NCBI RefSeq assembly: GCF_002160495.1
Contig: NZ_NFKR01000008.1
Coordinates: forward strand, 1 to 64,000
Direction of reading: 5' to 3'
DNA: 64,000 nucleotides
DNA from: Erysipelatoclostridium sp. An173
Lineage (GTDB): Bacteria > Bacillota_I > Bacilli_A > Erysipelotrichales > Coprobacillaceae
Shown piece after piece: positions 1 to 64,000 of this stretch (its first letter is position 1; each line of letters begins with the position of its first letter). Both the position numbers and the translations under genes were made by a program. A model generated the notes under the pieces. It had not been told where the DNA came from and searched no databases. It saw only the letters and a list, made by a program, of their open reading frames with translations.

Positions 1-227
<227 letters not shown>

Positions 228-249
228 GATAGGAGAAGTGTTTGATAAA

Positions 250-867
250 ATGAAAGTTATTTTAATTAATGGAAGTCCTAACGCTAGAGGCTGTACATAT
301 ACAGCCTTAAGCGAAGTAGCTCAAACTTTAGAAGACGAAGGAATTGAAACCGAAATTATCCATGTCGGTCATAAAGATATTCGTGGATGTATTGGTTGTC
401 GTAAATGTAAAACTTTAGGAAAATGTATTTTTAATGATATCGTAAATGAAGTTGCTCCTAAATTTAAAGAATGTGATGGAATCGTAATTGGTTCACCAGT
501 ATATTTTGCATCTGCAAATGGAACATTGATTTCTTTTGTTGATCGTTTATTCTATAGTATGACTGAAGACAAAACAATGAAAGTTGGAGCTGCAGTTGTT
601 TCAGCTCGTCGGGCAGGAAATACGGCAACATTTGATGAAATCAACAAATACTTTACAATTTCACAAATGCCAGTAGTTTCTAGTCAATATTGGAATATGG
701 TACATGGAAATAATGCCGAAGAGGTTAAACAAGATCTTGAAGGGTTACAAACAATGAGAACATTAGGAAGAAATATGGCATTTTTAATCAAGAGTATTCA
801 TTTAGGTAAAGAAAAATATGGTTTACCTGAAAAAGAAGAATCAGTTCATACTAATTTTATTCGCTAA
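250..867 (+). CDS. NADPH-dependent FMN reductase / iron-sulfur flavoprotein-like
   Basis: About 205 residues of flavodoxin fold. The protein opens with VILINGSPNARG, the FMN-phosphate loop of the NADPH-dependent FMN reductase family. Residues 34-55 carry a cysteine-rich stretch (GCIGCRKC, then C) shared with iron-sulfur flavoproteins and many clostridial FMN reductases. GSPVYFAS is the second flavin loop. It probably shuttles electrons from NAD(P)H through FMN; the partner is unknown. The start is uncertain: AGGAG at 231-235 is too close to GTG 238 and rather far from ATG 250. ATG is preferred because family members start MKVILINGSP. It probably shares a transcript with the aldo/keto reductase upstream. 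Confidence 0.82.
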   Translation: MKVILINGSPNARGCTYTALSEVAQTLEDEGIETEIIHVGHKDIRGCIGCRKCKTLGKCIFNDIVNEVAPKFKECDGIVIGSPVYFASANGTLISFVDRLFYSMTEDKTMKVGAAVVSARRAGNTATFDEINKYFTISQMPVVSSQYWNMVHGNNAEEVKQDLEGLQTMRTLGRNMAFLIKSIHLGKEKYGLPEKEESVHTNFIR

Positions 868-910
868 ATAATAGGTACTTAGTTATTAAAATATCATTAT
901 TTTATCTTCT

Positions 911-941
911 AGATACAGAATTTATTTTCTGTATCTTTTTT
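911..941 (+). terminator. Intrinsic terminator after the FMN reductase
   Basis: A perfect 10-bp stem (911-920 with 927-936), a 6-base loop and a run of T. It closes the reductase transcript. Confidence 0.85.
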
Positions 942-1048
942 GCCGATTTTTTAATATTAGTATTTGGATTAAAAAAGATTTATAATAATAGCTATTTTCT
1001 TCTAGTGTAGATTGGTTTATACTGTTGTTGGTTAAAGGAGATGGAATT

Positions 1049-1639
1049 ATGCATACTAATAAAATATTAAAAATTGTAATGATTGGGTTAATGGCAGGAT
1101 TATGTTATATATCTTTCATGTTTTTTCAAATTAAAATACCAACACCAGGTGGTTTTACTTCATTTCATTTAGGAAATACTTTTTGTGTTTTAGCGGCACT
1201 TTTATTAGGTGGTTTAGAAGGTGGCTTGGCAGGAGCAATAGGAATGGGAATTGCCGATTTACTAGATCCAACATATGCAATCGTAGCTCCTAAAACAATG
1301 ATTTTGAAATTAGGGATTGGTCTAGTAACTGGTTTTGTTGCACACAAGATTTTTCATGTTCAAAAATTAGAAGGGAAAAAATTATTGAAGGCAGTTGTTT
1401 TATCAACTAGTGCGGGAATGTTATTTAATATAGTAGGAGAACCAGTTTTCTCATATTTTTATACTGCTTTTGTTTTAGGTTCACCACATAATGCCGCTGC
1501 TGCTTTGGCTTCTTGGAATGCAATAACAACAGCTGTAAATGCAATTCTTGCAATTGTTATTTCATCGATTTTGTATATAAATATCCAACCACGGTTAAAA
1601 AATAATGGTATCTTAAAAAAATTAGCGGTAAAAGAATAA
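1049..1639 (+). CDS. ECF transporter S component (substrate-binding membrane subunit)
   Basis: A hydrophobic protein of 196 residues with five to six predicted membrane helices. The pattern matches ECF-type vitamin transporter S components: an early FFQIKIPTPGGFTSFHLGN segment, then LLLGGLEGGLAGAIGMGIADL, then a conserved middle-helix region. S components bind a vitamin or precursor and dock on a shared EcfAA'T module; no such module is in the window, so it must use one encoded elsewhere. The substrate is not determinable by eye. The ATG at 1049 is chosen because AAAGGAG ends 8 bases before it. No riboswitch was recognised upstream. It stands alone between terminators. Confidence 0.8.
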   Translation: MHTNKILKIVMIGLMAGLCYISFMFFQIKIPTPGGFTSFHLGNTFCVLAALLLGGLEGGLAGAIGMGIADLLDPTYAIVAPKTMILKLGIGLVTGFVAHKIFHVQKLEGKKLLKAVVLSTSAGMLFNIVGEPVFSYFYTAFVLGSPHNAAAALASWNAITTAVNAILAIVISSILYINIQPRLKNNGILKKLAVKE

Positions 1640-1740
1640 TATTAGCTAGTTTTATTTGTAAAAAACAAAAAAGAACTTGACAAATTTTTAATAATGATAA
1701 GAATAATTTATAGAGATAAGTTAGTATTTTAATAGATAAA

Positions 1741-1812
1741 AAAAGTCCATATGCTTATATAGTTATAAAACCAACTAATGTCTATTATGTAGATAGTTTT
1801 ATGGCTTTTTTT
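1741..1812 (+). terminator. Terminator-like hairpin in the leader of the EIICBA gene
   Basis: This lies in the 256-base gap between the ECF gene and the PTS gene. ATAAAAC (1765-1771) pairs with GTTTTAT (1796-1802). Outside it, AAG(T)CCATA at 1743-1751 can pair with TATGGCTT, and seven T follow. It is either the terminator of the ECF gene or an attenuator for the PTS gene. Unlike the mannose-operon leader, it has no sequence matching the BglG-family RAT consensus. Confidence 0.55.
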
Positions 1813-1895
1813 ATATAAACCTTTTAAATGATTGAAAAGACTGTTCCAAAAGAGGGATGGTACAGTTTAATGGTTGTAAAATGAAAGAGGGAAGT

Positions 1896-3992
1896 ATGAA
1901 ATCAAAAATTTTAGGAGTATTGCAAAGGATTGGACGTAGCTTTATGTTACCAATTGCTTTGTTACCAATTGCAGGATTCTTTTTAGGGATAGGTAGATCT
2001 TTAACTAATGAAACTACTATTCAAACCCTTCATTTAGACGCATTTTTAGGACAAGGAACATTTGTTAATAGCTTTTTAACGATTTTAACAAAAGTTGGAA
2101 CAGTGCTGTTTAATAATCTACCATTAATTTTTGCAGCATCAGTTGCTTTAGGAATGGCTAAAAAAGCTAAAGAAGTAGCGGTTTTATCGTCGATCATAGC
2201 ATTTTTTGTTATGCATACAACTATCAATAGTATGTTAACGTTAGATGGAATGCTTATAAATGATCAGATTGCTGGTCATGTTTTACAAGGGACGATTACT
2301 TCGGTTTGTGGAATTAATTCTTTAGAAATGGGGGTTTTTGGTGGCATAATTGTTGGTTTAGGGGTTGGCTTTTTGCATAATCGTTTTTATCAAATTGAAC
2401 TGCCTAGTGTTTTATCGTTTTTTGAAGGAGAACGTTTTATTCCAATCATTTCGGCAATTGTTTATGTTTTCGTTGGAATTGTGATGTTTTATTTTTGGCC
2501 ATTTGTTCAAAATTTGATTTTTGAATTAGGACACCTAATTTCATCTACTGGTTATTTTGGTACCTTTGTCTATGGAATGATTGAAAGATTACTAGTGCCT
2601 TTTGGTTTACATCATGTCTTTTATTTACCATTTTGGCAAACTGCAATTGGTGGTTCAATGTTAGTTAATGGCACAATGGTTTATGGGGCTCAAAATATTT
2701 TCTTTGCTCAGCTAGCTGATCCTAGTGTAGTTCATTTTAGCAGTGAAGCAACTAAATATTTTACTGGTAAATTTATTTTTATGATTTTTGGTTTACCAGG
2801 AGCAGCTTTAGCGATGTATCAATGTGCTAAACCGGAAAAAAGAAAAGCAATTGGTAGTTTATTATTAACAGCTTCGCTTACAAGTATGTTAACAGGAATT
2901 ACGGAACCATTAGAGTTTACTTTTTTGTTTTCAGCGCCATTGTTATTTGGAATCGAAGTTATTTTAGCTGGAAGTGCTTATATGATTGCTCATATTTGTA
3001 ATATCGCAGTTGGTTTAACATTTTCTGGCAGTTTGATTGATCTTATTGTATTTGGGGTTTTACAAGGGAATAGTAAAACAAGCTGGCTTTTAATGATTCC
3101 AATAGGAATTGTATATTTTGGATTATATTATTTTAGTTTTAGATTTTTGATTAAAAAATTGAATTTGAAAACAATTGGTAGAGAAGATGATGATCGTTTA
3201 GTTGTTTTTAAAAAGCCTAAAATTGGTGATAAAAAAATATTTGATGAAATAGAAGTAGATAAACAAATCCAAATGATTGTTCGTGGATTAGGGGGCCGAG
3301 ATAATTTTAGTGATTTAGATTGTTGTATTACCCGATTACGAGCAGCAATTGTAAATACTGATTTAGTAAGTGAGAGTTTATTGAAACAAGCTGGGGCAGC
3401 AGCAATAGTGTTACAAGGAAATAATATCCAAATTATTTATGGTCCTAAAGCATCTTCAGTTAAAGTAAGATTAGAGGAATATTTACAAAATATTCCCCCT
3501 GAATATGATGAATTACCAGTTAAAGAAAATAAAGAAACTTCAGTAATTGAAATAGGAAATGTTGTTGATGGAGAAGTATTACCAATTGAGGATTCATGTG
3601 ATGATCTTTTTGCCCATAAGTTATTAGGTGATGGTGTAATGATTAAACCTTATCATGGTTTAGTTGTAGCACCATGCAATGGAATTATTACGATGGTTTA
3701 TCCAACTAAACACGCTCTTGGTATTCAGCTTGATAATGGCTATGAGTTATTGATTCATTTTGGAATTAATACCGTTAATTTACAAGGAAATGGTTTTGAA
3801 TTATTGGTAAATGCAAATCAAAGAGTAAAAAAAGGTGATTTATTATGGAACGCGGATTTGGAGTATATCAAGGAAAATGCAGTTAGTGAAAATATATTAT
3901 TAGTAGTTACAAAGATAGATGATAATTGTCAAATTGAAAAAGAATATGGCAAAAAAGATAGTGGTACAACAATATTAAGGTTATGTAATTGA
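1896..3992 (+). CDS. PTS transporter EIICBA, glucose family
   Basis: About 698 residues holding a whole permease. The N-terminal 400 residues form the membrane IIC domain (RIGRSFMLPIALLPIAGF at the start, GITEPLEF near 350). Next comes a IIB domain of about 80 residues with the phosphocysteine in DCCITRLR. The C-terminal IIA domain has its histidine in LLIHFGINTV and an accessory histidine in TKHALGI. It takes up and phosphorylates a hexose such as glucose, maltose or N-acetylglucosamine; the sugar cannot be assigned. The ATG at 1896 follows AGAGGGA with good spacing; an in-frame start 13 codons earlier lacks a site. A BglG-type antiterminator gene follows 13 bases later. Confidence 0.9.
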   Translation: MKSKILGVLQRIGRSFMLPIALLPIAGFFLGIGRSLTNETTIQTLHLDAFLGQGTFVNSFLTILTKVGTVLFNNLPLIFAASVALGMAKKAKEVAVLSSIIAFFVMHTTINSMLTLDGMLINDQIAGHVLQGTITSVCGINSLEMGVFGGIIVGLGVGFLHNRFYQIELPSVLSFFEGERFIPIISAIVYVFVGIVMFYFWPFVQNLIFELGHLISSTGYFGTFVYGMIERLLVPFGLHHVFYLPFWQTAIGGSMLVNGTMVYGAQNIFFAQLADPSVVHFSSEATKYFTGKFIFMIFGLPGAALAMYQCAKPEKRKAIGSLLLTASLTSMLTGITEPLEFTFLFSAPLLFGIEVILAGSAYMIAHICNIAVGLTFSGSLIDLIVFGVLQGNSKTSWLLMIPIGIVYFGLYYFSFRFLIKKLNLKTIGREDDDRLVVFKKPKIGDKKIFDEIEVDKQIQMIVRGLGGRDNFSDLDCCITRLRAAIVNTDLVSESLLKQAGAAAIVLQGNNIQIIYGPKASSVKVRLEEYLQNIPPEYDELPVKENKETSVIEIGNVVDGEVLPIEDSCDDLFAHKLLGDGVMIKPYHGLVVAPCNGIITMVYPTKHALGIQLDNGYELLIHFGINTVNLQGNGFELLVNANQRVKKGDLLWNADLEYIKENAVSENILLVVTKIDDNCQIEKEYGKKDSGTTILRLCN

Positions 3993-4005
3993 AAAGGGAT
4001 AGAGT

Positions 4006-4833
4006 ATGTATAAAATAATAAAAGTATTAAATAATAATACCGTTTTAGCTGCTTTTGAAAATGATGAAGTAATTATTATGTATAAAGGGATTGGTTTTGG
4101 TAAAAAAGTTAATCAAGAAATCGAAATACCTAAAAATGCCAAAAAATTTTTGATGCAGAAAAACTATAATTCAAAAATGAAATCTAATAATATTATTAAT
4201 TACATTGATCCAGTTTATCTTGAAATTGCTTTTGAAATCATTAAATTAGCAGTTGAAAAATTTGGTCGTGTTGATAACGATATACTTTTACCATTAGCTG
4301 ATCATATTTATTTTGCAATTAAAAGAATGGCTGAAAATATCATGCCTTCAAATCCATTTTTAGATGACATTAAATTATTATTTCCTGATGAATATGAAGT
4401 AGCTTTACAAGGAAAAGAAGTAATCGATAAATTTGTAGCAGTTAAAATCAATGATGATGAAGTTGGATTCATTACGTTACATATCCATTCAGCAATTTCA
4501 TCAAATCAAGTTGTGGAATCAATGGAAGCAACGCGGGTTATTCATGAAAGTATTGATAAATTACAAAAAGACTTAAATATCGTTATTGATGTTAATTCAA
4601 TATCTTATGCTCGGTTAATGAATCATATCAAGTTTTTGATTTTAAGATTAAATACTAATGAAAAGTTACAGATGGATATCAGTGAGTTTACTAAAGAAAA
4701 ATTTCCATTTGCTTATTTACAAGCGGTTAATATGTGTAATGCATTATCTAAAGCTTTAAATAAAGAATTACCAGAAACTGAAGTTGGTTATTTAGCACTA
4801 CATCTAGAGCGAATTTTATCTAGTATCGTTTAA
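4006..4833 (+). CDS. BglG/LicT/GlcT-family transcription antiterminator
   Basis: A 275-residue protein with the full family layout: an RNA-binding CAT domain (residues 1-56, MYKIIKVLNNNTVLA) and two PTS regulation domains. The expected phosphorylatable histidines are visible: H100 and H159 in PRD1 (LADHI, TLHIHS), H207 and H266 in PRD2 (MNHIKF, ALHLER). Such proteins bind a ribonucleic antiterminator in nascent mRNA and block a terminator when the sugar is present. The gene follows the EIICBA gene directly. The only convincing RAT target nearby is downstream, at 4901-4929 in the mannose PTS leader, so it may control that operon too or instead. Confidence 0.9.
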   Translation: MYKIIKVLNNNTVLAAFENDEVIIMYKGIGFGKKVNQEIEIPKNAKKFLMQKNYNSKMKSNNIINYIDPVYLEIAFEIIKLAVEKFGRVDNDILLPLADHIYFAIKRMAENIMPSNPFLDDIKLLFPDEYEVALQGKEVIDKFVAVKINDDEVGFITLHIHSAISSNQVVESMEATRVIHESIDKLQKDLNIVIDVNSISYARLMNHIKFLILRLNTNEKLQMDISEFTKEKFPFAYLQAVNMCNALSKALNKELPETEVGYLALHLERILSSIV

Positions 4834-4847
4834 TTTTAAAACGTTGC

Positions 4848-4877
4848 TTGACAAATTTAGCCCTTTAATGCTATGAT
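4848..4877 (+). promoter_or_regulatory. Promoter of the mannose-family PTS operon
   Basis: TTGACA at 4848-4853 and TATGAT at 4872-4877, separated by 18 bases. Predicted start near 4884, just upstream of the RAT. Confidence 0.75.
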
Positions 4878-4900
4878 TGTTGCATAAAAGAATACTTAAT

Positions 4901-4929
4901 AGTGTGTAACTGGTGAGGCAGGCATTAAC
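4901..4929 (+). promoter_or_regulatory. Ribonucleic antiterminator (RAT) site
   Basis: The 29-base segment contains GTGTAACTG, a short variable loop, then GCAGGCATTAAC. This closely resembles the BglG/LicT RAT consensus (…TTACTG…GCAGGCAAAACC). Its 3' half is also the left arm of the terminator at 4918-4990, so RAT folding and termination are mutually exclusive, as in known LicT/GlcT leaders. Confidence 0.82.
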
Positions 4930-4990
4930 TATTTTTAAGATTTAATATCCATGGGATTATTATATCTTTTAATAGTTATGTCTGCTTTTT
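4918..4990 (+). terminator. RAT-controlled leader terminator
   Basis: GCAGGCATTAACTATT (4918-4933) pairs almost fully with AATAGTTATGTCTGC (4971-4985), then six T. It overlaps the RAT by 12 bases, giving an antitermination switch ahead of the EIIAB gene. Confidence 0.8.
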
Positions 4991-5031
4991 TGCGTTGTTG
5001 AGTATTTAAAAGAAAGGGAGGAATTTATATT

Positions 5032-6027
5032 ATGGTAGGAATTATCCTTGCTAGTCATGGAGAATTTGCAAACGGTATTTTGCAATCTGGGTCAATGATT
5101 TTTGGTGAGCAAAAAGATGTTAAAGCTGTAACATTGCAACCAAGCGAAGGACCTGATGATTTAAAAGCAAAAATGGAAGCAGCAATTGCTACCTTCGAAA
5201 ATCAAGAACAAGTATTGTTTTTAGTTGATTTATGGGGTGGAACACCATTTAACCAAGCTAATGGTTTAATTGCTGGCCATGAAGACACATGGGCTATTGT
5301 TACCGGACTTAATTTACCAATGTTAATTGAAGCTTATGCTTCAAGAATGTCAATGGAAACAGCTCATGAAATTGCAACACACATTACAGAAGTTGCTCGT
5401 GAAGGGGTTAAAGTTAAACCAGAAACTTTAGAACCAGAAAAACCATCAGCAAAAGCAGCACCTGTTGCTACACCTCAAGGAGCAATCCCAGAAGGAACAG
5501 TTATTGGTGATGGTAAAATAAAATATGTATTAGCACGTGTTGATACAAGATTATTACATGGACAAGTTGCTACTACATGGACAAAAACTACACAACCAAA
5601 TCGTATCATCGTTGTTTCTGATTCTGTGGCCCATGATAATTTGCGTAAACAAATGATTGAACAAGCTGCGCCACCAGGAGTAAGAGCTAACGTTGTTCCA
5701 ATTCACAAAATGATTGAAGTTGCTAAAGATCCACGTTTTGGTAACACTAAAGCAATGTTATTATTCGAAACACCTCAAGATGCTTTAAAAGCCATTGAAG
5801 GTGGGGTCGATATTAAAGAATTAAATATTGGATCTATGGCTCATTCACTTGGAAAAGTTGTTGTTAATAAAGCAATCGCTATGGGTGAAGATGATGTTAA
5901 AACAATTGAAAAATTAAAAGAAAAAGGAATTAAATTTGATGTACGTAAAGTACCTAGTGATTCTAATGAAAACATGGATACTTTATTGAAAAAAGCGAAA
6001 GCTGAATTAGCTAACGCATCAAAATAA
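5032..6027 (+). CDS. manX: PTS mannose-family EIIAB component
   Basis: A 331-residue fusion of cytoplasmic IIA and IIB domains. IIA (1-125) has its phosphohistidine at H9 in ILASHGEFA plus the LVDLWGGTPFNQA motif. A linker rich in Ala, Pro and Lys (130-155) leads to IIB, with phosphohistidine H176 in RVDTRLLHGQVA. It passes phosphate from HPr to the incoming sugar. It is the first gene of a four-gene operon with IIC, IID and a DUF956 protein and has a good AGGGAGG site. Mannose-family systems often carry glucose, mannose, fructose or glucosamine; the sugar is not certain. Control is by the RAT leader upstream. Confidence 0.95.
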   Translation: MVGIILASHGEFANGILQSGSMIFGEQKDVKAVTLQPSEGPDDLKAKMEAAIATFENQEQVLFLVDLWGGTPFNQANGLIAGHEDTWAIVTGLNLPMLIEAYASRMSMETAHEIATHITEVAREGVKVKPETLEPEKPSAKAAPVATPQGAIPEGTVIGDGKIKYVLARVDTRLLHGQVATTWTKTTQPNRIIVVSDSVAHDNLRKQMIEQAAPPGVRANVVPIHKMIEVAKDPRFGNTKAMLLFETPQDALKAIEGGVDIKELNIGSMAHSLGKVVVNKAIAMGEDDVKTIEKLKEKGIKFDVRKVPSDSNENMDTLLKKAKAELANASK

Positions 6028-6046
6028 TTAAACAGGAGGAATTATA

Positions 6047-6859
6047 ATGTCTTTAATTACAATAATTTTAATCGTTATAGTTGCCTTATTAGCTGGTATG
6101 GAAGGAATCTTAGATGAATTCCAATTTCATCAACCGCTAGTGGCATGTACATTAATTGGTTTAGTAAGTGGACATCTAACTGAAGGAATTATTTTAGGTG
6201 GTTCATTACAAATGATTGCCTTAGGATGGGCAAACGTTGGAGCAGCAGTTGCTCCTGATGCAGCTTTAGCATCTGTTGCTTCTGCTATTATCATGGTGTT
6301 AGGATTACAAGGTGGGACTACTGATGTTCAAACAGCAATCTCTACATCAATTGCTGTTGCTATCCCACTTTCAGTAGCTGGTTTATTCTTAACAATGATT
6401 TGTCGTACTATTGCAATTCCAATGGTGCATTTTATGGATAATGCAGCTGAAAAAGGGAATTTTAGAACAATGGAAATGTGGCATGTTTTAGCAATTTTAT
6501 TACAAGGGGTTCGTATTGCTATTCCTGCTGCTGCACTTTGTATCGTACCGGCTTCAGTAGTAACTGATGCTTTAAATCAAATGCCTGCCTGGTTATCTGG
6601 CGGAATGACTGTTGGTGGTGGAATGGTTGCCGCAGTTGGTTATGCAATGGTTATCAATATGATGTCAACTAAAGAAACTTGGCCATTCTTTGCTTTAGGT
6701 TTCGTATTAGCAGCTATTGGTGAATTAACATTAATTGCATTAGGTGCTATCGGTGTTGCATTAGCATTAATCTATTTAGGATTAAAAGAAAATGGTGGTT
6801 CTGGAAGCGGTGGAACTGGTTCTGGCGATCCATTAGGTGATATATTAAATGATTATTAA
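6047..6859 (+). CDS. manY: PTS mannose-family EIIC component
   Basis: A 270-residue membrane protein typical of mannose-family IIC: a hydrophobic start, QFHQPLVACTLIGLVSGHLTEG near residue 25, GGSLQMIALGWANVGAA near 50, and several glycine-rich helices. IIC and IID together form the translocation path. The C-terminal tail is an unusual Gly/Ser spacer (GGSGSGGTGSGDP) that probably hangs in the cytoplasm. It lies 19 bases after EIIAB with its own GGAGG site, and 23 bases before IID. Confidence 0.95.
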   Translation: MSLITIILIVIVALLAGMEGILDEFQFHQPLVACTLIGLVSGHLTEGIILGGSLQMIALGWANVGAAVAPDAALASVASAIIMVLGLQGGTTDVQTAISTSIAVAIPLSVAGLFLTMICRTIAIPMVHFMDNAAEKGNFRTMEMWHVLAILLQGVRIAIPAAALCIVPASVVTDALNQMPAWLSGGMTVGGGMVAAVGYAMVINMMSTKETWPFFALGFVLAAIGELTLIALGAIGVALALIYLGLKENGGSGSGGTGSGDPLGDILNDY

Positions 6860-6882
6860 AATCTTGAAGGAGGAAAAAAACA

Positions 6883-7800
6883 ATGGCAGAAAAAATTAAA
6901 TTATCAAAAAAAGATCGTTTATCAGTCGCTTGGCGTCATCAGTTCCTTCAAGGTTCTTGGAACTATGAACGTATGCAAAATGGTGGTTGGTGTTATTCAA
7001 TTATTCCAGCTATCAAAAAATTATATTCTAATAAAGATGATCAAATTGCAGCTTTAAAAAGACATATGGAATTCTATAATACTCACCCATATGTATCTGC
7101 TCCAGTTATGGGGGTTACATTAGCATTAGAAGAAGAAAGAGCTAATGGTGCCAAAATTAATGATCAAGCTATCCAAGGGGTTAAAGTTGGAATGATGGGA
7201 CCTCTTGCTGGGGTTGGGGATCCAGTATTCTGGTTTACTTTAAGACCTATTCTTGGGGCTTTAGGTGCTTCTTTAGCATTAAGTGGAAACATTATTGGAC
7301 CTTTATTATTCTTCTTTGCATGGAATATTATCAGAATGGCATTTATCTGGTATACACAAGAATTTGGGTATAAAGTTGGTACATCAATTGCTCAAGATTT
7401 ATCAGGTGGTTTACTTGGTAAAATTACTCAAGGAGCTTCAATTTTAGGGATGTTTATCATTGGTGCTCTAGTTCAACGTTGGGTAACTATTTCATTTACA
7501 CCAATCGTATCTACAGTAACTCAATCTGAAGGTGCATATATTGATTGGGATAAAGTTAAATCTGGAGCTGATGGAATTAAATATGCTTTAGAACAATATA
7601 GTACTTTAGGAGCAGATGGTCTAAATGTTGAAAAAGTAACTACATTACAACAAAACTTAGATCAATTAATTCCAGGTTTAGCAGCTTTATTATTAACATT
7701 ATTATGCTGCTGGTTATTAAGAAAGAAAGTTTCACCAATTGTAATTATCGTTGCATTATTCGCAGTTGGTATTATTGCACGTCTTTGTGGAATCATGTAA
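6883..7800 (+). CDS. manZ: PTS mannose-family EIID component
   Basis: A 305-residue IID subunit. The N-terminal cytoplasmic part shows the family sequence: LQGSWNYERMQNGGW, PAIKKLY, and later VGMMGPLAGVGDPVFW. Hydrophobic helices follow, including two at the C-terminus. An insertion of about 50 polar residues sits near 210-265, before the final pair of helices. It partners IIC in sugar translocation. The gene is within the operon, with AAGGAGG upstream. Confidence 0.95.
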   Translation: MAEKIKLSKKDRLSVAWRHQFLQGSWNYERMQNGGWCYSIIPAIKKLYSNKDDQIAALKRHMEFYNTHPYVSAPVMGVTLALEEERANGAKINDQAIQGVKVGMMGPLAGVGDPVFWFTLRPILGALGASLALSGNIIGPLLFFFAWNIIRMAFIWYTQEFGYKVGTSIAQDLSGGLLGKITQGASILGMFIIGALVQRWVTISFTPIVSTVTQSEGAYIDWDKVKSGADGIKYALEQYSTLGADGLNVEKVTTLQQNLDQLIPGLAALLLTLLCCWLLRKKVSPIVIIVALFAVGIIARLCGIM

Positions 7801-7838
7801 GATAAAAATATCGATAAAAAATATTTAGGAGGAATAAC

Positions 7839-8222
7839 ATGGTACAATCTTTAAACACTAAAGTAGATTTAACAATTAAAGCCACTTCTTATTTAGGTTT
7901 AGCGACTTATGGGAAAGTAATGGTTGGCGATAAAGCTTTTGAATTTTATAATGAAAAAAATATTCGCGATTATATTCAGATTCCTTGGGAAGAGGTTAGT
8001 TGTGTAATGGCTTCAGTAATGTTTAAAGGAAAATGGATTCCTCGCTTTGCCATCAAGACTAAACAAAATGGAAATTTCACATTTTCTACAAGGGATAATA
8101 AAGCGCTATTAAGAGCGGTCAATAAATATATTCCTTCTCAAAATATGGTTAGATCACTAAGCTTTTTCCAGGTTGTTGGTCGGGGCTTAAAATCGATTTT
8201 TATCAGAAAAAAGAAAAAATAA
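7839..8222 (+). CDS. manO: DUF956 family protein linked to mannose PTS
   Basis: A 127-residue soluble protein, last gene of the operon. Sequence such as VDLTIKATSYLG, GDKAFEFYN, IPWEEVSCVMASV and RFAIKTKQNGNFTFSTRD matches the DUF956 (ManO) family, which nearly always follows manXYZ-type genes in Firmicutes. The family has a PH-like fold and is thought to modulate the permease; its biochemical role is not settled. The basic C-terminal tail (IFIRKKKK) could touch the membrane or nucleic acid. Confidence 0.88.
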   Translation: MVQSLNTKVDLTIKATSYLGLATYGKVMVGDKAFEFYNEKNIRDYIQIPWEEVSCVMASVMFKGKWIPRFAIKTKQNGNFTFSTRDNKALLRAVNKYIPSQNMVRSLSFFQVVGRGLKSIFIRKKKK

Positions 8223-8230
8223 AAATAACT

Positions 8231-8259
8231 AAAACTGTCGGTAAAACGGCAGTTTTTTT
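8231..8259 (+). terminator. Intrinsic terminator of the mannose PTS operon
   Basis: AAACTGTCG (8232-8240) pairs with CGGCAGTTT (8247-8255) with one G-U pair, followed by T residues. Confidence 0.85.
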
Positions 8260-8376
8260 ATTATGCTTGCCAGGTATACTGAAATGCGATATTGGTATTG
8301 TACTTTAAAAAATAACTTTAATAAAATATAGTTAGAAAAAGAAAAATATATTATTAATTGATATAAGGAGGTCAAA

Positions 8377-9261
8377 ATGAATTCAAATACATTAGTAAAT
8401 AGTGTTATTAATAACCCAAAATTTAAAAACTTTGGCAGATTTATTTTTCCTAGTGGTTTTAATCAGCCAACACCAACAATGAAAATAAGTAATATAAATT
8501 CATTATTACCTTATCATAGCTATATTAATACCAATACAACAATTGAAGTATTAGAATACTTTGAAAATCAAGTAAACAATGGGCAAACAATATTCTATGA
8601 TATCTATTCACCTGAAGAAAAAGCAAGTGATCCAAGTAAAGAAGATACGGGATTATTCTTCTTTAAAGGTAAAAAGAATGCTCCATTTGCTTTGATTAGC
8701 GCTGGCGGCGGTTTTGTTTATGTTGGCTCAATTCATGAAAGCTTTCCTCATGCTTTAAAACTATCTAGACAAGGATATAACGCCTTTGCTTTACAATATC
8801 GCACATATAGCGGACAAACGGCATGTGTTGATCTAGCTAGGGCGATAGCGTTTATCTTTGAACATGCTAAAGAATTAGAAGTCGATACTAATTGTTATTC
8901 ACTTTGGGGTGGTTCAGCTGGTGCGAGAATGGCTGCTTATTTAGGTTCATATGGTCCTGGTTCCTTTGGTCAAAATCTATATCCACGTGCTGGTACTGTA
9001 GTAATGCAATATACCGGGCATAATGACTACACCCCAAATGATCCACCTACTTATGTTTGTGTTGGTAAAAATGATGGTATTGCTTATTGGAAAACTATGG
9101 AGCGAAGAATAAATCGTTTAAAGCATTGTGGCATTCCTACAGAATTTCATGTATATCCTAATTTAGGTCATGGTTTTGGTTTAGGAGTTGGAACTTTGGC
9201 AGAAGGATGGATAAATGATGCAATAGCATTTTGGCAACAGCAAATCGATAAAACTAAATAA
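8377..9261 (+). CDS. Alpha/beta-hydrolase, acetyl-esterase/lipase-like
   Basis: A 294-residue protein without signal peptide. The HSL/acetyl-esterase pattern is clear: AGGGFVY near 110 as oxyanion loop, nucleophile S180 in WGGSAGARM, acid D233 in GKNDGIAYW, and H265 in NLGHGFGLG. It would hydrolyse short-chain esters, perhaps acetyl groups on sugars or xenobiotics. AAGGAGG precedes the ATG closely. The preceding 150 bases hold the PTS terminator and an AT-rich stretch with no obvious element. A decayed flavodoxin follows 16 bases later. Confidence 0.88.
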   Translation: MNSNTLVNSVINNPKFKNFGRFIFPSGFNQPTPTMKISNINSLLPYHSYINTNTTIEVLEYFENQVNNGQTIFYDIYSPEEKASDPSKEDTGLFFFKGKKNAPFALISAGGGFVYVGSIHESFPHALKLSRQGYNAFALQYRTYSGQTACVDLARAIAFIFEHAKELEVDTNCYSLWGGSAGARMAAYLGSYGPGSFGQNLYPRAGTVVMQYTGHNDYTPNDPPTYVCVGKNDGIAYWKTMERRINRLKHCGIPTEFHVYPNLGHGFGLGVGTLAEGWINDAIAFWQQQIDKTK

Positions 9262-9277
9262 AAAAGGAGGATTAATA

Positions 9278-9607
9278 TTGAAAAAAGTTTTCACTATTAT
9301 CTTGATGATGTTTTTAGTTATTGGTTTAAGTAGTTGTCAAAATAATCAAGATCAAATGGCAAATGAAGATACAAGTATTTTAGTTGCTTATTATCGACCC
9401 AATTCATTTGACTGTTCTAGTGATGATATAAAAGAGGGGGGAGTTAGATATTCAAGAAATTGTCGATATTATTGATGAAAATATTGAGGCTGATTTTTTT
9501 GAAATCGAAACTGAACAGGAATATTCACAAAATCTAGATGAATTATCTAATCAGATTCAAATGGAAAAATTAGCGATTATCCTCAGTTAAAAAGTAAGGT
9601 AGCTTGA
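9278..9607 (+). pseudogene. Decayed flavodoxin-like lipoprotein gene (two frameshifts)
   Basis: TTG start after AAGGAGG. The first 65 codons encode a lipoprotein signal with lipobox (LSSC, C20) and then ILVAYYRP, the start of a flavodoxin domain like those at 10407 and 11026. At the G6 run (9436-9441) the frame breaks; dropping one base restores reading as ELDIQEIVDIIDENIEADFF, typical of flavodoxin. A second shift near 9573 restores DYPQLKSKVA before a stop at 9605-9607. The C-terminal half of the fold is missing altogether. A broken paralogue of the two intact flavodoxins downstream. Confidence 0.78.
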
Positions 9608-9686
9608 TGATGATATGATCGCCAGTTAACCAATATATTCAATAGTTAATATTATTTTGTGAAATTATGTGTTTTCAAAAAAATAA

Positions 9687-9717
9687 TTGACCGGTTGTAA
9701 CTACCGGTTGATAAAAT
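9687..9717 (+). promoter_or_regulatory. Candidate MerR-type promoter/operator for the redox cluster
   Basis: TTGACC (9687-9692) and TAAAAT (9712-9717) are 19 bases apart, longer than normal. The spacer contains an interrupted dyad, ACCGGT (9690-9695) and ACCGGT (9703-9708), with further symmetry between. A 19-base spacer with a central dyad is the hallmark of promoters untwisted by MerR-family activators. No MerR gene is in the window. A GATAAA with 17-base spacing is an alternative -10. Confidence 0.5.
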
Positions 9718-9746
9718 CTAAATCGAAAAGAAGATGGTGTTTTTAG

Positions 9747-10394
9747 TTGAAAGTAAAACGTATTTTAGATGTTGTTATGTTTATACTGTTATTATTTTTG
9801 ATGGCCTTTTTCAACACTGGTCAAACAGTTCACGAAGTATTAGGAATATTGATGGCGATATGCTTTATTATTCATCATGTTTTAAATAGAAACTGGTACA
9901 AAACAGTTTTTAAAGGAAAGTATCCATTATTAAAAAAGGTCTATATCGTAGTTAATTTTCTTTTATTAGTCGATGTTGTTTTTCTAGTATTGAGCGGGTT
10001 ATCAATGTCAAGATTATTACCATTTTTAAGTTTTATGCCAGTTTCATTAGCTAGAAGAGTTCATTTAACTTTATCTTATTGGGGTTTTGTATTAATGGCA
10101 GTACATTTTGGATTGCATATTCAAAGTATTTCAAGACCGCTAGCTAAGAAATTTGAAGATAGTTCTAAAGTAGTAAAAACAATTATCTTTTTGGTTATTC
10201 CTTATGGATTAGCATTATTTGGTTTAATTATGTTTATTAAAAATCAATTGATTGCATATTTATTTATGTTGACTGATTTTGTTAATGTTGATAGCAGTAT
10301 AAATTTGGTGAGATATATATTTGAGTATTTAGGAATTTTCAGTTTATTTGGACTTTTAACATATATTGCAATTAAAAATATTAAAAAAACATAA
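9747..10394 (+). CDS. DUF4405 membrane protein, probable b-type cytochrome
   Basis: A 215-residue integral membrane protein with about five helices and the look of the DUF4405 family. Histidines are spaced like bis-haem cytochrome b ligands: H29 and H43 (14 apart) in helices one and two, and H106 and H120 (14 apart) in the HLTLSYWGFVLMAVHFGLHIQ region. That suggests two haems relaying electrons across the membrane; this is inferred from spacing only. Start is TTG, with a weak purine-rich site upstream. It heads a run with two envelope flavodoxins, which suggests it reduces or oxidises them. Confidence 0.8.
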   Translation: MKVKRILDVVMFILLLFLMAFFNTGQTVHEVLGILMAICFIIHHVLNRNWYKTVFKGKYPLLKKVYIVVNFLLLVDVVFLVLSGLSMSRLLPFLSFMPVSLARRVHLTLSYWGFVLMAVHFGLHIQSISRPLAKKFEDSSKVVKTIIFLVIPYGLALFGLIMFIKNQLIAYLFMLTDFVNVDSSINLVRYIFEYLGIFSLFGLLTYIAIKNIKKT

Positions 10395-10406
10395 GGAGTG
10401 AGATTA

Positions 10407-11012
10407 ATGAAAAAATTTTTATTAGCTTTATTAGTAATGCTGGTATTTGTTACTGGATGTTCATCTAATAACCAAAGTAATAACGATGAATCTAGTGGAA
10501 ATACAAATGAAAGTCAAGATGCTACTAATGATCAAACAACAACAGAAGATAGTAATATTTTAATTGCTTATTTTTCAAAAACGGGCAATACTGAAGCGAT
10601 TGCTCAAGAAATTCAAAGTTTAACTAATGGTACATTAGTAGAAATTGAAACAGTTGAACCATATCCAGATTCATATTCAGAAACTGTTGATATTGCTGAA
10701 TCTGAAAAAGAAGCCAATGCTCGTCCAGAGATTTCAACAACAGTTGATAATATGGATCAATATGACACTATCTTTATTGGTTATCCAATCTGGTGGCATG
10801 ATGCGCCAATGGCTGTGTATACATTTTTAGAAAATTATGATTTTGAAGGTAAAACAGTTATTCCATTTTGTACTAGTGGTGGTAGTGACATTGAAGAAAG
10901 TATTCCAGGAATTGAAGCAGCCGTTTCTGGAGCGACAATGTTAGAAGGGTTAACTGCTAATGATAGTAGTGATGTCCAGCCATGGTTAGAAGAAATTGGG
11001 ATTTTAAAGTAA
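10407..11012 (+). CDS. Flavodoxin-domain lipoprotein
   Basis: About 201 residues. The N-terminus is a lipoprotein signal (MKKFLLALLVMLVFVTGC, lipobox VTGC), then a Ser/Asn/Asp/Thr-rich linker of about 35 residues, then a flavodoxin domain. FMN-binding loops are visible: YFSKTGNTEAIA (phosphate loop), IGYPIWWHDAP and PFCTSGGSDIEES. It should be tethered outside the membrane, which is unusual because most flavodoxins are cytoplasmic. ATG 10407 is chosen since AAGGAG at 10393-10398 is properly spaced; an in-frame GTG at 10398 overlaps that site. It lies 12 bases after the DUF4405 gene and 13 before the second flavodoxin. Confidence 0.88.
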   Translation: MKKFLLALLVMLVFVTGCSSNNQSNNDESSGNTNESQDATNDQTTTEDSNILIAYFSKTGNTEAIAQEIQSLTNGTLVEIETVEPYPDSYSETVDIAESEKEANARPEISTTVDNMDQYDTIFIGYPIWWHDAPMAVYTFLENYDFEGKTVIPFCTSGGSDIEESIPGIEAAVSGATMLEGLTANDSSDVQPWLEEIGILK

Positions 11013-11025
11013 GGAGGTAATGCTT

Positions 11026-11673
11026 GTGAAGAAAAAGATTTTAATTATTCTAGGTGTAATTGTTATTGTTGGGGCCGCGGTAGGGTTTTACTTGTATCAA
11101 AATAGTGATAGCCCTAGTGTTGGAATTAATGATTCAATCGTTAATGAAGATGGAAAAGAAGGTAGTGCTAGCACTAATTTAGATAGTGATAAAGTTTTAG
11201 TTGTGTATTTTTCTCATGGTGGTAATACTCAAAAACTTGCAAAAGAAATCTCTGATCAAGTTGGTGGCGATTTTAGAAGAATCGAACCAGTTAATGCTTA
11301 TCCTGAAGGGGATGAATTATATGATTATACTGAACAAGAACAAGCCGATGGTGCTCGCCCAGAGATTCAGGATTTAAATATTGACATGAGTAAATATGAT
11401 ACAGTATTTATCGGTTATCCAATCTGGTGGTATACTTATCCGCAAGTTATCTTAACATTCTTCGACAATTATGATTTAACTGGTAAAACAATTGTCCCAT
11501 TTGTAACTCACGGTGGTAGTGGTATGAGTGGTACTGAAGATGATATGCGTGAGTATTTAAGTGATAAAGACGTTACAGTATTAGATGGTCTTGCTGTAAG
11601 TCGAAATGATATTGAAGAAGACCAAAGTCAAACAGTTACAAACTGGCTAGAAGAGTTAGGTTTTATTAAATAA
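11026..11673 (+). CDS. Membrane-anchored flavodoxin
   Basis: About 215 residues: an uncleaved N-terminal helix (ILIILGVIVIVGAAVGFYLY), a flexible acidic linker, then a flavodoxin domain with YFSHGGNTQKLA, IGYPIWWYTYP and PFVTHGGSGMS. It is clearly a paralogue of the preceding lipoprotein but uses a transmembrane anchor instead of a lipid. It is predicted to face outside. The start is taken as GTG 11026, eight bases after AAGGAGG; ATG 11020 would be only two bases from it. An Fe-dependent alcohol dehydrogenase follows after 19 bases. Confidence 0.87.
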   Translation: MKKKILIILGVIVIVGAAVGFYLYQNSDSPSVGINDSIVNEDGKEGSASTNLDSDKVLVVYFSHGGNTQKLAKEISDQVGGDFRRIEPVNAYPEGDELYDYTEQEQADGARPEIQDLNIDMSKYDTVFIGYPIWWYTYPQVILTFFDNYDLTGKTIVPFVTHGGSGMSGTEDDMREYLSDKDVTVLDGLAVSRNDIEEDQSQTVTNWLEELGFIK

Positions 11674-11692
11674 GAAAAGAGGTAATTATATT

Positions 11693-12853
11693 ATGAACAA
11701 CTTTAAAATGACTAATATGCCTAAAGTTTATTTTGGACAAGGGGCTTTAAAAGAAGCTCTAAATACTGAATTAAAAACAGTAGGAGATAACGTATTATTA
11801 GCTTATGGTGGCGGATCTATTAAGAAAACTGGAATTTATGATGAAGTTGTCACTTTACTTAAAGAAGCTGGTAAAAATATTTTTGAATTTAGTGGTATTA
11901 TGTCTAATCCAACTTATGCTAAAGTCTTAGAAGGGGCTAAAATTGTTAAAGACAATCAAATTGATTTTATTATCGCTGTTGGTGGTGGATCAGTTATTGA
12001 CTGTTGTAAGATTGTTAGTGCCCAAGCTAAAGTTGATCAAGATATTTGGCAAATGGAATTTGTTGATGGAAAATTACCAACTGAATTTATTCCAATGGCA
12101 GCTGTTACAACAGCTTCAGGAACTGGATCAGAAATGAATAATGGTGCTGTTATTACTAACGAAGAATTAAAAATTAAAGCCGGAATGTTAGGAGCTTTAT
12201 CAAAGTTTGCTGTATTAGATCCAGCTTATACATTAACAGTCCCAATGAAACAAGTTGTTTCTGGAGCTTTTGATACATTAAGCCATGCAATGGAAACATA
12301 TTTTGGAAAACCGCTTGAAAACAATGTTTCTGATGAAATCAATGAAGCAATCATGCGTAATACTATTAGAAATATTAGAGCAGCAATTAAAGAGCCTCAA
12401 GATATTCAAGCTCGTAGTGAATTAATGTGGGATTCAGCAATGGCTGAAAATGGTATTTTAAAATTAGGAAAAGTAACTGATTTCCAAGCTCATCAAATTG
12501 AACACCAATTAGGAGCTTATACTGATTGTAATCATGGTCAAGGATTAGCAGTAATTCATCCAGTATTATATCGTCATATTTATGAAGCAGGAGTTTCTAA
12601 ATTTGCTCGTTTTGCTAAAGAAGTATGGCATGTAGATGATACTAATTTAACTGAAAAAGAAACAGCTTTAAAAGGAATTGAAGCATTAGCAGATTTTATT
12701 AAAGAAATTGGATTACCAACTACTTTAACACAAATGAATATTACTGATGTAGATATGCTTAAAAAAGTAGCAGATTCATCTAATATTACAGCTGGATGCT
12801 GTAAACAATTAAGCCATGATGAAATTTTCGAAATCTTAAAAGAATGTCTATAA
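11693..12853 (+). CDS. Iron-containing alcohol dehydrogenase (butanol dehydrogenase/YqhD-like)
   Basis: A 386-residue group III alcohol dehydrogenase. The dinucleotide-binding GGGSVIDCCK lies near 97-106. The metal ligands expected for the family are seen: D194 and H198 (GAFDTLSHAMETYF), H267 or H271 (QAHQIEHQLGAY) and H281 (CNHGQGLA). It reduces aldehydes to alcohols, usually with NADPH, in the cytoplasm. It is the last gene of the redox cluster; unlike its neighbours it has no export signal. It may detoxify aldehydes in the same stress response as the flavodoxins. Confidence 0.93.
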   Translation: MNNFKMTNMPKVYFGQGALKEALNTELKTVGDNVLLAYGGGSIKKTGIYDEVVTLLKEAGKNIFEFSGIMSNPTYAKVLEGAKIVKDNQIDFIIAVGGGSVIDCCKIVSAQAKVDQDIWQMEFVDGKLPTEFIPMAAVTTASGTGSEMNNGAVITNEELKIKAGMLGALSKFAVLDPAYTLTVPMKQVVSGAFDTLSHAMETYFGKPLENNVSDEINEAIMRNTIRNIRAAIKEPQDIQARSELMWDSAMAENGILKLGKVTDFQAHQIEHQLGAYTDCNHGQGLAVIHPVLYRHIYEAGVSKFARFAKEVWHVDDTNLTEKETALKGIEALADFIKEIGLPTTLTQMNITDVDMLKKVADSSNITAGCCKQLSHDEIFEILKECL

Positions 12854-12983
12854 AAATATCGAATTTGTCTCAAATTTATATAATTGCAGTATCAAAAATA
12901 TCAATATCAAATTATAAATAAGCTAAAAATATTGATAAAATTTAGATAAAAGACAAAATTTATTACAATTTATTAAATCTTTA

Positions 12984-13060
12984 TTCCCTGGTGCTTGCTT
13001 TACAACTAAATTGGTAAATGATAAGATAAAGCCAAGGAAAGCGAATATTCTATTTTCTCA
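12984..13060 (+). promoter_or_regulatory. Candidate structured leader element upstream of the adhesin
   Basis: Within the 371-base gap before the adhesin, CTTG-CTTT (12994-13001) can pair with AAAGCCAAG (13028-13036) with one bulged C, enclosing a possible small TAC/GTA hairpin. A purine-rich stretch (GGAAAGCGAA) follows, then the terminator at 13061. Aptamer-like structure followed directly by a terminator is the usual riboswitch layout. No known class was recognised. The bases from 12854 to 12983 are AT-rich with no feature I can name. Confidence 0.35.
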
Positions 13061-13084
13061 AAGTACCCGTTCGGGTACTTTTTT
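13061..13084 (+). terminator. Strong hairpin terminator in the adhesin leader
   Basis: AAGTACCC pairs perfectly with GGGTACTT around GTTC, then a T run. It is 208 bases after the dehydrogenase stop and 140 before the adhesin start, so it may control readthrough into the adhesin. Confidence 0.85.
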
Positions 13085-13156
13085 AATTATCAAATACTTT
13101 AGTTATTGAATTTCGTTTTTCTAAAAGAACAGTTTATAGAAAGAGGGGAATAAAGA

Positions 13157-13192
13157 TGTTTTGTCGTGATCCTTGTTTAAAAGCATTATAAA
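13157..13192 (+). CDS. 11-codon leader peptide overlapping a terminator
   Basis: AGAGGGG at 13144-13150 stands seven bases before an ATG that encodes MFCRDPCLKAL and a TAA at 13190-13192. The last four codons and the stop form the left arm and loop of the terminator at 13180-13203. Ribosome position on this frame would therefore decide whether that hairpin forms: the geometry of translation-coupled attenuation. Two cysteines, an arginine and a proline lie in the first seven codons. I know of no matching named leader peptide. Confidence 0.5.
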
Positions 13193-13203
13193 ATGCTTTT
13201 TTT
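13180..13203 (+). terminator. Attenuator-like terminator overlapping the leader peptide
   Basis: AAAAGCATT (13180-13188) pairs perfectly with AATGCTTTT (13193-13201) around a 4-base loop, followed by more T. It sits 22 bases before the adhesin start and overlaps the end of the leader peptide frame. Confidence 0.75.
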
Positions 13204-13224
13204 ATTTTAAGGAGGAAAGTTAAA

Positions 13225-16200
13225 ATGATAAGGTTGAAAAAAAGAAATAAGAAATTGTTTAAAATAATAATTTCTTTACTAATGGTTTTTAGTTGCCTTT
13301 TAACAAGTATTAATACTATAAATGCCGCTAGTTATACAGGACCATTTACCCGCGTTAAAGAACTTGATTATCCAGAATGGTGGGCAAGGAAATTAGGCGT
13401 TAAACAGTGGAGTACCTGGATGTGTACTTTTAATGGGCAATGGTCTTACTGCCTGGAATCAAGTAAAAATAGTCCTAGTTCTGGTAATAAGACAGCTGAA
13501 GAATTAGTAAACTCTAATGAAATGATTAGTAAGCTGCTTTACTATGGTTATGGGGGACCGGCTGCTTTAGAAGGACAGCTTGATGGTAGTGGTACAGGAC
13601 TAGAAGGTGATGGATTAACAGCACCAGAAACCCATTATCTTTATACTCATGTTTTATTATCAATTGCTTATAGTGGTGATATGATGGGTGTTGATTTGGA
13701 TGGATTAGAAACTTTAGGAATCGGATTAAAAGGGTTATATAATTATATAGCTAGTTTACCAATGCCAGTTAGTCCAACTTTAAGTGATTCTTTCACTGCT
13801 AGTTTTGATCCAGCTACTAAATTACAAAAGACTAATACAGTTACTTTCAACGGGGCTAGTAATGCAGTGATCAATGTTACTTTACAAGATGGGGTTACTC
13901 TTCATAATGTGACTACTAATGCTTCTGAAACTGGAACTGTCAGTGTTAGTGGTGGTCAAAGTTTTTATTTAACAGCACCATTAAGTGTAACAGAAGATTA
14001 TACTAGTGGTAATATTGCCGGTAGTAATTGTACTCGTTTTGTACCGCTAGCAATTTATGGCAGTGGTAATACCCAGACTCATGGCAGTTATACTTATGAT
14101 GTTGCCAATTTAACATATCATGTTGATTGGATCGATACTGGTCGTTTAGAACTTAGTAAAACTAATACAAATAATGATTTGATTGATGGAGCTATCTTTA
14201 ATTTAAAATCAATTAGTTTTGAAGGTTATGATGAAAACATAACGGTTACTAATGGTAAATTAGTAGTTGAAAACTTACCAATTGGAACATATGAGTTAAA
14301 AGAAATTAGCGCTCCTGATGGTTATTTATTAAATAGTACAACTTTTGCAGTTACGATTAATAAAGATGAAACAGCCAGTCAAAGTGTTAGTAATGAAGAA
14401 CCATTAGGTAAGTTAGAATTAACAAAGAAAATTGATACTAGTAAAACTGATGGTAAATCAGGTGATAGTTATTTAAAAGGTAATGAATATCAATTGATTG
14501 CTCGTGATGATATTACCAACCAGGCTAAAACAATTACATATTTTAATAAAGGTGATGTAGTTGCAAAGGGAATAACTGATGAACAAGGGCAGATAACTTT
14601 TGATAATTTACATGTGGGTAAGTATTATCTTCATGAAAGTAAAGCTAATGATACTTTAGTATTAAATCCTAATGATATTAATGTTGATATAAATTATCAA
14701 GGTCAAACCGTTTCTAAAATTTTAGAAACCAAAGAAACAGCTAATAGAGTAAACATGCAAAAAATACAGGTTCATAAATCTGGGGAAAAAGAAGGGATAA
14801 GTGGTTTTGTTAAAGGTTTACAAGGCTGTGAATTTACGTTCAAACTTAAAAGTGAAGTTGATAATGTTGGCTGGGATAATGCTAGTGTATATGATGTAAT
14901 TACTACTGATGAAAACGGTCGGGCAGCAACTAAATATTTGCCATATGGTACGTATTTAGTTAAAGAAACTAAAACACCGCAGGATTATATGACAGCTCCT
15001 GATTTTTTAATTGACATAACAGATGATTATAGTGAATATAGCGATATTGATCAGATAAAAACTATCGATATTAATAATCGTCCTTACACTACGCAATTAA
15101 AATTAGTTAAGCGTGATCAAAAAACTAATCAAATTGTAACTTTAAGCAGTGCTTCATTTAAAATTAAAGCTAAAGAAGATATTGTTTCTAACGGTAAAAT
15201 AATATATCACGCTAATGATACTATTGTTCAAAAAGTTAGTGGTAAAAACTATGACACTTTTACTACCAATAGTGATAATGTTATTGTAAATGATTCATAT
15301 AGTAATCATGATAATGATCGCGGAACAGTAATTTTACCATTACAATTAGATCCCGGTAAATATTATCTTGAAGAAGTAAAAACGCCAGAAGGCTTTTTGG
15401 CTCTAGAAAGTCCAATTGAATTTACGATTGAAAACATTCGTGATTATACAACAGATGAAGATGGTGATCCAATTTTAGAAATCAATGTAGTTAACGATAC
15501 TCCTAGTGGTAAACTAACAGTTATTAAGAAAATTGATTTAGGTGAAGGTGATACTAGTCGGGTAAATATCCAGGATTTATCACCAATTAAATTTAGGTTA
15601 ACAGCTAACAGTAAAATAGTTTCTCCAATTGATGGTAGTGTTATTTATGATCAAGGTGATGTTGTTGGTGAATATAATTTATCATCAGATGGCAATTTAA
15701 CGATTGAAAACTTACCATTAGGAACAGGTCAAGTAGAATATCAACTTGAAGAAATTGCCACTTTACCAGGTTTGGTTCTTGATGAAAAAAAACATATCGT
15801 TGCCTTTGAGCAAAATGATACGACAACCAAAGTTTATAGTCATGAATTAGAAATTGAAAATCAGATTACTAAAGTAGAAGTATTGAAATTAGATAAAGCT
15901 AATAATCAAGGTCTAGCAGGAGCTAAATTACAAATTCAAGACCAGGATGGAAATATTATTGATCAATGGCAGTCTGATGGAAGTGGTCATTTGATCCAAG
16001 GATTAGTAGTGGGACAAGAATATAAATTAATTGAAACAAAAGCCCCTGATGGATATCAACTTGCTAGTGAACTTACTTTTACGGTTGAAAATACTACTGA
16101 AGTCCAAAAAGTTATCATGTATGACCAGGCAATAACCGCTGTTAAGACTGATGATACTGTTTCATTTGATCATTTAATAGTTATTACTTTTAGTAGTGGA

Positions 16201-16254
16201 TTGTTATTGATAGTTTTAGTTTTAAAAGGTTATTTAGCTAAAAAAGAAAATTAA
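13225..16254 (+). CDS. Surface adhesin: thioester-like domain and six SpaA/Cna-B repeats
   Basis: A 1009-residue surface protein. Residues 1-35 are a signal peptide ending near NAAS. Residues 40-175 resemble the thioester domain of Gram-positive adhesins (cysteines in WMCTFN, C67, and SYCLES, C76; LLYYGYGGP; then ETHYLYTHVLLSIAYSG). Where canonical domains have TQ, this has TH at 141-142. After an Ig-like linker (190-300), six SpaA/Cna-B repeats run from about 308 to 965. Each has a Lys in its first strand and a YxLxE-type Glu (YELKE, YYLHE, YLVKE, YYLEE, YQLEE, YKLIE), so self-made isopeptide bonds are likely. A C-terminal helix and KKEN tail form a membrane anchor, but there is no clear LPxTG. 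Confidence 0.9.
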   Translation: MIRLKKRNKKLFKIIISLLMVFSCLLTSINTINAASYTGPFTRVKELDYPEWWARKLGVKQWSTWMCTFNGQWSYCLESSKNSPSSGNKTAEELVNSNEMISKLLYYGYGGPAALEGQLDGSGTGLEGDGLTAPETHYLYTHVLLSIAYSGDMMGVDLDGLETLGIGLKGLYNYIASLPMPVSPTLSDSFTASFDPATKLQKTNTVTFNGASNAVINVTLQDGVTLHNVTTNASETGTVSVSGGQSFYLTAPLSVTEDYTSGNIAGSNCTRFVPLAIYGSGNTQTHGSYTYDVANLTYHVDWIDTGRLELSKTNTNNDLIDGAIFNLKSISFEGYDENITVTNGKLVVENLPIGTYELKEISAPDGYLLNSTTFAVTINKDETASQSVSNEEPLGKLELTKKIDTSKTDGKSGDSYLKGNEYQLIARDDITNQAKTITYFNKGDVVAKGITDEQGQITFDNLHVGKYYLHESKANDTLVLNPNDINVDINYQGQTVSKILETKETANRVNMQKIQVHKSGEKEGISGFVKGLQGCEFTFKLKSEVDNVGWDNASVYDVITTDENGRAATKYLPYGTYLVKETKTPQDYMTAPDFLIDITDDYSEYSDIDQIKTIDINNRPYTTQLKLVKRDQKTNQIVTLSSASFKIKAKEDIVSNGKIIYHANDTIVQKVSGKNYDTFTTNSDNVIVNDSYSNHDNDRGTVILPLQLDPGKYYLEEVKTPEGFLALESPIEFTIENIRDYTTDEDGDPILEINVVNDTPSGKLTVIKKIDLGEGDTSRVNIQDLSPIKFRLTANSKIVSPIDGSVIYDQGDVVGEYNLSSDGNLTIENLPLGTGQVEYQLEEIATLPGLVLDEKKHIVAFEQNDTTTKVYSHELEIENQITKVEVLKLDKANNQGLAGAKLQIQDQDGNIIDQWQSDGSGHLIQGLVVGQEYKLIETKAPDGYQLASELTFTVENTTEVQKVIMYDQAITAVKTDDTVSFDHLIVITFSSGLLLIVLVLKGYLAKKEN

Positions 16255-16278
16255 TTTTAGATAGTATAAATTATGTTA

Positions 16279-16326
16279 AGAAGGTTAAATTATATTATGA
16301 TAATATAATTTAAACCTTCTTTTTTT
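16279..16326 (+). terminator. Intrinsic terminator after the adhesin
   Basis: A stem of 19 base pairs with one bulge (16279-16297 with 16301-16320), then seven T. Confidence 0.85.
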
Positions 16327-16430
16327 GTTTAAATAACAATAAATTACAAATTATAAAATAATTATGAATATTATCACTTTTTGTTTAAATAAATGTTATA
16401 ATTTTGTAAAGAACACAGGAGGGTATAATA

Positions 16431-16685
16431 ATGGCAAAAGAACTAGATGAAGCAGTCAAGTCTGGACATCAGTTAGCTGCTTATTTAGAAAGTGAGCAGG
16501 CTGATCAAAAAGCTGAAAATAAGTTTGATGCTTTATGGCAAAGTATCTATGATGTCTGTGCATTAGTTTATCGAGATATTTTAGATGAACTATTGACTGA
16601 AGAGGAATATAAGGAAGCTGTTACCTGGTTAAAAAAATATCAGCATTTAACAAAAGATTATCAAGAAATGGAAATTGAATTATAA
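16431..16685 (+). CDS. Small acidic helical protein of unknown function
   Basis: 84 residues, rich in Glu, Asp, Lys and Leu, no signal or membrane segment; likely an all-helical cytoplasmic protein. GGAGGG lies a few bases before the ATG and TATAAT at 16397-16402 may be its -10, though no good -35 is seen. It precedes the degV gene by 11 bases, so the two are probably cotranscribed. I do not recognise a family. Confidence 0.65.
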   Translation: MAKELDEAVKSGHQLAAYLESEQADQKAENKFDALWQSIYDVCALVYRDILDELLTEEEYKEAVTWLKKYQHLTKDYQEMEIEL

Positions 16686-16696
16686 GGGACAGAATT

Positions 16697-17548
16697 ATGA
16701 AAAATTATTTAATTGTTACAGATACAACAAGTGCAATGAACGGGGATCAGGCTAAAAAATATGGAATTGAACTTGTTTCTTTAAGTGTGCTGATTGATCA
16801 TCAAGAATATAAAGATCAAATTGATATTTCAACAGAAGAGTTATATCAAAAATTAAGAGATGGTTGTATTCCAACAACTTCACAGCCTAATACTGGTTAT
16901 TTACAAAATTTAATGGAAAAATGGAAAAGTGAAAATTATGAAGCGATTATTGTTATAACATGCAGTAGTGATTTAAGCGGGACATGGAGCGGTTTTAATT
17001 TAGTTAAAAATGATTTAGAAATGGATAATATGTATATTTATGATAGTCGTCAAATTGGCGCTCCTGTTATGGATATGGCTATTTGTGCTAAAGAAATGGC
17101 TAATAATGATTGTAGTGTAGCTGAAATTTTTGAAATGTTAGAAAGAAAAAGTGCTAATGTATTTTCATTTTTAGCACCACTAGATTTTAAACAATTAGCT
17201 CGTTCTGGTAGATTATCACCATTGGCTGCTAAAATGGCAACGATTTTAAAAGTAAAAGCGTTGTTGTATTTAAAAGAAGATGGCAGCTGTGTTGATAAGT
17301 TTGCTATGAGTCGAACAGAAAGTAAAGTTATTAAGACAATGATTGAAAAGTTTAAATCAGCTAATGTTAATGCTCAGGATTTTAGAATCTATATTTCTCA
17401 TGCTGATAATGAAGAATTAGCTATTAAAGCTAAAAATTTATTACAAGATATTTTTGAGGGAATTGCAGTTTTTGTTAATAAACTTCCAGCGGTATTAACT
17501 TGTCATGGTGGACTTGGTTGTATTGCGATTCACTATATTTGTAAATAA
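16697..17548 (+). CDS. DegV family fatty-acid-binding protein
   Basis: A 283-residue protein with DegV signatures: TDTTSAM at the start, PTTSQPNTGYL near 55, ITCSSDLSGTWSG near 93, and the DSRQIG segment. In Firmicutes such proteins (FakB type) hold a fatty acid for phosphorylation by FakA, feeding exogenous fatty acids into phospholipid synthesis. No fakA gene is in the window, and several DegV paralogues are common, so the exact ligand is not known. It ends with CHGGLGCIAIHY, typical of the family C-terminus. Confidence 0.9.
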   Translation: MKNYLIVTDTTSAMNGDQAKKYGIELVSLSVLIDHQEYKDQIDISTEELYQKLRDGCIPTTSQPNTGYLQNLMEKWKSENYEAIIVITCSSDLSGTWSGFNLVKNDLEMDNMYIYDSRQIGAPVMDMAICAKEMANNDCSVAEIFEMLERKSANVFSFLAPLDFKQLARSGRLSPLAAKMATILKVKALLYLKEDGSCVDKFAMSRTESKVIKTMIEKFKSANVNAQDFRIYISHADNEELAIKAKNLLQDIFEGIAVFVNKLPAVLTCHGGLGCIAIHYICK

Positions 17549-17632
17549 AATAATGTTTTTAAAGTGATATTTATAATGCAATATAAATATCATTTTATTG
17601 TATTATTTAATAATATAAAGGGGGCTAGCAAA

Positions 17633-18604
17633 ATGAAAGTTGTGGATATGCATTGTGATACTATTTCAAGAATATATAAAGAAGGTGGCAGTTTAAAAGA
17701 AAATGATTTTAACGTTGATTTAAACAAGATGAAAAAAGGGGATTATCTTTTACAAAACTTTGCAATGTTTGTTAATTTAAAAAGTAATCCTGATCCGTTA
17801 ACTAAAGCACAGCAATTAATTGATTTATATTATCAAGAACTAGCAAGAAATCAGGATATTATTAAACCAGTATTTAGTTATCAAGATATTGTTGATAATC
17901 AAGAAAAAGGATTGATGTCAGCATTATTAACATTAGAAGAAGGGGCCGTTGTTAACAATGATTTAGCGATTTTGCGCAATTATTATCGTCTTGGTGTTAG
18001 AATGATTACGTTAACCTGGAATCATCCAAATGGGATAGGTTATCCTAATATGTTAAGTGGTGAAGGATTTGCTCGTTTAAAAAGCATTAATACTGATAAG
18101 GGATTAACTGATTTTGGAATTGCTTATATCCAGGAAATGGAACGCTTGAAAATGATCATCGACGTATCACATTTAGGTGATGCTGGATTTTATGATGTCT
18201 TGAAATATACAACTAAACCATTTGTTGCTTCACATAGTAATGCTCGTAGTGTTTGTGATGTTGCTCGTAATTTAAGTGATGATATGATTAAAGAACTGGC
18301 AAAACGTGGTGGGGTAATGGGAATTAATTTTTGTGGTGACTTTTTAAAACAGTCTGATACTGGTGATGAAAGATCATGTATTGAAGATATGGTAAAACAT
18401 ATTTTATATATTAAAGATCTAGTTGGAATTGATTATGTTGGTTTAGGCAGTGACTTTGATGGAATTAGTCAAAATCTGGAAATTAAAGATGCTTCGATGA
18501 TGCCTTTGTTACAAAAAGCTTTAGAAGATGCCGGATTGACTAATGATGAAATTGAAAAAGTTTTTTATAGAAATGTTTTGCGGGTATATCAAGAAGTATT
18601 ATAA
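17633..18604 (+). CDS. Membrane-dipeptidase family (M19) dipeptidase
   Basis: About 323 residues with the renal-dipeptidase pattern: H7 and D9 in VDMHCDT, the bridging glutamate in LLTLEEGA, and the metal histidines in DVSHLGD and ASHSNAR. GLGSDFDGI near the C-terminus is also conserved. It cleaves dipeptides, often including D-amino-acid or modified ones, using a binuclear zinc site. There is no signal peptide, so it is cytoplasmic. The start is placed at 17633: AAAGGGGG ends eight bases upstream and the family motif begins four residues in; the 23 extra codons upstream lack a site. Confidence 0.92.
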   Translation: MKVVDMHCDTISRIYKEGGSLKENDFNVDLNKMKKGDYLLQNFAMFVNLKSNPDPLTKAQQLIDLYYQELARNQDIIKPVFSYQDIVDNQEKGLMSALLTLEEGAVVNNDLAILRNYYRLGVRMITLTWNHPNGIGYPNMLSGEGFARLKSINTDKGLTDFGIAYIQEMERLKMIIDVSHLGDAGFYDVLKYTTKPFVASHSNARSVCDVARNLSDDMIKELAKRGGVMGINFCGDFLKQSDTGDERSCIEDMVKHILYIKDLVGIDYVGLGSDFDGISQNLEIKDASMMPLLQKALEDAGLTNDEIEKVFYRNVLRVYQEVL

Positions 18605-18608
18605 ACGT

Positions 18609-18747
18609 AAAATGGCAAGTGGGGAAAAGCACTTGCCATCTTTTTATTAGTTATCAGGGAAAGGATACTAATAATATATGATATCAGGGAAGGATATCGT
18701 TATATCTTGTAGTCATTATATTGAAGGGAAAATCGAATATCTTTTGA
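18609..18747 (-). ncRNA. Candidate small RNA with four UUCCC hairpin loops
   Basis: Read on the minus strand, a promoter-like pair (TTGACC, 17 bases, TATAAG; 18781-18753) is followed by hairpins at 18740-18718, 18700-18678 and 18667-18652, and then the 10-bp stem at 18639-18612 with U4. The loops read CGAUUUUCCCUUCG, CUUCCCU, CUUUCCCU and CUUUUCCC: every one shows UUCCC. The middle stem (GATATC/GATATC plus two pairs) is perfect. Loop-exposed C-rich motifs that pair with Shine-Dalgarno sequences are known from staphylococcal sRNAs. The region has no ORF on either strand. No expression evidence; weak U-run. Confidence 0.38.
18612..18646 (+). terminator. Intrinsic terminator after the dipeptidase (possibly bidirectional)
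   Basis: ATGGCAAGTG pairs perfectly with CACTTGCCAT around an 8-base loop, then C and five T. On the minus strand the same stem is followed by four T. Confidence 0.8.
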
Positions 18748-18752
18748 CTACG

Positions 18753-18781
18753 CTTATAATATATATTAAAAGGTTGGTCAA
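18753..18781 (-). promoter_or_regulatory. Candidate promoter for the minus-strand small RNA
   Basis: On the minus strand TTGACC (18781-18776) and TATAAG (18758-18753) are 17 bases apart. Predicted start near 18747. Confidence 0.4.
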
Positions 18782-18862
18782 AATGTAAAAAGAATATAAA
18801 AAAATATGTGAAATTAATTTTTTTACAGCTATAAGTGAGCTATTTTAAATTATCAAAATATA

Positions 18863-18875
18863 GTGTATAATACAC
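18863..18875 (+). promoter_or_regulatory. -10 element with overlapping dyad upstream of rpiR-type gene
   Basis: GTGTATAATACAC is a perfect 5-bp dyad around TAA and contains TATAAT (18866-18871). No good -35 lies 17 bases upstream. A dyad over a -10 suggests an operator, perhaps for autoregulation. Confidence 0.35.
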
Positions 18876-18894
18876 ATAAGTGGAGGATAGCATA

Positions 18895-19710
18895 ATGAAA
18901 AGTTTGTTTTATCGTTTGATTATCTTTTTAGATACAGCTAGCGAGGCAGATACAAATTATAATATTGCCTGGTATATGGCACACAATTTTTCCAAAGTAG
19001 CTAAAATGGGAATTAGCCAGCTGGCTAAAGAATGTTATGTTTCCCCTGCTACAATTTCCCGTTTTTGTCGTGCTCTTGGATATGAAAACTATGCACATTT
19101 AAAGCAGGAATGTTCTTCTTTTGCTTCTGATAGTAAAAAGTTTAATAACTTGATTAATGTTCCTTTAAATGTTATGAAAGATAAACCACAGGCATGTACT
19201 GAATATTATAGTCAGCAAGTATGTCATGCAGTCGCTAATTTGACACATTATTTAGATTGGAATGTTATTGATAAAGTTTTAGAATTGATTCATGATAGTG
19301 ATTCGGTTGCTTTTTTTGGAACACAGTTTTCACATTCGGCAGCATTACATTTTCAAACTGATTTATTGATGCTTGAAAAGTTTACAATGGCTTATATGGA
19401 AACACAACGGCAAATTGAATGTGCACGATCTTTAGATAGAAATAGTGTTGCTATTATTATGACTGTAAATGGGTTTTATTTAAAAAGTAATACTAAGGTA
19501 TTGCAGTATTTAAAAAAAGCTCATTGCAAAGTTGTTTTGATTACTAATAATCCTGGTATTGATATTGGAATAGATGTTGATTATACTATCATATTAGGTG
19601 ATAGCAAGCAAAGAAAAACAGGTAAGCATACATTGCTTACAACTGTTGAGTTGATGTCACTTAGATATTATTCATTATATTATCCAGATGTTCAGGAAAA
19701 TATTGTTTAA
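18895..19710 (+). CDS. RpiR/MurR-family transcriptional regulator (HTH plus SIS domain)
   Basis: About 271 residues. The N-terminal 75 residues form the RpiR helix-turn-helix (GISQLAKECYVSPATISRFCRALGY). Residues 120-250 form a SIS domain, which usually binds a phosphosugar (DSVAFFGTQFSHSAALHFQ, then VAIIMTVNG, then VVLITNNPG). Such regulators sense sugar phosphates and control nearby catabolic genes; no evident sugar operon adjoins it, and fumarase genes follow. ATG 18895 is used because GGAGG at 18882-18886 is eight bases upstream; a GTG five codons earlier overlaps that site. Confidence 0.88.
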   Translation: MKSLFYRLIIFLDTASEADTNYNIAWYMAHNFSKVAKMGISQLAKECYVSPATISRFCRALGYENYAHLKQECSSFASDSKKFNNLINVPLNVMKDKPQACTEYYSQQVCHAVANLTHYLDWNVIDKVLELIHDSDSVAFFGTQFSHSAALHFQTDLLMLEKFTMAYMETQRQIECARSLDRNSVAIIMTVNGFYLKSNTKVLQYLKKAHCKVVLITNNPGIDIGIDVDYTIILGDSKQRKTGKHTLLTTVELMSLRYYSLYYPDVQENIV

Positions 19711-19733
19711 AAAGGTTGTTAAATACCTTTTTT
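19709..19733 (+). terminator. Intrinsic terminator after rpiR-type gene
   Basis: AAAAAGGT (19709-19716) pairs with ACCTTTTT (19725-19732). It ends just before the fumarase start, so the fumarase transcript may depend on readthrough. Confidence 0.7.
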
Positions 19734-19749
19734 TATGAAAGGAATAAAG

Positions 19750-20592
19750 ATGCGAGAAATTAAATGTGAAGATATTATAAAAACTGTAAAACAATTATGT
19801 AAAGAAGCTGCTTGCAATTTACCAGAAGATGTTTTTAATACGATAAAAAATAAAGCAGAAAATGAACCTTATCCATTAGCTAAAAAGACATTGGATGTTT
19901 TAGTTGAAAATGCAATTTTGGCTAAAGAACAAATGATGCCAATTTGTCAGGATACCGGAATGGCATTTGTTTATGTGACAATTGGTCAAGAAGTCCATGT
20001 TGATGGTGATTTAAAAGAAGCGATTAATGAAGGAGTTCGTCAAGGATATCAAGAAGGGTATTTAAGAAAGTCGGTTGTTGATGATCCATTATTTGATCGT
20101 GTTAATACTAAAGATAATACTCCTGCAATAATTTATTTTGATATTGTAGCAGGTGATGAGTTTAAAATAGTAGTGGCCCCTAAAGGATTTGGTTCTGAAA
20201 ATATGTCACAAGTAAAAATGTTAAAACCAAGTGATGGTGTTCAAGGGGTAAAAGATTTTGTTTTAAAAGTTGTTAATGATGCTGGTCCTAATGCCTGTCC
20301 ACCGATGGTAATTGGTGTAGGAATTGGTGGGTCTTTTGATAAGGTAACAATGCTTGCAAAAAAAGCAATGTTACGTGAAATAGGAACTCATCATCAAGAT
20401 AGTCGCTATGCTTTGTTAGAAGATGAACTATTGCAATTAGTAAATGCTTCAGGAATTGGTCCAGCTGGATATGGTGGTAAGACAACAGCGTTGTCTTTAA
20501 ATATTGAAACTTATCCAACTCATATTGCGGGAATGCCTGTTGCAGTTAGTATTTGCTGTCATGTTTCTCGACATAAGGAGGCTAGATTATGA
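19750..20592 (+). CDS. fumA: Fumarate hydratase class I, alpha subunit
   Basis: 280 residues of the two-subunit class I (iron-sulfur) hydro-lyase. Cysteines for the [4Fe-4S] cluster are visible: C66 in PICQDTGMA, C183 in PNACPP, and C269/C270 in SICCHVSR. GIGIGGSFDK and YGGKTTAL are also typical. It interconverts fumarate and malate with the beta subunit; the related L(+)-tartrate dehydratase has the same architecture and cannot be fully excluded. The cluster is oxygen-sensitive, fitting an anaerobe. ATG 19750 follows GAAAGGAA; an in-frame ATG at 19735 lies in the terminator T run. Confidence 0.9.
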   Translation: MREIKCEDIIKTVKQLCKEAACNLPEDVFNTIKNKAENEPYPLAKKTLDVLVENAILAKEQMMPICQDTGMAFVYVTIGQEVHVDGDLKEAINEGVRQGYQEGYLRKSVVDDPLFDRVNTKDNTPAIIYFDIVAGDEFKIVVAPKGFGSENMSQVKMLKPSDGVQGVKDFVLKVVNDAGPNACPPMVIGVGIGGSFDKVTMLAKKAMLREIGTHHQDSRYALLEDELLQLVNASGIGPAGYGGKTTALSLNIETYPTHIAGMPVAVSICCHVSRHKEARL

Positions 20593-21143
20593 TTAAATTA
20601 ACAACGCCGCTTACAAAAGAAAAGATTAGAAAATTACATGCTGGCGATGAAGTATTGCTAAGTGGAGTAATTTATACTGGGCGTGATGCTGCTCATAAAA
20701 GATTAATGGCATTACTTGATGAAGGAAAGGAATTACCATTCCCTTTAAAAGATCAGGTGATTTTCTATGTTGGACCAACCCCTAGTAAACCGGGTCAGGT
20801 TTTTGGTAGTGGCGGACCAACAACTTCAGGACGTATGGACGCTTATGCGCCCCGCTTAATTGAACAAGGTTTACGTTCAATGATTGGTAAAGGATATCGT
20901 CAAGATGCTGTAAAAAAAGCAATAGTAGAAAATACTGGTGTATATTTTGGTGCTATTGGTGGTGCCGGGGCGATGATGTCGCATTGTATTAAAGAGTGTG
21001 AGGTTATTGCTTTTGATGATTTAGGACCTGAAGCAATTCGCCGTTTGGTCGTTGAAGATATGCCGTTAGTAGTAATTATTGATAGTGAAGGTAATGATCA
21101 ATATGAAATTGGTCGAAAAGATTATTTAGATTCATATAAATAA
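20589..21143 (+). CDS. fumB: Fumarate hydratase class I, beta subunit
   Basis: 184 residues matching the C-terminal half of class I fumarases: LTTPLTKEKIRKLHAGDEVLLSG at the start, YTGRDAAHKRL near 35, and the GPTTSGRMD segment near 80. IGGAGAMMSHCIKE and LGPEAIRRL follow. It overlaps the alpha gene by four bases (ATGA), so translation is coupled and subunits are made in equal amounts. Fumarase here most likely serves succinate or aspartate fermentation. A tartrate dehydratase beta subunit is the alternative. Confidence 0.9.
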   Translation: MIKLTTPLTKEKIRKLHAGDEVLLSGVIYTGRDAAHKRLMALLDEGKELPFPLKDQVIFYVGPTPSKPGQVFGSGGPTTSGRMDAYAPRLIEQGLRSMIGKGYRQDAVKKAIVENTGVYFGAIGGAGAMMSHCIKECEVIAFDDLGPEAIRRLVVEDMPLVVIIDSEGNDQYEIGRKDYLDSYK

Positions 21144-21157
21144 AAGGAGTAAAAAGA

Positions 21158-22402
21158 ATGTTTAGAAAAAAAAGAGATTATGGTTATTATAGTAGCTATG
21201 GTGGTAGTAGTAGTCGTTTAAGAGTTGGTAGAGTGGCTATTATCGGTGTGGTTATTGCTGTTGTAATCATCGCAGTAGTTATTGTTTTAAACTTGACTCG
21301 AATTCAATTGATGTTTAAAGGATATTCGTTTTCACAAGCTAGTGAGATTTTATCATTAACTAAAGAAGAAGAGAATGAAATTTTAGCACATGATAAAATG
21401 GATCATATCGTTAACTGGATCGAAGAATCTGATAATGTTGAATGGTATGACGAATATGAAAGATATTTAGGATTAAATAAAAAATTAGAATATGCTGATG
21501 TTGTTAGCTATGTTGATAATTTATATGAAACTCAAGTACCTAAATTAAAAAGTCTTTCATATAGTAATGATGATATTTGGAAATTAATTGAAGATGGTGC
21601 TAGTGAAGATGATTTCCAATATTTAATTGATAATAATTATAGTGCTAATGATTTAGAACCATATAGTAAGGTTGAAGGTTATAAAATTCAAAATTTAGCT
21701 GGTTATATTAGTGCTTATGCTACATATAAAGATTATAATTATGCAGTTTGTATAACTAATTATCCATTTATTATTTCTAGTAATGGAGACCCTCAAGATA
21801 GTTATACTATCAGTAATCCTGATGAATTATTAACATTAGTTAAAAAAGGTTTCTATTTACCAGATGATTATGAACCAGAATTAGTAGAACCAGATATTCC
21901 GGTTGCTCCAGATTGTGAAAATTCACAAATGACACCAGAAACTTCTAAAGCATTAACTAAGATGTATGAAGCTGCAAAAAAAGAAGGGTTAGAATTAGTT
22001 GTAAATAGTGCTTATCGTTCATATGAAACTCAAGTAGCAATTTATAACGATTTTGAAACACGTTATGGTGGTCAATATGCTTCTGAATACGTAGCAGCAC
22101 CTGGTGCTAGTGAACATCAAACTGGTTTGGGTCTAGATTTAACTTCTCAAAGTGTTGTTGATGGTGAAAGAATTACATTTGGTGATACTGAAGAATATCG
22201 CTGGGTAGTTGAAAATTGTTATAAATATGGTTTTATCATCAGATTTGAAGATGGTACTGATGGTATTACTGGTATTGCTCATGAACCATGGCATTTACGC
22301 TATGTAGGTGAAGATGTTGCCAAAGAAATTGTAAAAAATAAATGGACTTTTGAAGAATATTGTTTATACAACAATGTTATGCCAAAAGTTGAAGAGAAAT
22401 AA
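21158..22402 (+). CDS. VanY-like D-alanyl-D-alanine carboxypeptidase (M15B)
   Basis: A 414-residue membrane-anchored protein. A basic Tyr/Ser-rich start leads to one transmembrane helix (residues 25-47), a helical region of about 200 residues, then the M15B domain (255-400). The zinc site is intact: SAYRSYETQ near 285, H320 and D327 in GASEHQTGLGLDL, and E376 and H379 in HEPWHLRYVG. It removes the terminal D-alanine from peptidoglycan stem peptides outside the cell. There is no van cluster around it, so a housekeeping wall role is likelier than glycopeptide resistance. It starts 14 bases after the fumarase beta gene. Confidence 0.92.
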   Translation: MFRKKRDYGYYSSYGGSSSRLRVGRVAIIGVVIAVVIIAVVIVLNLTRIQLMFKGYSFSQASEILSLTKEEENEILAHDKMDHIVNWIEESDNVEWYDEYERYLGLNKKLEYADVVSYVDNLYETQVPKLKSLSYSNDDIWKLIEDGASEDDFQYLIDNNYSANDLEPYSKVEGYKIQNLAGYISAYATYKDYNYAVCITNYPFIISSNGDPQDSYTISNPDELLTLVKKGFYLPDDYEPELVEPDIPVAPDCENSQMTPETSKALTKMYEAAKKEGLELVVNSAYRSYETQVAIYNDFETRYGGQYASEYVAAPGASEHQTGLGLDLTSQSVVDGERITFGDTEEYRWVVENCYKYGFIIRFEDGTDGITGIAHEPWHLRYVGEDVAKEIVKNKWTFEEYCLYNNVMPKVEEK

Positions 22403-22429
22403 TCTAGGGTTTTACTCTAGATTATTTTA
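22398..22429 (+). terminator. Hairpin terminator after the carboxypeptidase
   Basis: AATAATCTAG pairs perfectly with CTAGATTATT around nine bases, then a short T run. The first arm overlaps the stop codon. Confidence 0.65.
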
Positions 22430-22440
22430 ATGAGGTGGAT

Positions 22441-24069
22441 ATGAAAACATTAATTACAACATTAAATTCAAAATATATACATAAATCATTATCAGTTAGA
22501 TTATTATATGTAGCGACTATTGCTTACCACAATACTGATTTTAAAGAATATACTATCAAAGATAATCTTGATAATATTGTACAAGATATAATTAAGCAAG
22601 AAATTGATATTTTAGCGATAAGTGTTTATATCTGGAATGTTGATTTAGTACGTGAGTTAATTATTAAATTAAAAAGTATTAAATCTGATTTAATTATTGT
22701 TGTTGGTGGTCCAGAAGTAAGTTATGAGATTGATTATTTTTTAGATAATTTTGAAATTGATTATTTAATTAGTGGTGAAGGTGAAGTTGCTTTTAAACAG
22801 TTATTAGATTGTCTTGAAAATAATCAAGAGGTTGATATTCAAGGAATCAGTAGTAAAAATAAGCGTGATTATCGCCAGACTAAACCAGTTGACTTAGCTT
22901 ATGTAGAATCGTTAGAATCACCATATTTATTATCAAGAGATTTACCAGATATGGCTAATCGAATTTTGTATTTTGAAACTAGCCGTGGCTGCCCATATCA
23001 ATGTCAATATTGTTTATCGTCTTTAGAAAAAGGATTACGTTTTTTTAGTTTAGATTATTTAAAAGAGCAATTACAGTTAATTATTAATAGTGGTGTTAAA
23101 ACGATAAAGCTATTAGATCGAAGTTTTAATGCTAAAACTTCCCATGCTTTAGCTATTTTAGAATTTGTTTTTAAAAATGCCAAGCCTGGCATGCAATTCC
23201 AGTTTGAAATTAATGGTGATGTTTTAGATCAAAAAATTATTGATTATATTAATGATTATGCCCCTGATGGTTTGTTGCGATTTGAAATAGGGATTCAGTC
23301 AACTTATGATCCAACAAATGAAATTGTGCGTCGTTATCAAGATTTTAATCGATTAAGTGAAGTAATTAGACAATTACAGTCTAATCATAAAATTGATTTT
23401 CATTTAGATTTAATTGCTGGTTTACCACTAGAAAATCTTAGTCGTTTTGCAAAATCTTTTGATGATGTCTTTGCTTTTAGACCTAAAGAATTACAACTTG
23501 GCTTTTTAAAACTATTAAGAGGAACTAGTTTACGAAATGAAGCTAATAAGTATGGCTATGTTTATGATTCTAAACCACCATACGAGTTAATTGAAAGTAA
23601 TGATTTATCTAAAGAGGATATTAAAAAAATTCATTTGGCTGAAGAAATGCTGGAAAAATTCTGGAATAGTGGCAAAATGCCTATAACAATGAATAAGGTC
23701 ATGGATAATGTCAGTTCACCATTTTACTTTTTTATGGAATTTGGTAAGTATTATCTAGAACATGGTTTTAAGCTGTTTAAGTTTCAAAATGATGAATTAT
23801 TTAGTTATTTAAATCAATATTTAAATTATGAATATGAAGATTTATTGATAGAAGATTATTTACGATTAACCAAAGTAAAACCAAAACGCTGGTGGAAAAG
23901 TCGTATAAGTAAACAACAATCTCGTGATGTTATGCATCAGTTAGTTGAAAAGTATCATTTAGATCAAGAAGAATTATTTAGATATGGTTTGGTAGAAAAA
24001 TTAGATAGTGGATATATTGTTGCTATATATAAAAATTATCATGCCAATGTCAAAAAATATCTTTTATAA
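22441..24069 (+). CDS. B12-binding-domain radical SAM protein
   Basis: 542 residues. The first 140 residues have the cobalamin-binding Rossmann-like domain (DILAISVYIWNVDLV, VVGGPEVS, DYLISGEGE). The radical SAM core follows with C184, C188 and C191 in RGCPYQCQYCLSS (CxxxCxxC for the [4Fe-4S] cluster). The C-terminal part, with an ETSRGCP core and KELQLGFLKLLRGTSLR, resembles the DUF4080-type subfamily common in Firmicutes. The reaction is unknown; members include methyltransferases and RNA or lipid modifiers. No classical histidine-on B12 DxHxxG motif is evident. GAGG lies five bases before ATG 22441. Confidence 0.85.
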   Translation: MKTLITTLNSKYIHKSLSVRLLYVATIAYHNTDFKEYTIKDNLDNIVQDIIKQEIDILAISVYIWNVDLVRELIIKLKSIKSDLIIVVGGPEVSYEIDYFLDNFEIDYLISGEGEVAFKQLLDCLENNQEVDIQGISSKNKRDYRQTKPVDLAYVESLESPYLLSRDLPDMANRILYFETSRGCPYQCQYCLSSLEKGLRFFSLDYLKEQLQLIINSGVKTIKLLDRSFNAKTSHALAILEFVFKNAKPGMQFQFEINGDVLDQKIIDYINDYAPDGLLRFEIGIQSTYDPTNEIVRRYQDFNRLSEVIRQLQSNHKIDFHLDLIAGLPLENLSRFAKSFDDVFAFRPKELQLGFLKLLRGTSLRNEANKYGYVYDSKPPYELIESNDLSKEDIKKIHLAEEMLEKFWNSGKMPITMNKVMDNVSSPFYFFMEFGKYYLEHGFKLFKFQNDELFSYLNQYLNYEYEDLLIEDYLRLTKVKPKRWWKSRISKQQSRDVMHQLVEKYHLDQEELFRYGLVEKLDSGYIVAIYKNYHANVKKYLL

Positions 24070-24117
24070 TTAACCAAAAATTCATTAAAATCTCTCTTTC
24101 TTTAGTATATAATATAA

Positions 24118-25607
<1,490 letters not shown>

Positions 25608-25750
25608 AAAACCGAATATTAGGTTTTTATAGATAAATTTGTGATTGGTAGTTATAACTTGCAGTGATAAAATATAGGTAGCGATGAAGTATATAACATG
25701 ATTTAATTAGTTAAATGCGATATACTAGTAAGTACATGGAGGGAATTGTA

Positions 25751-28063
25751 ATGATTGAAAATATTCGAAAACGAGATGGGCGTTTAGTCGCATTTGAATT
25801 AGATAAAATTGCAGGAGCTATATATAAAGCTTTTCAAGCAACCGGTGGTAAATATGATTTAAAAAATGCTATGGATATCGCTAAAATAGTTGAAGTTAAA
25901 CTAGAAAAGAAAAAAAGCGAGCTACCAACTGTTGAACTAGTTCAAGATACTGTTGAAGAAGTATTGATTGAAAAAGGTTATGTTCGAGTTGCCAAAGCAT
26001 ATATTTTATATCGTGCTAATCGAACAAGAGAACGTGATATGCGGTCACGATTAATGAAAACTTTTGAAGAAATTACTTTTGCCGATAGTAAAGATAGTGA
26101 TTTGAAACGTGAAAATGCTAATGTCAATGCCGATGCGCCAATGGGAACAATGTTAAAATATGGTGCTGAAGCAGCTAAACAATTTAATGAAATGTTTGTT
26201 TTAAATCCGAAACATGCTCGTGCTCATATTAATGGTGATATTCATATTCATGATATGGATTTTTTAACCTTGACAACAACATGCTGTCAAATTGATTTGA
26301 TTAAGTTATTTAAAGGTGGTTTTTCAACTGGTCATGGTGTTTTAAGAGAGCCAAATAGTATTAGTACATATGCAGCACTAGCATGTATTGCTATTCAATC
26401 TAATCAAAATGATCAACATGGTGGACAAGCTATTCCAAATTTTGATTATGGAATGGCACCAGGGGTTAGCAAATCATATTATAAACATTTTTATCAAAAC
26501 TTAGCTAAAGCCATTTCATTATTATGTGATATTGACGGTGATGAAGTAGTAAAGAAGATAAAAAAAGAAATGACTATAAAACCTGCTTTAGATAAAAATG
26601 AAGATTTTGATAAACAGTTAAAAGAGGTTTTAGCAAATAATAATATTAAAGAAAATGTTGATAAAATCATCGACTTTGCAACTAAAAATGCGTATAAAGA
26701 AACTGATCGAGAAACATATCAGGCCATGGAAGCCTTTATTCATAATTTAAATACAATGCATTCAAGAGCTGGAGCCCAAGTACCATTTAGTTCAATCAAT
26801 TATGGTATGGATACTTCTAGTGAAGGTAGAATGGTCATGAAAAATATTTTATTAGCAACAGAAGCTGGATTAGGACATGGCGAAACACCAATTTTCCCAA
26901 TTCAAATCTTTAGAGTTAAAGAAGGTATTAATTATAATAAAGGAGAACCTAATTACGATTTATTTAAATTGGCTTGTCGAACTTCAGCAAAACGCTTATT
27001 CCCTAACTTTTCATTTATTGATGCGCCATTTAATAAACAATATTATAAAGGTACACCAGAAACTGAAATTGCTTATATGGGTTGTCGAACTCGTGTGATG
27101 GGAAATATTTATGATCCTGATAAAGAAATTAGTTTTGGGCGTGGAAATTTAAGTTTTACATCAATTAATTTACCACGTTTAGCGATTCGCAGTCGTGGTG
27201 ATGTAAATGAATTTTTTGATAAACTAGATCAAATGCTTGATTTATGTATCGACCAATTATTAGAACGTTTTGAAATTCAATGTCGCCGTAAAGTAATGAA
27301 TTATCCGTTTTTAATGGGACAAAAAGTATGGCTTGATAGCGATAAATTAAAACCAGAAGATGAAGTAAGAGAAGTATTAAAACATGGTACTTTGACGGTT
27401 GGATTTATCGGATTAGCTGAAACATTAAAAGCTTTAATTGGTCATCATCATGGTGAAAGTGAAAAAGCTCAAGTATTAGGATTACAAATTGTTGGTCATA
27501 TGCGTAATGCAATGGATAAAGCTAGTGAAAAATATCATCTTAATTTTAGTTTAATTGCTACGCCAGCAGAAGGATTATCAGGAAGATTTGTAAAAATGGA
27601 TAAAAAACTATTTGGGGAAATTGAAGGAGTTACTGATCGTGACTATTACACAAATAGTTTCCATATTCCTGTTTATTATCCAATCAGTGCCTATAAAAAG
27701 ATTGAATTAGAAGGACCATATCACGAATTAACTAATGGTGGTCATATTAGTTATATTGAAATGGATGGAGATCCAACTAAAAATATTGCCGCATTTGAAA
27801 AAATTGTTCGAGCAATGCATGATAACGGAATTGGTTATGGGGCAATTAATCATCCAGTCGATCGTGATCCGGTTTGTGGTTATAATGGAATTATTGATGA
27901 TGTGTGTCCACTTTGTGGGCGTAGTGAAAAAGAACATCATGGTTTTGAACGAATTCGGCGAATTACCGGTTATTTAGTTGGTTCATTAGATCGTTTTAAC
28001 GATGCTAAAAAAGCTGAAGAAAGCGATCGAGTAAAACATGATGTAGAAAGTAATGAAGAATAA
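25751..28063 (+). CDS. nrdD: Anaerobic ribonucleoside-triphosphate reductase
   Basis: 770 residues, class III reductase. An ATP-cone regulatory domain is at the N-terminus (IRKRDGRLVAFELDKI, residues 4-95). The core shows HIHDMDFL, QNDQHGGQAIPNFDYGM and NMHSRAGAQVPFSSINYG. A C-terminal zinc site (DPVCGYNG, CPLCGR) precedes the glycyl-radical segment RRITGYLVG (glycine near 740). It makes dNTPs without oxygen and needs NrdG to form the radical. GGAGGG lies seven bases before ATG 25751; 12 in-frame codons upstream are ignored. Its stop overlaps the nrdG start. Confidence 0.96.
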   Translation: MIENIRKRDGRLVAFELDKIAGAIYKAFQATGGKYDLKNAMDIAKIVEVKLEKKKSELPTVELVQDTVEEVLIEKGYVRVAKAYILYRANRTRERDMRSRLMKTFEEITFADSKDSDLKRENANVNADAPMGTMLKYGAEAAKQFNEMFVLNPKHARAHINGDIHIHDMDFLTLTTTCCQIDLIKLFKGGFSTGHGVLREPNSISTYAALACIAIQSNQNDQHGGQAIPNFDYGMAPGVSKSYYKHFYQNLAKAISLLCDIDGDEVVKKIKKEMTIKPALDKNEDFDKQLKEVLANNNIKENVDKIIDFATKNAYKETDRETYQAMEAFIHNLNTMHSRAGAQVPFSSINYGMDTSSEGRMVMKNILLATEAGLGHGETPIFPIQIFRVKEGINYNKGEPNYDLFKLACRTSAKRLFPNFSFIDAPFNKQYYKGTPETEIAYMGCRTRVMGNIYDPDKEISFGRGNLSFTSINLPRLAIRSRGDVNEFFDKLDQMLDLCIDQLLERFEIQCRRKVMNYPFLMGQKVWLDSDKLKPEDEVREVLKHGTLTVGFIGLAETLKALIGHHHGESEKAQVLGLQIVGHMRNAMDKASEKYHLNFSLIATPAEGLSGRFVKMDKKLFGEIEGVTDRDYYTNSFHIPVYYPISAYKKIELEGPYHELTNGGHISYIEMDGDPTKNIAAFEKIVRAMHDNGIGYGAINHPVDRDPVCGYNGIIDDVCPLCGRSEKEHHGFERIRRITGYLVGSLDRFNDAKKAEESDRVKHDVESNEE

Positions 28064-28578
28064 TGGAAATTAGATTATTTGGTACCGTCAATGATTCAAT
28101 TGTTGACGGTCCAGGATTACGATATACGATTTTTACTCAAGGTTGTTTGCATCATTGTCCTGGCTGTCATAATCCTCAAAGCCATCCTCTTGATGGTGGC
28201 TATGTAGAAGACTGTGATAAAATTTTAGCAGAGATTTTTAATAATCCATTATTAGATGGAATTACGTTATCAGGTGGCGAACCAATGTTACAAATTGAAC
28301 CATTAAAATATATTTGCCAGGAAGTAAAAAAACATCACTTAAATATTGTTATTTATAGTGGTTATACTTATGAACAAATTATAAGTGATCAAAATAAACT
28401 ATCATTATTAAAGCTAGGTGATATGTTAGTTGATGGTCTTTATGTAGAAGAAAAAAGAAGTTTGGCACTATTGTATCGTGGCTCTTCTAATCAACGATTG
28501 ATCAATATTCAAGAATCTTTAAAACAAGGCAAAGTAATCGAATATATAATTGATGAATATGGGGAGATAGAAATTTAA
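28063..28578 (+). CDS. nrdG: Anaerobic ribonucleotide reductase activating protein
   Basis: 171 residues, radical SAM activase. C28, C32 and C35 in QGCLHHCPGCHNP form the CxxxCxxC cluster site, and DGITLSGGEPMLQ is the conserved SAM-contact region. It generates the glycyl radical on NrdD. The ATG shares one base with the nrdD stop codon, so translation is coupled. VDGPGLRYTIFTQGC is typical of NrdG proteins. Confidence 0.95.
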   Translation: MEIRLFGTVNDSIVDGPGLRYTIFTQGCLHHCPGCHNPQSHPLDGGYVEDCDKILAEIFNNPLLDGITLSGGEPMLQIEPLKYICQEVKKHHLNIVIYSGYTYEQIISDQNKLSLLKLGDMLVDGLYVEEKRSLALLYRGSSNQRLINIQESLKQGKVIEYIIDEYGEIEI

Positions 28579-28579
28579 A

Positions 28580-28882
28580 ATGGCAAAGATAAAATATGGA
28601 TTTTTATGTTTTATACCAATTTTAGTTTATATCATTTTTAATTCAATGATTCCTCAAGAAATTGTTGGACATATTTCGGGTTTAGGAAATGTTACTTATG
28701 TAAATAAATGGTCTTTTGTATTATTTACAACTTTGGCTGGTTTTGTTTGTCATTGTCTTTATATGATAATTTCATTAAAGAAACCAGATTGGATTGGTAA
28801 AAAGAAGATTGGTAAGTATAGTCATTGGTATTTTCCAATTCTTATTAATGTGGTTAGTTTAATTGTTGTTTGCATTAGTTAA
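28580..28882 (+). CDS. Small three-helix membrane protein of unknown function
   Basis: 100 residues with three hydrophobic helices (about 7-23, 44-65 and 80-99) separated by short polar loops; a PxxWIGKKKIGKYSHWYFP segment precedes the last helix. It starts one base after nrdG ends, so it belongs to that transcript. The ribosome site GGGGAG lies inside nrdG, 13 bases upstream, and is far from ideal. I do not recognise a family. Confidence 0.6.
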   Translation: MAKIKYGFLCFIPILVYIIFNSMIPQEIVGHISGLGNVTYVNKWSFVLFTTLAGFVCHCLYMIISLKKPDWIGKKKIGKYSHWYFPILINVVSLIVVCIS

Positions 28883-28885
28883 TAA

Positions 28886-28917
28886 AAGCTCTAAATCGTT
28901 TGATTTAGAGCTTATTT
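28886..28917. terminator. Bidirectional terminator between nrd operon and aminopeptidase gene
   Basis: A perfect 12-bp stem (28886-28897 with 28902-28913) with a 4-base loop lies between convergent genes; A and T flank it on both sides. Confidence 0.85.
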
Positions 28918-28920
28918 TAG

Positions 28921-30666
28921 CTATTTAATTAATAAATTAGCTTGTAACCAGCTTTTTTCTTCACTAGTTAAATATGGAGCAATAGTATCAAATACTAATT
29001 GATGATATTCATTGATTTGTTCAATTTCATGATTAGATAATAAGTTTAAATCTAAACCATCTAAATCAAAAGGCACCATTGTAATAGGTTCAAATCTTAA
29101 GAATTGACCATATTCATTATTAGCTGTTTCAACACATAATAATTCATTTTCATGACGAACACCATGACTATTTTCAATATAGATACCTGGTTCATCAGTA
29201 GTAATCATACCTGGTTCAAAAGCACACATTGCATTAGATCCAGGACGATCTTTTGGTCTGAAACCATTAGGTCCTTCGTGAACATTTAAGAAATGACCTA
29301 CCCCATGACCAGTACCACAGCGGTAATCTAGATTATATTTATAAACCATTTCACGAGCAAATAAATCTAAATTTGGCCCAGTTGTTCCAGCGATAAAACG
29401 AGCATCTTGTAATCTTAATAAAGCTTTTAAGGCAACTGTGTAATCACGACGTTCAATATCACTAATATTTCCTAATACAAATGTTCTAGTAATATCAGTT
29501 GTTCCATCAAAATATTGTCCCCCAGAGTCAATTAATAATAACCCTTCATTAGTAACGGTCGCACATTTACCAGGTTCTGCTTTATAATGCATTAAGGCTG
29601 CATTTTCTTTATAAGCACAAATAGTATCAAAGCTTAAGTCATAGAAATCTTTTTGAGCTTTTCTGAATTCTTCAAGTTTATCAGAAATGCTGACTTCATC
29701 CATTGGGATTTTTCCAACGTTTGTTTTTAGCCAGTACATAAATTTAGTTACAGCAACACCATCTTTAATATGGGCGTATTTAGTAGCTTCGATTTCGGTT
29801 TTATTTTTAATTGCTTTAAATAATTGAGTTGGATTTGGTCCATTAACAATTTCACAGTTTAAACGACGGCAAATTTCATAATTGACAATTTGTTTATCTA
29901 ATAAAACTTTACCTGTTAATTTTTCAACATCATCATAAATATCGTTATAGTTTTTAATATAGATGCTATCACGTTTTAATATTGCTTCAATTTTAGCATC
30001 AATAACGCCATCTTGAACATATAAATAAGCATCTTCTTGATTAATTAATGCATACGATAAAACAACTGGATTGCAAGGAACATCATTACCACGAATATTA
30101 AATAGCCAAACGATATCATCTAAACTAGTAATAATGTGATGATTACAATCTTTCATTGCTTTTCGTAAACGTTGTAATTTTGAACCGCGAGATTCACCAC
30201 AATATTTTTCATCGTAAATAAATGCTGGTTCATGGCTAATGCTAGGACGATCATGCCAGATTTCATTTACAAGATCAACATTGCTGATAACTTTATTTTT
30301 CATATTTAAAACTTCTTGATATGACATTACTCGACCGTCAAAACCAACAGTTTTATCAGCATTTTTTTCTAAGTATTCATTAATTGTATCAACCCCGGCT
30401 AATCCCATTTTCATCAATGTGATTCCAGTATTGGCAGTTTGTTTTTCAGCTTGAATATGATAACGTCCATCAACCCATAATCTTGCTTCATCTAAACCAA
30501 CAATTAAAGTTCCAGCCGAACCAGTAAAGCCAGACATATACTTACGAGCGCCAAAATATTCACCTACATATTCACTTTGGTGATAGTCACTTGTAGGAAT
30601 GATATAAAGATCGATTCCATGTTCTTTCATTAATTTTCTTAATTCTTCTATTCTTTCTTTAACCAT
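28921..30666 (-). CDS. Xaa-Pro aminopeptidase (aminopeptidase P, M24)
   Basis: 581 residues, the long three-domain form. Two creatinase-like N-terminal domains (YIIPTSDYHQSEYVGEYF near 20; IWLFNIRGNDVPCNPV near 190) precede the pita-bread M24B domain. Metal ligands are visible in LLIDSGGQYFDGTTDITRTF, then GTGHGVGHFLNVHEGP, then TDEPGIYIE and HENELLCVE. It removes the N-terminal residue when proline is second and acts in the cytoplasm. GAGG lies upstream of the ATG. It is monocistronic, convergent with the nrd operon. Confidence 0.94.
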   Translation of the reverse strand: MVKERIEELRKLMKEHGIDLYIIPTSDYHQSEYVGEYFGARKYMSGFTGSAGTLIVGLDEARLWVDGRYHIQAEKQTANTGITLMKMGLAGVDTINEYLEKNADKTVGFDGRVMSYQEVLNMKNKVISNVDLVNEIWHDRPSISHEPAFIYDEKYCGESRGSKLQRLRKAMKDCNHHIITSLDDIVWLFNIRGNDVPCNPVVLSYALINQEDAYLYVQDGVIDAKIEAILKRDSIYIKNYNDIYDDVEKLTGKVLLDKQIVNYEICRRLNCEIVNGPNPTQLFKAIKNKTEIEATKYAHIKDGVAVTKFMYWLKTNVGKIPMDEVSISDKLEEFRKAQKDFYDLSFDTICAYKENAALMHYKAEPGKCATVTNEGLLLIDSGGQYFDGTTDITRTFVLGNISDIERRDYTVALKALLRLQDARFIAGTTGPNLDLFAREMVYKYNLDYRCGTGHGVGHFLNVHEGPNGFRPKDRPGSNAMCAFEPGMITTDEPGIYIENSHGVRHENELLCVETANNEYGQFLRFEPITMVPFDLDGLDLNLLSNHEIEQINEYHQLVFDTIAPYLTSEEKSWLQANLLIK

Positions 30667-30689
30667 ATTTATAACCTCACTTATCTAAT

Positions 30690-30718
30690 ACTTTAGCACA
30701 AGTTTAAAGGACACTCAA
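30690..30718 (-). promoter_or_regulatory. Promoter of the aminopeptidase P gene
   Basis: On the minus strand TTGAGT (30718-30713) and TAAAGT (30695-30690) are 17 bases apart, 24 bases before the start codon. Confidence 0.55.
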
Positions 30719-30830
30719 ACAAAATAATTGATAAACTAGTTATTTGATAAAATAAAAAATCAACTATTATTAATTTATATAAATTATTGTTAATTATTTG
30801 TTTTAAAAAGAGTAGTTAGTTAATAATATC

Positions 30831-31070
30831 GAATAATTATTAATAAAAAAGATAAAATTATATGATGAATTTAATTGGTTTTAATAGTTTTTGTTAAGAA
30901 AAATTTACGAAATTAGTAATTTAGGAAAATGAATCTTAATAGTGGATTTAAATTGGTAGGAAAATTAAATTTGTTGAATAATTGTAATAAATTTATTTTT
31001 GATGGTTTTAAATAGATTTTTATTTTGGATTAAATAGTTGGTTTTTTAGGTAAATTTTTTGTGATATTAG
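30831..31070. other. Cytosine-depleted noncoding spacer
   Basis: Within the 518-base gap between divergent genes, these 240 bases contain only two C on the plus strand (30908 and 30935), while G stays frequent. From 30936 to 31070 there is none. No ORF, hairpin or repeat family was recognised. The rest of the gap holds the two divergent promoters. Confidence 0.6.
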
Positions 31071-31129
31071 CTAATTATAAGGGGTCACAATAGCAGTTTT
31101 ATTTCCTAATTAAAATTGTATTATTACCA

Positions 31130-31157
31130 TTGCATTTTGAAAATTTAGGAGTATACT
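31130..31157 (+). promoter_or_regulatory. Promoter of the V-type ATPase operon
   Basis: TTGCAT (31130-31135) and TATACT (31152-31157), 16 bases apart, about 28 bases before the first start codon and its AAAGGAGG site. Confidence 0.6.
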
Positions 31158-31184
31158 AAACACAAGTAAAGGAGGACTATATTT

Positions 31185-31496
31185 ATGGACGATGTAATTC
31201 AAAGATTAGTAGAAGTTGATCGCCAATGTGTTGAACGTGTTGAAGCTGCTAAAGCTAAAAAATTAAACGCTCAGGCGAACATGAATGAAAAAAGAAAAGA
31301 AATCTACGATAGTTTTGTTTCCAAACAAAATGAGAAAATTGAAGAACATAAAGCACAGCTGCAAGATAAAAATCAAGCTGATGCTAAACAGTTAGAACAA
31401 AATTATCAAGAGACATTATTAAAATTAGAAAATCTTTACAATCAAAATAAAGAGCGCTGGGTAAGTGACATTGTCACAAGATGTTTAGGTAAGTAG
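31185..31496 (+). CDS. V-type ATPase peripheral-stalk subunit G/H-like protein
   Basis: 103 residues, almost entirely a charged coiled-coil helix rich in Lys, Glu, Gln and Ala (AAKAKKLNAQANMNEKRKEI). This fits the short stalk subunit that pairs with subunit E in bacterial and archaeal V/A-type ATPases. Identification rests on composition, length and being first in the operon. A strong AAAGGAGG site precedes the ATG. Its stop is nine bases before the subunit C start. Confidence 0.72.
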   Translation: MDDVIQRLVEVDRQCVERVEAAKAKKLNAQANMNEKRKEIYDSFVSKQNEKIEEHKAQLQDKNQADAKQLEQNYQETLLKLENLYNQNKERWVSDIVTRCLGK

Positions 31497-31505
31497 GTGA
31501 TATTT

Positions 31506-32537
31506 ATGGCTTTGTCATCAAATGCTTTATGTGCTAAAGCAAAAGCAATGTATGGTAATCGTCTTAAAGAGGAATCATATAGTGAGTTGTGTCGTAAGCA
31601 AACACTTGGTGATATGGTCACTTATTTAAAGACACAAACTAATTATAGTGATGCTTTAAAAAACATTAATGTGCGAAACGTTCATCGTCATCAGTTAGAG
31701 GCAGCTTTAAATGAAGAATATTTTTCTCGCTGTACTAGATTGATGAAGTATGCACCACGAAAAAATCTGGATTTTTATCGCCAGGAAATTATAGCGATTG
31801 AAATTGGATTGATCGTTGATAAAGTTATTAGTATCAAAGAAAAAGATACTGCTAGTTTTTCTTTGGAAATACCAGATTACTTAGCTAGTAAATTGAGTTT
31901 TAATGTTTATGGGCTAGTAAATGTTGATAGTTATAAAGGATTGATTACTTATTTAAAAAATACCCGTTATTATCGGATTTTAGCTAATTTTGATTTTAGA
32001 GATCCAATAGATATTAATGGCTTAGAAAGAAAGTTAAAGTCGTTGTATTATCATGTTTATGTCGAATTGATAAATAAATATTTTAGTGGTAGTGAAAGAA
32101 AAGATTTGCTTGATTTGATTTTCGTAACAATTGAACTTGCCAATATTACTAAGATCTATCGCTATAAAAAGTATTTTAATGAATCTAATGAGGTAATTAA
32201 AAATTCATTGTTTTTAGAATTTTCACGAATTCCGATTCGGATGTATGATAAATTGATTGAAGCGGCTGATGCAGATGAATTAATGAAACTGTTAGCTAAT
32301 TCACGATTTAAAGTATATTTGGGTGATCATGATTATCCATATATAGAATATTATGTTGAAGAGGTTAAATATAATGTGGCAAAAAGAAATATGCGTTTTT
32401 CAAGCAGCGGGCCATTAGTATATTTGACATATTCAATTCTACAAAGAATTGAAATAGATAATTTAAAACATATTATCGAAGGTATTAGATATGGCCGTGA
32501 CGCATCGAGTATTGAAGATACGTTGATTTATGCATAG
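31506..32537 (+). CDS. ntpC: V-type ATPase subunit C
   Basis: 343 residues, soluble and helical, of the AC39-type central-stalk family (AKAKAMYGNRLKEESYSELC at the start; YARDAS-like and YVEEVKYNVAKRNM near the end). The subunit forms the socket that seats the rotor stalk on the membrane ring. ATG 31506 is preferred: AGGTGA sits five bases upstream, whereas an in-frame GTG at 31497 overlaps it. It follows the stalk subunit and precedes two I subunits, consistent with a bacterial V-ATPase operon. Confidence 0.87.
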   Translation: MALSSNALCAKAKAMYGNRLKEESYSELCRKQTLGDMVTYLKTQTNYSDALKNINVRNVHRHQLEAALNEEYFSRCTRLMKYAPRKNLDFYRQEIIAIEIGLIVDKVISIKEKDTASFSLEIPDYLASKLSFNVYGLVNVDSYKGLITYLKNTRYYRILANFDFRDPIDINGLERKLKSLYYHVYVELINKYFSGSERKDLLDLIFVTIELANITKIYRYKKYFNESNEVIKNSLFLEFSRIPIRMYDKLIEAADADELMKLLANSRFKVYLGDHDYPYIEYYVEEVKYNVAKRNMRFSSSGPLVYLTYSILQRIEIDNLKHIIEGIRYGRDASSIEDTLIYA

Positions 32538-32551
32538 GAGGACATGTTATT

Positions 32552-33913
32552 ATGGCAATTATAAAAACGCATTTTTACAATATTTCTTTTGAAAATAGAG
32601 ATTTAATAAAAATGCTTATTAAGATGACTGAATATCAGGAAGAAATGTTTCCTCAAGATTCGAAAAAAATAGTCAATAATGTTAAAGGTGTATCAGTTAT
32701 GGATCAAACTAATCCATATAATGAAGTCCTTGATAACCTTTATCATGTCTTGAATCGTTTAGGTTTAAACGGAAATGTTCAAGATAATGAATATCAAGAA
32801 ATAAATGTAGCATCAGTTAAAAACTTAATTGAAGAAGTAAATACTAAGATTGATGAAATTGTTACAATTAAAGAAGATATCTTAAAAGAAAAAGATGAAA
32901 ATGATCAGGCAATTACATTATTAAAAAATCTTAGAGAATCAGATATAAGTGTCGATGATGTTAAAAATACAAAATACATCACTTGTCGTTTTGGTCGTTT
33001 ACCGGTAAGTGAATACGATAAAATTAAGTATTATCGTGATTATGAATTCGTTTTTAAAGAATTAAGTCGTACTAAACAATATGTTTGGATTGCATATGTA
33101 GGATTAACAAAAAATATTTCTGAAATTGACAATGCTTTTTCATCAATGGCTTTTGAATCAGTAGAATTACCTGAATTTGCTCATGGTAAAATGGATGAAG
33201 CAATTGATATGTTAACTGAAGAAGCTGCGGCAATGGAAAAATATGCAGCCAAAATGGAAGTTAAATTAGAAAATGTTAAAAACGAATATCAAGAACAGCT
33301 TTTAGAAGATTTTACTAGAGTATATAATTTGAAAAAATTATATGACAAATGCTGTTATGTAGTTGATTTTTCACAAAAAGCTGCCATTTATCTCTTTACA
33401 AGTTTAAGTATTGAAGAAATAAAAAATCGATTTGATGATGTTGAAAGTGTGAAAGTAATTGAACTACCTGCAAATATTTATGAAAATAGAAATATTATTG
33501 CACCAGTATTAACAAAAAATAACTGGTTAACTAAACCGTTTAGTAATATTTTATCGATCCAGACAGGAGATCGTTTTGATCCAACAACAATTGTAGCTAT
33601 TTTATCACTATTAATTGGCGCAATTTGTCTAGGAGATATCGGTGTTGGCTTGTTATTAATCGTAATTGGGTTTATAGTATCAATTAAGGGCACTAATAAT
33701 TTTAGTGAAATCTTAAAACGTGTTGGTGTAGCGGTATTACTAGGTGGTTTGGTTTATGGAACATGCTTTTATCAAATCGAACTTTATACACCGCTTATAG
33801 ATATGCCAATTCATATTGTTCATACTTTAATGTTTGGCGTTGTGATATGGGTTGTAGCAATCATTATACTGCTAATCATCAAAAAGATTGTCCGTAGATC
33901 AATAAAAGTGTAG
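32552..33913 (+). CDS. V-type ATPase subunit I-like protein, short membrane half
   Basis: 453 residues. The first 320 form the cytoplasmic arm of subunit I (coiled coils around 100-130 and 220-260; a KNNWLTKPFS segment near 325 shared with the next gene). Only about four helices follow, then the chain ends in a basic tail (KKIVRRSIKV). The normal second half of the membrane domain, with the arginine needed for ion passage, is absent. The reading frame is intact and has its own GGAGG site, so this looks like a maintained truncated paralogue, not decay. It lies 12 bases before the full-length I gene. Confidence 0.82.
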   Translation: MAIIKTHFYNISFENRDLIKMLIKMTEYQEEMFPQDSKKIVNNVKGVSVMDQTNPYNEVLDNLYHVLNRLGLNGNVQDNEYQEINVASVKNLIEEVNTKIDEIVTIKEDILKEKDENDQAITLLKNLRESDISVDDVKNTKYITCRFGRLPVSEYDKIKYYRDYEFVFKELSRTKQYVWIAYVGLTKNISEIDNAFSSMAFESVELPEFAHGKMDEAIDMLTEEAAAMEKYAAKMEVKLENVKNEYQEQLLEDFTRVYNLKKLYDKCCYVVDFSQKAAIYLFTSLSIEEIKNRFDDVESVKVIELPANIYENRNIIAPVLTKNNWLTKPFSNILSIQTGDRFDPTTIVAILSLLIGAICLGDIGVGLLLIVIGFIVSIKGTNNFSEILKRVGVAVLLGGLVYGTCFYQIELYTPLIDMPIHIVHTLMFGVVIWVVAIIILLIIKKIVRRSIKV

Positions 33914-33925
33914 AGGAGGGGTATA

Positions 33926-35818
33926 ATGGCGATTGCTAAATTAGATCTACTCAGTATAAATTTTGAAAAGGAGCACTATAATGAGGTATTGCTAAAGCTT
34001 TTTGACCATGATGATTTTAACCCAGAGTTGGCCACAAAGTTTATTGATAGCGTTACAGGATTAAGTGTTTATAATCAAGATAATTTATATGAGGAGATCT
34101 TAGTACGATTAAATGATGCATCGAAAAAATATCAATTTGAATTAAAAGAGATACCAGTAAAAAATAATCAGATCAACGTTTTAAGAGTTAAAGAATATTT
34201 AGATGATTTGTTATTAGATGTTGAAAGAATTGATGCGGTTAGAGAACAATTAGAAAAAATGATCGTTGAAAATCAAGAGGCCGTAATTCAATTGAAACAT
34301 GTAGCTGGAATAGATGTTGATTTCGATGATTTATTTAATTGTGCGTATTTAAAAATTAGATTTGGGAAGATTCCAGTAAATAATGTCGCGAAATTAGATT
34401 ATTATGAATCTTTACCATTTGTTTTTAAAGATTTTGAAAATGATGGACATTATGTATGGTGTATGTATATTACAACACCAGGGGATGCTCCAGAAGTAGA
34501 CAATATCTTTTCATCTTTATATTTTGAAAGAATTTATATTCCTAACTTTGTTCATGGTTCACCAGAACTAGCTATTGGTGAAATTGAAGAAGAAGCTCGC
34601 GTAGCTAAGGAACAAAGTAATAAATTACAAAAAAGAATAGCTAAACTCTTTGAAGATAATCAAGATGAATTGAATCGAATCTATACTGTTTCTAAACATC
34701 TAAATGATGTTGCTGTAATGCAAAAATATGTTGTAGTTATTGGTGATCATTTATCTGTTAATGGATTTGTACCAAGTAAGAATTCTAAGAAATTTAAAAA
34801 AGATTTTGAAGAAATTGAAAATGTTTTCGTTGATATCAAACCAGCCAATAGCGATGCGCGTTTACAACCGCCAACATTATTAAAAAATAACTGGTTTTCA
34901 AAACCGTTTAGAATGTTTGTCGAGATGTATGGAGTTCCTAAGTACAATGATGCTGATCCAACTATGTTAGTTGCCTTATCATATACATTGTTATTTGGAA
35001 TTATGTTTGGTGATGTTGGACAAGGTGCAATCTTATCAATCGTTGGATTTATTGCTTATAAAAAATTTGGCTTACAATTAGGGGCAGTAGGAATGCGTTT
35101 AGGTATTTCTAGTATGATCTTTGGTATTGTATTTGGTTCGGTATTTGGTAGTGAAGAAATATTGATACCAATGTTTAATGCCATGTCTCCAGATAATACA
35201 ATGACTTTATTAATTGCAGCCATCTGTTTAGGAATTATATTAATTATTATTTCAATGGCATTTAATGTGTTTTTGAATTTTAAGAAAAAGAATTTAGGCG
35301 AAGCTATTTTAAGCCAAAATGGAATTTGTGGACTTGTTTTCTATATTTCTATTTTAGGCTTGGTTATTAATATGTTTTTAGGATTAGGATTTGTTAATAT
35401 ATTCTATGTTCTAATTTTAATTGTAGTTCCTTTACTATTAATTTTCTTAAAGGAACCATTGATTCGAAAATTTGAAGAAAATAAAAAGATGTTTCCTAAT
35501 GGATTTGGAGCTTTCTTTGTAGAAGGGTTCTTTGAATTATTCGAAGTTGTTTTATCGTTTATCACTAACACCATGTCATTTTTAAGGGTAGGTGGGTTCG
35601 TATTATCACATGCAGGAATGATGTTGGTTGTATATACTCTAGCTGGAATGGTTGGAGGAGTTGGTGAGTACATTGTTATCGTTATTGGTAACGTGTTCGT
35701 AATGTGTCTAGAAGGACTAATTGTCGGAATTCAAGTTTTACGTTTAGAGTTCTACGAAATGTTTAGTAGATATTATGAAGGAAACGGAATTCCATTTAGA
35801 ACTATTAAAGAGGATTAA
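33926..35818 (+). CDS. ntpI: V-type ATPase subunit I, full length
   Basis: 630 residues: a cytoplasmic arm (1-330) with coiled coils, then KNNWFSKPF and a membrane domain of seven to eight helices. The domain includes LLFGIMFGDVGQGA near 350, and SFLRVGGFVLSHAGM with the essential arginine near R554 facing the rotor Glu. QVLRLEFYEMFSRYYEG closes the protein, as in other I subunits. It forms the ion half-channels of the stator. GAGGAGG precedes the ATG. The preceding gene is a shortened paralogue. Confidence 0.93.
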   Translation: MAIAKLDLLSINFEKEHYNEVLLKLFDHDDFNPELATKFIDSVTGLSVYNQDNLYEEILVRLNDASKKYQFELKEIPVKNNQINVLRVKEYLDDLLLDVERIDAVREQLEKMIVENQEAVIQLKHVAGIDVDFDDLFNCAYLKIRFGKIPVNNVAKLDYYESLPFVFKDFENDGHYVWCMYITTPGDAPEVDNIFSSLYFERIYIPNFVHGSPELAIGEIEEEARVAKEQSNKLQKRIAKLFEDNQDELNRIYTVSKHLNDVAVMQKYVVVIGDHLSVNGFVPSKNSKKFKKDFEEIENVFVDIKPANSDARLQPPTLLKNNWFSKPFRMFVEMYGVPKYNDADPTMLVALSYTLLFGIMFGDVGQGAILSIVGFIAYKKFGLQLGAVGMRLGISSMIFGIVFGSVFGSEEILIPMFNAMSPDNTMTLLIAAICLGIILIIISMAFNVFLNFKKKNLGEAILSQNGICGLVFYISILGLVINMFLGLGFVNIFYVLILIVVPLLLIFLKEPLIRKFEENKKMFPNGFGAFFVEGFFELFEVVLSFITNTMSFLRVGGFVLSHAGMMLVVYTLAGMVGGVGEYIVIVIGNVFVMCLEGLIVGIQVLRLEFYEMFSRYYEGNGIPFRTIKED

Positions 35819-35838
35819 AAGTTGAGGAGGAAGTCATT

Positions 35839-36270
35839 ATGACAGTTTTAGAATTTATTTTACCAGCATTAGTAGTTATTTTATTATCATTACCATTAAT
35901 TTCAGTATTTAAAGGAAAAGTAAGTGTTAAATCAGCAAAAATTAGATTAGCTACTCACGTAGCAGGATTTGCCGGAGCTGTATGTTTAGCTTTATATTTA
36001 GCTGCTGTTACTAACGGAGTACAAGCTGCCGGAACTGAATCTATTACAGGTACAATTGCTCAAGGGTTAGGTTTCTTAGCTGCTGCTCTTGCTACTGGAT
36101 TATCAGCATTAGGTGCAGGTATTGCCGTTGCTGCTGCTGCTCCAGCTGCTATTGGTGCATTCTCTGAAAATGAAAAGAACTTTGGTAAATCATTAATCTT
36201 CGTAGCCTTAGGTGAAGGGGTTGCTATTTACGGGTTATTAATTTCAATCTTAATTATTAACAATCTTTAA
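35839..36270 (+). CDS. ntpK: V-type ATPase rotor-ring subunit K
   Basis: 143 residues, four hydrophobic segments. The last two form a recognisable c-type hairpin (IAQGLGFLAAALATGLSALGAGIAVAAA, then ALGEGVAIYGLL) with the ion-binding carboxylate at E126. The first two helices are much diverged and lack a carboxylate, as in other doubled K subunits. The residue after the Glu is Gly, not the Ser/Thr seen in sodium-type rings, and no Gln ligand is visible in the partner helix, so protons look likelier than sodium. Codon use here is more biased toward GCT/GCA than neighbours, which suggests high expression. Confidence 0.92.
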   Translation: MTVLEFILPALVVILLSLPLISVFKGKVSVKSAKIRLATHVAGFAGAVCLALYLAAVTNGVQAAGTESITGTIAQGLGFLAAALATGLSALGAGIAVAAAAPAAIGAFSENEKNFGKSLIFVALGEGVAIYGLLISILIINNL

Positions 36271-36289
36271 TTGAAAGAATGTGATCATT

Positions 36290-36598
36290 ATGCGATTTTA
36301 TTGTATAAGTGATAATGTCGATACTCAAGTTGGACTTAGATTAGTAGGAATTGAAGGCGAAGTAGTCCATAAACGTCGTGAATTTTTGGAGTTATTGGAA
36401 ACAAAATTAAAAGATGATTCGATTGGAATTATCTTAATTACTACTAAATTAATTGAATTAGCGCCTGATATTATTTCAGAAATCAAGTTAAAACAACAAA
36501 AACCATTGCTAGTAGAGATACCAGATCGTCATGGTGATTCAATGATTGGAGAAACGATTGACAAATATGTATCTGAAGCAATCGGGGTTAAGTTATAG
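36290..36598 (+). CDS. ntpG: V-type ATPase subunit F
   Basis: About 102 residues with the Rossmann-like F-subunit pattern: FYCISDNVDTQVGLRLVGIEG at the start, IGIILITTKLIELAPDII in the middle, and KPLLVEIPDRHG near the end. It attaches to the central shaft and regulates coupling. The start is uncertain: ATG 36290 matches the family better, GTG 36281 is nearer to a weak GAAAG. (E. hirae naming calls this subunit NtpG.). Confidence 0.85.
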   Translation: MRFYCISDNVDTQVGLRLVGIEGEVVHKRREFLELLETKLKDDSIGIILITTKLIELAPDIISEIKLKQQKPLLVEIPDRHGDSMIGETIDKYVSEAIGVKL

Positions 36599-36610
36599 AA
36601 GGGGAATGCT

Positions 36611-37207
36611 ATGGAAAAGAAAGAACAAGTATTTCTTTATATGAAAGAAGAAATTGAAAGGTTAGCTAGCAAGGAAGAAGAAAAGATTTTAAATGAAGCT
36701 AAGGAATTAGAAGAAGAAATCTATAACCAGATTAAAGCTGAAGCTAAAAAAGATGCTGATGTTTTATTAGATAAAGAATTAGCTGAAATTTCTTCTAATG
36801 CTAGTGTTGAAGCTTCTTTATCTCAAGAAGAAAAAACTAAATTATTAGTTACTAAAAGAGATGAATATGTAGCTGATATTTTTAATCAAGCAAAAGAAAA
36901 ACTAGTTGCTTTTGTAAACAGTGATGAATATCACGGATATTTAGTTGATCACATGAAATCTATTGGTACTACATATCAAATGGAAAATTCAACATTATAT
37001 TTACGTCAAGAAGATGTAAAGTATCAAGCTGATTTAATTAGTGCTTATGGTATTGATTTAGATGTTAAAACAAGTGATCAAATTAAAATAGGTGGTTTTA
37101 TTATTGAAAATAAAGCAAATAATGTCGTAATTGATGAATCATTAGACTTTGCTTTAGAGAATCAAAAAGACTGGTTCTATAAAACATCAGGATTAATGAT
37201 TAAATAA
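36611..37207 (+). CDS. ntpE: V-type ATPase subunit E
   Basis: 198 residues. The first 90 form a charged helix (IERLASKEEEKILNEAKELEEE), followed by a compact C-terminal domain (LYLRQEDV, IKIGGFIIENKANNVVIDESLDFAL) typical of subunit E. It pairs with the small stalk subunit at 31185 and anchors to the catalytic head. GAAGGGG upstream gives the ATG. It precedes the A subunit gene by 15 bases. Confidence 0.9.
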   Translation: MEKKEQVFLYMKEEIERLASKEEEKILNEAKELEEEIYNQIKAEAKKDADVLLDKELAEISSNASVEASLSQEEKTKLLVTKRDEYVADIFNQAKEKLVAFVNSDEYHGYLVDHMKSIGTTYQMENSTLYLRQEDVKYQADLISAYGIDLDVKTSDQIKIGGFIIENKANNVVIDESLDFALENQKDWFYKTSGLMIK

Positions 37208-37222
37208 AACAGGGGGTTAAAT

Positions 37223-38974
37223 ATGAGCAATAATGTAATTTATTCAATTAATGGACCCGTTGTCAAAGTAAAAGATACTGTATCTTTTTCAATGTTAGAA
37301 ATGGTGTATGTCGGTAATGATTCATTAATGGGTGAAGTAATTTCAATCTCTAAAGAATTTACTACCATCCAGGTATATGAAACAACTACTGGTCTTAAAC
37401 CTGGTGAACCAGTTGTCTCAACGGGATCACCTATCTGTGCAACGCTTGGCCCAGGTATCTTAAGAAATATTTTCGATGGAATCGAACGTCCTTTAAAAGC
37501 TCTTGAAGAACAAACAGGTGCTTTTATTCAAGCAGGAAGTAACGTTGATTCTTTAGATGTCAATAAAAAATGGGATGTAACAATGACAGTTAAAGTTGGT
37601 GACTATGTTAAAGGTGGCGATATTTATGCTACTTTACCAGAAACTGATTTAATTGTTCATAAATGTATGGTCAGTCCTTTAATTAGCGGAAAAGTAGTTG
37701 AAGTAGCTAATGATGGGCAATATACAGTTAATGACGTAGTGATGAAAATTGAAGATGATCAAGGAAAAATCATCGAATGTACATTATGTCAAAAATGGCC
37801 AATTAAACAAGCTCGTCCAACTGCTAAACGTTTACCAATTAGTATCCCATTAGTAACTGGACAACGTGTTATTGATACATTGTTCCCAATTGCTAAAGGT
37901 GGAACTGCAGCGATTCCTGGTGGTTTCGGTACAGGTAAAACAATGACTCAACACCAAATTGCAAAATGGTGTGATGCTGATATTATCGTTTATGTAGGTT
38001 GTGGAGAACGTGGTAACGAAATGACTCAAGTTCTTGAAGAATTCAGTGAATTGATTGACCCTAAAAGTGGTAAACCATTAACTGATAGAACTGTATTAAT
38101 TGCCAACACTTCAAACATGCCAGTTGCTGCTCGTGAAGCTAGTATCTATACTGGAATTACTTTAGCAGAATATTATCGTGATATGGGATATCATGTTGCC
38201 ATTATGGCAGATTCTACTTCTAGATGGGCTGAAGCACTTCGTGAAATTTCTGGTCGTCTTGAAGAAATGCCAGCTGAAGAAGGGTTCCCAGCATACTTAC
38301 CATCTCGTTTATCTCAATTCTATGAACGAGCTGGATATATGGAAACTTTAAATGGTCAAGATGGTTCAGTATCAATTATTGGTGCCGTATCACCACAAGG
38401 TGCTGACTTTTCAGAACCAGTCACTCAAAATACAAAACGATTTGTACGTTGTTTCTGGGCTCTAGATAAAGCATTAGCTTATGCTCGTCACTATTTTGCT
38501 ATTAACTGGACTCAAAGCTATAGTGATTATGTTTATGATCTTGAAAAATGGTACAACAAAAACGTTAGTCCTAAATTTGTTAGTGATCGTCAAGAAATTT
38601 CATATATTTTAGCTGAAGAAGCTAAATTAAATGAAATCGTACAATTAATGGGACCTGATGTATTACCAGAAGATCAAAAATTAATTATTGAAATTGCTAA
38701 AGTAGTAAGAGTTGGTTATTTACAACAAAATGCTTTCCATAAAGATGATACTTATGTACCAATGGAAAAACAATTAAAAATGATGGAAGTCATCTTATAT
38801 CTAAATAAACGTTGTAAAGAAGCTGTAAATCAAGGGAAAGTAGTTCGTCGTATTGTTGATACTGGTATTTTTGATCAAGTAATCAAGATGAAATATGATG
38901 TTCCTAATGATAACATTGCTAAATTAGACACTTATTATCATGATATTGATGAAGCAATAAATTCTGTAGCGTAG
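37223..38974 (+). CDS. ntpA: V-type ATPase catalytic subunit A
   Basis: 583 residues. P-loop GGFGTGKT with K239, and catalytic glutamate E262 in GCGERGNEM. The bulge or non-homologous region that marks A subunits lies between about 110 and 190. It is followed by [31 protein letters not shown] and the C-terminal helical domain. It hydrolyses or makes ATP at the A/B interface. AGGGGG precedes the ATG. Very strong match to the family. Confidence 0.97.
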
Positions 38975-38987
38975 GAGGAAAATGATT

Positions 38988-40430
38988 ATGTCACTACAAT
39001 ATGTAGGTTTAAATGAAATCAATGGACCATTAGTCGTTTTAGACCACGTTAAAGGTGCTTCATACGATGAAATGGTAGAAATACAAATAAATGATGGAAC
39101 AACACGTTTAGGACGTGTTGTTCAAATCGAAGGTGAAAGAGTTGTAGTTCAGGTTTTTGAAGGAACTAATGGCTTATCACTTGAAAACACTAAAACCAGA
39201 TTACTTGGTAAACCAATGGAATTGCCAGTTTCTAAAGAAATCTTAGGAAGAATTTTTAGTGGTGCTGGTCGTCCAATTGACGGTTTAGGAGAAATTTATG
39301 CTGAAGAACAAATGGATATTAATGGGTTGCCATTAAATCCAGTTGCTCGTGTTTATCCACGAAACTATATTAATACTGGAATTTCATCTATTGACTGTCT
39401 AGCAACATTAATTCGTGGACAAAAATTACCAATCTTCTCAGTATCTGGATTACCTCATGACCGTTTAGCGGTTCAAATCGTTAAACAAGCTAAAATCGCT
39501 GATGAATCTGGTGAAGGATTTGCAGTTGTCTTTGCAGCTATGGGGGTAACTAATGACGTTGCTGAATATTTCAAACGTAGTTTTAAAGAAGCAGGCGTTA
39601 TGGATCGAGTTGTAATGTTTTTAAACTTATCTAACGATCCAATCATTGAACGTACTTTAACACCACGTTGTGCATTAACAGCTGCTGAATATTTAGCATT
39701 TAAACAAGATATGCACGTATTAGTAATTTATACTGACGTTACTTCATATTGTGAAGCCGTACGTGAATTCTCATCAAGTAAAGGTGAAATTCCAGCTCGT
39801 AAAGGATACCCAGGATATCTATATTCAGACTTAGCTTCATTATATGAAAGAGCTGGTATCATTCAAGGTGCTAAGGGTTCAGTAACTCAAATTCCAATTT
39901 TAACTATGCCTAATAACGATATTACTCATCCGGTTCCGGATTTAACTGGGTATATTACTGAAGGACAAATTACATTAGATGTAGATTTAAACTCAGCAGG
40001 TATTTATCCACCAGTTGGTGTTTTACCATCACTTAGCCGTTTGATGAAAGATGGTATTGGTGAAGGGTATACAAGAGCAGATCATCAAGATATTGCTAAC
40101 CAGTTATTTGCATGTTATGCCCATGTCCAGGATGTTCGTTCTTTAACATCAGTTATTGGTGAAGATGAGTTATCAGATTTAGATAAGAAATATATTACTT
40201 TTGGTAATTTATTTGAAGAACATTTTATTAATCAAGGATTTAATACTAATCGTAGCATTGAAGAAACTTTGGATCTTGGTTGGGACTTAGTTTCAGTATT
40301 ACCAAGAGAAGCATTAGATCGTTTGGATAATGCTTTATTAGACCAATATTATAATCATGAAAAAGCAATGCAACGTTTTAATATCAAAGAAAAGAAAATT
40401 ATTAAAGAATTACAAAGAGAAGGTGAATAA
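38988..40430 (+). CDS. ntpB: V-type ATPase regulatory subunit B
   Basis: 480 residues from ATG 38988, nine bases after AGGAGG; an ATG two codons earlier is too close to the site. Family motifs: [14 protein letters not shown] at the start, [19 protein letters not shown], a replaced P-loop ([14 protein letters not shown]), [28 protein letters not shown], and [25 protein letters not shown]. The missing lysine of the P-loop is normal for the non-catalytic B subunit. It forms the hexamer head with A. Confidence 0.97.
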
Positions 40431-40432
40431 TC

Positions 40433-41041
40433 ATGGCTCTTAAAGTAGTTCCTACTAAAGGTAATCTAATTGCGATGAAAAAATCATTGCAATTAGCTAA
40501 CCTAGGATATAGCTTAATGGATCAAAAAAGAAATGTTTTGATCAAAGAAATGATGTCATTATTAGATGATGTTAAAGTAATCCGTGAACAAATAACTTCT
40601 TCATATCAAGAAGCTTACGATGCTTTACAAGAAGCTAATATTTCAATGGGGTTAATTAGTGATATTGTAAATAGTATTCCTGAAGATTATGGTATTTCAA
40701 TTGCTTATCGTAGTGTTATGGGAGTTGAAATTCCTAAAATTTCTTATAATAAACAACCATTGAAAATGACATATGATATTGAACGTTCTAATTCTAAAGT
40801 TGACTATGCTTATAATTGTTTTTACAAAGTAAAACAATTAACAGTATTATTAGCAGAGGTTGAAAATAGTGTTTATCGTTTAGCTAATACAATTAGAAAA
40901 ACTCAAAAAAGAGCTAATGCGTTAAAAAATATTTCAATTCCTCGTTTTGAATCAACAGTAAAAGTAATTACTGAGGCCTTAGAAGAAAAAGAACGTGAAG
41001 AATTTACTCGTCAAAAAGTAATTAAAGAAATGAAAAAATAG
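40433..41041 (+). CDS. ntpD: V-type ATPase central-shaft subunit D
   Basis: 202 residues, a long helical hairpin. PTKGNLIAMKKSLQLANLGYSLMDQKRNVL at the N-terminus (split here: PTKGNL, then LLDQKR-type motif) and ANTIRKTQKRANALKNISIPRF near the C-terminus are classic subunit D signatures. It is the rotating axle in the A/B head. The start is two bases after the B stop codon. It is the last gene of the operon; a terminator overlaps its end. Confidence 0.95.
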   Translation: MALKVVPTKGNLIAMKKSLQLANLGYSLMDQKRNVLIKEMMSLLDDVKVIREQITSSYQEAYDALQEANISMGLISDIVNSIPEDYGISIAYRSVMGVEIPKISYNKQPLKMTYDIERSNSKVDYAYNCFYKVKQLTVLLAEVENSVYRLANTIRKTQKRANALKNISIPRFESTVKVITEALEEKEREEFTRQKVIKEMKK

Positions 41042-41066
41042 TCGTAGAATTTCTACGACTATTATT
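41039..41066. terminator. Bidirectional terminator after the V-ATPase operon
   Basis: TAGTCGTAG pairs perfectly with CTACGACTA around five bases and overlaps the subunit D stop codon. T-rich sequence follows; the convergent minus-strand gene ends immediately after. Confidence 0.85.
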
Positions 41067-41490
41067 TTTGAATAAATTTTATATTTTCATTATCTAATGG
41101 GTATTCCAAATTTGCTGGTAATTTTGAACGGATATGAATTAACTTATTATCTTCGATCATTCCATTCCAAGTAGCTACTACTATTATTTTTTCAGTTAGT
41201 TTTTTCAAAAAAGAAAGCATATCAATCTTAGAATCTTTAGCGTAAAGTACACGTTTATTATCAATTAGTAAGACATCTTTGTCATAATTCTTTAAAAAAT
41301 CATTCATTACAGTTTCAATATCATCACAGCTAGTACCAAAAATCTGATCTAGATTTAAAATTGGCACACCTGTTTCATCACTGTATTCATGAATAACTTT
41401 AGATTTTCCACTACCAGGTTTACCGATGATTAAGATTAATTTACTTTCTCCGTTTTTAGCGGCTTCGATTTCTTTTTTTAATTGATCCAT
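41062..41490 (-). CDS. Orphan BrxF-like P-loop NTPase
   Basis: 142 residues, cytoplasmic. Walker A GKPGSGKS (23-30), Walker B-like VLLID (73-77), and near the C-terminus IIVVATWNGMIEDNKLIHI. The size, the P-loop position and the TWNG...L.Y/H block resemble BrxF, the small P-loop protein of type 3 BREX phage-defence loci. None of the other BREX genes (brxA, brxC, pglX, brxHII, pglZ) is near. The BrxF relation is recalled from family knowledge and not tested. GGAGG precedes the ATG. Convergent with the V-ATPase operon. Confidence 0.62.
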   Translation of the reverse strand: MDQLKKEIEAAKNGESKLILIIGKPGSGKSKVIHEYSDETGVPILNLDQIFGTSCDDIETVMNDFLKNYDKDVLLIDNKRVLYAKDSKIDMLSFLKKLTEKIIVVATWNGMIEDNKLIHIRSKLPANLEYPLDNENIKFIQK

Positions 41491-41678
41491 GGGTCCATTC
41501 CTCCTTTATTTATTTTTATCCCAAATCTATTAAATATGAATCATCTATTACTTTTATTTTAACATTATTATTCTCTTTTTAATAGCAAAATCATAATTTT
41601 AATTGTTATTTCCTGGGAAATATGTATTTTAGTGTCGATTTCTTTAGAATTATTAAGAAATATAAACTGTATCGTTTG

Positions 41679-41707
41679 TTGTGGTACAGTTAACTGAATG
41701 TTATAAT
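41679..41707 (+). promoter_or_regulatory. Promoter of the FG-GAP/ABC operon with upstream dyad
   Basis: TTGTGG (41679-41684) and TATAAT (41702-41707), 17 bases apart. A dyad AACTGTA (41665-41671) / TACAGTT (41685-41691) straddles the -35. Confidence 0.65.
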
Positions 41708-41742
41708 ATAACTGTATTAATTGAAATAATACAGTTATATTA
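41704..41742 (+). repeat. Perfect 16-bp inverted repeat, probable operator
   Basis: TAATATAACTGTATTA (41704-41719) and its exact reverse complement (41727-41742) flank seven bases. It overlaps the -10, the expected start and reaches the ribosome site. The core ACTGTA/TACAGT is the same as in the dyad over the -35, giving four half-sites. It could be a repressor operator or an mRNA hairpin masking translation. Confidence 0.75.
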
Positions 41743-41756
41743 GGAGGGAAAAGAAT

Positions 41757-44700
41757 GTGAAAAGGATTGTTAAGATATGCTTAGTAACTTTAATTTTGTG
41801 TAATGTAAATTTTAAAGATATTAAAGCTATTACTTCAAATAGCAGTTTAGTTAGTTATAATGAAGGGAAAGTTATTAATGCAAAATGTTTGGGACAGGAA
41901 ATAGTCTTGTCTGATGATTTACAGGGACTTATGGTATCTAGTGATGATAGTTTATTATTGGTTAATAGTGATTTTAAGATTGATACAGAATTTCCTGTTA
42001 AAGATTTTATGGTTATTGATGATATTGATCAAGATGGTATCAGGGATGTATTTGTATATTTAGACAGTGAAGATAATTATGATGATATAAAAATTATTAG
42101 TGCTAAATCTTCTAAAGTTGTTTATTCATCAAAACATACTTATGAGATGTTTGATGAAAAAGGTAATAAATTAATCAAGAATAGTAAAACTCGTTCAATT
42201 AATTATAGTGATGGAATTATTTATTATATTTATGATTATCATTTAGTTGCTTTTGATCCGGTTAAACAAGAAATTATTTTTGATTATGAAGATAAAGATA
42301 ACTTATGGAAAATGGTAGTCTTAAAAGATCGGATAATTGCTGGTAATCAATTAGGACAGATTATTTGTTTAGATAAACATGGTGATTTACTTTATCGTAA
42401 TTCCTTAGTAAATCCATATTCAATAAATATCGAGTATATAGGTAAGCAAGAGGTGAACTTAAATGTTTGGGATCTAATTGAAATAAATGGAAACATTTAT
42501 GTCACTCTCGAAGATAGCAGTTTATGTCAAATAGATAAGCAAACCGGTAATATTATTAAAACAGTAGTATTAAATGAAAATATCGAAAGCGTTCTAAGTA
42601 AAAATCTTCAAGATAATTCTATGTATTCAAAGTTAGCGCCAACTGGTCTTAATGATTATGACTTTATGGGCTATCAGATGCAAATGATTTCGCAGGATTT
42701 ACTATTAGTAAGCAGTTATTTTGGAAATATGGCTCTTAACCAAAATGGAAGTGATCGTGAAAAACCAGGTATTTATCTAGTGGACTTAAATGATATGAGT
42801 GTTAAAGCAAAATTTGCTTTAGAAAATTATAATTTACAATCAAGTAATCTAGTAACTGGTAAATACCAGAATCAAGATGTCATTATAATTCCAGCGTCTT
42901 TAAATGATGGAAAATTAAAAGTGCTAATATATGATTTTAATGGTTCTCTTTTGGCTCAAAATGAAATTCTGGTAGGTGAAACAGGACAAGAAAATAATAA
43001 TATCCAGCTAAAGAAAGTTAGTACTGGTTATTTATTGCAAGTAAATGATAGTTTTTCCTGGCTTCTTGATCAACAGTTAAAAGTCACTGGTAATGTACTA
43101 GAAAGTAAGATTGCTAATAAAATTGTAGATCTTGATGATGGTACATTAGTTACGTATAAAAAAGATGGAAAAATTACAGAAATTAGAAAGATAGCTTTGG
43201 ATGAAAGTTCATTAATGAGTTTTTCTGTTAGTAGTGATTATTTAAATAACGGTTTTGAAGCTATTAATTATATTGCTAAGCAAAATCATATTTTAGCTTT
43301 AGTCAATGAAATTAATAATGTTAATCAAGTTATAGCTAGTCATATTATTGATATTGATTTAAATAGTGGCAAAATAAACGATAGCAAGGTTTTATTAGAT
43401 AAAGGATATCTTGATGGTAAATATTATGAAAATTATTTAAAGGGTGCTAAAATCGATTATTTTAGTGATTTAAATAATGATGGCAGCCAGGAAATATTAG
43501 TAGATGATTATCTTATCGATGGTGTAACTAAAACTTTTAAAAGTTATTATCAGCCATCATTTGAAGGGATGACCATGGCTTTAGAAACAGGTGATATTAA
43601 TAATGATGGCATAACTGATTTGATAAATTTAGGGGAAACAGAAATGCGACTCTATTATTCTAAAAAAGATGGCTATAATATCAGTTATGAAAAAACTAAT
43701 ATTTTTAAAACATATGATAAAAAACTACTAAATAATGCTTTTGGTAAAGTACTAGGAGACATTGATGGTGATGGAATCAATGAGATTGTTATCAATGGTT
43801 ACAATGATAATAAGTGCCAAAATTATCAAGTGATAAATTGTAAAGATTTAACAATGAAATTTGCTTTGATGGAACAAGGTGTTTTGGACTATGGGGAAAC
43901 TTTTAGTCTTAGTGAAAATGATTTTAATCATGATGGTAAAAAAGATATTATCTTTAATCATGGTGATTATCTTTTTGATGTAATCAGTGGTCAAGATGGT
44001 AGTGTTTTGTTTAGTTATACCAGCTTTGAAAGTAATTTGTATAGTAGTGATACACCAGTGCCATTAGATAATATTGTAGAGTTTAAGATAAATGATGATT
44101 CAAAAATTGTTGCTATTAATGATTTAGATGATGACGGGTTTAATGAATATGGTTATTTAACTTATCTCGATAGTTATGAACATGATGATTATGGCACGTT
44201 TTTAGTTATAATCGATGGTAATAGTCTTAAAGAGCTAAAAAGAATTCGATTAAGTAAAGAAGATTATACTGATAATGATTTAGTTGCGGTAAAGGGACAA
44301 AATTTAATAATCTACTTTGATGAAAATATACAACAAATATATGATTACCAGGATGAACAAGTAGTTGCTGGTGTGAAAAAGAAAATTAAGAGTGCTAAAG
44401 CATTAACAAATGGTCGGTTGTTATTAGAAACAGATGATGTAAGCTTATATAGTTTTGATTTTCAATGTGATTTTAAAATGACGGGTTTAAATAATAATGA
44501 AGTTTCTAATGGTGATTTGACAGTTAAATATGAAAGTAATAAAAATGGTATTATGTCCGTATATGATCAAGGTGAATTAGTAACGATGACTACTGAAAAT
44601 ACGATTAGTTTCAAAATGTTACCAGGTGATCATCAATTATTGTTTTCTTATGATGATGGTCATGGTAAAGTAACGCATTTACAAACTACAATAGTTGTTG

Positions 44701-44834
44701 AAAAAAGTGGAATGTCACGATATATGATCATGATATTAATGGTGGTTATTCTACTTGGCAGTGCTGGCTTAGTGATGGGTCCTAAGTATTATCTAATTAA
44801 AAAGGCAGGGATAAAAAATGGAAAAGATAATTGA
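41757..44834 (+). CDS. Exported membrane-anchored FG-GAP/VCBS-like repeat protein
   Basis: 1025 residues from a GTG eight bases after AGGAGGG. A signal peptide (1-24) leads to a long extracellular part. Many copies of Ca-binding DxDxDG motifs lie in FG-GAP-like blades: DIDQDGIRD, DLNNDGSQE, DINNDGITD, DIDGDGINE, DFNHDGKKD and DLDDDGFNE, so a beta-propeller is likely; a PQQ-like propeller may precede it (residues 130-300). One transmembrane helix (about 995-1018) ends in a short basic tail. Its 3' end overlaps the ABC ATPase gene by 17 bases, so it probably works with that transporter. Function unknown. Confidence 0.8.
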   Translation: MKRIVKICLVTLILCNVNFKDIKAITSNSSLVSYNEGKVINAKCLGQEIVLSDDLQGLMVSSDDSLLLVNSDFKIDTEFPVKDFMVIDDIDQDGIRDVFVYLDSEDNYDDIKIISAKSSKVVYSSKHTYEMFDEKGNKLIKNSKTRSINYSDGIIYYIYDYHLVAFDPVKQEIIFDYEDKDNLWKMVVLKDRIIAGNQLGQIICLDKHGDLLYRNSLVNPYSINIEYIGKQEVNLNVWDLIEINGNIYVTLEDSSLCQIDKQTGNIIKTVVLNENIESVLSKNLQDNSMYSKLAPTGLNDYDFMGYQMQMISQDLLLVSSYFGNMALNQNGSDREKPGIYLVDLNDMSVKAKFALENYNLQSSNLVTGKYQNQDVIIIPASLNDGKLKVLIYDFNGSLLAQNEILVGETGQENNNIQLKKVSTGYLLQVNDSFSWLLDQQLKVTGNVLESKIANKIVDLDDGTLVTYKKDGKITEIRKIALDESSLMSFSVSSDYLNNGFEAINYIAKQNHILALVNEINNVNQVIASHIIDIDLNSGKINDSKVLLDKGYLDGKYYENYLKGAKIDYFSDLNNDGSQEILVDDYLIDGVTKTFKSYYQPSFEGMTMALETGDINNDGITDLINLGETEMRLYYSKKDGYNISYEKTNIFKTYDKKLLNNAFGKVLGDIDGDGINEIVINGYNDNKCQNYQVINCKDLTMKFALMEQGVLDYGETFSLSENDFNHDGKKDIIFNHGDYLFDVISGQDGSVLFSYTSFESNLYSSDTPVPLDNIVEFKINDDSKIVAINDLDDDGFNEYGYLTYLDSYEHDDYGTFLVIIDGNSLKELKRIRLSKEDYTDNDLVAVKGQNLIIYFDENIQQIYDYQDEQVVAGVKKKIKSAKALTNGRLLLETDDVSLYSFDFQCDFKMTGLNNNEVSNGDLTVKYESNKNGIMSVYDQGELVTMTTENTISFKMLPGDHQLLFSYDDGHGKVTHLQTTIVVEKSGMSRYMIMILMVVILLGSAGLVMGPKYYLIKKAGIKNGKDN

Positions 44835-45735
44835 AGCTAATCATATAAATAAAAAATTTGGGAAGTTCAAAGCTTTAAATGATATCAATCTAGCATTAGA
44901 AAAAGGCAAGATATATGGCATAATTGGACCAAATGGAGCTGGAAAATCAACAACCCTTTCAACGATCATGGGCTTAGTGTTGCCAAGCAGTGGTCATGGT
45001 AGTATTAAAGGACATTATTTTGGTTCGGTTGAAGCTAAAGCGATTATTGGCTATGTTCCTGAGTTTCCTAGTTTTTATAGTGATATGAGCTGTTTAGAGT
45101 ATCTGGTATACATGGGCCAGCTGGCTAATTTAAGTTATGATGAATCTTTGACAAGTTCTTTAAAATGGATAAGAGAATTTGATCTACAAGAACATATGTT
45201 AAAAAAGGTAACTAAATTTTCAACTGGGATGAAAAAGAAAGTAGGTCTTATTCAAGCTTTATTGGCTAATCCGGAGATTTTATTATTAGATGAGCCAACC
45301 GCCAATCTTGATCCAACTAGCCGTTATGAAATTATTTTGACTTTAAAAAAATTAGTAAAACAAAAAGAAATGACAATATTGATTAGCTCACACGTATTAA
45401 CAGAATTGGAAACAATTATTGATCATGTAATTATGATTAATAAAGGTAGTGTGATAATTAATCAGCCTTTAGATATTGTTTTGAATCAATTTAATTTAAA
45501 ACATGTATTAGTTAGTTGTAGTAATAATGAGGCTTTGATTGCTTATTTAAAAGATAATGATTTTCATTTTGCGCTAGAAGATAATGTTATAAGATTAATG
45601 GTTGAAGATAAGGTGGTTTGTAAAAAGAAAATTGTTAAATTTGTTTATGAAAATGATTATGATCTTAAATTGTTACAAGATGATCATATTTCTTTGGATA
45701 AGTTGTATCAGCGATTTATGGAGGGAAAAGAATGA
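44818..45735 (+). CDS. ABC transporter ATP-binding protein
   Basis: 305 residues. Walker A GPNGAGKST (37-45), a signature FSTGMKKKVGLIQ near 138 (STGMKKK type of ABC-2 exporters), Walker B ILLLDEPTANLDP, and the H-loop SSHVLTELE. The C-terminal 80 residues are an extra domain often seen in such exporters. It energises the permease encoded next, with which it overlaps by four bases. It also overlaps the end of the FG-GAP gene. Substrate unknown: lipid, peptide or antibiotic are usual for the subfamily. Confidence 0.93.
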   Translation: MEKIIEANHINKKFGKFKALNDINLALEKGKIYGIIGPNGAGKSTTLSTIMGLVLPSSGHGSIKGHYFGSVEAKAIIGYVPEFPSFYSDMSCLEYLVYMGQLANLSYDESLTSSLKWIREFDLQEHMLKKVTKFSTGMKKKVGLIQALLANPEILLLDEPTANLDPTSRYEIILTLKKLVKQKEMTILISSHVLTELETIIDHVIMINKGSVIINQPLDIVLNQFNLKHVLVSCSNNEALIAYLKDNDFHFALEDNVIRLMVEDKVVCKKKIVKFVYENDYDLKLLQDDHISLDKLYQRFMEGKE

Positions 45736-46637
45736 AAGTATTGTTAAAGAAGACTTTTATTAAGATGTTTAAACCAGTACCAGTACTAGTTAGTGTTTTA
45801 ATATCAGGTGCATTAGGTTTTGTTTTATCAAGAGTTTATCTAAATTTATTTAATCAAAATACTTCTTATTCTAATTTAGCCCTAAATATTGAAATTATGT
45901 ATATTGTTTTTGGTTTTGTCTTTTTATCAGGGTTAGTTATCTGGGTTATTGTAGCTAATTATGCAACTGGTTTATTTGCAAGTGAAATTCATGAAGGAAC
46001 GATTAGACTGTTGTTATCAAAACCAATTTCTAGATTACAGTTAGTTCTAGGTAAAATATTGGGGTTATTTTTAGGAGCAATTGGGTATTTATTAATAATT
46101 TATGCCGCCTTTATTTTTAGTTTTACTTTGTCTAGTCAGGTAGAAAAGGATATTTTAGAAGTAATCTTAAAAGATAGTATCATGTTTATTGGCTATGGGA
46201 TTGTTTTAATATTTATTATAGGGAGTATTGGCAGTTTTTTATCTAGCTGTTTTAAAAAGAAAGCACCTGCAGTAATATTATTGGTGTTTCTAGCGATGAT
46301 TGTTTTTGGAATTATTCCAATCATGCGGTTGTATATGCAAGATATTTATAATAGCTGGCACTTATATTATTTTGATATTAATTATCATCTTGCTTTAATT
46401 AGTCATCAGTTCTTTGGATTGGTGTCTAATTTAGAAGCACCATTGTCACAGTTGAATATGCTTAATTTATTTACAAACTTATTTATTAATGCAATGCCTG
46501 ATTATGATTTAGGCAACTATGCGATTGATTTTTTTAATAATAGTTTAAATGGTACATTGATAATGATTGTTTATATAGCAGGTTCTTGCTTGTTGTATGG
46601 ATTAACTTATAAAAATATTTTAAATAAAGATATTTAG
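45732..46637 (+). CDS. ABC-2 family transporter permease
   Basis: 301 residues with about six membrane helices. The segment GLFASEIHEGTIRLLLSKPISRLQLVLGKILG (positions 75-105) is the cytoplasmic coupling region of ABC-2 permeases. One such permease plus one ATPase would give the usual four-domain complex as homodimers. It overlaps the ATPase gene by four bases (ATGA). A large extracellular loop between helices five and six (190-270) is polar and could meet the FG-GAP protein; that contact is only inferred. A terminator overlaps the stop. Confidence 0.88.
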   Translation: MKVLLKKTFIKMFKPVPVLVSVLISGALGFVLSRVYLNLFNQNTSYSNLALNIEIMYIVFGFVFLSGLVIWVIVANYATGLFASEIHEGTIRLLLSKPISRLQLVLGKILGLFLGAIGYLLIIYAAFIFSFTLSSQVEKDILEVILKDSIMFIGYGIVLIFIIGSIGSFLSSCFKKKAPAVILLVFLAMIVFGIIPIMRLYMQDIYNSWHLYYFDINYHLALISHQFFGLVSNLEAPLSQLNMLNLFTNLFINAMPDYDLGNYAIDFFNNSLNGTLIMIVYIAGSCLLYGLTYKNILNKDI

Positions 46638-46664
46638 GATTAAAGCTAAACTTTAATCCTTTTT
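46636..46664 (+). terminator. Intrinsic terminator of the FG-GAP/ABC operon
   Basis: AGGATTAAAG pairs perfectly with CTTTAATCCT around five bases, then four T. Confidence 0.85.
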
Positions 46665-46697
46665 ATATGTTATGATAATGACAAGGAGGAAAATTTT

Positions 46698-47582
46698 ATG
46701 TATTTAGTATTTGATATTGGGGGAACAGTAATAAAATATTGTTTGATGAATGATCAAGGACAAATAAGTCAACAATGGGAGTTTTCGGCTCAGGAAATTA
46801 CTAGTTTAGAGATGTTTGTAGCTAGTATTAAAAAAATATATCTAGAACATAAAAATGAGGTCGCTGGAATTGCTTTTTCTTCACCAGGGGTAATTAATGC
46901 AGCTAAGGGTATTATTGAAATAATCGTTGCTCATCCTTATTTACAAGGAGTCTGTTTGACTGAAGAAATATCTAAAGCTTGTGATAATATTAAAGTTACC
47001 ATAGAAAATGACGCTAAATGTGCTGGATTAGCAGAAACTTGGCTTGGTAATGGTAAAGACTATCAAGATATGGTAGTTGTTGTTTTAGGTACTGGTATTG
47101 GCGGAACGATTATTAAAAATAAACAGATTCATCATGGTCGAAATCTATTTGCTGGTGAAATTAGTACGATTATCGTTAATTATGATAAAGAAAACCATAA
47201 AGCTTTGACCTGGTCAGATATTGCTTCAACGACTGCACTATGTAAGCGGGTTGCTAAAGTTTTAAATGTTGATAGTATTGATGGCTATCATGTCTTTGAA
47301 TTAGCTAATAATCAAGATGAACGAGTATTATCAGTTTTAAAGGATTTCTGCTTAGATATTGCCGTGCAGTTATATAATTTGCAATATATTTATGATCCAG
47401 AAATCATTTTAATTGGTGGGGGAATCTCTAAACAACCACTGTTAATTAAAATGATCAATGAAGCAATTGATGATATTAACAAACAAACTAACCAGCTGGT
47501 AATACCACAGGTTAATACATGTAAATTTTATAATAATGCTAATTTAATAGGGGCGTTATATCATTTTTTTCAACAAAAATAA
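46698..47582 (+). CDS. ROK-family sugar kinase
   Basis: 294 residues. Starts with the ATP phosphate loop LVFDIGGTVIKYCLM, and has VLGTGIGGTIIKN near 130 and LIGGGISKQP near 240. The sugar-binding region ENDAKCAGLAETWLGNG is clear. The zinc-type CxCGxxGC motif of glucokinases is not present; GRNLFAGEIS takes the usual HxxxGE place. It should phosphorylate a hexose or N-acetylhexosamine. It is monocistronic with an AAGGAGG site just after the ABC operon terminator; the substrate is not assigned. Confidence 0.88.
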   Translation: MYLVFDIGGTVIKYCLMNDQGQISQQWEFSAQEITSLEMFVASIKKIYLEHKNEVAGIAFSSPGVINAAKGIIEIIVAHPYLQGVCLTEEISKACDNIKVTIENDAKCAGLAETWLGNGKDYQDMVVVVLGTGIGGTIIKNKQIHHGRNLFAGEISTIIVNYDKENHKALTWSDIASTTALCKRVAKVLNVDSIDGYHVFELANNQDERVLSVLKDFCLDIAVQLYNLQYIYDPEIILIGGGISKQPLLIKMINEAIDDINKQTNQLVIPQVNTCKFYNNANLIGALYHFFQQK

Positions 47583-47709
47583 TTTGAATTTTTAAACAAA
47601 AAAAGTATCATCTTAGTGATAATAGTGTTATAGTATATAAGATGAAAAAGTTGATATTTCATCATATATATATATAAGCTGGTTATATATAATTAAGGAG
47701 GATAGGTAT

Positions 47710-48468
47710 ATGAAAATTTGTAAGGTTAAAAACATTACAATTGGTGAGGGGATGCCTAAAGTATGTGTACCGGTAATTAATCGTAATCATCAAGATATTA
47801 TCGCTGAGTTGATGCGATTGGAAAAGTTGGATATAGATTTAATAGAATTACGAATCGATTATTTTGCTGATTTACTAAATGATCAGGAGTTAATAAGTTT
47901 ATTTAATGAAATTGCTTCATTATCACTTACAAAAGGAATAATTTTGACATATCGTAGTGAAAAAGAAGGCGGTAATGGTCAGTTAAGTATTCAAGAATAT
48001 ATTGAATTATATAAATTGGCTGTTAGTAGTAATGCTTTTGATATTTATGATGTTGAATTATCTAGTGGTACTAATGCAATAATTACATTAACGTCTTTAA
48101 TTCATCAAGCTGGTAAAAAAGTTTTGATGTCGATGCATGATTTTAAACGTACCCCAAGTATTGATACAATGATGGAAAAATTTAAATTGATGGATTCATC
48201 AGAAGCTGATATTTTTAAAATTGCGGTTATGCCAGAAGATTATAAAGAAGTTTTAGCTTTAATGGAAACATCATTAAGAGCAAAAGAAATTTATGATCGT
48301 CCTATTGTAACAATATCAATGTCGAATATGGGTCTAGCAACAAGACTATTAGGTGAACAATTTGGTTCAGCTATTACTTTTGGTAAAGCTGATAATGGTT
48401 CAGCTCCAGGTCAAATTGATGTTGATTCATTAAAACAGGTCTTAAAAATTATTCATGAAAATATTTAG
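47710..48468 (+). CDS. aroD: Type I 3-dehydroquinate dehydratase
   Basis: 252 residues. The Schiff-base lysine K170 (DIFKIAVMP) and the catalytic H143 (MSMHDFKRTP) lie at the positions known for the type I enzyme; LIELRIDYF (45-52) and LTYRSEKEGG near 80 bind the substrate. It converts 3-dehydroquinate to 3-dehydroshikimate in aromatic synthesis. No other aro gene adjoins it, and type I enzymes are also used in quinate degradation, but no such genes are near. AAGGAGG lies upstream. The 127-base gap before it holds a GATGAAA/TTTCATC hairpin and repeated AT steps. Confidence 0.94.
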   Translation: MKICKVKNITIGEGMPKVCVPVINRNHQDIIAELMRLEKLDIDLIELRIDYFADLLNDQELISLFNEIASLSLTKGIILTYRSEKEGGNGQLSIQEYIELYKLAVSSNAFDIYDVELSSGTNAIITLTSLIHQAGKKVLMSMHDFKRTPSIDTMMEKFKLMDSSEADIFKIAVMPEDYKEVLALMETSLRAKEIYDRPIVTISMSNMGLATRLLGEQFGSAITFGKADNGSAPGQIDVDSLKQVLKIIHENI

Positions 48469-48499
48469 TTCTTACTTATTTATTAGTAAGAACTTTTTT
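48468..48499 (+). terminator. Intrinsic terminator after aroD
   Basis: GTTCTTACT pairs perfectly with AGTAAGAAC around eight bases, then six T. The stem starts on the last base of the stop codon. Confidence 0.88.
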
Positions 48500-48557
48500 C
48501 TTGTCATTTCCAAGCAATTTTTTAATCATTTCGACATATAATGTATTAGGTGATAAA

Positions 48558-48935
48558 ATGATTATAAAACAAGAAGAATTAGAAAAGATTTGCTTAAATT
48601 TGTATCCGTATTTTTTTGATTATAAAGATATCACGCTTCATGATATCAATATTAAAATTGATGATTATTTACATGTAAAAGCTAATTTAAATTATTATAA
48701 TATTGAAACCAAAATAAAAGCAATTGCAAGAGTTGTTGTAAAAGATCAGATAATTATTAATTTTGATGGAATAGTAAAATATGGTTTTATTAATTTAGAT
48801 TTAAAGAAAGTATTAACCGAATTAATCAAAGATAATCCTTATTTACAAATAGAACCTGATTGCATTAAAATTGCAAATGATTATATTAAAGAAATTACTC
48901 TAGAAGATGGGTTAGTAAAAATAGAACTAAAATAA
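48558..48935 (+). CDS. Hypothetical protein, 125 residues
   Basis: A soluble alpha/beta protein rich in Ile, Lys and Asp (LKVKANLNYYNIETKIKAIARVVVK-like core strands alternate polar and apolar). ATG 48558 is preferred since AGGTGAT ends four bases before; upstream in-frame codons reach into the aroD terminator. It has no signal or membrane helix. It ends inside the bidirectional terminator with asnB. I do not recognise a family. Confidence 0.6.
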   Translation: MIIKQEELEKICLNLYPYFFDYKDITLHDINIKIDDYLHVKANLNYYNIETKIKAIARVVVKDQIIINFDGIVKYGFINLDLKKVLTELIKDNPYLQIEPDCIKIANDYIKEITLEDGLVKIELK

Positions 48936-48964
48936 TCGTAAAGATTATTCTAGTTCTATTTTAA
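48920..48964. terminator. Bidirectional terminator overlapping both stop codons
   Basis: AATAGAACTA and AATAATC (48920-48937) pair with GATTATT and TAGTTCTATT (48943-48960), 17 pairs with one mismatch. It serves the hypothetical gene and the convergent asparagine synthetase gene. Confidence 0.85.
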
Positions 48965-50765
48965 TTTGATAAATCCGACCCCATAAATAAATCTGATAGA
49001 AATACGCTAATAACTGTGGTCCGGTCATTAATTGACCAAACCATGGATATTTAAACGATTGACCTCCAGTATTGATTAAATTAATCAGTTTATCATAATT
49101 GAAAAAGCGTAATAAAATATTTTCTTTATCATTGAGAGACTCTTTTAATAATTCAACAATTAAATCTCGATAAATAGGAGAATGGGTTTTAGGGTACGGA
49201 TTCTTTTTACGATTGTAGATATCTTCAGGTAGAAAGTCTTTAAAAGCATCACGGAGTAATCCTTTTTCGGTATTATTATGATACATATATTCCCATGGAA
49301 CATTGTAAAGATAAGAGACAATATCTTTATTGGCAAAAGGAACCCTTAGTTCAATTGAACTATGCATCGTTTGACTATCAGAACGGGTTAATAACGTTTG
49401 CATAAACCATTCCATATTTAAATAGATCATTTTTCTTTTATTAGCATCTTTGAAATTATAATCATGATAATCTATTTCATTTAAAGTCTGGTGGTATTTA
49501 TCTAGGACATAATTTTTAATATTTAAAGCTTGAATATCATCATTGAATAATTCCATTCGTTTATCAAAATCACGCATCCATGGAAAACCTTCAATATTGA
49601 TTAATTCTTCACGATAAAACCAAGGATAACCACCAAAAATTTCATCAGCACATTCACCCGATAAAACTACTTTATGATGATTAGAAATCTCTTTAGAAAA
49701 TAATAAGAAACTTGAATCAACATCGGCCATACCAGGAGCGTCGCGGGCAATCATTGCAGTTTTTAAGGCCATTACTAGATTCTTTTGTGATAAAGTTACA
49801 GTTCGATGATTGGTTTTGTACATAGTTTTTATTTCATTAATAAAATGTTCATCACGGGTTGTTTGATATTCATAAGGCTGGAAATACTTATCTTGATCTT
49901 GATAGTCAACGCTATAAGTCGCTAGATTAGAAATGTATTGACTAGCAACACCGGTAATGATTGAAGAATCTAGACCACCAGAGAGCATGCAGGAGATAGG
50001 AACATCGCTTAATAGCTGTTTACGAATACTATGATTTACGAGCGAACGAACATCATAAACTGTTTCTTCATAACTACGATTATGATTATGACGTTCTAAG
50101 GCCCAATAACGGTCAATATCATGATAACCATTAAAGACAGTCATATAATGACCAGGACGTAAACTGTAGATATCTTTATAAATAGTATTGCCTGGAGAAA
50201 CACTTGGTCCTAAACCTAATAGCTCTCTAACCCCGTTTTTATCAACAACACATTGTTTTAAATACATCAATATACATTTTATTTCGCTGCTAAATATATA
50301 TAAATCATCATGATGATAATAATATAGTGGTTTAACTCCTAGTTGATCACGAGCAATAAAAAGTTTATTTTGATAACTGATGACAAAAGAAAAGATCCCA
50401 TCCAATAAATTTAAACAGCGTGTTCCATAAGCGATATAGCTAAGTAGTAATACTTCAGTATCGCTTTGACTATGAAAATGGAAACCATCATTAAGCAGTT
50501 GTTCTTTTAACTGGTTCATATTATAAATTTCACCATTATAGATAATGGTATATTCAACATTATTAAAAGTGTATTTAAATGGCTGTTTACCACCGTTTAA
50601 ATCAATTATTGATAAACGACAATGGCCTAGTAAAACATGTTTATTATTAACAACATTAAAATCATCAGGACCACGATATCTTAATAATTCAAGCATTTTA
50701 GTAAATTGTGGTACTTCACTAGTTAGATCCTGGTTATAATTATACATACATAAAAATCCACACAT
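48945..50765 (-). CDS. asnB: Asparagine synthetase (glutamine-hydrolysing)
   Basis: 606 residues starting at the ATG directly before the catalytic Cys2 (MCGFLCMYN), preceded by GGGGTG on the minus strand; 20 further in-frame codons upstream would bury the N-terminal nucleophile and are rejected. The class II amidotransferase domain has RYRGPDD, GHCRLSIIDL and IYNGEIYN. The synthetase domain has the PP-loop CMLSGGLDSSIITG and LSGECADEIFGGYPWF. It makes asparagine from aspartate, glutamine and ATP in the cytoplasm. Monocistronic, divergent from a LacI-type regulator gene. Confidence 0.94.
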   Translation of the reverse strand: MCGFLCMYNYNQDLTSEVPQFTKMLELLRYRGPDDFNVVNNKHVLLGHCRLSIIDLNGGKQPFKYTFNNVEYTIIYNGEIYNMNQLKEQLLNDGFHFHSQSDTEVLLLSYIAYGTRCLNLLDGIFSFVISYQNKLFIARDQLGVKPLYYYHHDDLYIFSSEIKCILMYLKQCVVDKNGVRELLGLGPSVSPGNTIYKDIYSLRPGHYMTVFNGYHDIDRYWALERHNHNRSYEETVYDVRSLVNHSIRKQLLSDVPISCMLSGGLDSSIITGVASQYISNLATYSVDYQDQDKYFQPYEYQTTRDEHFINEIKTMYKTNHRTVTLSQKNLVMALKTAMIARDAPGMADVDSSFLLFSKEISNHHKVVLSGECADEIFGGYPWFYREELINIEGFPWMRDFDKRMELFNDDIQALNIKNYVLDKYHQTLNEIDYHDYNFKDANKRKMIYLNMEWFMQTLLTRSDSQTMHSSIELRVPFANKDIVSYLYNVPWEYMYHNNTEKGLLRDAFKDFLPEDIYNRKKNPYPKTHSPIYRDLIVELLKESLNDKENILLRFFNYDKLINLINTGGQSFKYPWFGQLMTGPQLLAYFYQIYLWGRIYQIKIELE

Positions 50766-50964
50766 ATTTTCACCCCATATCATTGTATGATGAATTTTTT
50801 TATTTATGTTGAAAACTATGTTCAAACACTTATTAGTTAATAAAAATACTTTTTTGTAATAATAAAATTATTAAATAAGCTAAAAGAAAATAGCGGGATA
50901 ATAACTTTTATGATATTATATAAAAGAAAATAGGTTGGTTTATAAATAGAAAGCAGGTGAGATG

Positions 50965-51948
50965 ATGAAAATCAAAGCAGCACAAATTGCCCGTGACCTG
51001 GGATTATCAAAAGCGACAGTTTCATTAGCGTTAAATGATAAACCAGGTGTGAGTGAAGAAACGAAAAAAATGATTTTTCAATATATAGATCGAATGGAAA
51101 AAGGTATTGATATTGTTGAAAATAATATAATCAAAATAGTTAACTATTCCAAAAAGGAAAATATTTATGGTGGTGAAGTTGATCTTTGGAGCGAAGTTTT
51201 AAGTGAATTTAACAAAGAAGCGAAAAAAGATGGTTATTCTCTTGGTATTGATTATATTAATGATGATATCGATGAAATTAATAAATTGATCATGGAGTGT
51301 AAGCAAGGTCATGTTGTAGGTGCAATTGTTTTTGCAAACGATCTTGATGAAGATATTTTTAAATTGTTTAAACAAATTAAAAAACCATTGATTATTTATG
51401 ATAATGATTTTGATGATGATAATTATAGTTATGTAATGATTGATAATTATCAAGGAATGGAAAAGATAATTAAATTAATTGTCGAAAAAGATTTTAATGA
51501 GGTTTGTTATTTAGCCAATAGTCATGATAATTATAATTTTAGGAAAAGAAGAATGGCATTTACTGATTTAATTAGTAAGTATAATCTAACAGGTAGAATT
51601 TTTATAACGGGTAATGATGTTGAAAGCGTATATGCAGCGATGAAAACAGAATTGGTTGATAAATCTTTTCCTAAAGTTTTAATTAGTGAAAATTATCAGG
51701 TTTCGATTGGAACAATTAAGGCGATTCAAGAAATGAATTTGAGTTTTAAAGATGATATTAATTTAATTGGAATTGATGAAATTCCCGACTATTTTTGTTA
51801 TGGGCATCATCTAACAGCGTTAAAAATTATACATGGTAAAAGAGCAGGGGTAGCTTTATCATTATTGAAAAAAGAAATTGAGGATCATGATGTTGAAAAG
51901 TTTAAAATTTATTCAACTTGTCGTCTTATTGAAGGGGATACTATATAG
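50965..51948 (+). CDS. LacI-family transcriptional regulator
   Basis: About 327 residues. The N-terminal HTH is clear: AAQIARDLGLSKATVSLALNDKPGVSEETK (split as AAQIARDLGLSKATVSLAL, then NDKPGVSEETK). The rest is a periplasmic-binding-like effector domain (GAIVFANDLDEDIF, DNYQGMEKIIKLI, LIGIDEIPDYFCYG). The usual hinge helix after the HTH (YxPNxxAR) is not recognisable; a charged stretch takes its place. AGGTGA lies just upstream. It probably controls the DUF1593 gene next to it, whose promoter has two matching 16-bp palindromes. Confidence 0.88.
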   Translation: MKIKAAQIARDLGLSKATVSLALNDKPGVSEETKKMIFQYIDRMEKGIDIVENNIIKIVNYSKKENIYGGEVDLWSEVLSEFNKEAKKDGYSLGIDYINDDIDEINKLIMECKQGHVVGAIVFANDLDEDIFKLFKQIKKPLIIYDNDFDDDNYSYVMIDNYQGMEKIIKLIVEKDFNEVCYLANSHDNYNFRKRRMAFTDLISKYNLTGRIFITGNDVESVYAAMKTELVDKSFPKVLISENYQVSIGTIKAIQEMNLSFKDDINLIGIDEIPDYFCYGHHLTALKIIHGKRAGVALSLLKKEIEDHDVEKFKIYSTCRLIEGDTI

Positions 51949-51976
51949 TGATATTGATTAAATATCACTATTTTTT
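51946..51976 (+). terminator. Intrinsic terminator after the LacI-type gene
   Basis: TAGTGATATT pairs perfectly with AATATCACTA around five bases, then six T. The arm includes the stop codon. Confidence 0.88.
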
Positions 51977-51994
51977 ATCTTTTTTGATGAAAGG

Positions 51995-52053
51995 GTTTAC
52001 AAATTTAAACAAAAGGTTTATGGTATGTTTGAAAGTTGTTTAAATAATTAAAC
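51995..52053 (+). promoter_or_regulatory. Promoter with two operator-like palindromes
   Basis: TTTACA (51996-52001) and TATGGT (52019-52024) are 17 bases apart. GTTTACAAATTTAAAC (51995-52010) covers the -35 and GTTTAAATAATTAAAC (52038-52053) lies downstream of the start; they match at 13 of 16 positions and both are near-palindromes. The adjacent LacI-type protein is the likely binder. Confidence 0.55.
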
Positions 52054-52085
52054 TTTATTTAAACCAAAGTAGAAAGAAGAAAAAA

Positions 52086-53657
52086 ATGAAAAAGTATTTT
52101 ATGGTATTCAAAAAACTGGCAATAGTTTTTTGTATGCTGGTAGTGGTAGTAGGTTGTTCTTCAGGTGGTGAAGACCAGAAGGTGGTAACTCAAACAAACC
52201 AGGAAAAGGCGAGAACTGTAATTACAACTGATGGTGAAGTAGATGATATGAACTCAGTTATTCGTGCTTTGTTGTATTCTAATGATATGGATATTAGTGG
52301 TATTGTTTTAACGAGTTCAATGTATCATTATGCTGGAGATAGCGAAAAAGGAATTGAACCATTTAGATGGATAGGAACAGATTGGATCTTTGATTTTTTA
52401 GATGATTATGAAGCTGTATATGATAATTTAAAAGCTCATGATGAAGATTATCCAGAACCTGATTATTTAAGATCAGTTACTAAAATTGGTAATATAAAAA
52501 ATAAAGGTGAAATGGATGAAGTAACTGAAGGTTCTGAATTTTTGAAAGATTTATTCTTAGATGATGACCAGCGTACTTTATATGTTCAAACTTGGGGTGG
52601 TACTAATACAACTGCTCGTGCTTTAAAATCTATCGAAGAAGAATATAAAGACACTGATGAATGGGAAGATATTCAAAAGAAAATTAATGATAAACTTGTT
52701 TTATACATTATTTTAGATCAAGATGATAGTTATAGTGATTATATTGCTAAAAACTGGCCTGATATTGAAATTATTAATGATCGTAGTAATTTCTGGCATT
52801 TTGCATATGCTTGGCAAATGCATAGCGATGAATTAAATGAAACTTTAAAAGCTGATTGGTGTTATGAAAATCTTGTTAAAGATAAAGGTCCTTTAATGGA
52901 AAACTACGCTTTAATGGGTGATGGGAAAATCATTGAAGGTGAAAATTATGAAGAATTACGTGGAACCTAAGATTATTTAACTAACAATCCAAATTATCAA
53001 CAATATGATTTTATTTCTGAAGGGGATTCACCATCATTCTTATATTTAATTGATACTGGTCTTAGAAGTTTAGAAGATCCTAGCTATGGTGGCTGGGGTG
53101 GTCGTTTTGGTGAAGATGGTATTAACTCAGTTCTTGATTATAATCCATATTCTAAACAATACGAAGCACAATATAGTTTAAGTCGCTGGTTTACTGATAT
53201 CCAAAATGATTTTGCAGCACGTGTAGATTGGTGTTTGACAGATGATGATAAAGCTGTAAATCATGCTCCTAGTGTTAGTGTTGAAGAAGGAATTGATATC
53301 GAAGCTAGTGCTGGTGATGAAGTAACATTAACAGCTAAAGGTAAAGATCAAGATGATAATAATTTAACTTATAGATGGTGGCGTTATCATGAAGCTGATA
53401 CTTATCAAGATAGCAAAGTGACTACTAAAGAAGAAGTTCAAGATTTAGATGGTTTACAAATGGATATTACTCGCCAAGTTGGTGAAAATGAAAAAATAGA
53501 TACAATTGAAATTAAAAATAGCAACGAAGCTAAAATGTCATTTGTAGTTCCAGAAGATGCTAAAAGCGGTGATACAATTCACATGGTAGTAGAAGTCCAA
53601 GATGATGGGGCTCATCAATTAAAACATTATCAAAGAGTTATAATTACTGTAAAATAA
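52086..53657 (+). pseudogene. DUF1593 (nucleoside-hydrolase-like) lipoprotein gene with in-frame stop
   Basis: A lipoprotein signal (lipobox VVGC near residue 24) precedes a nucleoside-hydrolase-like domain (VITTDGEVDDMNSVIRALLYS, split here as TDGEVDDMNS with the metal-binding aspartates, then YVQTWGGTNTTARAL). After codon 294 a TAA (52968-52970) interrupts, but the same frame continues open for 228 codons to 53657, through GDSPSFLYLID, GGWGGRF and a C-terminal Ig-like domain, as in intact DUF1593 proteins. Two pieces (52086-52970 and 53235-53657) would otherwise look like separate genes. A single recent nonsense change or a sequencing error; no frameshifts. Confidence 0.8.
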
Positions 53658-53684
53658 ATAGGATGCTAGCGCATCCTATTTTTC
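53657..53684. terminator. Bidirectional terminator between DUF1593 and SPFH genes
   Basis: AATAGGATGC pairs perfectly with GCATCCTATT around TAGC, with T on one side and A on the other. Confidence 0.85.
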
Positions 53685-54599
53685 ATCATCTTCAGTTTTA
53701 TCATCATCAACTAATTCTTTAATTGAACTAACTAAACCAGCAAGACCTTGAATTTCACTAGGAACAATAATTTTTGTAGCCTTACCTTTAGCTAATTCTT
53801 CTAATGCTTTAAAACCTTGTAATGTAACATAAGCTTGTTCAGGTTTTGCATCATTAATATATCTAATACCTTTAGCTTGAGCTTCGTATACAAGTCTTAA
53901 GGCTTCAGCTTCCCCTTCAGCAATCGCGATTTTAGCTTCCTTATCAGCTGTTGCTCTTAAGATCATTGCTTCTTTATCACCTTCAGCATTTAAGATAGAA
54001 GCAGTCTTTTTACCTTCAGCTTGTAAAATAGCTTCACGTCTTTCACGTTCAGCACGCATTTGTTTTTCCATTGCTTCTTGAATATCACGAGGTGGAATAA
54101 TGTTTTTAACTTCAACACGATGAACTTTAATTCCCCATGGATCAGTTGCTTCATCTAAGATACTGCGCATTCTTGAATTGATAATATCTCTAGAAGTTAG
54201 TGTTTCATCTAATTCAAGATCACCAATAATATTACGAAGTGTAGTTGCTGTTAAATTTTCAATTGCATTAATTGGTCGATCAACACCATAAGTGAAAAGT
54301 TTTGGATCAGTAATTTGATAATATACTACAGTGTCGATTTGCATAGTAACATTATCTTTAGTAATAACTGGTTGTGGTGCGAAATCAACAACATGTTCTT
54401 TTAAAGAAACTTTATTAACTACTCGATCTAAAAATGGAATTAAGATATGCAAACCAACGTTGCAAGTACGATTATAAGCTCCGATTCGTTCAACAACATA
54501 AGCTTTTGATTGTGGTACGATTCTAATTGTTGTAGCAATAATGATGATCAATAAGATTGCTAAAATACCCCATAAAACATAAACATATAAATCAGTCAT
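53676..54599 (-). CDS. SPFH/band-7 (stomatin-like) membrane protein
   Basis: 307 residues. An N-terminal helix (8-27) anchors a band-7 domain (IRIVPQSKAYVVERIGAYNRT, DNVTMQIDTVVYYQITDP, HRVEVKNIIPP) and a long coiled coil rich in Ala, Glu and Lys. It is close to the stomatin/slipin and QmcA group. These proteins form large rings at the membrane and organise microdomains. The partner NfeD-like gene lies just upstream in the same operon, the classical SPFH-NfeD pairing. Confidence 0.92.
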   Translation of the reverse strand: MTDLYVYVLWGILAILLIIIIATTIRIVPQSKAYVVERIGAYNRTCNVGLHILIPFLDRVVNKVSLKEHVVDFAPQPVITKDNVTMQIDTVVYYQITDPKLFTYGVDRPINAIENLTATTLRNIIGDLELDETLTSRDIINSRMRSILDEATDPWGIKVHRVEVKNIIPPRDIQEAMEKQMRAERERREAILQAEGKKTASILNAEGDKEAMILRATADKEAKIAIAEGEAEALRLVYEAQAKGIRYINDAKPEQAYVTLQGFKALEELAKGKATKIIVPSEIQGLAGLVSSIKELVDDDKTEDDEK

Positions 54600-54610
54600 A
54601 AAATATCCCT

Positions 54611-55036
54611 CTATTCTTCAATTTTTTTAACTACAAGATGAACTCCTTCAATGGCAACTATTTCACAATAATCTCCTTCGCTAATAACAGCGTTATCAAG
54701 ACTTGTTGCTGGCCATGAAGTTGACATAACTTTTACTTCACCTTTATTATCAGCTGTGATGGTTTTAGTTACTAAACCATGTTTACCAATCACACGATCG
54801 ACATTAGTTTTTTCAATGTTTGTTCGTAAATATTTTTTAGCTATAGGTCGTACTATTATAATTGTAAAAATACTAACAATTGCAAATAATACGATTTGAA
54901 TCGTTTGACTAGCACCTAATAGACAGGCAATCAAAGAAACAATACCACCAGCAGCAAACCAGATACTAACTAAATCAGTTGTAAGGATTTCGATTATCGC
55001 AGCGACAATGGTAATTCCTAACCAGATTGGTATCAT
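54611..55036 (-). CDS. NfeD-like membrane protein
   Basis: 141 residues with three membrane helices (1-20, 23-45, 47-65) and a C-terminal OB-fold beta domain (GKHGLVTKTITADNKGEVKVMSTSWPA, split by a turn; GDYCEIVAIEGVHLVVKK). This is the short NfeD form without the serine protease domain. It precedes the SPFH gene by 11 bases. The pair is expected to work together in membrane organisation. Confidence 0.9.
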   Translation of the reverse strand: MIPIWLGITIVAAIIEILTTDLVSIWFAAGGIVSLIACLLGASQTIQIVLFAIVSIFTIIIVRPIAKKYLRTNIEKTNVDRVIGKHGLVTKTITADNKGEVKVMSTSWPATSLDNAVISEGDYCEIVAIEGVHLVVKKIEE

Positions 55037-55051
55037 TTATCTTCCCCTCCT

Positions 55052-55417
55052 TTACAGATTAACTAATAGAATTTGATGGACAACATCAAACTTTGCTGAA
55101 AATTTAACACACTTATTATTTTCCAAATCAAAGCCATAACTATTAGCTAAATCACTTATAAAATTTTTGTTTGAAATACGGCCATAGCTTTTTCCAATAG
55201 AAATTCGATGCAATTGATCTTCAGGGTATATTTGCTCGTTAATTTCTTTCTTTTTTACTGGCTTAATTCCTAAAACATTATTTTTTCGATCAATTCCTAA
55301 TAAAACATATTCCACATCTTCAAAATGACGACATGCCGCTTTATTTAATGTTAAGTTTGTACTATAGATAGTAACTGTTTTTTTGGCAATATCATTAGTT
55401 GACCATTCAAATTCCAT
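55052..55417 (-). CDS. Hypothetical protein upstream of the NfeD/SPFH pair
   Basis: 121 residues from the ATG at 55417-55415, which has AAAGGA a suitable distance upstream; 17 in-frame codons further upstream have no ribosome site. A soluble mixed protein beginning MEFEWSTNDIAKKTVTIYST and ending FSAKFDVVHQILLVNL, so likely a small beta-rich fold. One part (HRISIGKSYGRISNKNF) is basic. It lies 15 bases before the NfeD gene and is probably cotranscribed. No family recognised. Confidence 0.6.
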   Translation of the reverse strand: MEFEWSTNDIAKKTVTIYSTNLTLNKAACRHFEDVEYVLLGIDRKNNVLGIKPVKKKEINEQIYPEDQLHRISIGKSYGRISNKNFISDLANSYGFDLENNKCVKFSAKFDVVHQILLVNL

Positions 55418-55664
55418 AAGTATCATCCTTTCTATTAATATTATATTATAAAAATTATTTTTATTCAATAATATTACATTATAAAATCAAAAATATAATT
55501 CACTATTATAACATGATTTTTTAAATTGAACACAAAAAATCTATTTTTATCCCATTAAATCAAAATAATATTATAAAGACAAAGGTAATTAGTCATAGTA
55601 TATCTAGTTAAATTTTGTCAAAATTAATAGTATGACTACTGCTATAAATTGGGGATTATAGTCT

Positions 55665-55693
55665 TTTACAACTATGGGCGATTGGGGTATAAT
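55665..55693 (+). promoter_or_regulatory. Promoter of the thioredoxin-like lipoprotein operon
   Basis: TTTACA (55665-55670) and TATAAT (55688-55693), 17 bases apart. The predicted start (near 55700) is only about ten bases before the ATG, leaving a very short leader. The rest of the 292-base gap upstream is AT-rich with no other feature seen. Confidence 0.72.
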
Positions 55694-55709
55694 GACTTAG
55701 AGGTGTAAT

Positions 55710-56174
55710 ATGAAAAAATTAATTAAATTAACAATGATGTTCATTTTGGCAATTACAGTAGCGGGTTGTCAAGAAAAACGAGAATATACCGATACTTATA
55801 CGCTACATTATTTTTATTTAGAAAGCTGTCCTAATTGTCAAAATTTTACCGAAAATGGTTTACCACTAATTGAAGAAGAGTTTGGTGATCATATGAAAAT
55901 TGTTAAGTACAATATGGATGATCGTAATACTATTAATGAAGTAAAAGCAGCCTATGATAATTTTGTTAATAATATTATTGATTTTAATCAAGATGATTAT
56001 GGCTTTGGTCCATTTTTAGTTTTAGAAGGGTACTATGCTCAATTAGGGGTTGAAGATGTTGATAAATACTTAGATAATCTAATTGCTGCGGTATCAGGAG
56101 AAAAATTAAGTGAACCTGGCGAAATTGAAACATATTATTATTTCAATGACGGATTAGTCAAATCAGAAAATTAA
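55710..56174 (+). CDS. Thioredoxin-like lipoprotein
   Basis: 154 residues. Lipoprotein signal with lipobox VAGC (C20). A thioredoxin-like domain follows with the redox pair C40 and C43 (ESCPNCQNF), then FGPFLVLEGYYAQ where the cis-proline loop is expected. It would act outside the membrane in thiol exchange. The ribosome site AGAGGTG is close and the predicted transcript start is near it. deoD follows 13 bases later. Confidence 0.82.
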   Translation: MKKLIKLTMMFILAITVAGCQEKREYTDTYTLHYFYLESCPNCQNFTENGLPLIEEEFGDHMKIVKYNMDDRNTINEVKAAYDNFVNNIIDFNQDDYGFGPFLVLEGYYAQLGVEDVDKYLDNLIAAVSGEKLSEPGEIETYYYFNDGLVKSEN

Positions 56175-56187
56175 GGAGGAATATGAC

Positions 56188-56889
56188 ATGGCAACACCAC
56201 ATAATCAAGCCAATCCTGGTGAAATTGCTAAAACAGTTTTAATGCCTGGAGATCCTTTGCGGGCTAAGTTTTTAGCAAATACTTATTTAGAAAATGTTAA
56301 GGAATTTAATACTGTTCGTAATATGTTAGGTTATACAGGAACATATAAAGGAAAAGAGGTTTCAATAATGGGTTCTGGTATGGGAATGCCTTCAATGGGA
56401 ATCTATTGTCATGAATTGTATAGCCAATATGGGGTAGAAAGCATTATTCGAATCGGTTCATGCGGTTCTTTGAAAAAGGATATTAAATTAAGAGATATTA
56501 TTATTGTTCAAGGTGCTTGTACGGATTCTAATTTTGCTCATCAATATGAATTGCCGGGTACTTATAGTGCTATTTCTAGTTTTGATTTATTAGAAAAAGC
56601 GGTTAATGAAGCCCGTAAAAAAGATGCAGCGTTTCATGTTGGGAATGTTATTTCATCAGATATTTTTTATCATGCTGACAAAGATAGTGGCGCTAAATGG
56701 GCTTCAATGGGATGTTTAGGAGTAGAAATGGAGTCTTATGCACTATTTGCAACTGCAGCTTATTTTAATAAAAAAGCGATTACTTTATTAACAGTTTCTG
56801 ATTCTTTGGTAAGTGATGAAATCACAACTGCTAAAGAAAGAGAAAAAACATTTACTACCATGATGAAAATTGCTTTGGAGATTGCTTAA
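56188..56889 (+). CDS. deoD: Purine nucleoside phosphorylase, DeoD type
   Basis: 233 residues of the hexameric bacterial PNP family. Motifs in order: MATPHNQANPGEIAKTVLMPGDPLRAKF (split: TPHNQA, MPGDPLRAKF), GSGMGMPSMGIY for phosphate, IRIGSCGSL, EMESYALFATA for ribose, and SDSL with the catalytic Asp. It splits purine nucleosides to base and ribose-1-phosphate. GGAGG precedes the ATG. The stop codon shares a base with the next gene's ATG. Confidence 0.95.
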   Translation: MATPHNQANPGEIAKTVLMPGDPLRAKFLANTYLENVKEFNTVRNMLGYTGTYKGKEVSIMGSGMGMPSMGIYCHELYSQYGVESIIRIGSCGSLKKDIKLRDIIIVQGACTDSNFAHQYELPGTYSAISSFDLLEKAVNEARKKDAAFHVGNVISSDIFYHADKDSGAKWASMGCLGVEMESYALFATAAYFNKKAITLLTVSDSLVSDEITTAKEREKTFTTMMKIALEIA

Positions 56890-57512
56890 TGAAACAAAAA
56901 TTTGCCTTTTTTGATTTTGATGATACTTTAATTCATGGCGATTCAGGACGGGCCTTACTTGGCTATTATTTAAAAAAACATCCCTTAGCTTTTTGGCGTT
57001 TGTTTAAAGTTGGGATTTTGTTTGTTTTATATTTAATAGGTATTGTGAGTTTTCAAAAGGCTAAAAGTGCCTGGTTATTTCCGATGGATAAATTAAATGA
57101 TGATGAAATTAATGATTTTTATCAAAAATGTTTAGTTCCGCTCTATTATGATAATGTAATTAAGGAATTAAAACAAAAAAAAGAAGCTGGATATTTAGTG
57201 TATATTTGTTCAGCTTCAATAGAGGGATATTTACGGTTTTGTGATTTACCAGTTGATGGGATTTTAGGAACTAAGACAAAAATAGTTAATGGTAAATATA
57301 CAAGTGAAATGATTGGTAAAAATTGTAAAGATGAAGAAAAAGTAATTCGTTTAAATGAGGTTATTAATAAGTTAGGGGTAGAAATTGATTATGATAATTC
57401 GTATGCTTATTCTGATTCTACTCATGATATTCCAATGTTGAAAATGGTTAAAAACCGCATTAGAATTAATAAAAAAAATGGAGAAATGACTCCATTTATA
57501 TTCGAGGAGTAA
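56889..57512 (+). CDS. HAD-IB family phosphatase
   Basis: 207 residues. Motif I DFDDTLIHGDSG carries the nucleophile and proton-donor aspartates; motif II is in ICSASIEGYLRF; motif III/IV is in AYSDSTHDIPML. A hydrophobic helix (FKVGILFVLYLIGIVSF, about 42-58) forms the cap region, as in other HAD-IB (SerB-like) proteins of Firmicutes. Substrate unknown: phosphoserine or a lipid phosphate are options. It overlaps deoD by one base. Confidence 0.88.
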   Translation: MKQKFAFFDFDDTLIHGDSGRALLGYYLKKHPLAFWRLFKVGILFVLYLIGIVSFQKAKSAWLFPMDKLNDDEINDFYQKCLVPLYYDNVIKELKQKKEAGYLVYICSASIEGYLRFCDLPVDGILGTKTKIVNGKYTSEMIGKNCKDEEKVIRLNEVINKLGVEIDYDNSYAYSDSTHDIPMLKMVKNRIRINKKNGEMTPFIFEE

Positions 57513-57528
57513 AGGCTCCTCTTTTTTA
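57504..57528 (+). terminator. Intrinsic terminator after the HAD phosphatase gene
   Basis: GAGGAG pairs with CTCCTC around six bases and spans the stop codon, then six T. Confidence 0.75.
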
Positions 57529-57726
57529 ATGTCCATCTAAATCGGTAAATAATAACATAATGTTAATAATACCGGCAATTCCAACTAGAATATATATTAA
57601 CATTGATAAAAAGCTATCAACACCAAATAATGTATCAACTAAGTTGAAATTAAATAAACCAATTAAACCCCAGTTAATGGCACCGATAATTGTTAATGTT
57701 AATGCTATCTTTTGTAATATATTCAT
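57526..57726 (-). CDS. DUF378 small membrane protein
   Basis: 66 residues with two membrane helices (about 8-25 and 38-60). LTIIGAINWGLIGLFNFNLVD is the DUF378 signature, and the family is a very common small membrane protein in Firmicutes with unknown role. AAGGAGG precedes the ATG on the minus strand. It is convergent with the deoD operon. Confidence 0.9.
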   Translation of the reverse strand: MNILQKIALTLTIIGAINWGLIGLFNFNLVDTLFGVDSFLSMLIYILVGIAGIINIMLLFTDLDGH

Positions 57727-57819
57727 TATTTAAATCCTCCTTATTAAATTCTATCCAATCTAAAGTTCTTTATACATATTCTTGTAATTTTTACATATTT
57801 TATTAGTGGGGGTGTGAAT

Positions 57820-58806
57820 TTGAAAAAAATTTATATTGGTATAGGTGCTATTGTAGTTGTAATCATTGCCACGTTGATCTTTTTTAAATTTAAAGATACA
57901 TCATTAGATAAAACGATTGAAAAGGTAAAGGCTTATGATAAATATACGCTTACTTGTAATATGGAAATGGTAGAAAATGATGAGTTAAAAAGTTATCTGG
58001 TTAATGTAAGTTATTTAAATGAAGATAAAAATGAATATTATAAGGTTGAATTATATGATAAAGCGTTGAATCAATCACAAATAATTATTAAAAATAGTGA
58101 TGGGGTTTTTGTTTTAACACCAACGTTAAATCAAATTTTTAAGTTTCAAAGTGAGTGGCCTAATAATTCTCCTAAACCATACATTTATCAATCATTGATC
58201 GAATTATTAGAAAAGGGCGAAGTAGAAAAAATTAAAGATGGTTATCAAGTAAAATGTGAAGTTCAATATCCTAATGATTCTAGAGTGGTTGGACAAGAAA
58301 TGATTTTTGATAAATCACTAGCACCAAAACAAGTGACAGTTTTAGATAGTGAGGATGCTGAAATTATAACTGCAGAATTTACGGAGTTTAAAACTGATGT
58401 AAATCTATCTAAAGATAATTTTAATGAAAAAGAAGTCTTACAAAATAGTAAAAGTGAGTATTCAAGTGCTAGTAGTGAACTACCATTATATCCAATTGCT
58501 TTAATGGGTAGTACTTTAGATAGTGAAGAAGTATCAACGATTGATGGAACAACTAACCATATTTTAAAATTTACTGGTGATAAAAACTTTACTGTTATTG
58601 AAACACCAGTAGCAGCAAGTGATGAGATCGTTGTTGAAACAATCGAAGGTGAAGCAATTGATTTAGCTGATGGGGTTGCCTTTTATAATGAAGGTGAATT
58701 AACGATGATGAAATCAGGAATATTATGCAAAGTGTATTCACAGGATTTGAATAAAGATGAAATGGTAAATGTAATTAGCAGTATGCAAACTTCAAGTTTG
58801 AAATAG
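57820..58806 (+). CDS. LolA/RseB-like membrane-anchored protein of unknown role
   Basis: About 328 residues. N-terminal anchor (KKIYIGIGAIVVVIIATLIFF), then a beta-rich domain (YTLTCNMEMVENDELKSYLV, YYKVELYDKALNQSQIIIKN, GVFVLTPTLNQIFKFQSEWPN) typical of LolA- or GerS-like sheets, and a C-terminal DUF4367-like region with VVETIEGEAIDLADGVAFYNEGEL. Start is either GTG 57814 or TTG 57820; the site GGGGGTG favours TTG 57820. It precedes alr by 86 bases and has no other partner in the window. Confidence 0.7.
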   Translation: MKKIYIGIGAIVVVIIATLIFFKFKDTSLDKTIEKVKAYDKYTLTCNMEMVENDELKSYLVNVSYLNEDKNEYYKVELYDKALNQSQIIIKNSDGVFVLTPTLNQIFKFQSEWPNNSPKPYIYQSLIELLEKGEVEKIKDGYQVKCEVQYPNDSRVVGQEMIFDKSLAPKQVTVLDSEDAEIITAEFTEFKTDVNLSKDNFNEKEVLQNSKSEYSSASSELPLYPIALMGSTLDSEEVSTIDGTTNHILKFTGDKNFTVIETPVAASDEIVVETIEGEAIDLADGVAFYNEGELTMMKSGILCKVYSQDLNKDEMVNVISSMQTSSLK

Positions 58807-58892
58807 GGGCAAATGCCTCTACTACATATTTTGGAAAATGTTTGAATTATAATAGAGATTGGATTATACTAGAGGGTGCAAAGGAGTAAATT

Positions 58893-59966
58893 ATGAATTT
58901 ATATCGTGATACATATGCCCAAATTAATTTAAAATATTTAAAAAATAATATTGAAACAACATATAAAAAATTTAAACGACCTTTAATGGCGGTAATCAAA
59001 GCAGATGCTTATGGTCATGGTTATCGTGAGGTTGCTAAATATATAAATGATATTGATTATATAGAGATGTTTGCTGTGGCAACATTGCCAGAAGCTATTG
59101 AGTTGCGGGAACTAGGAATCAAAAAAGGAATATTGATTTTAGGAGCAGTACCAACATTAAAAGAAGAAATTGATTTAGCAATTAAATATGATATTACTTT
59201 AACGATGATATCATTAGAGTACATGCATCATTTAGCTTCGTTAATTGAAGATAAACCGCTTAAAGTCCATATTAAATTAGATACTGGTATGCATCGTATT
59301 GGACTTACAAGCAAAGAAGAATTAGAAGAGTTATTAGCGACGATTGATCGTGATAAGTTTATTTTAGATGGTATTTTTACCCACTATGCGACAGCTGATG
59401 GGGAAAAAGAGGCTTTTGATAAACAGCGAGCATTATTCTATGAATTGGTAAAAGGTCATGAATTTAAATATATTCATTGTTGTAATAGTGCGGCAATGAC
59501 ATACCATCATGATACTGGTTCGAATTTAGGGAGAATTGGTATTGTAATGTATGGATTGGATCCAGCTGGAAATGAAACTGATGAGTATAAACAAGTAATG
59601 TCATTATATTCTAAAGTATCAATGGTTAAACTTATTAAAAAAGGTGAGCGAGTAGGTTATGGGTTAACTTACCAAGCTGAAAATGATGAATATATTGCGA
59701 CAGTTCCAATTGGTTATGCTGATGGTTTGATTCGTAAAAATCAAGGACGTAAAGTATATATTAATGGTAATTATTATGAAATCGTAGGTCGTATTTGTAT
59801 GGATCAAATGATGGTTAGAGTTGATGAAACAGTTCATTCTGGTGACCAGGTCGAAATATTTGGTGATCATATTTCTTTAGCGAGCATGGCTAAAGATTTA
59901 GAGACAATACCATATGAGATTGTTTGTTTAATTTCTAAAAGAGTTGAACGCGTTTATATAAAATAA
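58893..59966 (+). CDS. alr: Alanine racemase
   Basis: 357 residues. PLP lysine K36 in AVIKADAYGHG; the barrel then runs through GILILGAVP, KLDTGMHRIG, and FTHYATADGEK. The opposing catalytic tyrosine lies in ERVGYGLTYQA, and GRICMDQMMV is also conserved. It makes D-alanine for peptidoglycan. AAGGAG lies upstream. A terminator follows, and the next gene is separate. Confidence 0.95.
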   Translation: MNLYRDTYAQINLKYLKNNIETTYKKFKRPLMAVIKADAYGHGYREVAKYINDIDYIEMFAVATLPEAIELRELGIKKGILILGAVPTLKEEIDLAIKYDITLTMISLEYMHHLASLIEDKPLKVHIKLDTGMHRIGLTSKEELEELLATIDRDKFILDGIFTHYATADGEKEAFDKQRALFYELVKGHEFKYIHCCNSAAMTYHHDTGSNLGRIGIVMYGLDPAGNETDEYKQVMSLYSKVSMVKLIKKGERVGYGLTYQAENDEYIATVPIGYADGLIRKNQGRKVYINGNYYEIVGRICMDQMMVRVDETVHSGDQVEIFGDHISLASMAKDLETIPYEIVCLISKRVERVYIK

Positions 59967-59973
59967 AGATGAT

Positions 59974-59999
59974 AAGCAGATAAATTAATCTGCTTTTTA
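59974..59999 (+). terminator. Intrinsic terminator after alr
   Basis: AAGCAGAT pairs perfectly with ATCTGCTT around six bases, then T. Confidence 0.82.
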
Positions 60000-60020
60000 T
60001 AATGAAAAGGAGCGAAGATA

Positions 60021-60677
60021 ATGAATAAAATACCTGCTCCTAATGAAATATTTCCTAATGAATATAAAACATCATGTTTCATTAAAAATGTAATAACAGC
60101 ACCTAATATTATAGTAGGTGATTATACATATTATGATGATTCTGTTGCCCCAACTGAATTTGAGAAAAATAATGTTTTATTTAATTATCCGGAATTTGGA
60201 GATAAGTTAATTATTGGTAAGTTTTGTTCAATTGCTTCAGGAACTAAATTTATTATGGGTTCTGCTAATCATCGACTTGGCAGTGTTACTACTTACCCAT
60301 TTAATGTTTTTGGTGGCAGTTGGCAAGAAAATACGCCAGATCATATGTCGCAATTGCCTTTTAAAGGTGATACTGTCATTGGTAATGATGTTTGGATTGG
60401 TCGTGAAAGCATTATTATGCCAGGTGTAAAAATTGGTGATGGGGCCATTATTGCAGCGTATTCAGTTGTTACTAAAGATGTTGAACCTTATAGTGTCGTT
60501 GGTGGAAATCCAGCCCGCTTTATCAAAAAAAGATTTAATGATGAATTGATTGAATTGTTGTTAGAGTTTAAATGGTGGGATTTACCGCCAGAAAAGTTAG
60601 TTGCGGCTTTACCGTTGCTTTGTGATTTTGATTTGGAAAAAGTAACTAAAAAGATAGAAGAAATGATTGAGCAGTAA
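60021..60677 (+). CDS. CatB/Vat-like xenobiotic O-acetyltransferase (left-handed beta-helix)
   Basis: 218 residues of the hexapeptide-repeat XAT family. The catalytic histidine is H84 in [16 protein letters not shown], with FGGSWQE after; the beta-helix turns are in [22 protein letters not shown] and [14 protein letters not shown]. These match the CatB and Vat subfamily that acetylates chloramphenicol or streptogramin A. Many gut Firmicutes carry chromosomal homologues with no proven resistance role, so the substrate is left open. AAAGGAG precedes the ATG. Confidence 0.9.
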
Positions 60678-60678
60678 T

Positions 60679-60759
60679 AAAAAAGTTACAATGAAAAATG
60701 AAATGAACCCGATTATTTAAATAAAGGAAGTTCATTTCAAAACCATTGTAACTTTTTTT
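60679..60759. terminator. Nested inverted repeat between convergent genes, probable bidirectional terminator
   Basis: Outer arms AAAAAAGTTACAATG (60679-60693) and its complement (60744-60758) enclose inner arms TGAAATGAAC (60699-60708) and GTTCATTTCA (60730-60739). T runs flank both ends. It overlaps the stop of the minus-strand gene. Confidence 0.7.
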
Positions 60760-61177
60760 ATTCAAACAGCTTTGATAATCGATAATATGATAATGAACCT
60801 GATTTACTTGATTCAACTTTACCATCTTTATAAACAATTGTTTGTGGTACAGTGGCATCAGTAATGTCAAGTTTTTCTTCTAACCAGTTTGCATAATCAG
60901 TATCTTCAGAAATATCAACATAATATAAAGTATCCCCAAGATGTTCTTGCAAGTATTGACTCATAGTTTGTTGATATGATTGAGTTGTAGTGTCAGTATT
61001 ATTACCAATAACGACAACGAAACTATCATCATCCTTAACTTTTTCTACTAGTTCGCTTTGAGAGATAGTTGTATAGTCGTTAAAAAAGATATTATGGTAA
61101 ACATAAAGCCCGATAAAAACAACTAATACAATTCCAAAGACGCTAATTTCTTTCCAAAATTTTTTTATTTTTTTCAT
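60758..61177 (-). CDS. Membrane-anchored thioredoxin-fold protein without cysteines
   Basis: 139 residues from the ATG at 61177-61175, which follows GGAGG; 12 upstream in-frame codons are ignored. A membrane helix (12-30) leads to a thioredoxin-like domain: FVVVIGNNTDTTTQSYQQT where a CxxC would be, YYVDISEDTDY, and the cis-proline loop TVPQTIVYKDGK. The protein has no cysteine anywhere, so it cannot be a disulfide enzyme; a binding or chaperone role is likely. It resembles bacteriocin-accessory-type proteins in overall layout. Confidence 0.72.
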   Translation of the reverse strand: MKKIKKFWKEISVFGIVLVVFIGLYVYHNIFFNDYTTISQSELVEKVKDDDSFVVVIGNNTDTTTQSYQQTMSQYLQEHLGDTLYYVDISEDTDYANWLEEKLDITDATVPQTIVYKDGKVESSKSGSLSYYRLSKLFE

Positions 61178-61235
61178 AATTAGCCTCCAATAAATACTAT
61201 TATATAATAACAAAAATATTTACTAAAAACAACTA

Positions 61236-61264
61236 ATAAAAAGGGATATGGCAACCATATCCCT
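61236..61264 (-). terminator. Intrinsic terminator after galE
   Basis: AGGGATATGG pairs perfectly with CCATATCCCT around three bases; five T follow on the minus strand. Confidence 0.88.
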
Positions 61265-61275
61265 CTAAAATAGTT

Positions 61276-62274
61276 TTATTTATGTTTTAATGCATAATTC
61301 CATGTGTCGCGACACATATCTTCAATTCCTCTAGTTGCAACCCAGTCAAGCTCTTCTTTTGCTCTAGTAGGATCTGCGTAGCAAGTAGCGATATCTCCAG
61401 GACGACGATCTTTGATTTCATATTTAACTTTAACGTTATTTACTCGTTCAAAAGTTTTTACTAAATCAAGAACACTATAACCAGTACCAGTACCTAAATT
61501 ACAAATGTGAACACCAGGAGCTTGATAATGCTCAAGTGCTTTTACATGTCCTTTAGCTAAGTCAACGACATGAATATAATCACGGACTCCAGTACCATCA
61601 TGAGTATCATAATCATCACCGAAAACACCTAAACATTCTAATTCACCAGTAGCTACTTTCATGATATATGGCATTAGGTTGTTAGGAATTCCTTTTGGAT
61701 CTTCACCTAATAAACCAGATTCATGAGCACCGATTGGATTAAAATAACGTAATAGTGATACTGACATATCAGGACAAGCATGTTGGACATCGGTTAAAAT
61801 TCTTTCCATCATGGCTTTACTAGTACCATAAGGATTAGTAGTATCACCTAATTTACAATCTTCTGTAATTGGTACGGTTTCAGGATCACCGTAAACTGTT
61901 GCACTTGATGAAAAGACGATTTGATTAACATGATATTTTTTCATCATTTTACTAACAATTAATGTAGTCATTAAATTATTAGTATAGTATTCAATTGGTT
62001 TTTGAACTGATTCACCAACAGCTTTAAAGGCAGCACAGTGAATAACCGCATCAATTTTATTTTCTTTAAAAACTGCCTCAGTTTTTGCTTCATCTAAAAT
62101 ATTAAATTCATAAAACTTTGCTTCTTTTCCCGTAATATCTTTGATATATCCTAATACTTCTGGTTTTGAGTTAGAAAAATCATCAATAACAATGACCTCA
62201 TGACCAGCTTCTAATAATTCAACACAGATATGGCTACCGATATATCCAGTACCACCAGTAACTAAAACATTCAT
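61276..62274 (-). CDS. galE: UDP-glucose 4-epimerase
   Basis: 332 residues. NAD-binding GGTGYIGSH at the N-terminus, FSSSATVYG with the active-site serine, and YGTSKAMME with the Tyr/Lys pair. LLRYFNPIGAHESGLLGEDPKGIP (split: RYFNPIGAH, then EDPKGIPNNLMPY) binds the UDP-sugar. It interconverts UDP-glucose and UDP-galactose for galactose use and surface glycans. No gal operon lies beside it. A run of G lies just upstream of the ATG on the minus strand. Confidence 0.95.
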   Translation of the reverse strand: MNVLVTGGTGYIGSHICVELLEAGHEVIVIDDFSNSKPEVLGYIKDITGKEAKFYEFNILDEAKTEAVFKENKIDAVIHCAAFKAVGESVQKPIEYYTNNLMTTLIVSKMMKKYHVNQIVFSSSATVYGDPETVPITEDCKLGDTTNPYGTSKAMMERILTDVQHACPDMSVSLLRYFNPIGAHESGLLGEDPKGIPNNLMPYIMKVATGELECLGVFGDDYDTHDGTGVRDYIHVVDLAKGHVKALEHYQAPGVHICNLGTGTGYSVLDLVKTFERVNNVKVKYEIKDRRPGDIATCYADPTRAKEELDWVATRGIEDMCRDTWNYALKHK

Positions 62275-62352
62275 AAAATACCCCCATCCTTTTTTTCTAT
62301 AATAGCATTTTTATTTCTTTAATTAAAGTATAGAAATGTTATTTTAATCTTA

Positions 62353-64000
62353 TTATTTATTTACAACTTCACGAACAACAGCGTCACTTGCGAATTCATA
62401 ATCTAAAAATTCCATTTCAAAAACGCCTTGTCCTTGAGTGATTGAACGTAAATCAACAGCGTAATTCATTACTTCGCGCATTGGTGCTTCAGCTACGATT
62501 TTAATTAAACCATCACTTAATACATCACTACCGATTACACGAGCTCGTTTAGTATTGAAATTACTCATGATATCACCAGTATAAGCTTCATCAACAATAA
62601 CTTTCATTTTCATATATGGTTCCAATAAAGCCGGACTAGCTTTAGGAATGGCTTCTTTAAAGCACATCATTGTAGCTGTTTTAAATGCCATTTCTGAAGA
62701 GTCAACAGTGTGGTAAGAACCATCAACTAAAGTTGCTTTGATACCTAAAACTGGATAACCAGCTAATACCCCGCTTTTAACGCTTTCTGCCAAACCTTTT
62801 TCAACTGCAGGGAAATATGATTTAGGGACAGCCCCACCAAATACTTTTTCATCGAATACATATGATTCGTCATAATTATGAGTTGGTTCAAATGTGATTT
62901 CAACTTCACCGAATTGACCATGACCACCAGATTGTTTTTTGAAGCGAGTTCTTTGGGTAACAGATTTTTTGATTGTTTCCCGATATGGAATTTTAATATC
63001 TTCTAATGTTGCTTCAACTTTGAATTTATTTTTTAATTTATTTAACATTGTATCAAGATGGATGTCACCAATACCATAAATACATTGTTGTTTAGTTTCG
63101 CTGTTGCTATTGAATTTTAATGTTAAGTCTTCTTCTAACAATTTATTAATAGCATTAGCAATCTTTTCTTCATTGCTTTTTCCTACCGGTACGATGGCTT
63201 TTCCATAGTATGGAGTAGAGAATTCAATTTCAGGAACAATAATCTGGTAACCAGCAATACATAATGTATCATTAGTTTTTGAATATGATAATTTAGTTAA
63301 TGCTCCAATATCACCTGCATGTAAGCAATCAACAGGAACTAATTCTTTTCCAATTGGCTGATATAATTTAGATATTTTTTCAACTTCTTTTTCTTTAACA
63401 TTATATAATGAACTACCGCTATAGACTGTACCAGTTACTACTTTAAATAATGATGTTCTTCCGACAAATGGATCGGCAACTGTTTTAAAAATAAAGATAC
63501 TAGCTGGTAAGCTTTCATCAAAACCTATTATTTCTTCTTCATCTTTATCGATATTTTTTACGATTAAAGAGTTGCTCATATCACCAGCTGCACTAAAGAA
63601 AGCAACCATTGAGTTTAAAATTATTTGAATTCCGATTTGATCAGTTCCACATAAAACAGGAATTAAGTTTTTAGACATAACCCCTTGACGTAAAGCTAAT
63701 GAGATTTCATCTTTAGTAAATGGTTCTTCATTAATGTATTTTTCTAATAGTTCATCGCTTGTATTAGCAACAGCTTCATCAATCATTTCTTTGATTGGTA
63801 AGATTTCATCCATTAAATCTTCAGGAATATCACCTGGGATAGTATGGTCACCATCAAAGATACGTCCTTCCATTTTAGCGACGTTGACATAACCGATCAT
63901 TTTATTATTTTCCATGATTGGAACCTGAATAGGAGCGATGACTTTACCATAGGTATCTTTTAATTGTTGTAACTTAGTTGGATAATCACTATTAGGGTTA
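62353..64000 (-). CDS. Elongation factor G-like GTPase, C-terminal three quarters (gene continues past right edge)
   Basis: The frame is open from the stop at 62353 to the window end, and the codons before the apparent ATG at 63915 read VIAPIQVPI, part of the EF-G G' region, so the true start is outside. Seen here: domain II (FKVVTGTVYSGSSLYN), domain III (DIHLDTMLNKLKNKF), domain IV (SGGHGQFGEVEITFEP; SYHTVDSSEMAFKTA), and domain V (PMREVMNYAVDLRSITQGQG). The GTP-binding domain is not in the window. The sequence is a divergent EF-G-like paralogue, unlike housekeeping FusA; ribosome-rescue, resting-state or ribosomal-protection roles are possible. Confidence 0.88.
   Translation of the reverse strand, partial: NPNSDYPTKLQQLKDTYGKVIAPIQVPIMENNKMIGYVNVAKMEGRIFDGDHTIPGDIPEDLMDEILPIKEMIDEAVANTSDELLEKYINEEPFTKDEISLALRQGVMSKNLIPVLCGTDQIGIQIILNSMVAFFSAAGDMSNSLIVKNIDKDEEEIIGFDESLPASIFIFKTVADPFVGRTSLFKVVTGTVYSGSSLYNVKEKEVEKISKLYQPIGKELVPVDCLHAGDIGALTKLSYSKTNDTLCIAGYQIIVPEIEFSTPYYGKAIVPVGKSNEEKIANAINKLLEEDLTLKFNSNSETKQQCIYGIGDIHLDTMLNKLKNKFKVEATLEDIKIPYRETIKKSVTQRTRFKKQSGGHGQFGEVEITFEPTHNYDESYVFDEKVFGGAVPKSYFPAVEKGLAESVKSGVLAGYPVLGIKATLVDGSYHTVDSSEMAFKTATMMCFKEAIPKASPALLEPYMKMKVIVDEAYTGDIMSNFNTKRARVIGSDVLSDGLIKIVAEAPMREVMNYAVDLRSITQGQGVFEMEFLDYEFASDAVVREVVNK

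Follow-up and report, generated by a model that had tools for sequence, protein, structure and literature searches.

Ribosome-controlled attenuation of genes encoding surface structures has been described in Streptococcus gallolyticus, in which the pil1 and pil3 pili are governed by a leader frame and a terminator located before the pilus gene (PMC3894217). In the case of pil1, leaders with a stop codon lying in the terminator or 4 bp before it give high pilus expression, those ending at least 28 nt upstream give a low or mixed profile, and expression is low and uniform when the leader start is lost (PMC3894217). This system is phase-variable, via GCAGA repeats and the length of the frame. Among the nascent peptides that arrest ribosomes, those of the RQH type stall with the third residue of the four-residue motif (R/Q/H)-(A/G/D)-(P/G/S)-(P/G) in the P site, and arrest at a proline preceding the stop codon is also known in other uORFs (PMC10987492). 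The RQH uORFs monitor secretion or membrane insertion; they carry N-terminal localization signals and precede sec or yidC genes (PMC10987492). CruR (CXXC plus RAPP, copper; PMC9426467) and CutF (copper-binding plus Pro-rich motif; PMC9973294) are uORF products in which a cysteine pair and an R/P motif of the nascent chain control the expression of the downstream genes. TIE_pLS20 is a class II thioester adhesin with a thioester domain (TED) and a Cna/SpaA-like stalk; it belongs to a conjugative plasmid, and no leader or terminator is mentioned for it in its description (PMC8092201).

The window analyzed here is a stretch of 64,000 nt from Erysipelatoclostridium sp. An173 (contig NZ_NFKR01000008.1), the congeners of which are named Thomasclavelia. 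It carries a gene encoding an adhesin of the same type as TIE_pLS20, which is flanked by chromosomal metabolic genes instead of plasmid genes. Between the upstream neighbor, an iron-type alcohol dehydrogenase gene, and the adhesin gene lie, in this order, a probable promoter, a first terminator (T1), a leader Shine-Dalgarno (SD) sequence, a leader frame, a second terminator (T2), and the adhesin SD (Table 1). An SD-led short frame overlaps an intrinsic terminator located 24 nt upstream of the adhesin gene. The SD, the 11 codons, the perfect 9-bp stem and the inclusion of the last codons in the hairpin, all reported in an earlier note on this DNA, were confirmed; the leader stop also falls inside T2. 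Since only two of the nine pairs of T2 are G-C, this hairpin was missed by a stricter scan requiring at least three G-C pairs, while other scans find it.

Table 1. Features identified between the alcohol dehydrogenase gene and the adhesin gene of the window.
Feature	Position	Strand	Remarks
Iron-type alcohol dehydrogenase gene	11693-12853		Upstream neighbor of the adhesin gene
Probable promoter of the adhesin transcript	12999-13027	+	TTTACA - 17 nt - TAAGAT, extended -10 TG; sigma-70-like
First terminator, T1	13060-13081, or 13060-13090 in a wider delimitation	+	AAAGTACCCGTTCGGGTACTTT TTTAATTA; conserved in G004 and G008
Leader SD	13143-13149	+	GAGGGGA; direct reading; region conserved in G004
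Leader frame, MFCRDPCLKAL* (11 codons)	13156-13191	+	ATG 13156, stop TAA 13189-13191; ATG TTT TGT CGT GAT CCT TGT TTA AAA GCA TTA TAA
C-R-D-P-C motif of the leader	13162-13176	+	Motif Pro codon (Pro6) 13171-13173
Proposed attenuator terminator, T2	13179-13203	+	5' arm AAAAGCATT 13179-13187, loop ATAA 13188-13191, 3' arm AATGCTTTT 13192-13200, T-run to 13203; conserved in G004 and G003
Adhesin SD	13209-13215	+	AAGGAGG; direct reading; T-run/SD join as in T-box attenuators of the genus
Adhesin gene (1009 aa)	13225-16254	+	Signal peptide, thioester domain (TED_2, E 2e-24), SpaA-type repeats

We consider it likely that this feature is a translation-controlled transcription attenuator of the thioester adhesin gene, in which translation of the leader would switch the adhesin on. 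RNA polymerase would start at about position 13034, upstream of T1, pass T1, and then transcribe the leader frame and T2. If a ribosome has reached Pro6 or a later codon when T2 emerges, the 5' arm would be masked, T2 would remain unfolded and the adhesin gene would be transcribed. If the leader is not translated, or if the ribosome has left or is delayed at an early codon, T2 would fold and transcription would stop. The conserved C-R-x-P-C residues would serve as a pause or arrest motif holding the ribosome at the place where the hairpin is masked. We infer that the leader frame is translated, that T2 terminates and that the ribosome antiterminates, while arrest of the nascent chain at R-x-P, like the nature of any signal, is speculative. 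The arrangement resembles that of pil1 and pil3 in that a leader frame and a terminator precede a surface adhesin or pilus gene and in that the ON state is predicted when the stop codon lies within or beside the hairpin; it differs from pil1 in that the 11 leader codons include no tandem repeats and the residues are conserved. The statement of the earlier note that this geometry is not normally associated with a surface adhesin is wrong, since pil1 provides an experimental precedent.

The geometry alone is weak evidence, since an SD-led short frame also ends on one of the 20 other intergenic terminator-like hairpins in the window. It is the comparison with homologous adhesins that decides against chance. 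A pattern search for C-R-[DES]-P-C frames was carried out on 43 genomes of the same family, and the matches were checked for frame. Six SD-led ATG or GTG frames with CR[DES]PC were obtained (the window, G004, two in G003, one in G002, and one in G005), and all six are located directly upstream of TED adhesins; the other in-frame matches fall inside long coding frames, opposite such frames, or at an unrelated hairpin. In G004, which belongs to the same genus and carries an adhesin showing 76% identity, the frame MFCRDPCIKHC* lies over the hairpin at the same place. The more distant adhesin homologs, which were found by searching with the N-terminus of the adhesin, are preceded by MSIYNCRDPCFKQL... 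and MFGCRDPC* in G003, MFRCREPC... in G002, and MRYYCRSPC... in G005. The codons of the motif vary among the six leaders (Arg CGT or AGA; Pro CCT, CCC, CCA, or CCG; third residue GAT, GAG, or TCT), so that it is the peptide rather than the DNA that is conserved. The hairpin arms show compensated changes, GCATT/AATGC of the window being replaced by GCAACT/AGTTGC in G003. When 60 genomes were searched at the DNA level with the leader, one true ortholog was retrieved; the remaining matches examined were rejected, as they consisted of the terminator-SD join shared with T-box genes. More generally, 16 of the 24 family homologs have a terminator hairpin on which an SD-led frame ends, compared with one of the 20 other terminators of the window; one of the 16 frames (that of G012) is the tail of the preceding gene. 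The view, put forward in the earlier note, that this is the geometry of ribosome-controlled attenuation is supported.

Other leaders were found before homologous adhesins. Frames of the type KW[IV][FL]xP* precede 11 further homologs in Faecalibacillus, T. cocleata, and relatives. A search of the family for KW[IV]FxP* gave 12 matches, 10 of which lie outside coding sequences and are all KW leaders, the other two being inside coding sequences; the eleventh leader is KWILGP* in G018c. Their stop codons lie between -5 and +1 nt relative to the hairpin (GACAATC-GAAA-GATTGTC, for example). In the adhesin tree, the homologs with KW leaders form one clade, which includes L077, those with CRxPC leaders occur in three places, the long-branched G005 being uncertainly placed, and G008 nests with the window and G004. 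In Lachnospiraceae, the leaders are R-[DE]-x-P micro-ORFs: MIRDRP*, MRIRDEP*, MNRIRDEP*, MHIRERPT*, MIRDKPESC..., and MHW[IS]RDRPHP.... When 26 genomes from Lachnospiraceae and related groups were searched for the R-[DE]-x-P-stop pattern, most matches were out of frame or coding, and the in-frame intergenic matches examined were adhesin leaders. Plasmid-like or ICE-like genes lie alongside the Lachnospiraceae TED adhesins whose context was examined.

The fact that the residues are conserved suggests that the peptide itself matters, C-R-x-P-C most likely serving to pause or arrest the ribosome. The possibility has to be weighed, however, that any translated frame ending on the hairpin suffices, the peptide being inherited without being functional, in which case the switch would read the capacity for translation initiation only. 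This narrower form of the explanation preferred here, which does not exclude it, is possible but rather unlikely. The homolog with the closest adhesin, that of G008 (L074/L037; 81% identity), has in place of the CRDPC leader a four-codon frame, MMAT*, which follows the SD GAGGTGA and lies just before a terminator hairpin differing from that of the window; a hairpin preceded by an unrelated mini-frame fits pure ribosome occupancy. In L077 the frame MKIKNKFRYLKRR* ends in a hairpin, and pil1 also operates through frame length (PMC3894217). On the other hand, pure occupancy predicts zero residue conservation, whereas the residues of CR[DES]PC and KW[IV][FL]xP* have been kept while the codons changed, in front of adhesins that are only about 40% identical over the N-terminal 300 residues. 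A conserved small frame with CxxxC upstream of homologous adhesins had been proposed in the earlier note as a check, and it was found in five other genomic copies; the adverse case named there, a hairpin with no conserved frame, occurs once, in G008. No such leader was found at the genus homolog G002a or at the distant homologs G016, G013, and G028.

The spacing between motif and hairpin is compatible with the arrest of a ribosome at the proline. Counted from the start of the motif Pro codon to the final nucleotide of the terminator 5' arm, the distance is 16 nt in both the window and G003a and 15 nt in G004; the ten KW leaders that were measured give 11-15 nt. The usual toeprint reach is +15/16 from the P-site codon. 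According to a per-codon masking calculation, a ribosome with Pro6 in its P site would mask 8-9 nt of the 9-nt 5' arm of T2, while a ribosome at leader codons 1-3 would cover none. The masking position is defined on geometrical grounds only, and three CRxPC leaders are outliers: the distance from the motif to the end of the arm is 59 nt in G002b and 44 nt in G003b, and no hairpin with a U-run was found between the CRSPC motif and the adhesin start in G005. Downstream of the latter leader (L164), a terminator-like hairpin, AAGTCACTG-ttagttg-CAGTGACTT followed by TTATTTT, was observed inside the start of the adhesin coding sequence.

Pro6 is the third residue of R-D-P-C, and its spacing agrees with the stall position of the RQH peptides (PMC10987492), which is suggestive. 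The likeness extends to the R-x-P-type motif and, in the KW and IRDxP* leaders, to the Pro-stop. R-D-P-C fits positions 1-3 of the RQH motif, position 4 being Cys and not Pro or Gly, while the RDSP of the Lachnospiraceae leader L103 fits it fully. In contrast with the RQH uORFs, the leaders described here carry R-D-P-C, R-D-x-P, or KWxFxP*, are usually only 6-14 residues long and precede adhesins; neither a localization signal nor a sec or yidC context was found for the 11-residue frame of the window. An argument against the arrest part of our explanation is that the known RQH-type peptides need upstream nascent-chain residues, which a six-residue chain does not have. As regards CruR and CutF, the cysteine pair with an R/P motif is a lead only, because these are long exported proteins, unlike the CRxPC leaders. 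In addition, CruR works through Rho, and 45 residues separate its Cys motif from its Pro motif, whereas here C-x-x-x-C brackets R-x-P within five residues; no metal gene occurs near the window leader. The KW...P* leaders recall TnaC and other leader peptides stalled at a Pro-stop. The spacing from W to P is 12 residues in TnaC, however, versus four in the KW leaders, and no tna genes accompany the latter. R-x-R or R-x-K was observed within many of the R-D-x-P leaders (L104, L108, L099, L102, L106, and L119); the +x+ pattern, to which both belong, is known for macrolide-dependent ribosome stalling. It may tentatively be proposed, although this extension is more doubtful than not, that CR[DES]PC, KW[IV][FL]xP*, and IR[DE]xP* are convergent, very short arrest peptides gating thioester adhesins in gut Firmicutes, including those of conjugative elements, and that the C-x-x-x-C version could respond to a metal, to the thiol redox state or to a ribosome-binding drug.

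The earlier note had suggested the supply of cysteine or arginine as a possible signal, alongside ribosome stalling. An uncharged tRNA, whether for Cys, Arg, or Trp, would stall the leader ribosome and set termination, and Cys codons 3 and 7, Arg codon 4, and the single Trp of the KW class could be read in this way. This is improbable, since the leader includes no codon run, the terminator would stay intact during a stall at Cys3, and these residues are not shared among the sister classes. If Cys were limiting at codon 3, the edge of the ribosome would lie near 13174 and the entire 5' arm would be free; starvation at Cys3 or Arg4 would leave all nine pairs free and would lead to termination. 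The KWxFxP* and IRDxP* leaders have no Cys pair, no amino acid is common to the leaders of the homologous adhesins, and it is the Pro-stop and R-x-P that are conserved. Nor were the features of trp/his-type starvation attenuators found: there is no competing antiterminator in the folds, and the downstream gene is non-biosynthetic. Using Rfam with gathering and relaxed thresholds, no riboswitch or known cis-regulatory RNA was identified in the leader; the T-box model gave no match there either, and only the terminator-SD join is common to the T-box genes. The adhesin attenuator and the terminators of the T-box leaders of the genus (L031, L032, L033, and L004) share the same terminal GCTTTTTTTATTTTAAGGAGG join.

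Equally little credit can be given to translational coupling, in which the leader ribosome would re-initiate at the adhesin SD or unmask it, the hairpin being incidental. The leader stop is about 34 nt from the adhesin ATG in the window, one minimum-energy fold pairs the leader CCUUG with the adhesin SD, and re-initiation from leader frames can raise translation (PMC4833913). However, the gap between hairpin and adhesin reaches about 200 nt in the KW leaders, the SD pairing is lost in a slightly longer fold of the window and in the fold of G004, and the hairpin with its T-run is kept in most of the homologs. Pairing between the leader and the adhesin SD was dropped as a candidate, as the Pro codon CCC of G004 weakens it and the fold shifts with the length of the sequence. 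Lastly, a chance frame over an ordinary terminator is hardly credible and appears refuted as far as sequence comparisons can refute it: about one in 20 of the window terminators does carry such a frame, but the peptide is conserved in six CRxPC and eleven KW leaders limited to one gene family.

Literature searches yielded no report of CRxPC, KW, or R-D-x-P adhesin leaders. The mechanism would be of a known kind, while the leader-peptide family, its link with thioester adhesins and its distribution across two orders appear to be new. Ribosome-controlled antitermination, exemplified by one pilus system of Streptococcus, would be extended to a broad family of adhesins, with candidate arrest peptides of only 6-14 residues. 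The regulation of adhesins in commensal Erysipelotrichales and Lachnospirales has been little studied, and a conserved leader-peptide switch before thioester adhesins is a directly testable control point.

Several other elements were observed in these regions. Between 12999 and 13090 in the window, the promoter is followed within about 30 nt of the probable transcription start by the strong terminator T1 (GTACCC...GGGTAC), on which no short frame ends. The same promoter arrangement has been kept in the orthologous regions of G004 and G008, and T1, conserved in all three genomes, may represent a second attenuator or a short RNA. The block 12966-13040 was considered as an aptamer and rejected, since the conserved block reads as a promoter once G008 is added. 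Downstream of the terminator of the KW or RYLKRR leaders and before the adhesin SD, a conserved GGT-nn-stem-loop-stem-TATAAA(A/G)CC element is present (L042, L043, L041, L045, L055, L039, L040, and L077), often followed by AGAGAAGTA.

In Lachnospiraceae, an H-type pseudoknot was observed in L099 (2208-2270), L102, L103, L113, and L106, between the R-D-x-P micro-ORF and the adhesin gene or overlapping them. It consists of two interleaved, perfectly paired stems of 8-13 bp, the sequences of which differ between loci (stem 2: CCCATAGCC/GGTTGTGGG, TTTCCTTGACC/GGTTAAGGAAA, and TTCCCATAG/CTATGGGAA, for example), and it is followed by a terminator in all these loci except L106. No Rfam match to it was obtained in the loci scanned, and it seems to be a structured leader RNA, so far undescribed, that belongs to ICE-type adhesin genes. 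A plasmid search also detected distant TED adhesins in Bacillus and Listeria plasmids. Directly upstream of several adhesins (L078, L080, L083, and L085), there is a gene for a membrane-anchored protein with a Cys-containing C-terminal tail (...YKCNLHGGEYNS...CGSSYSQYG, for example).
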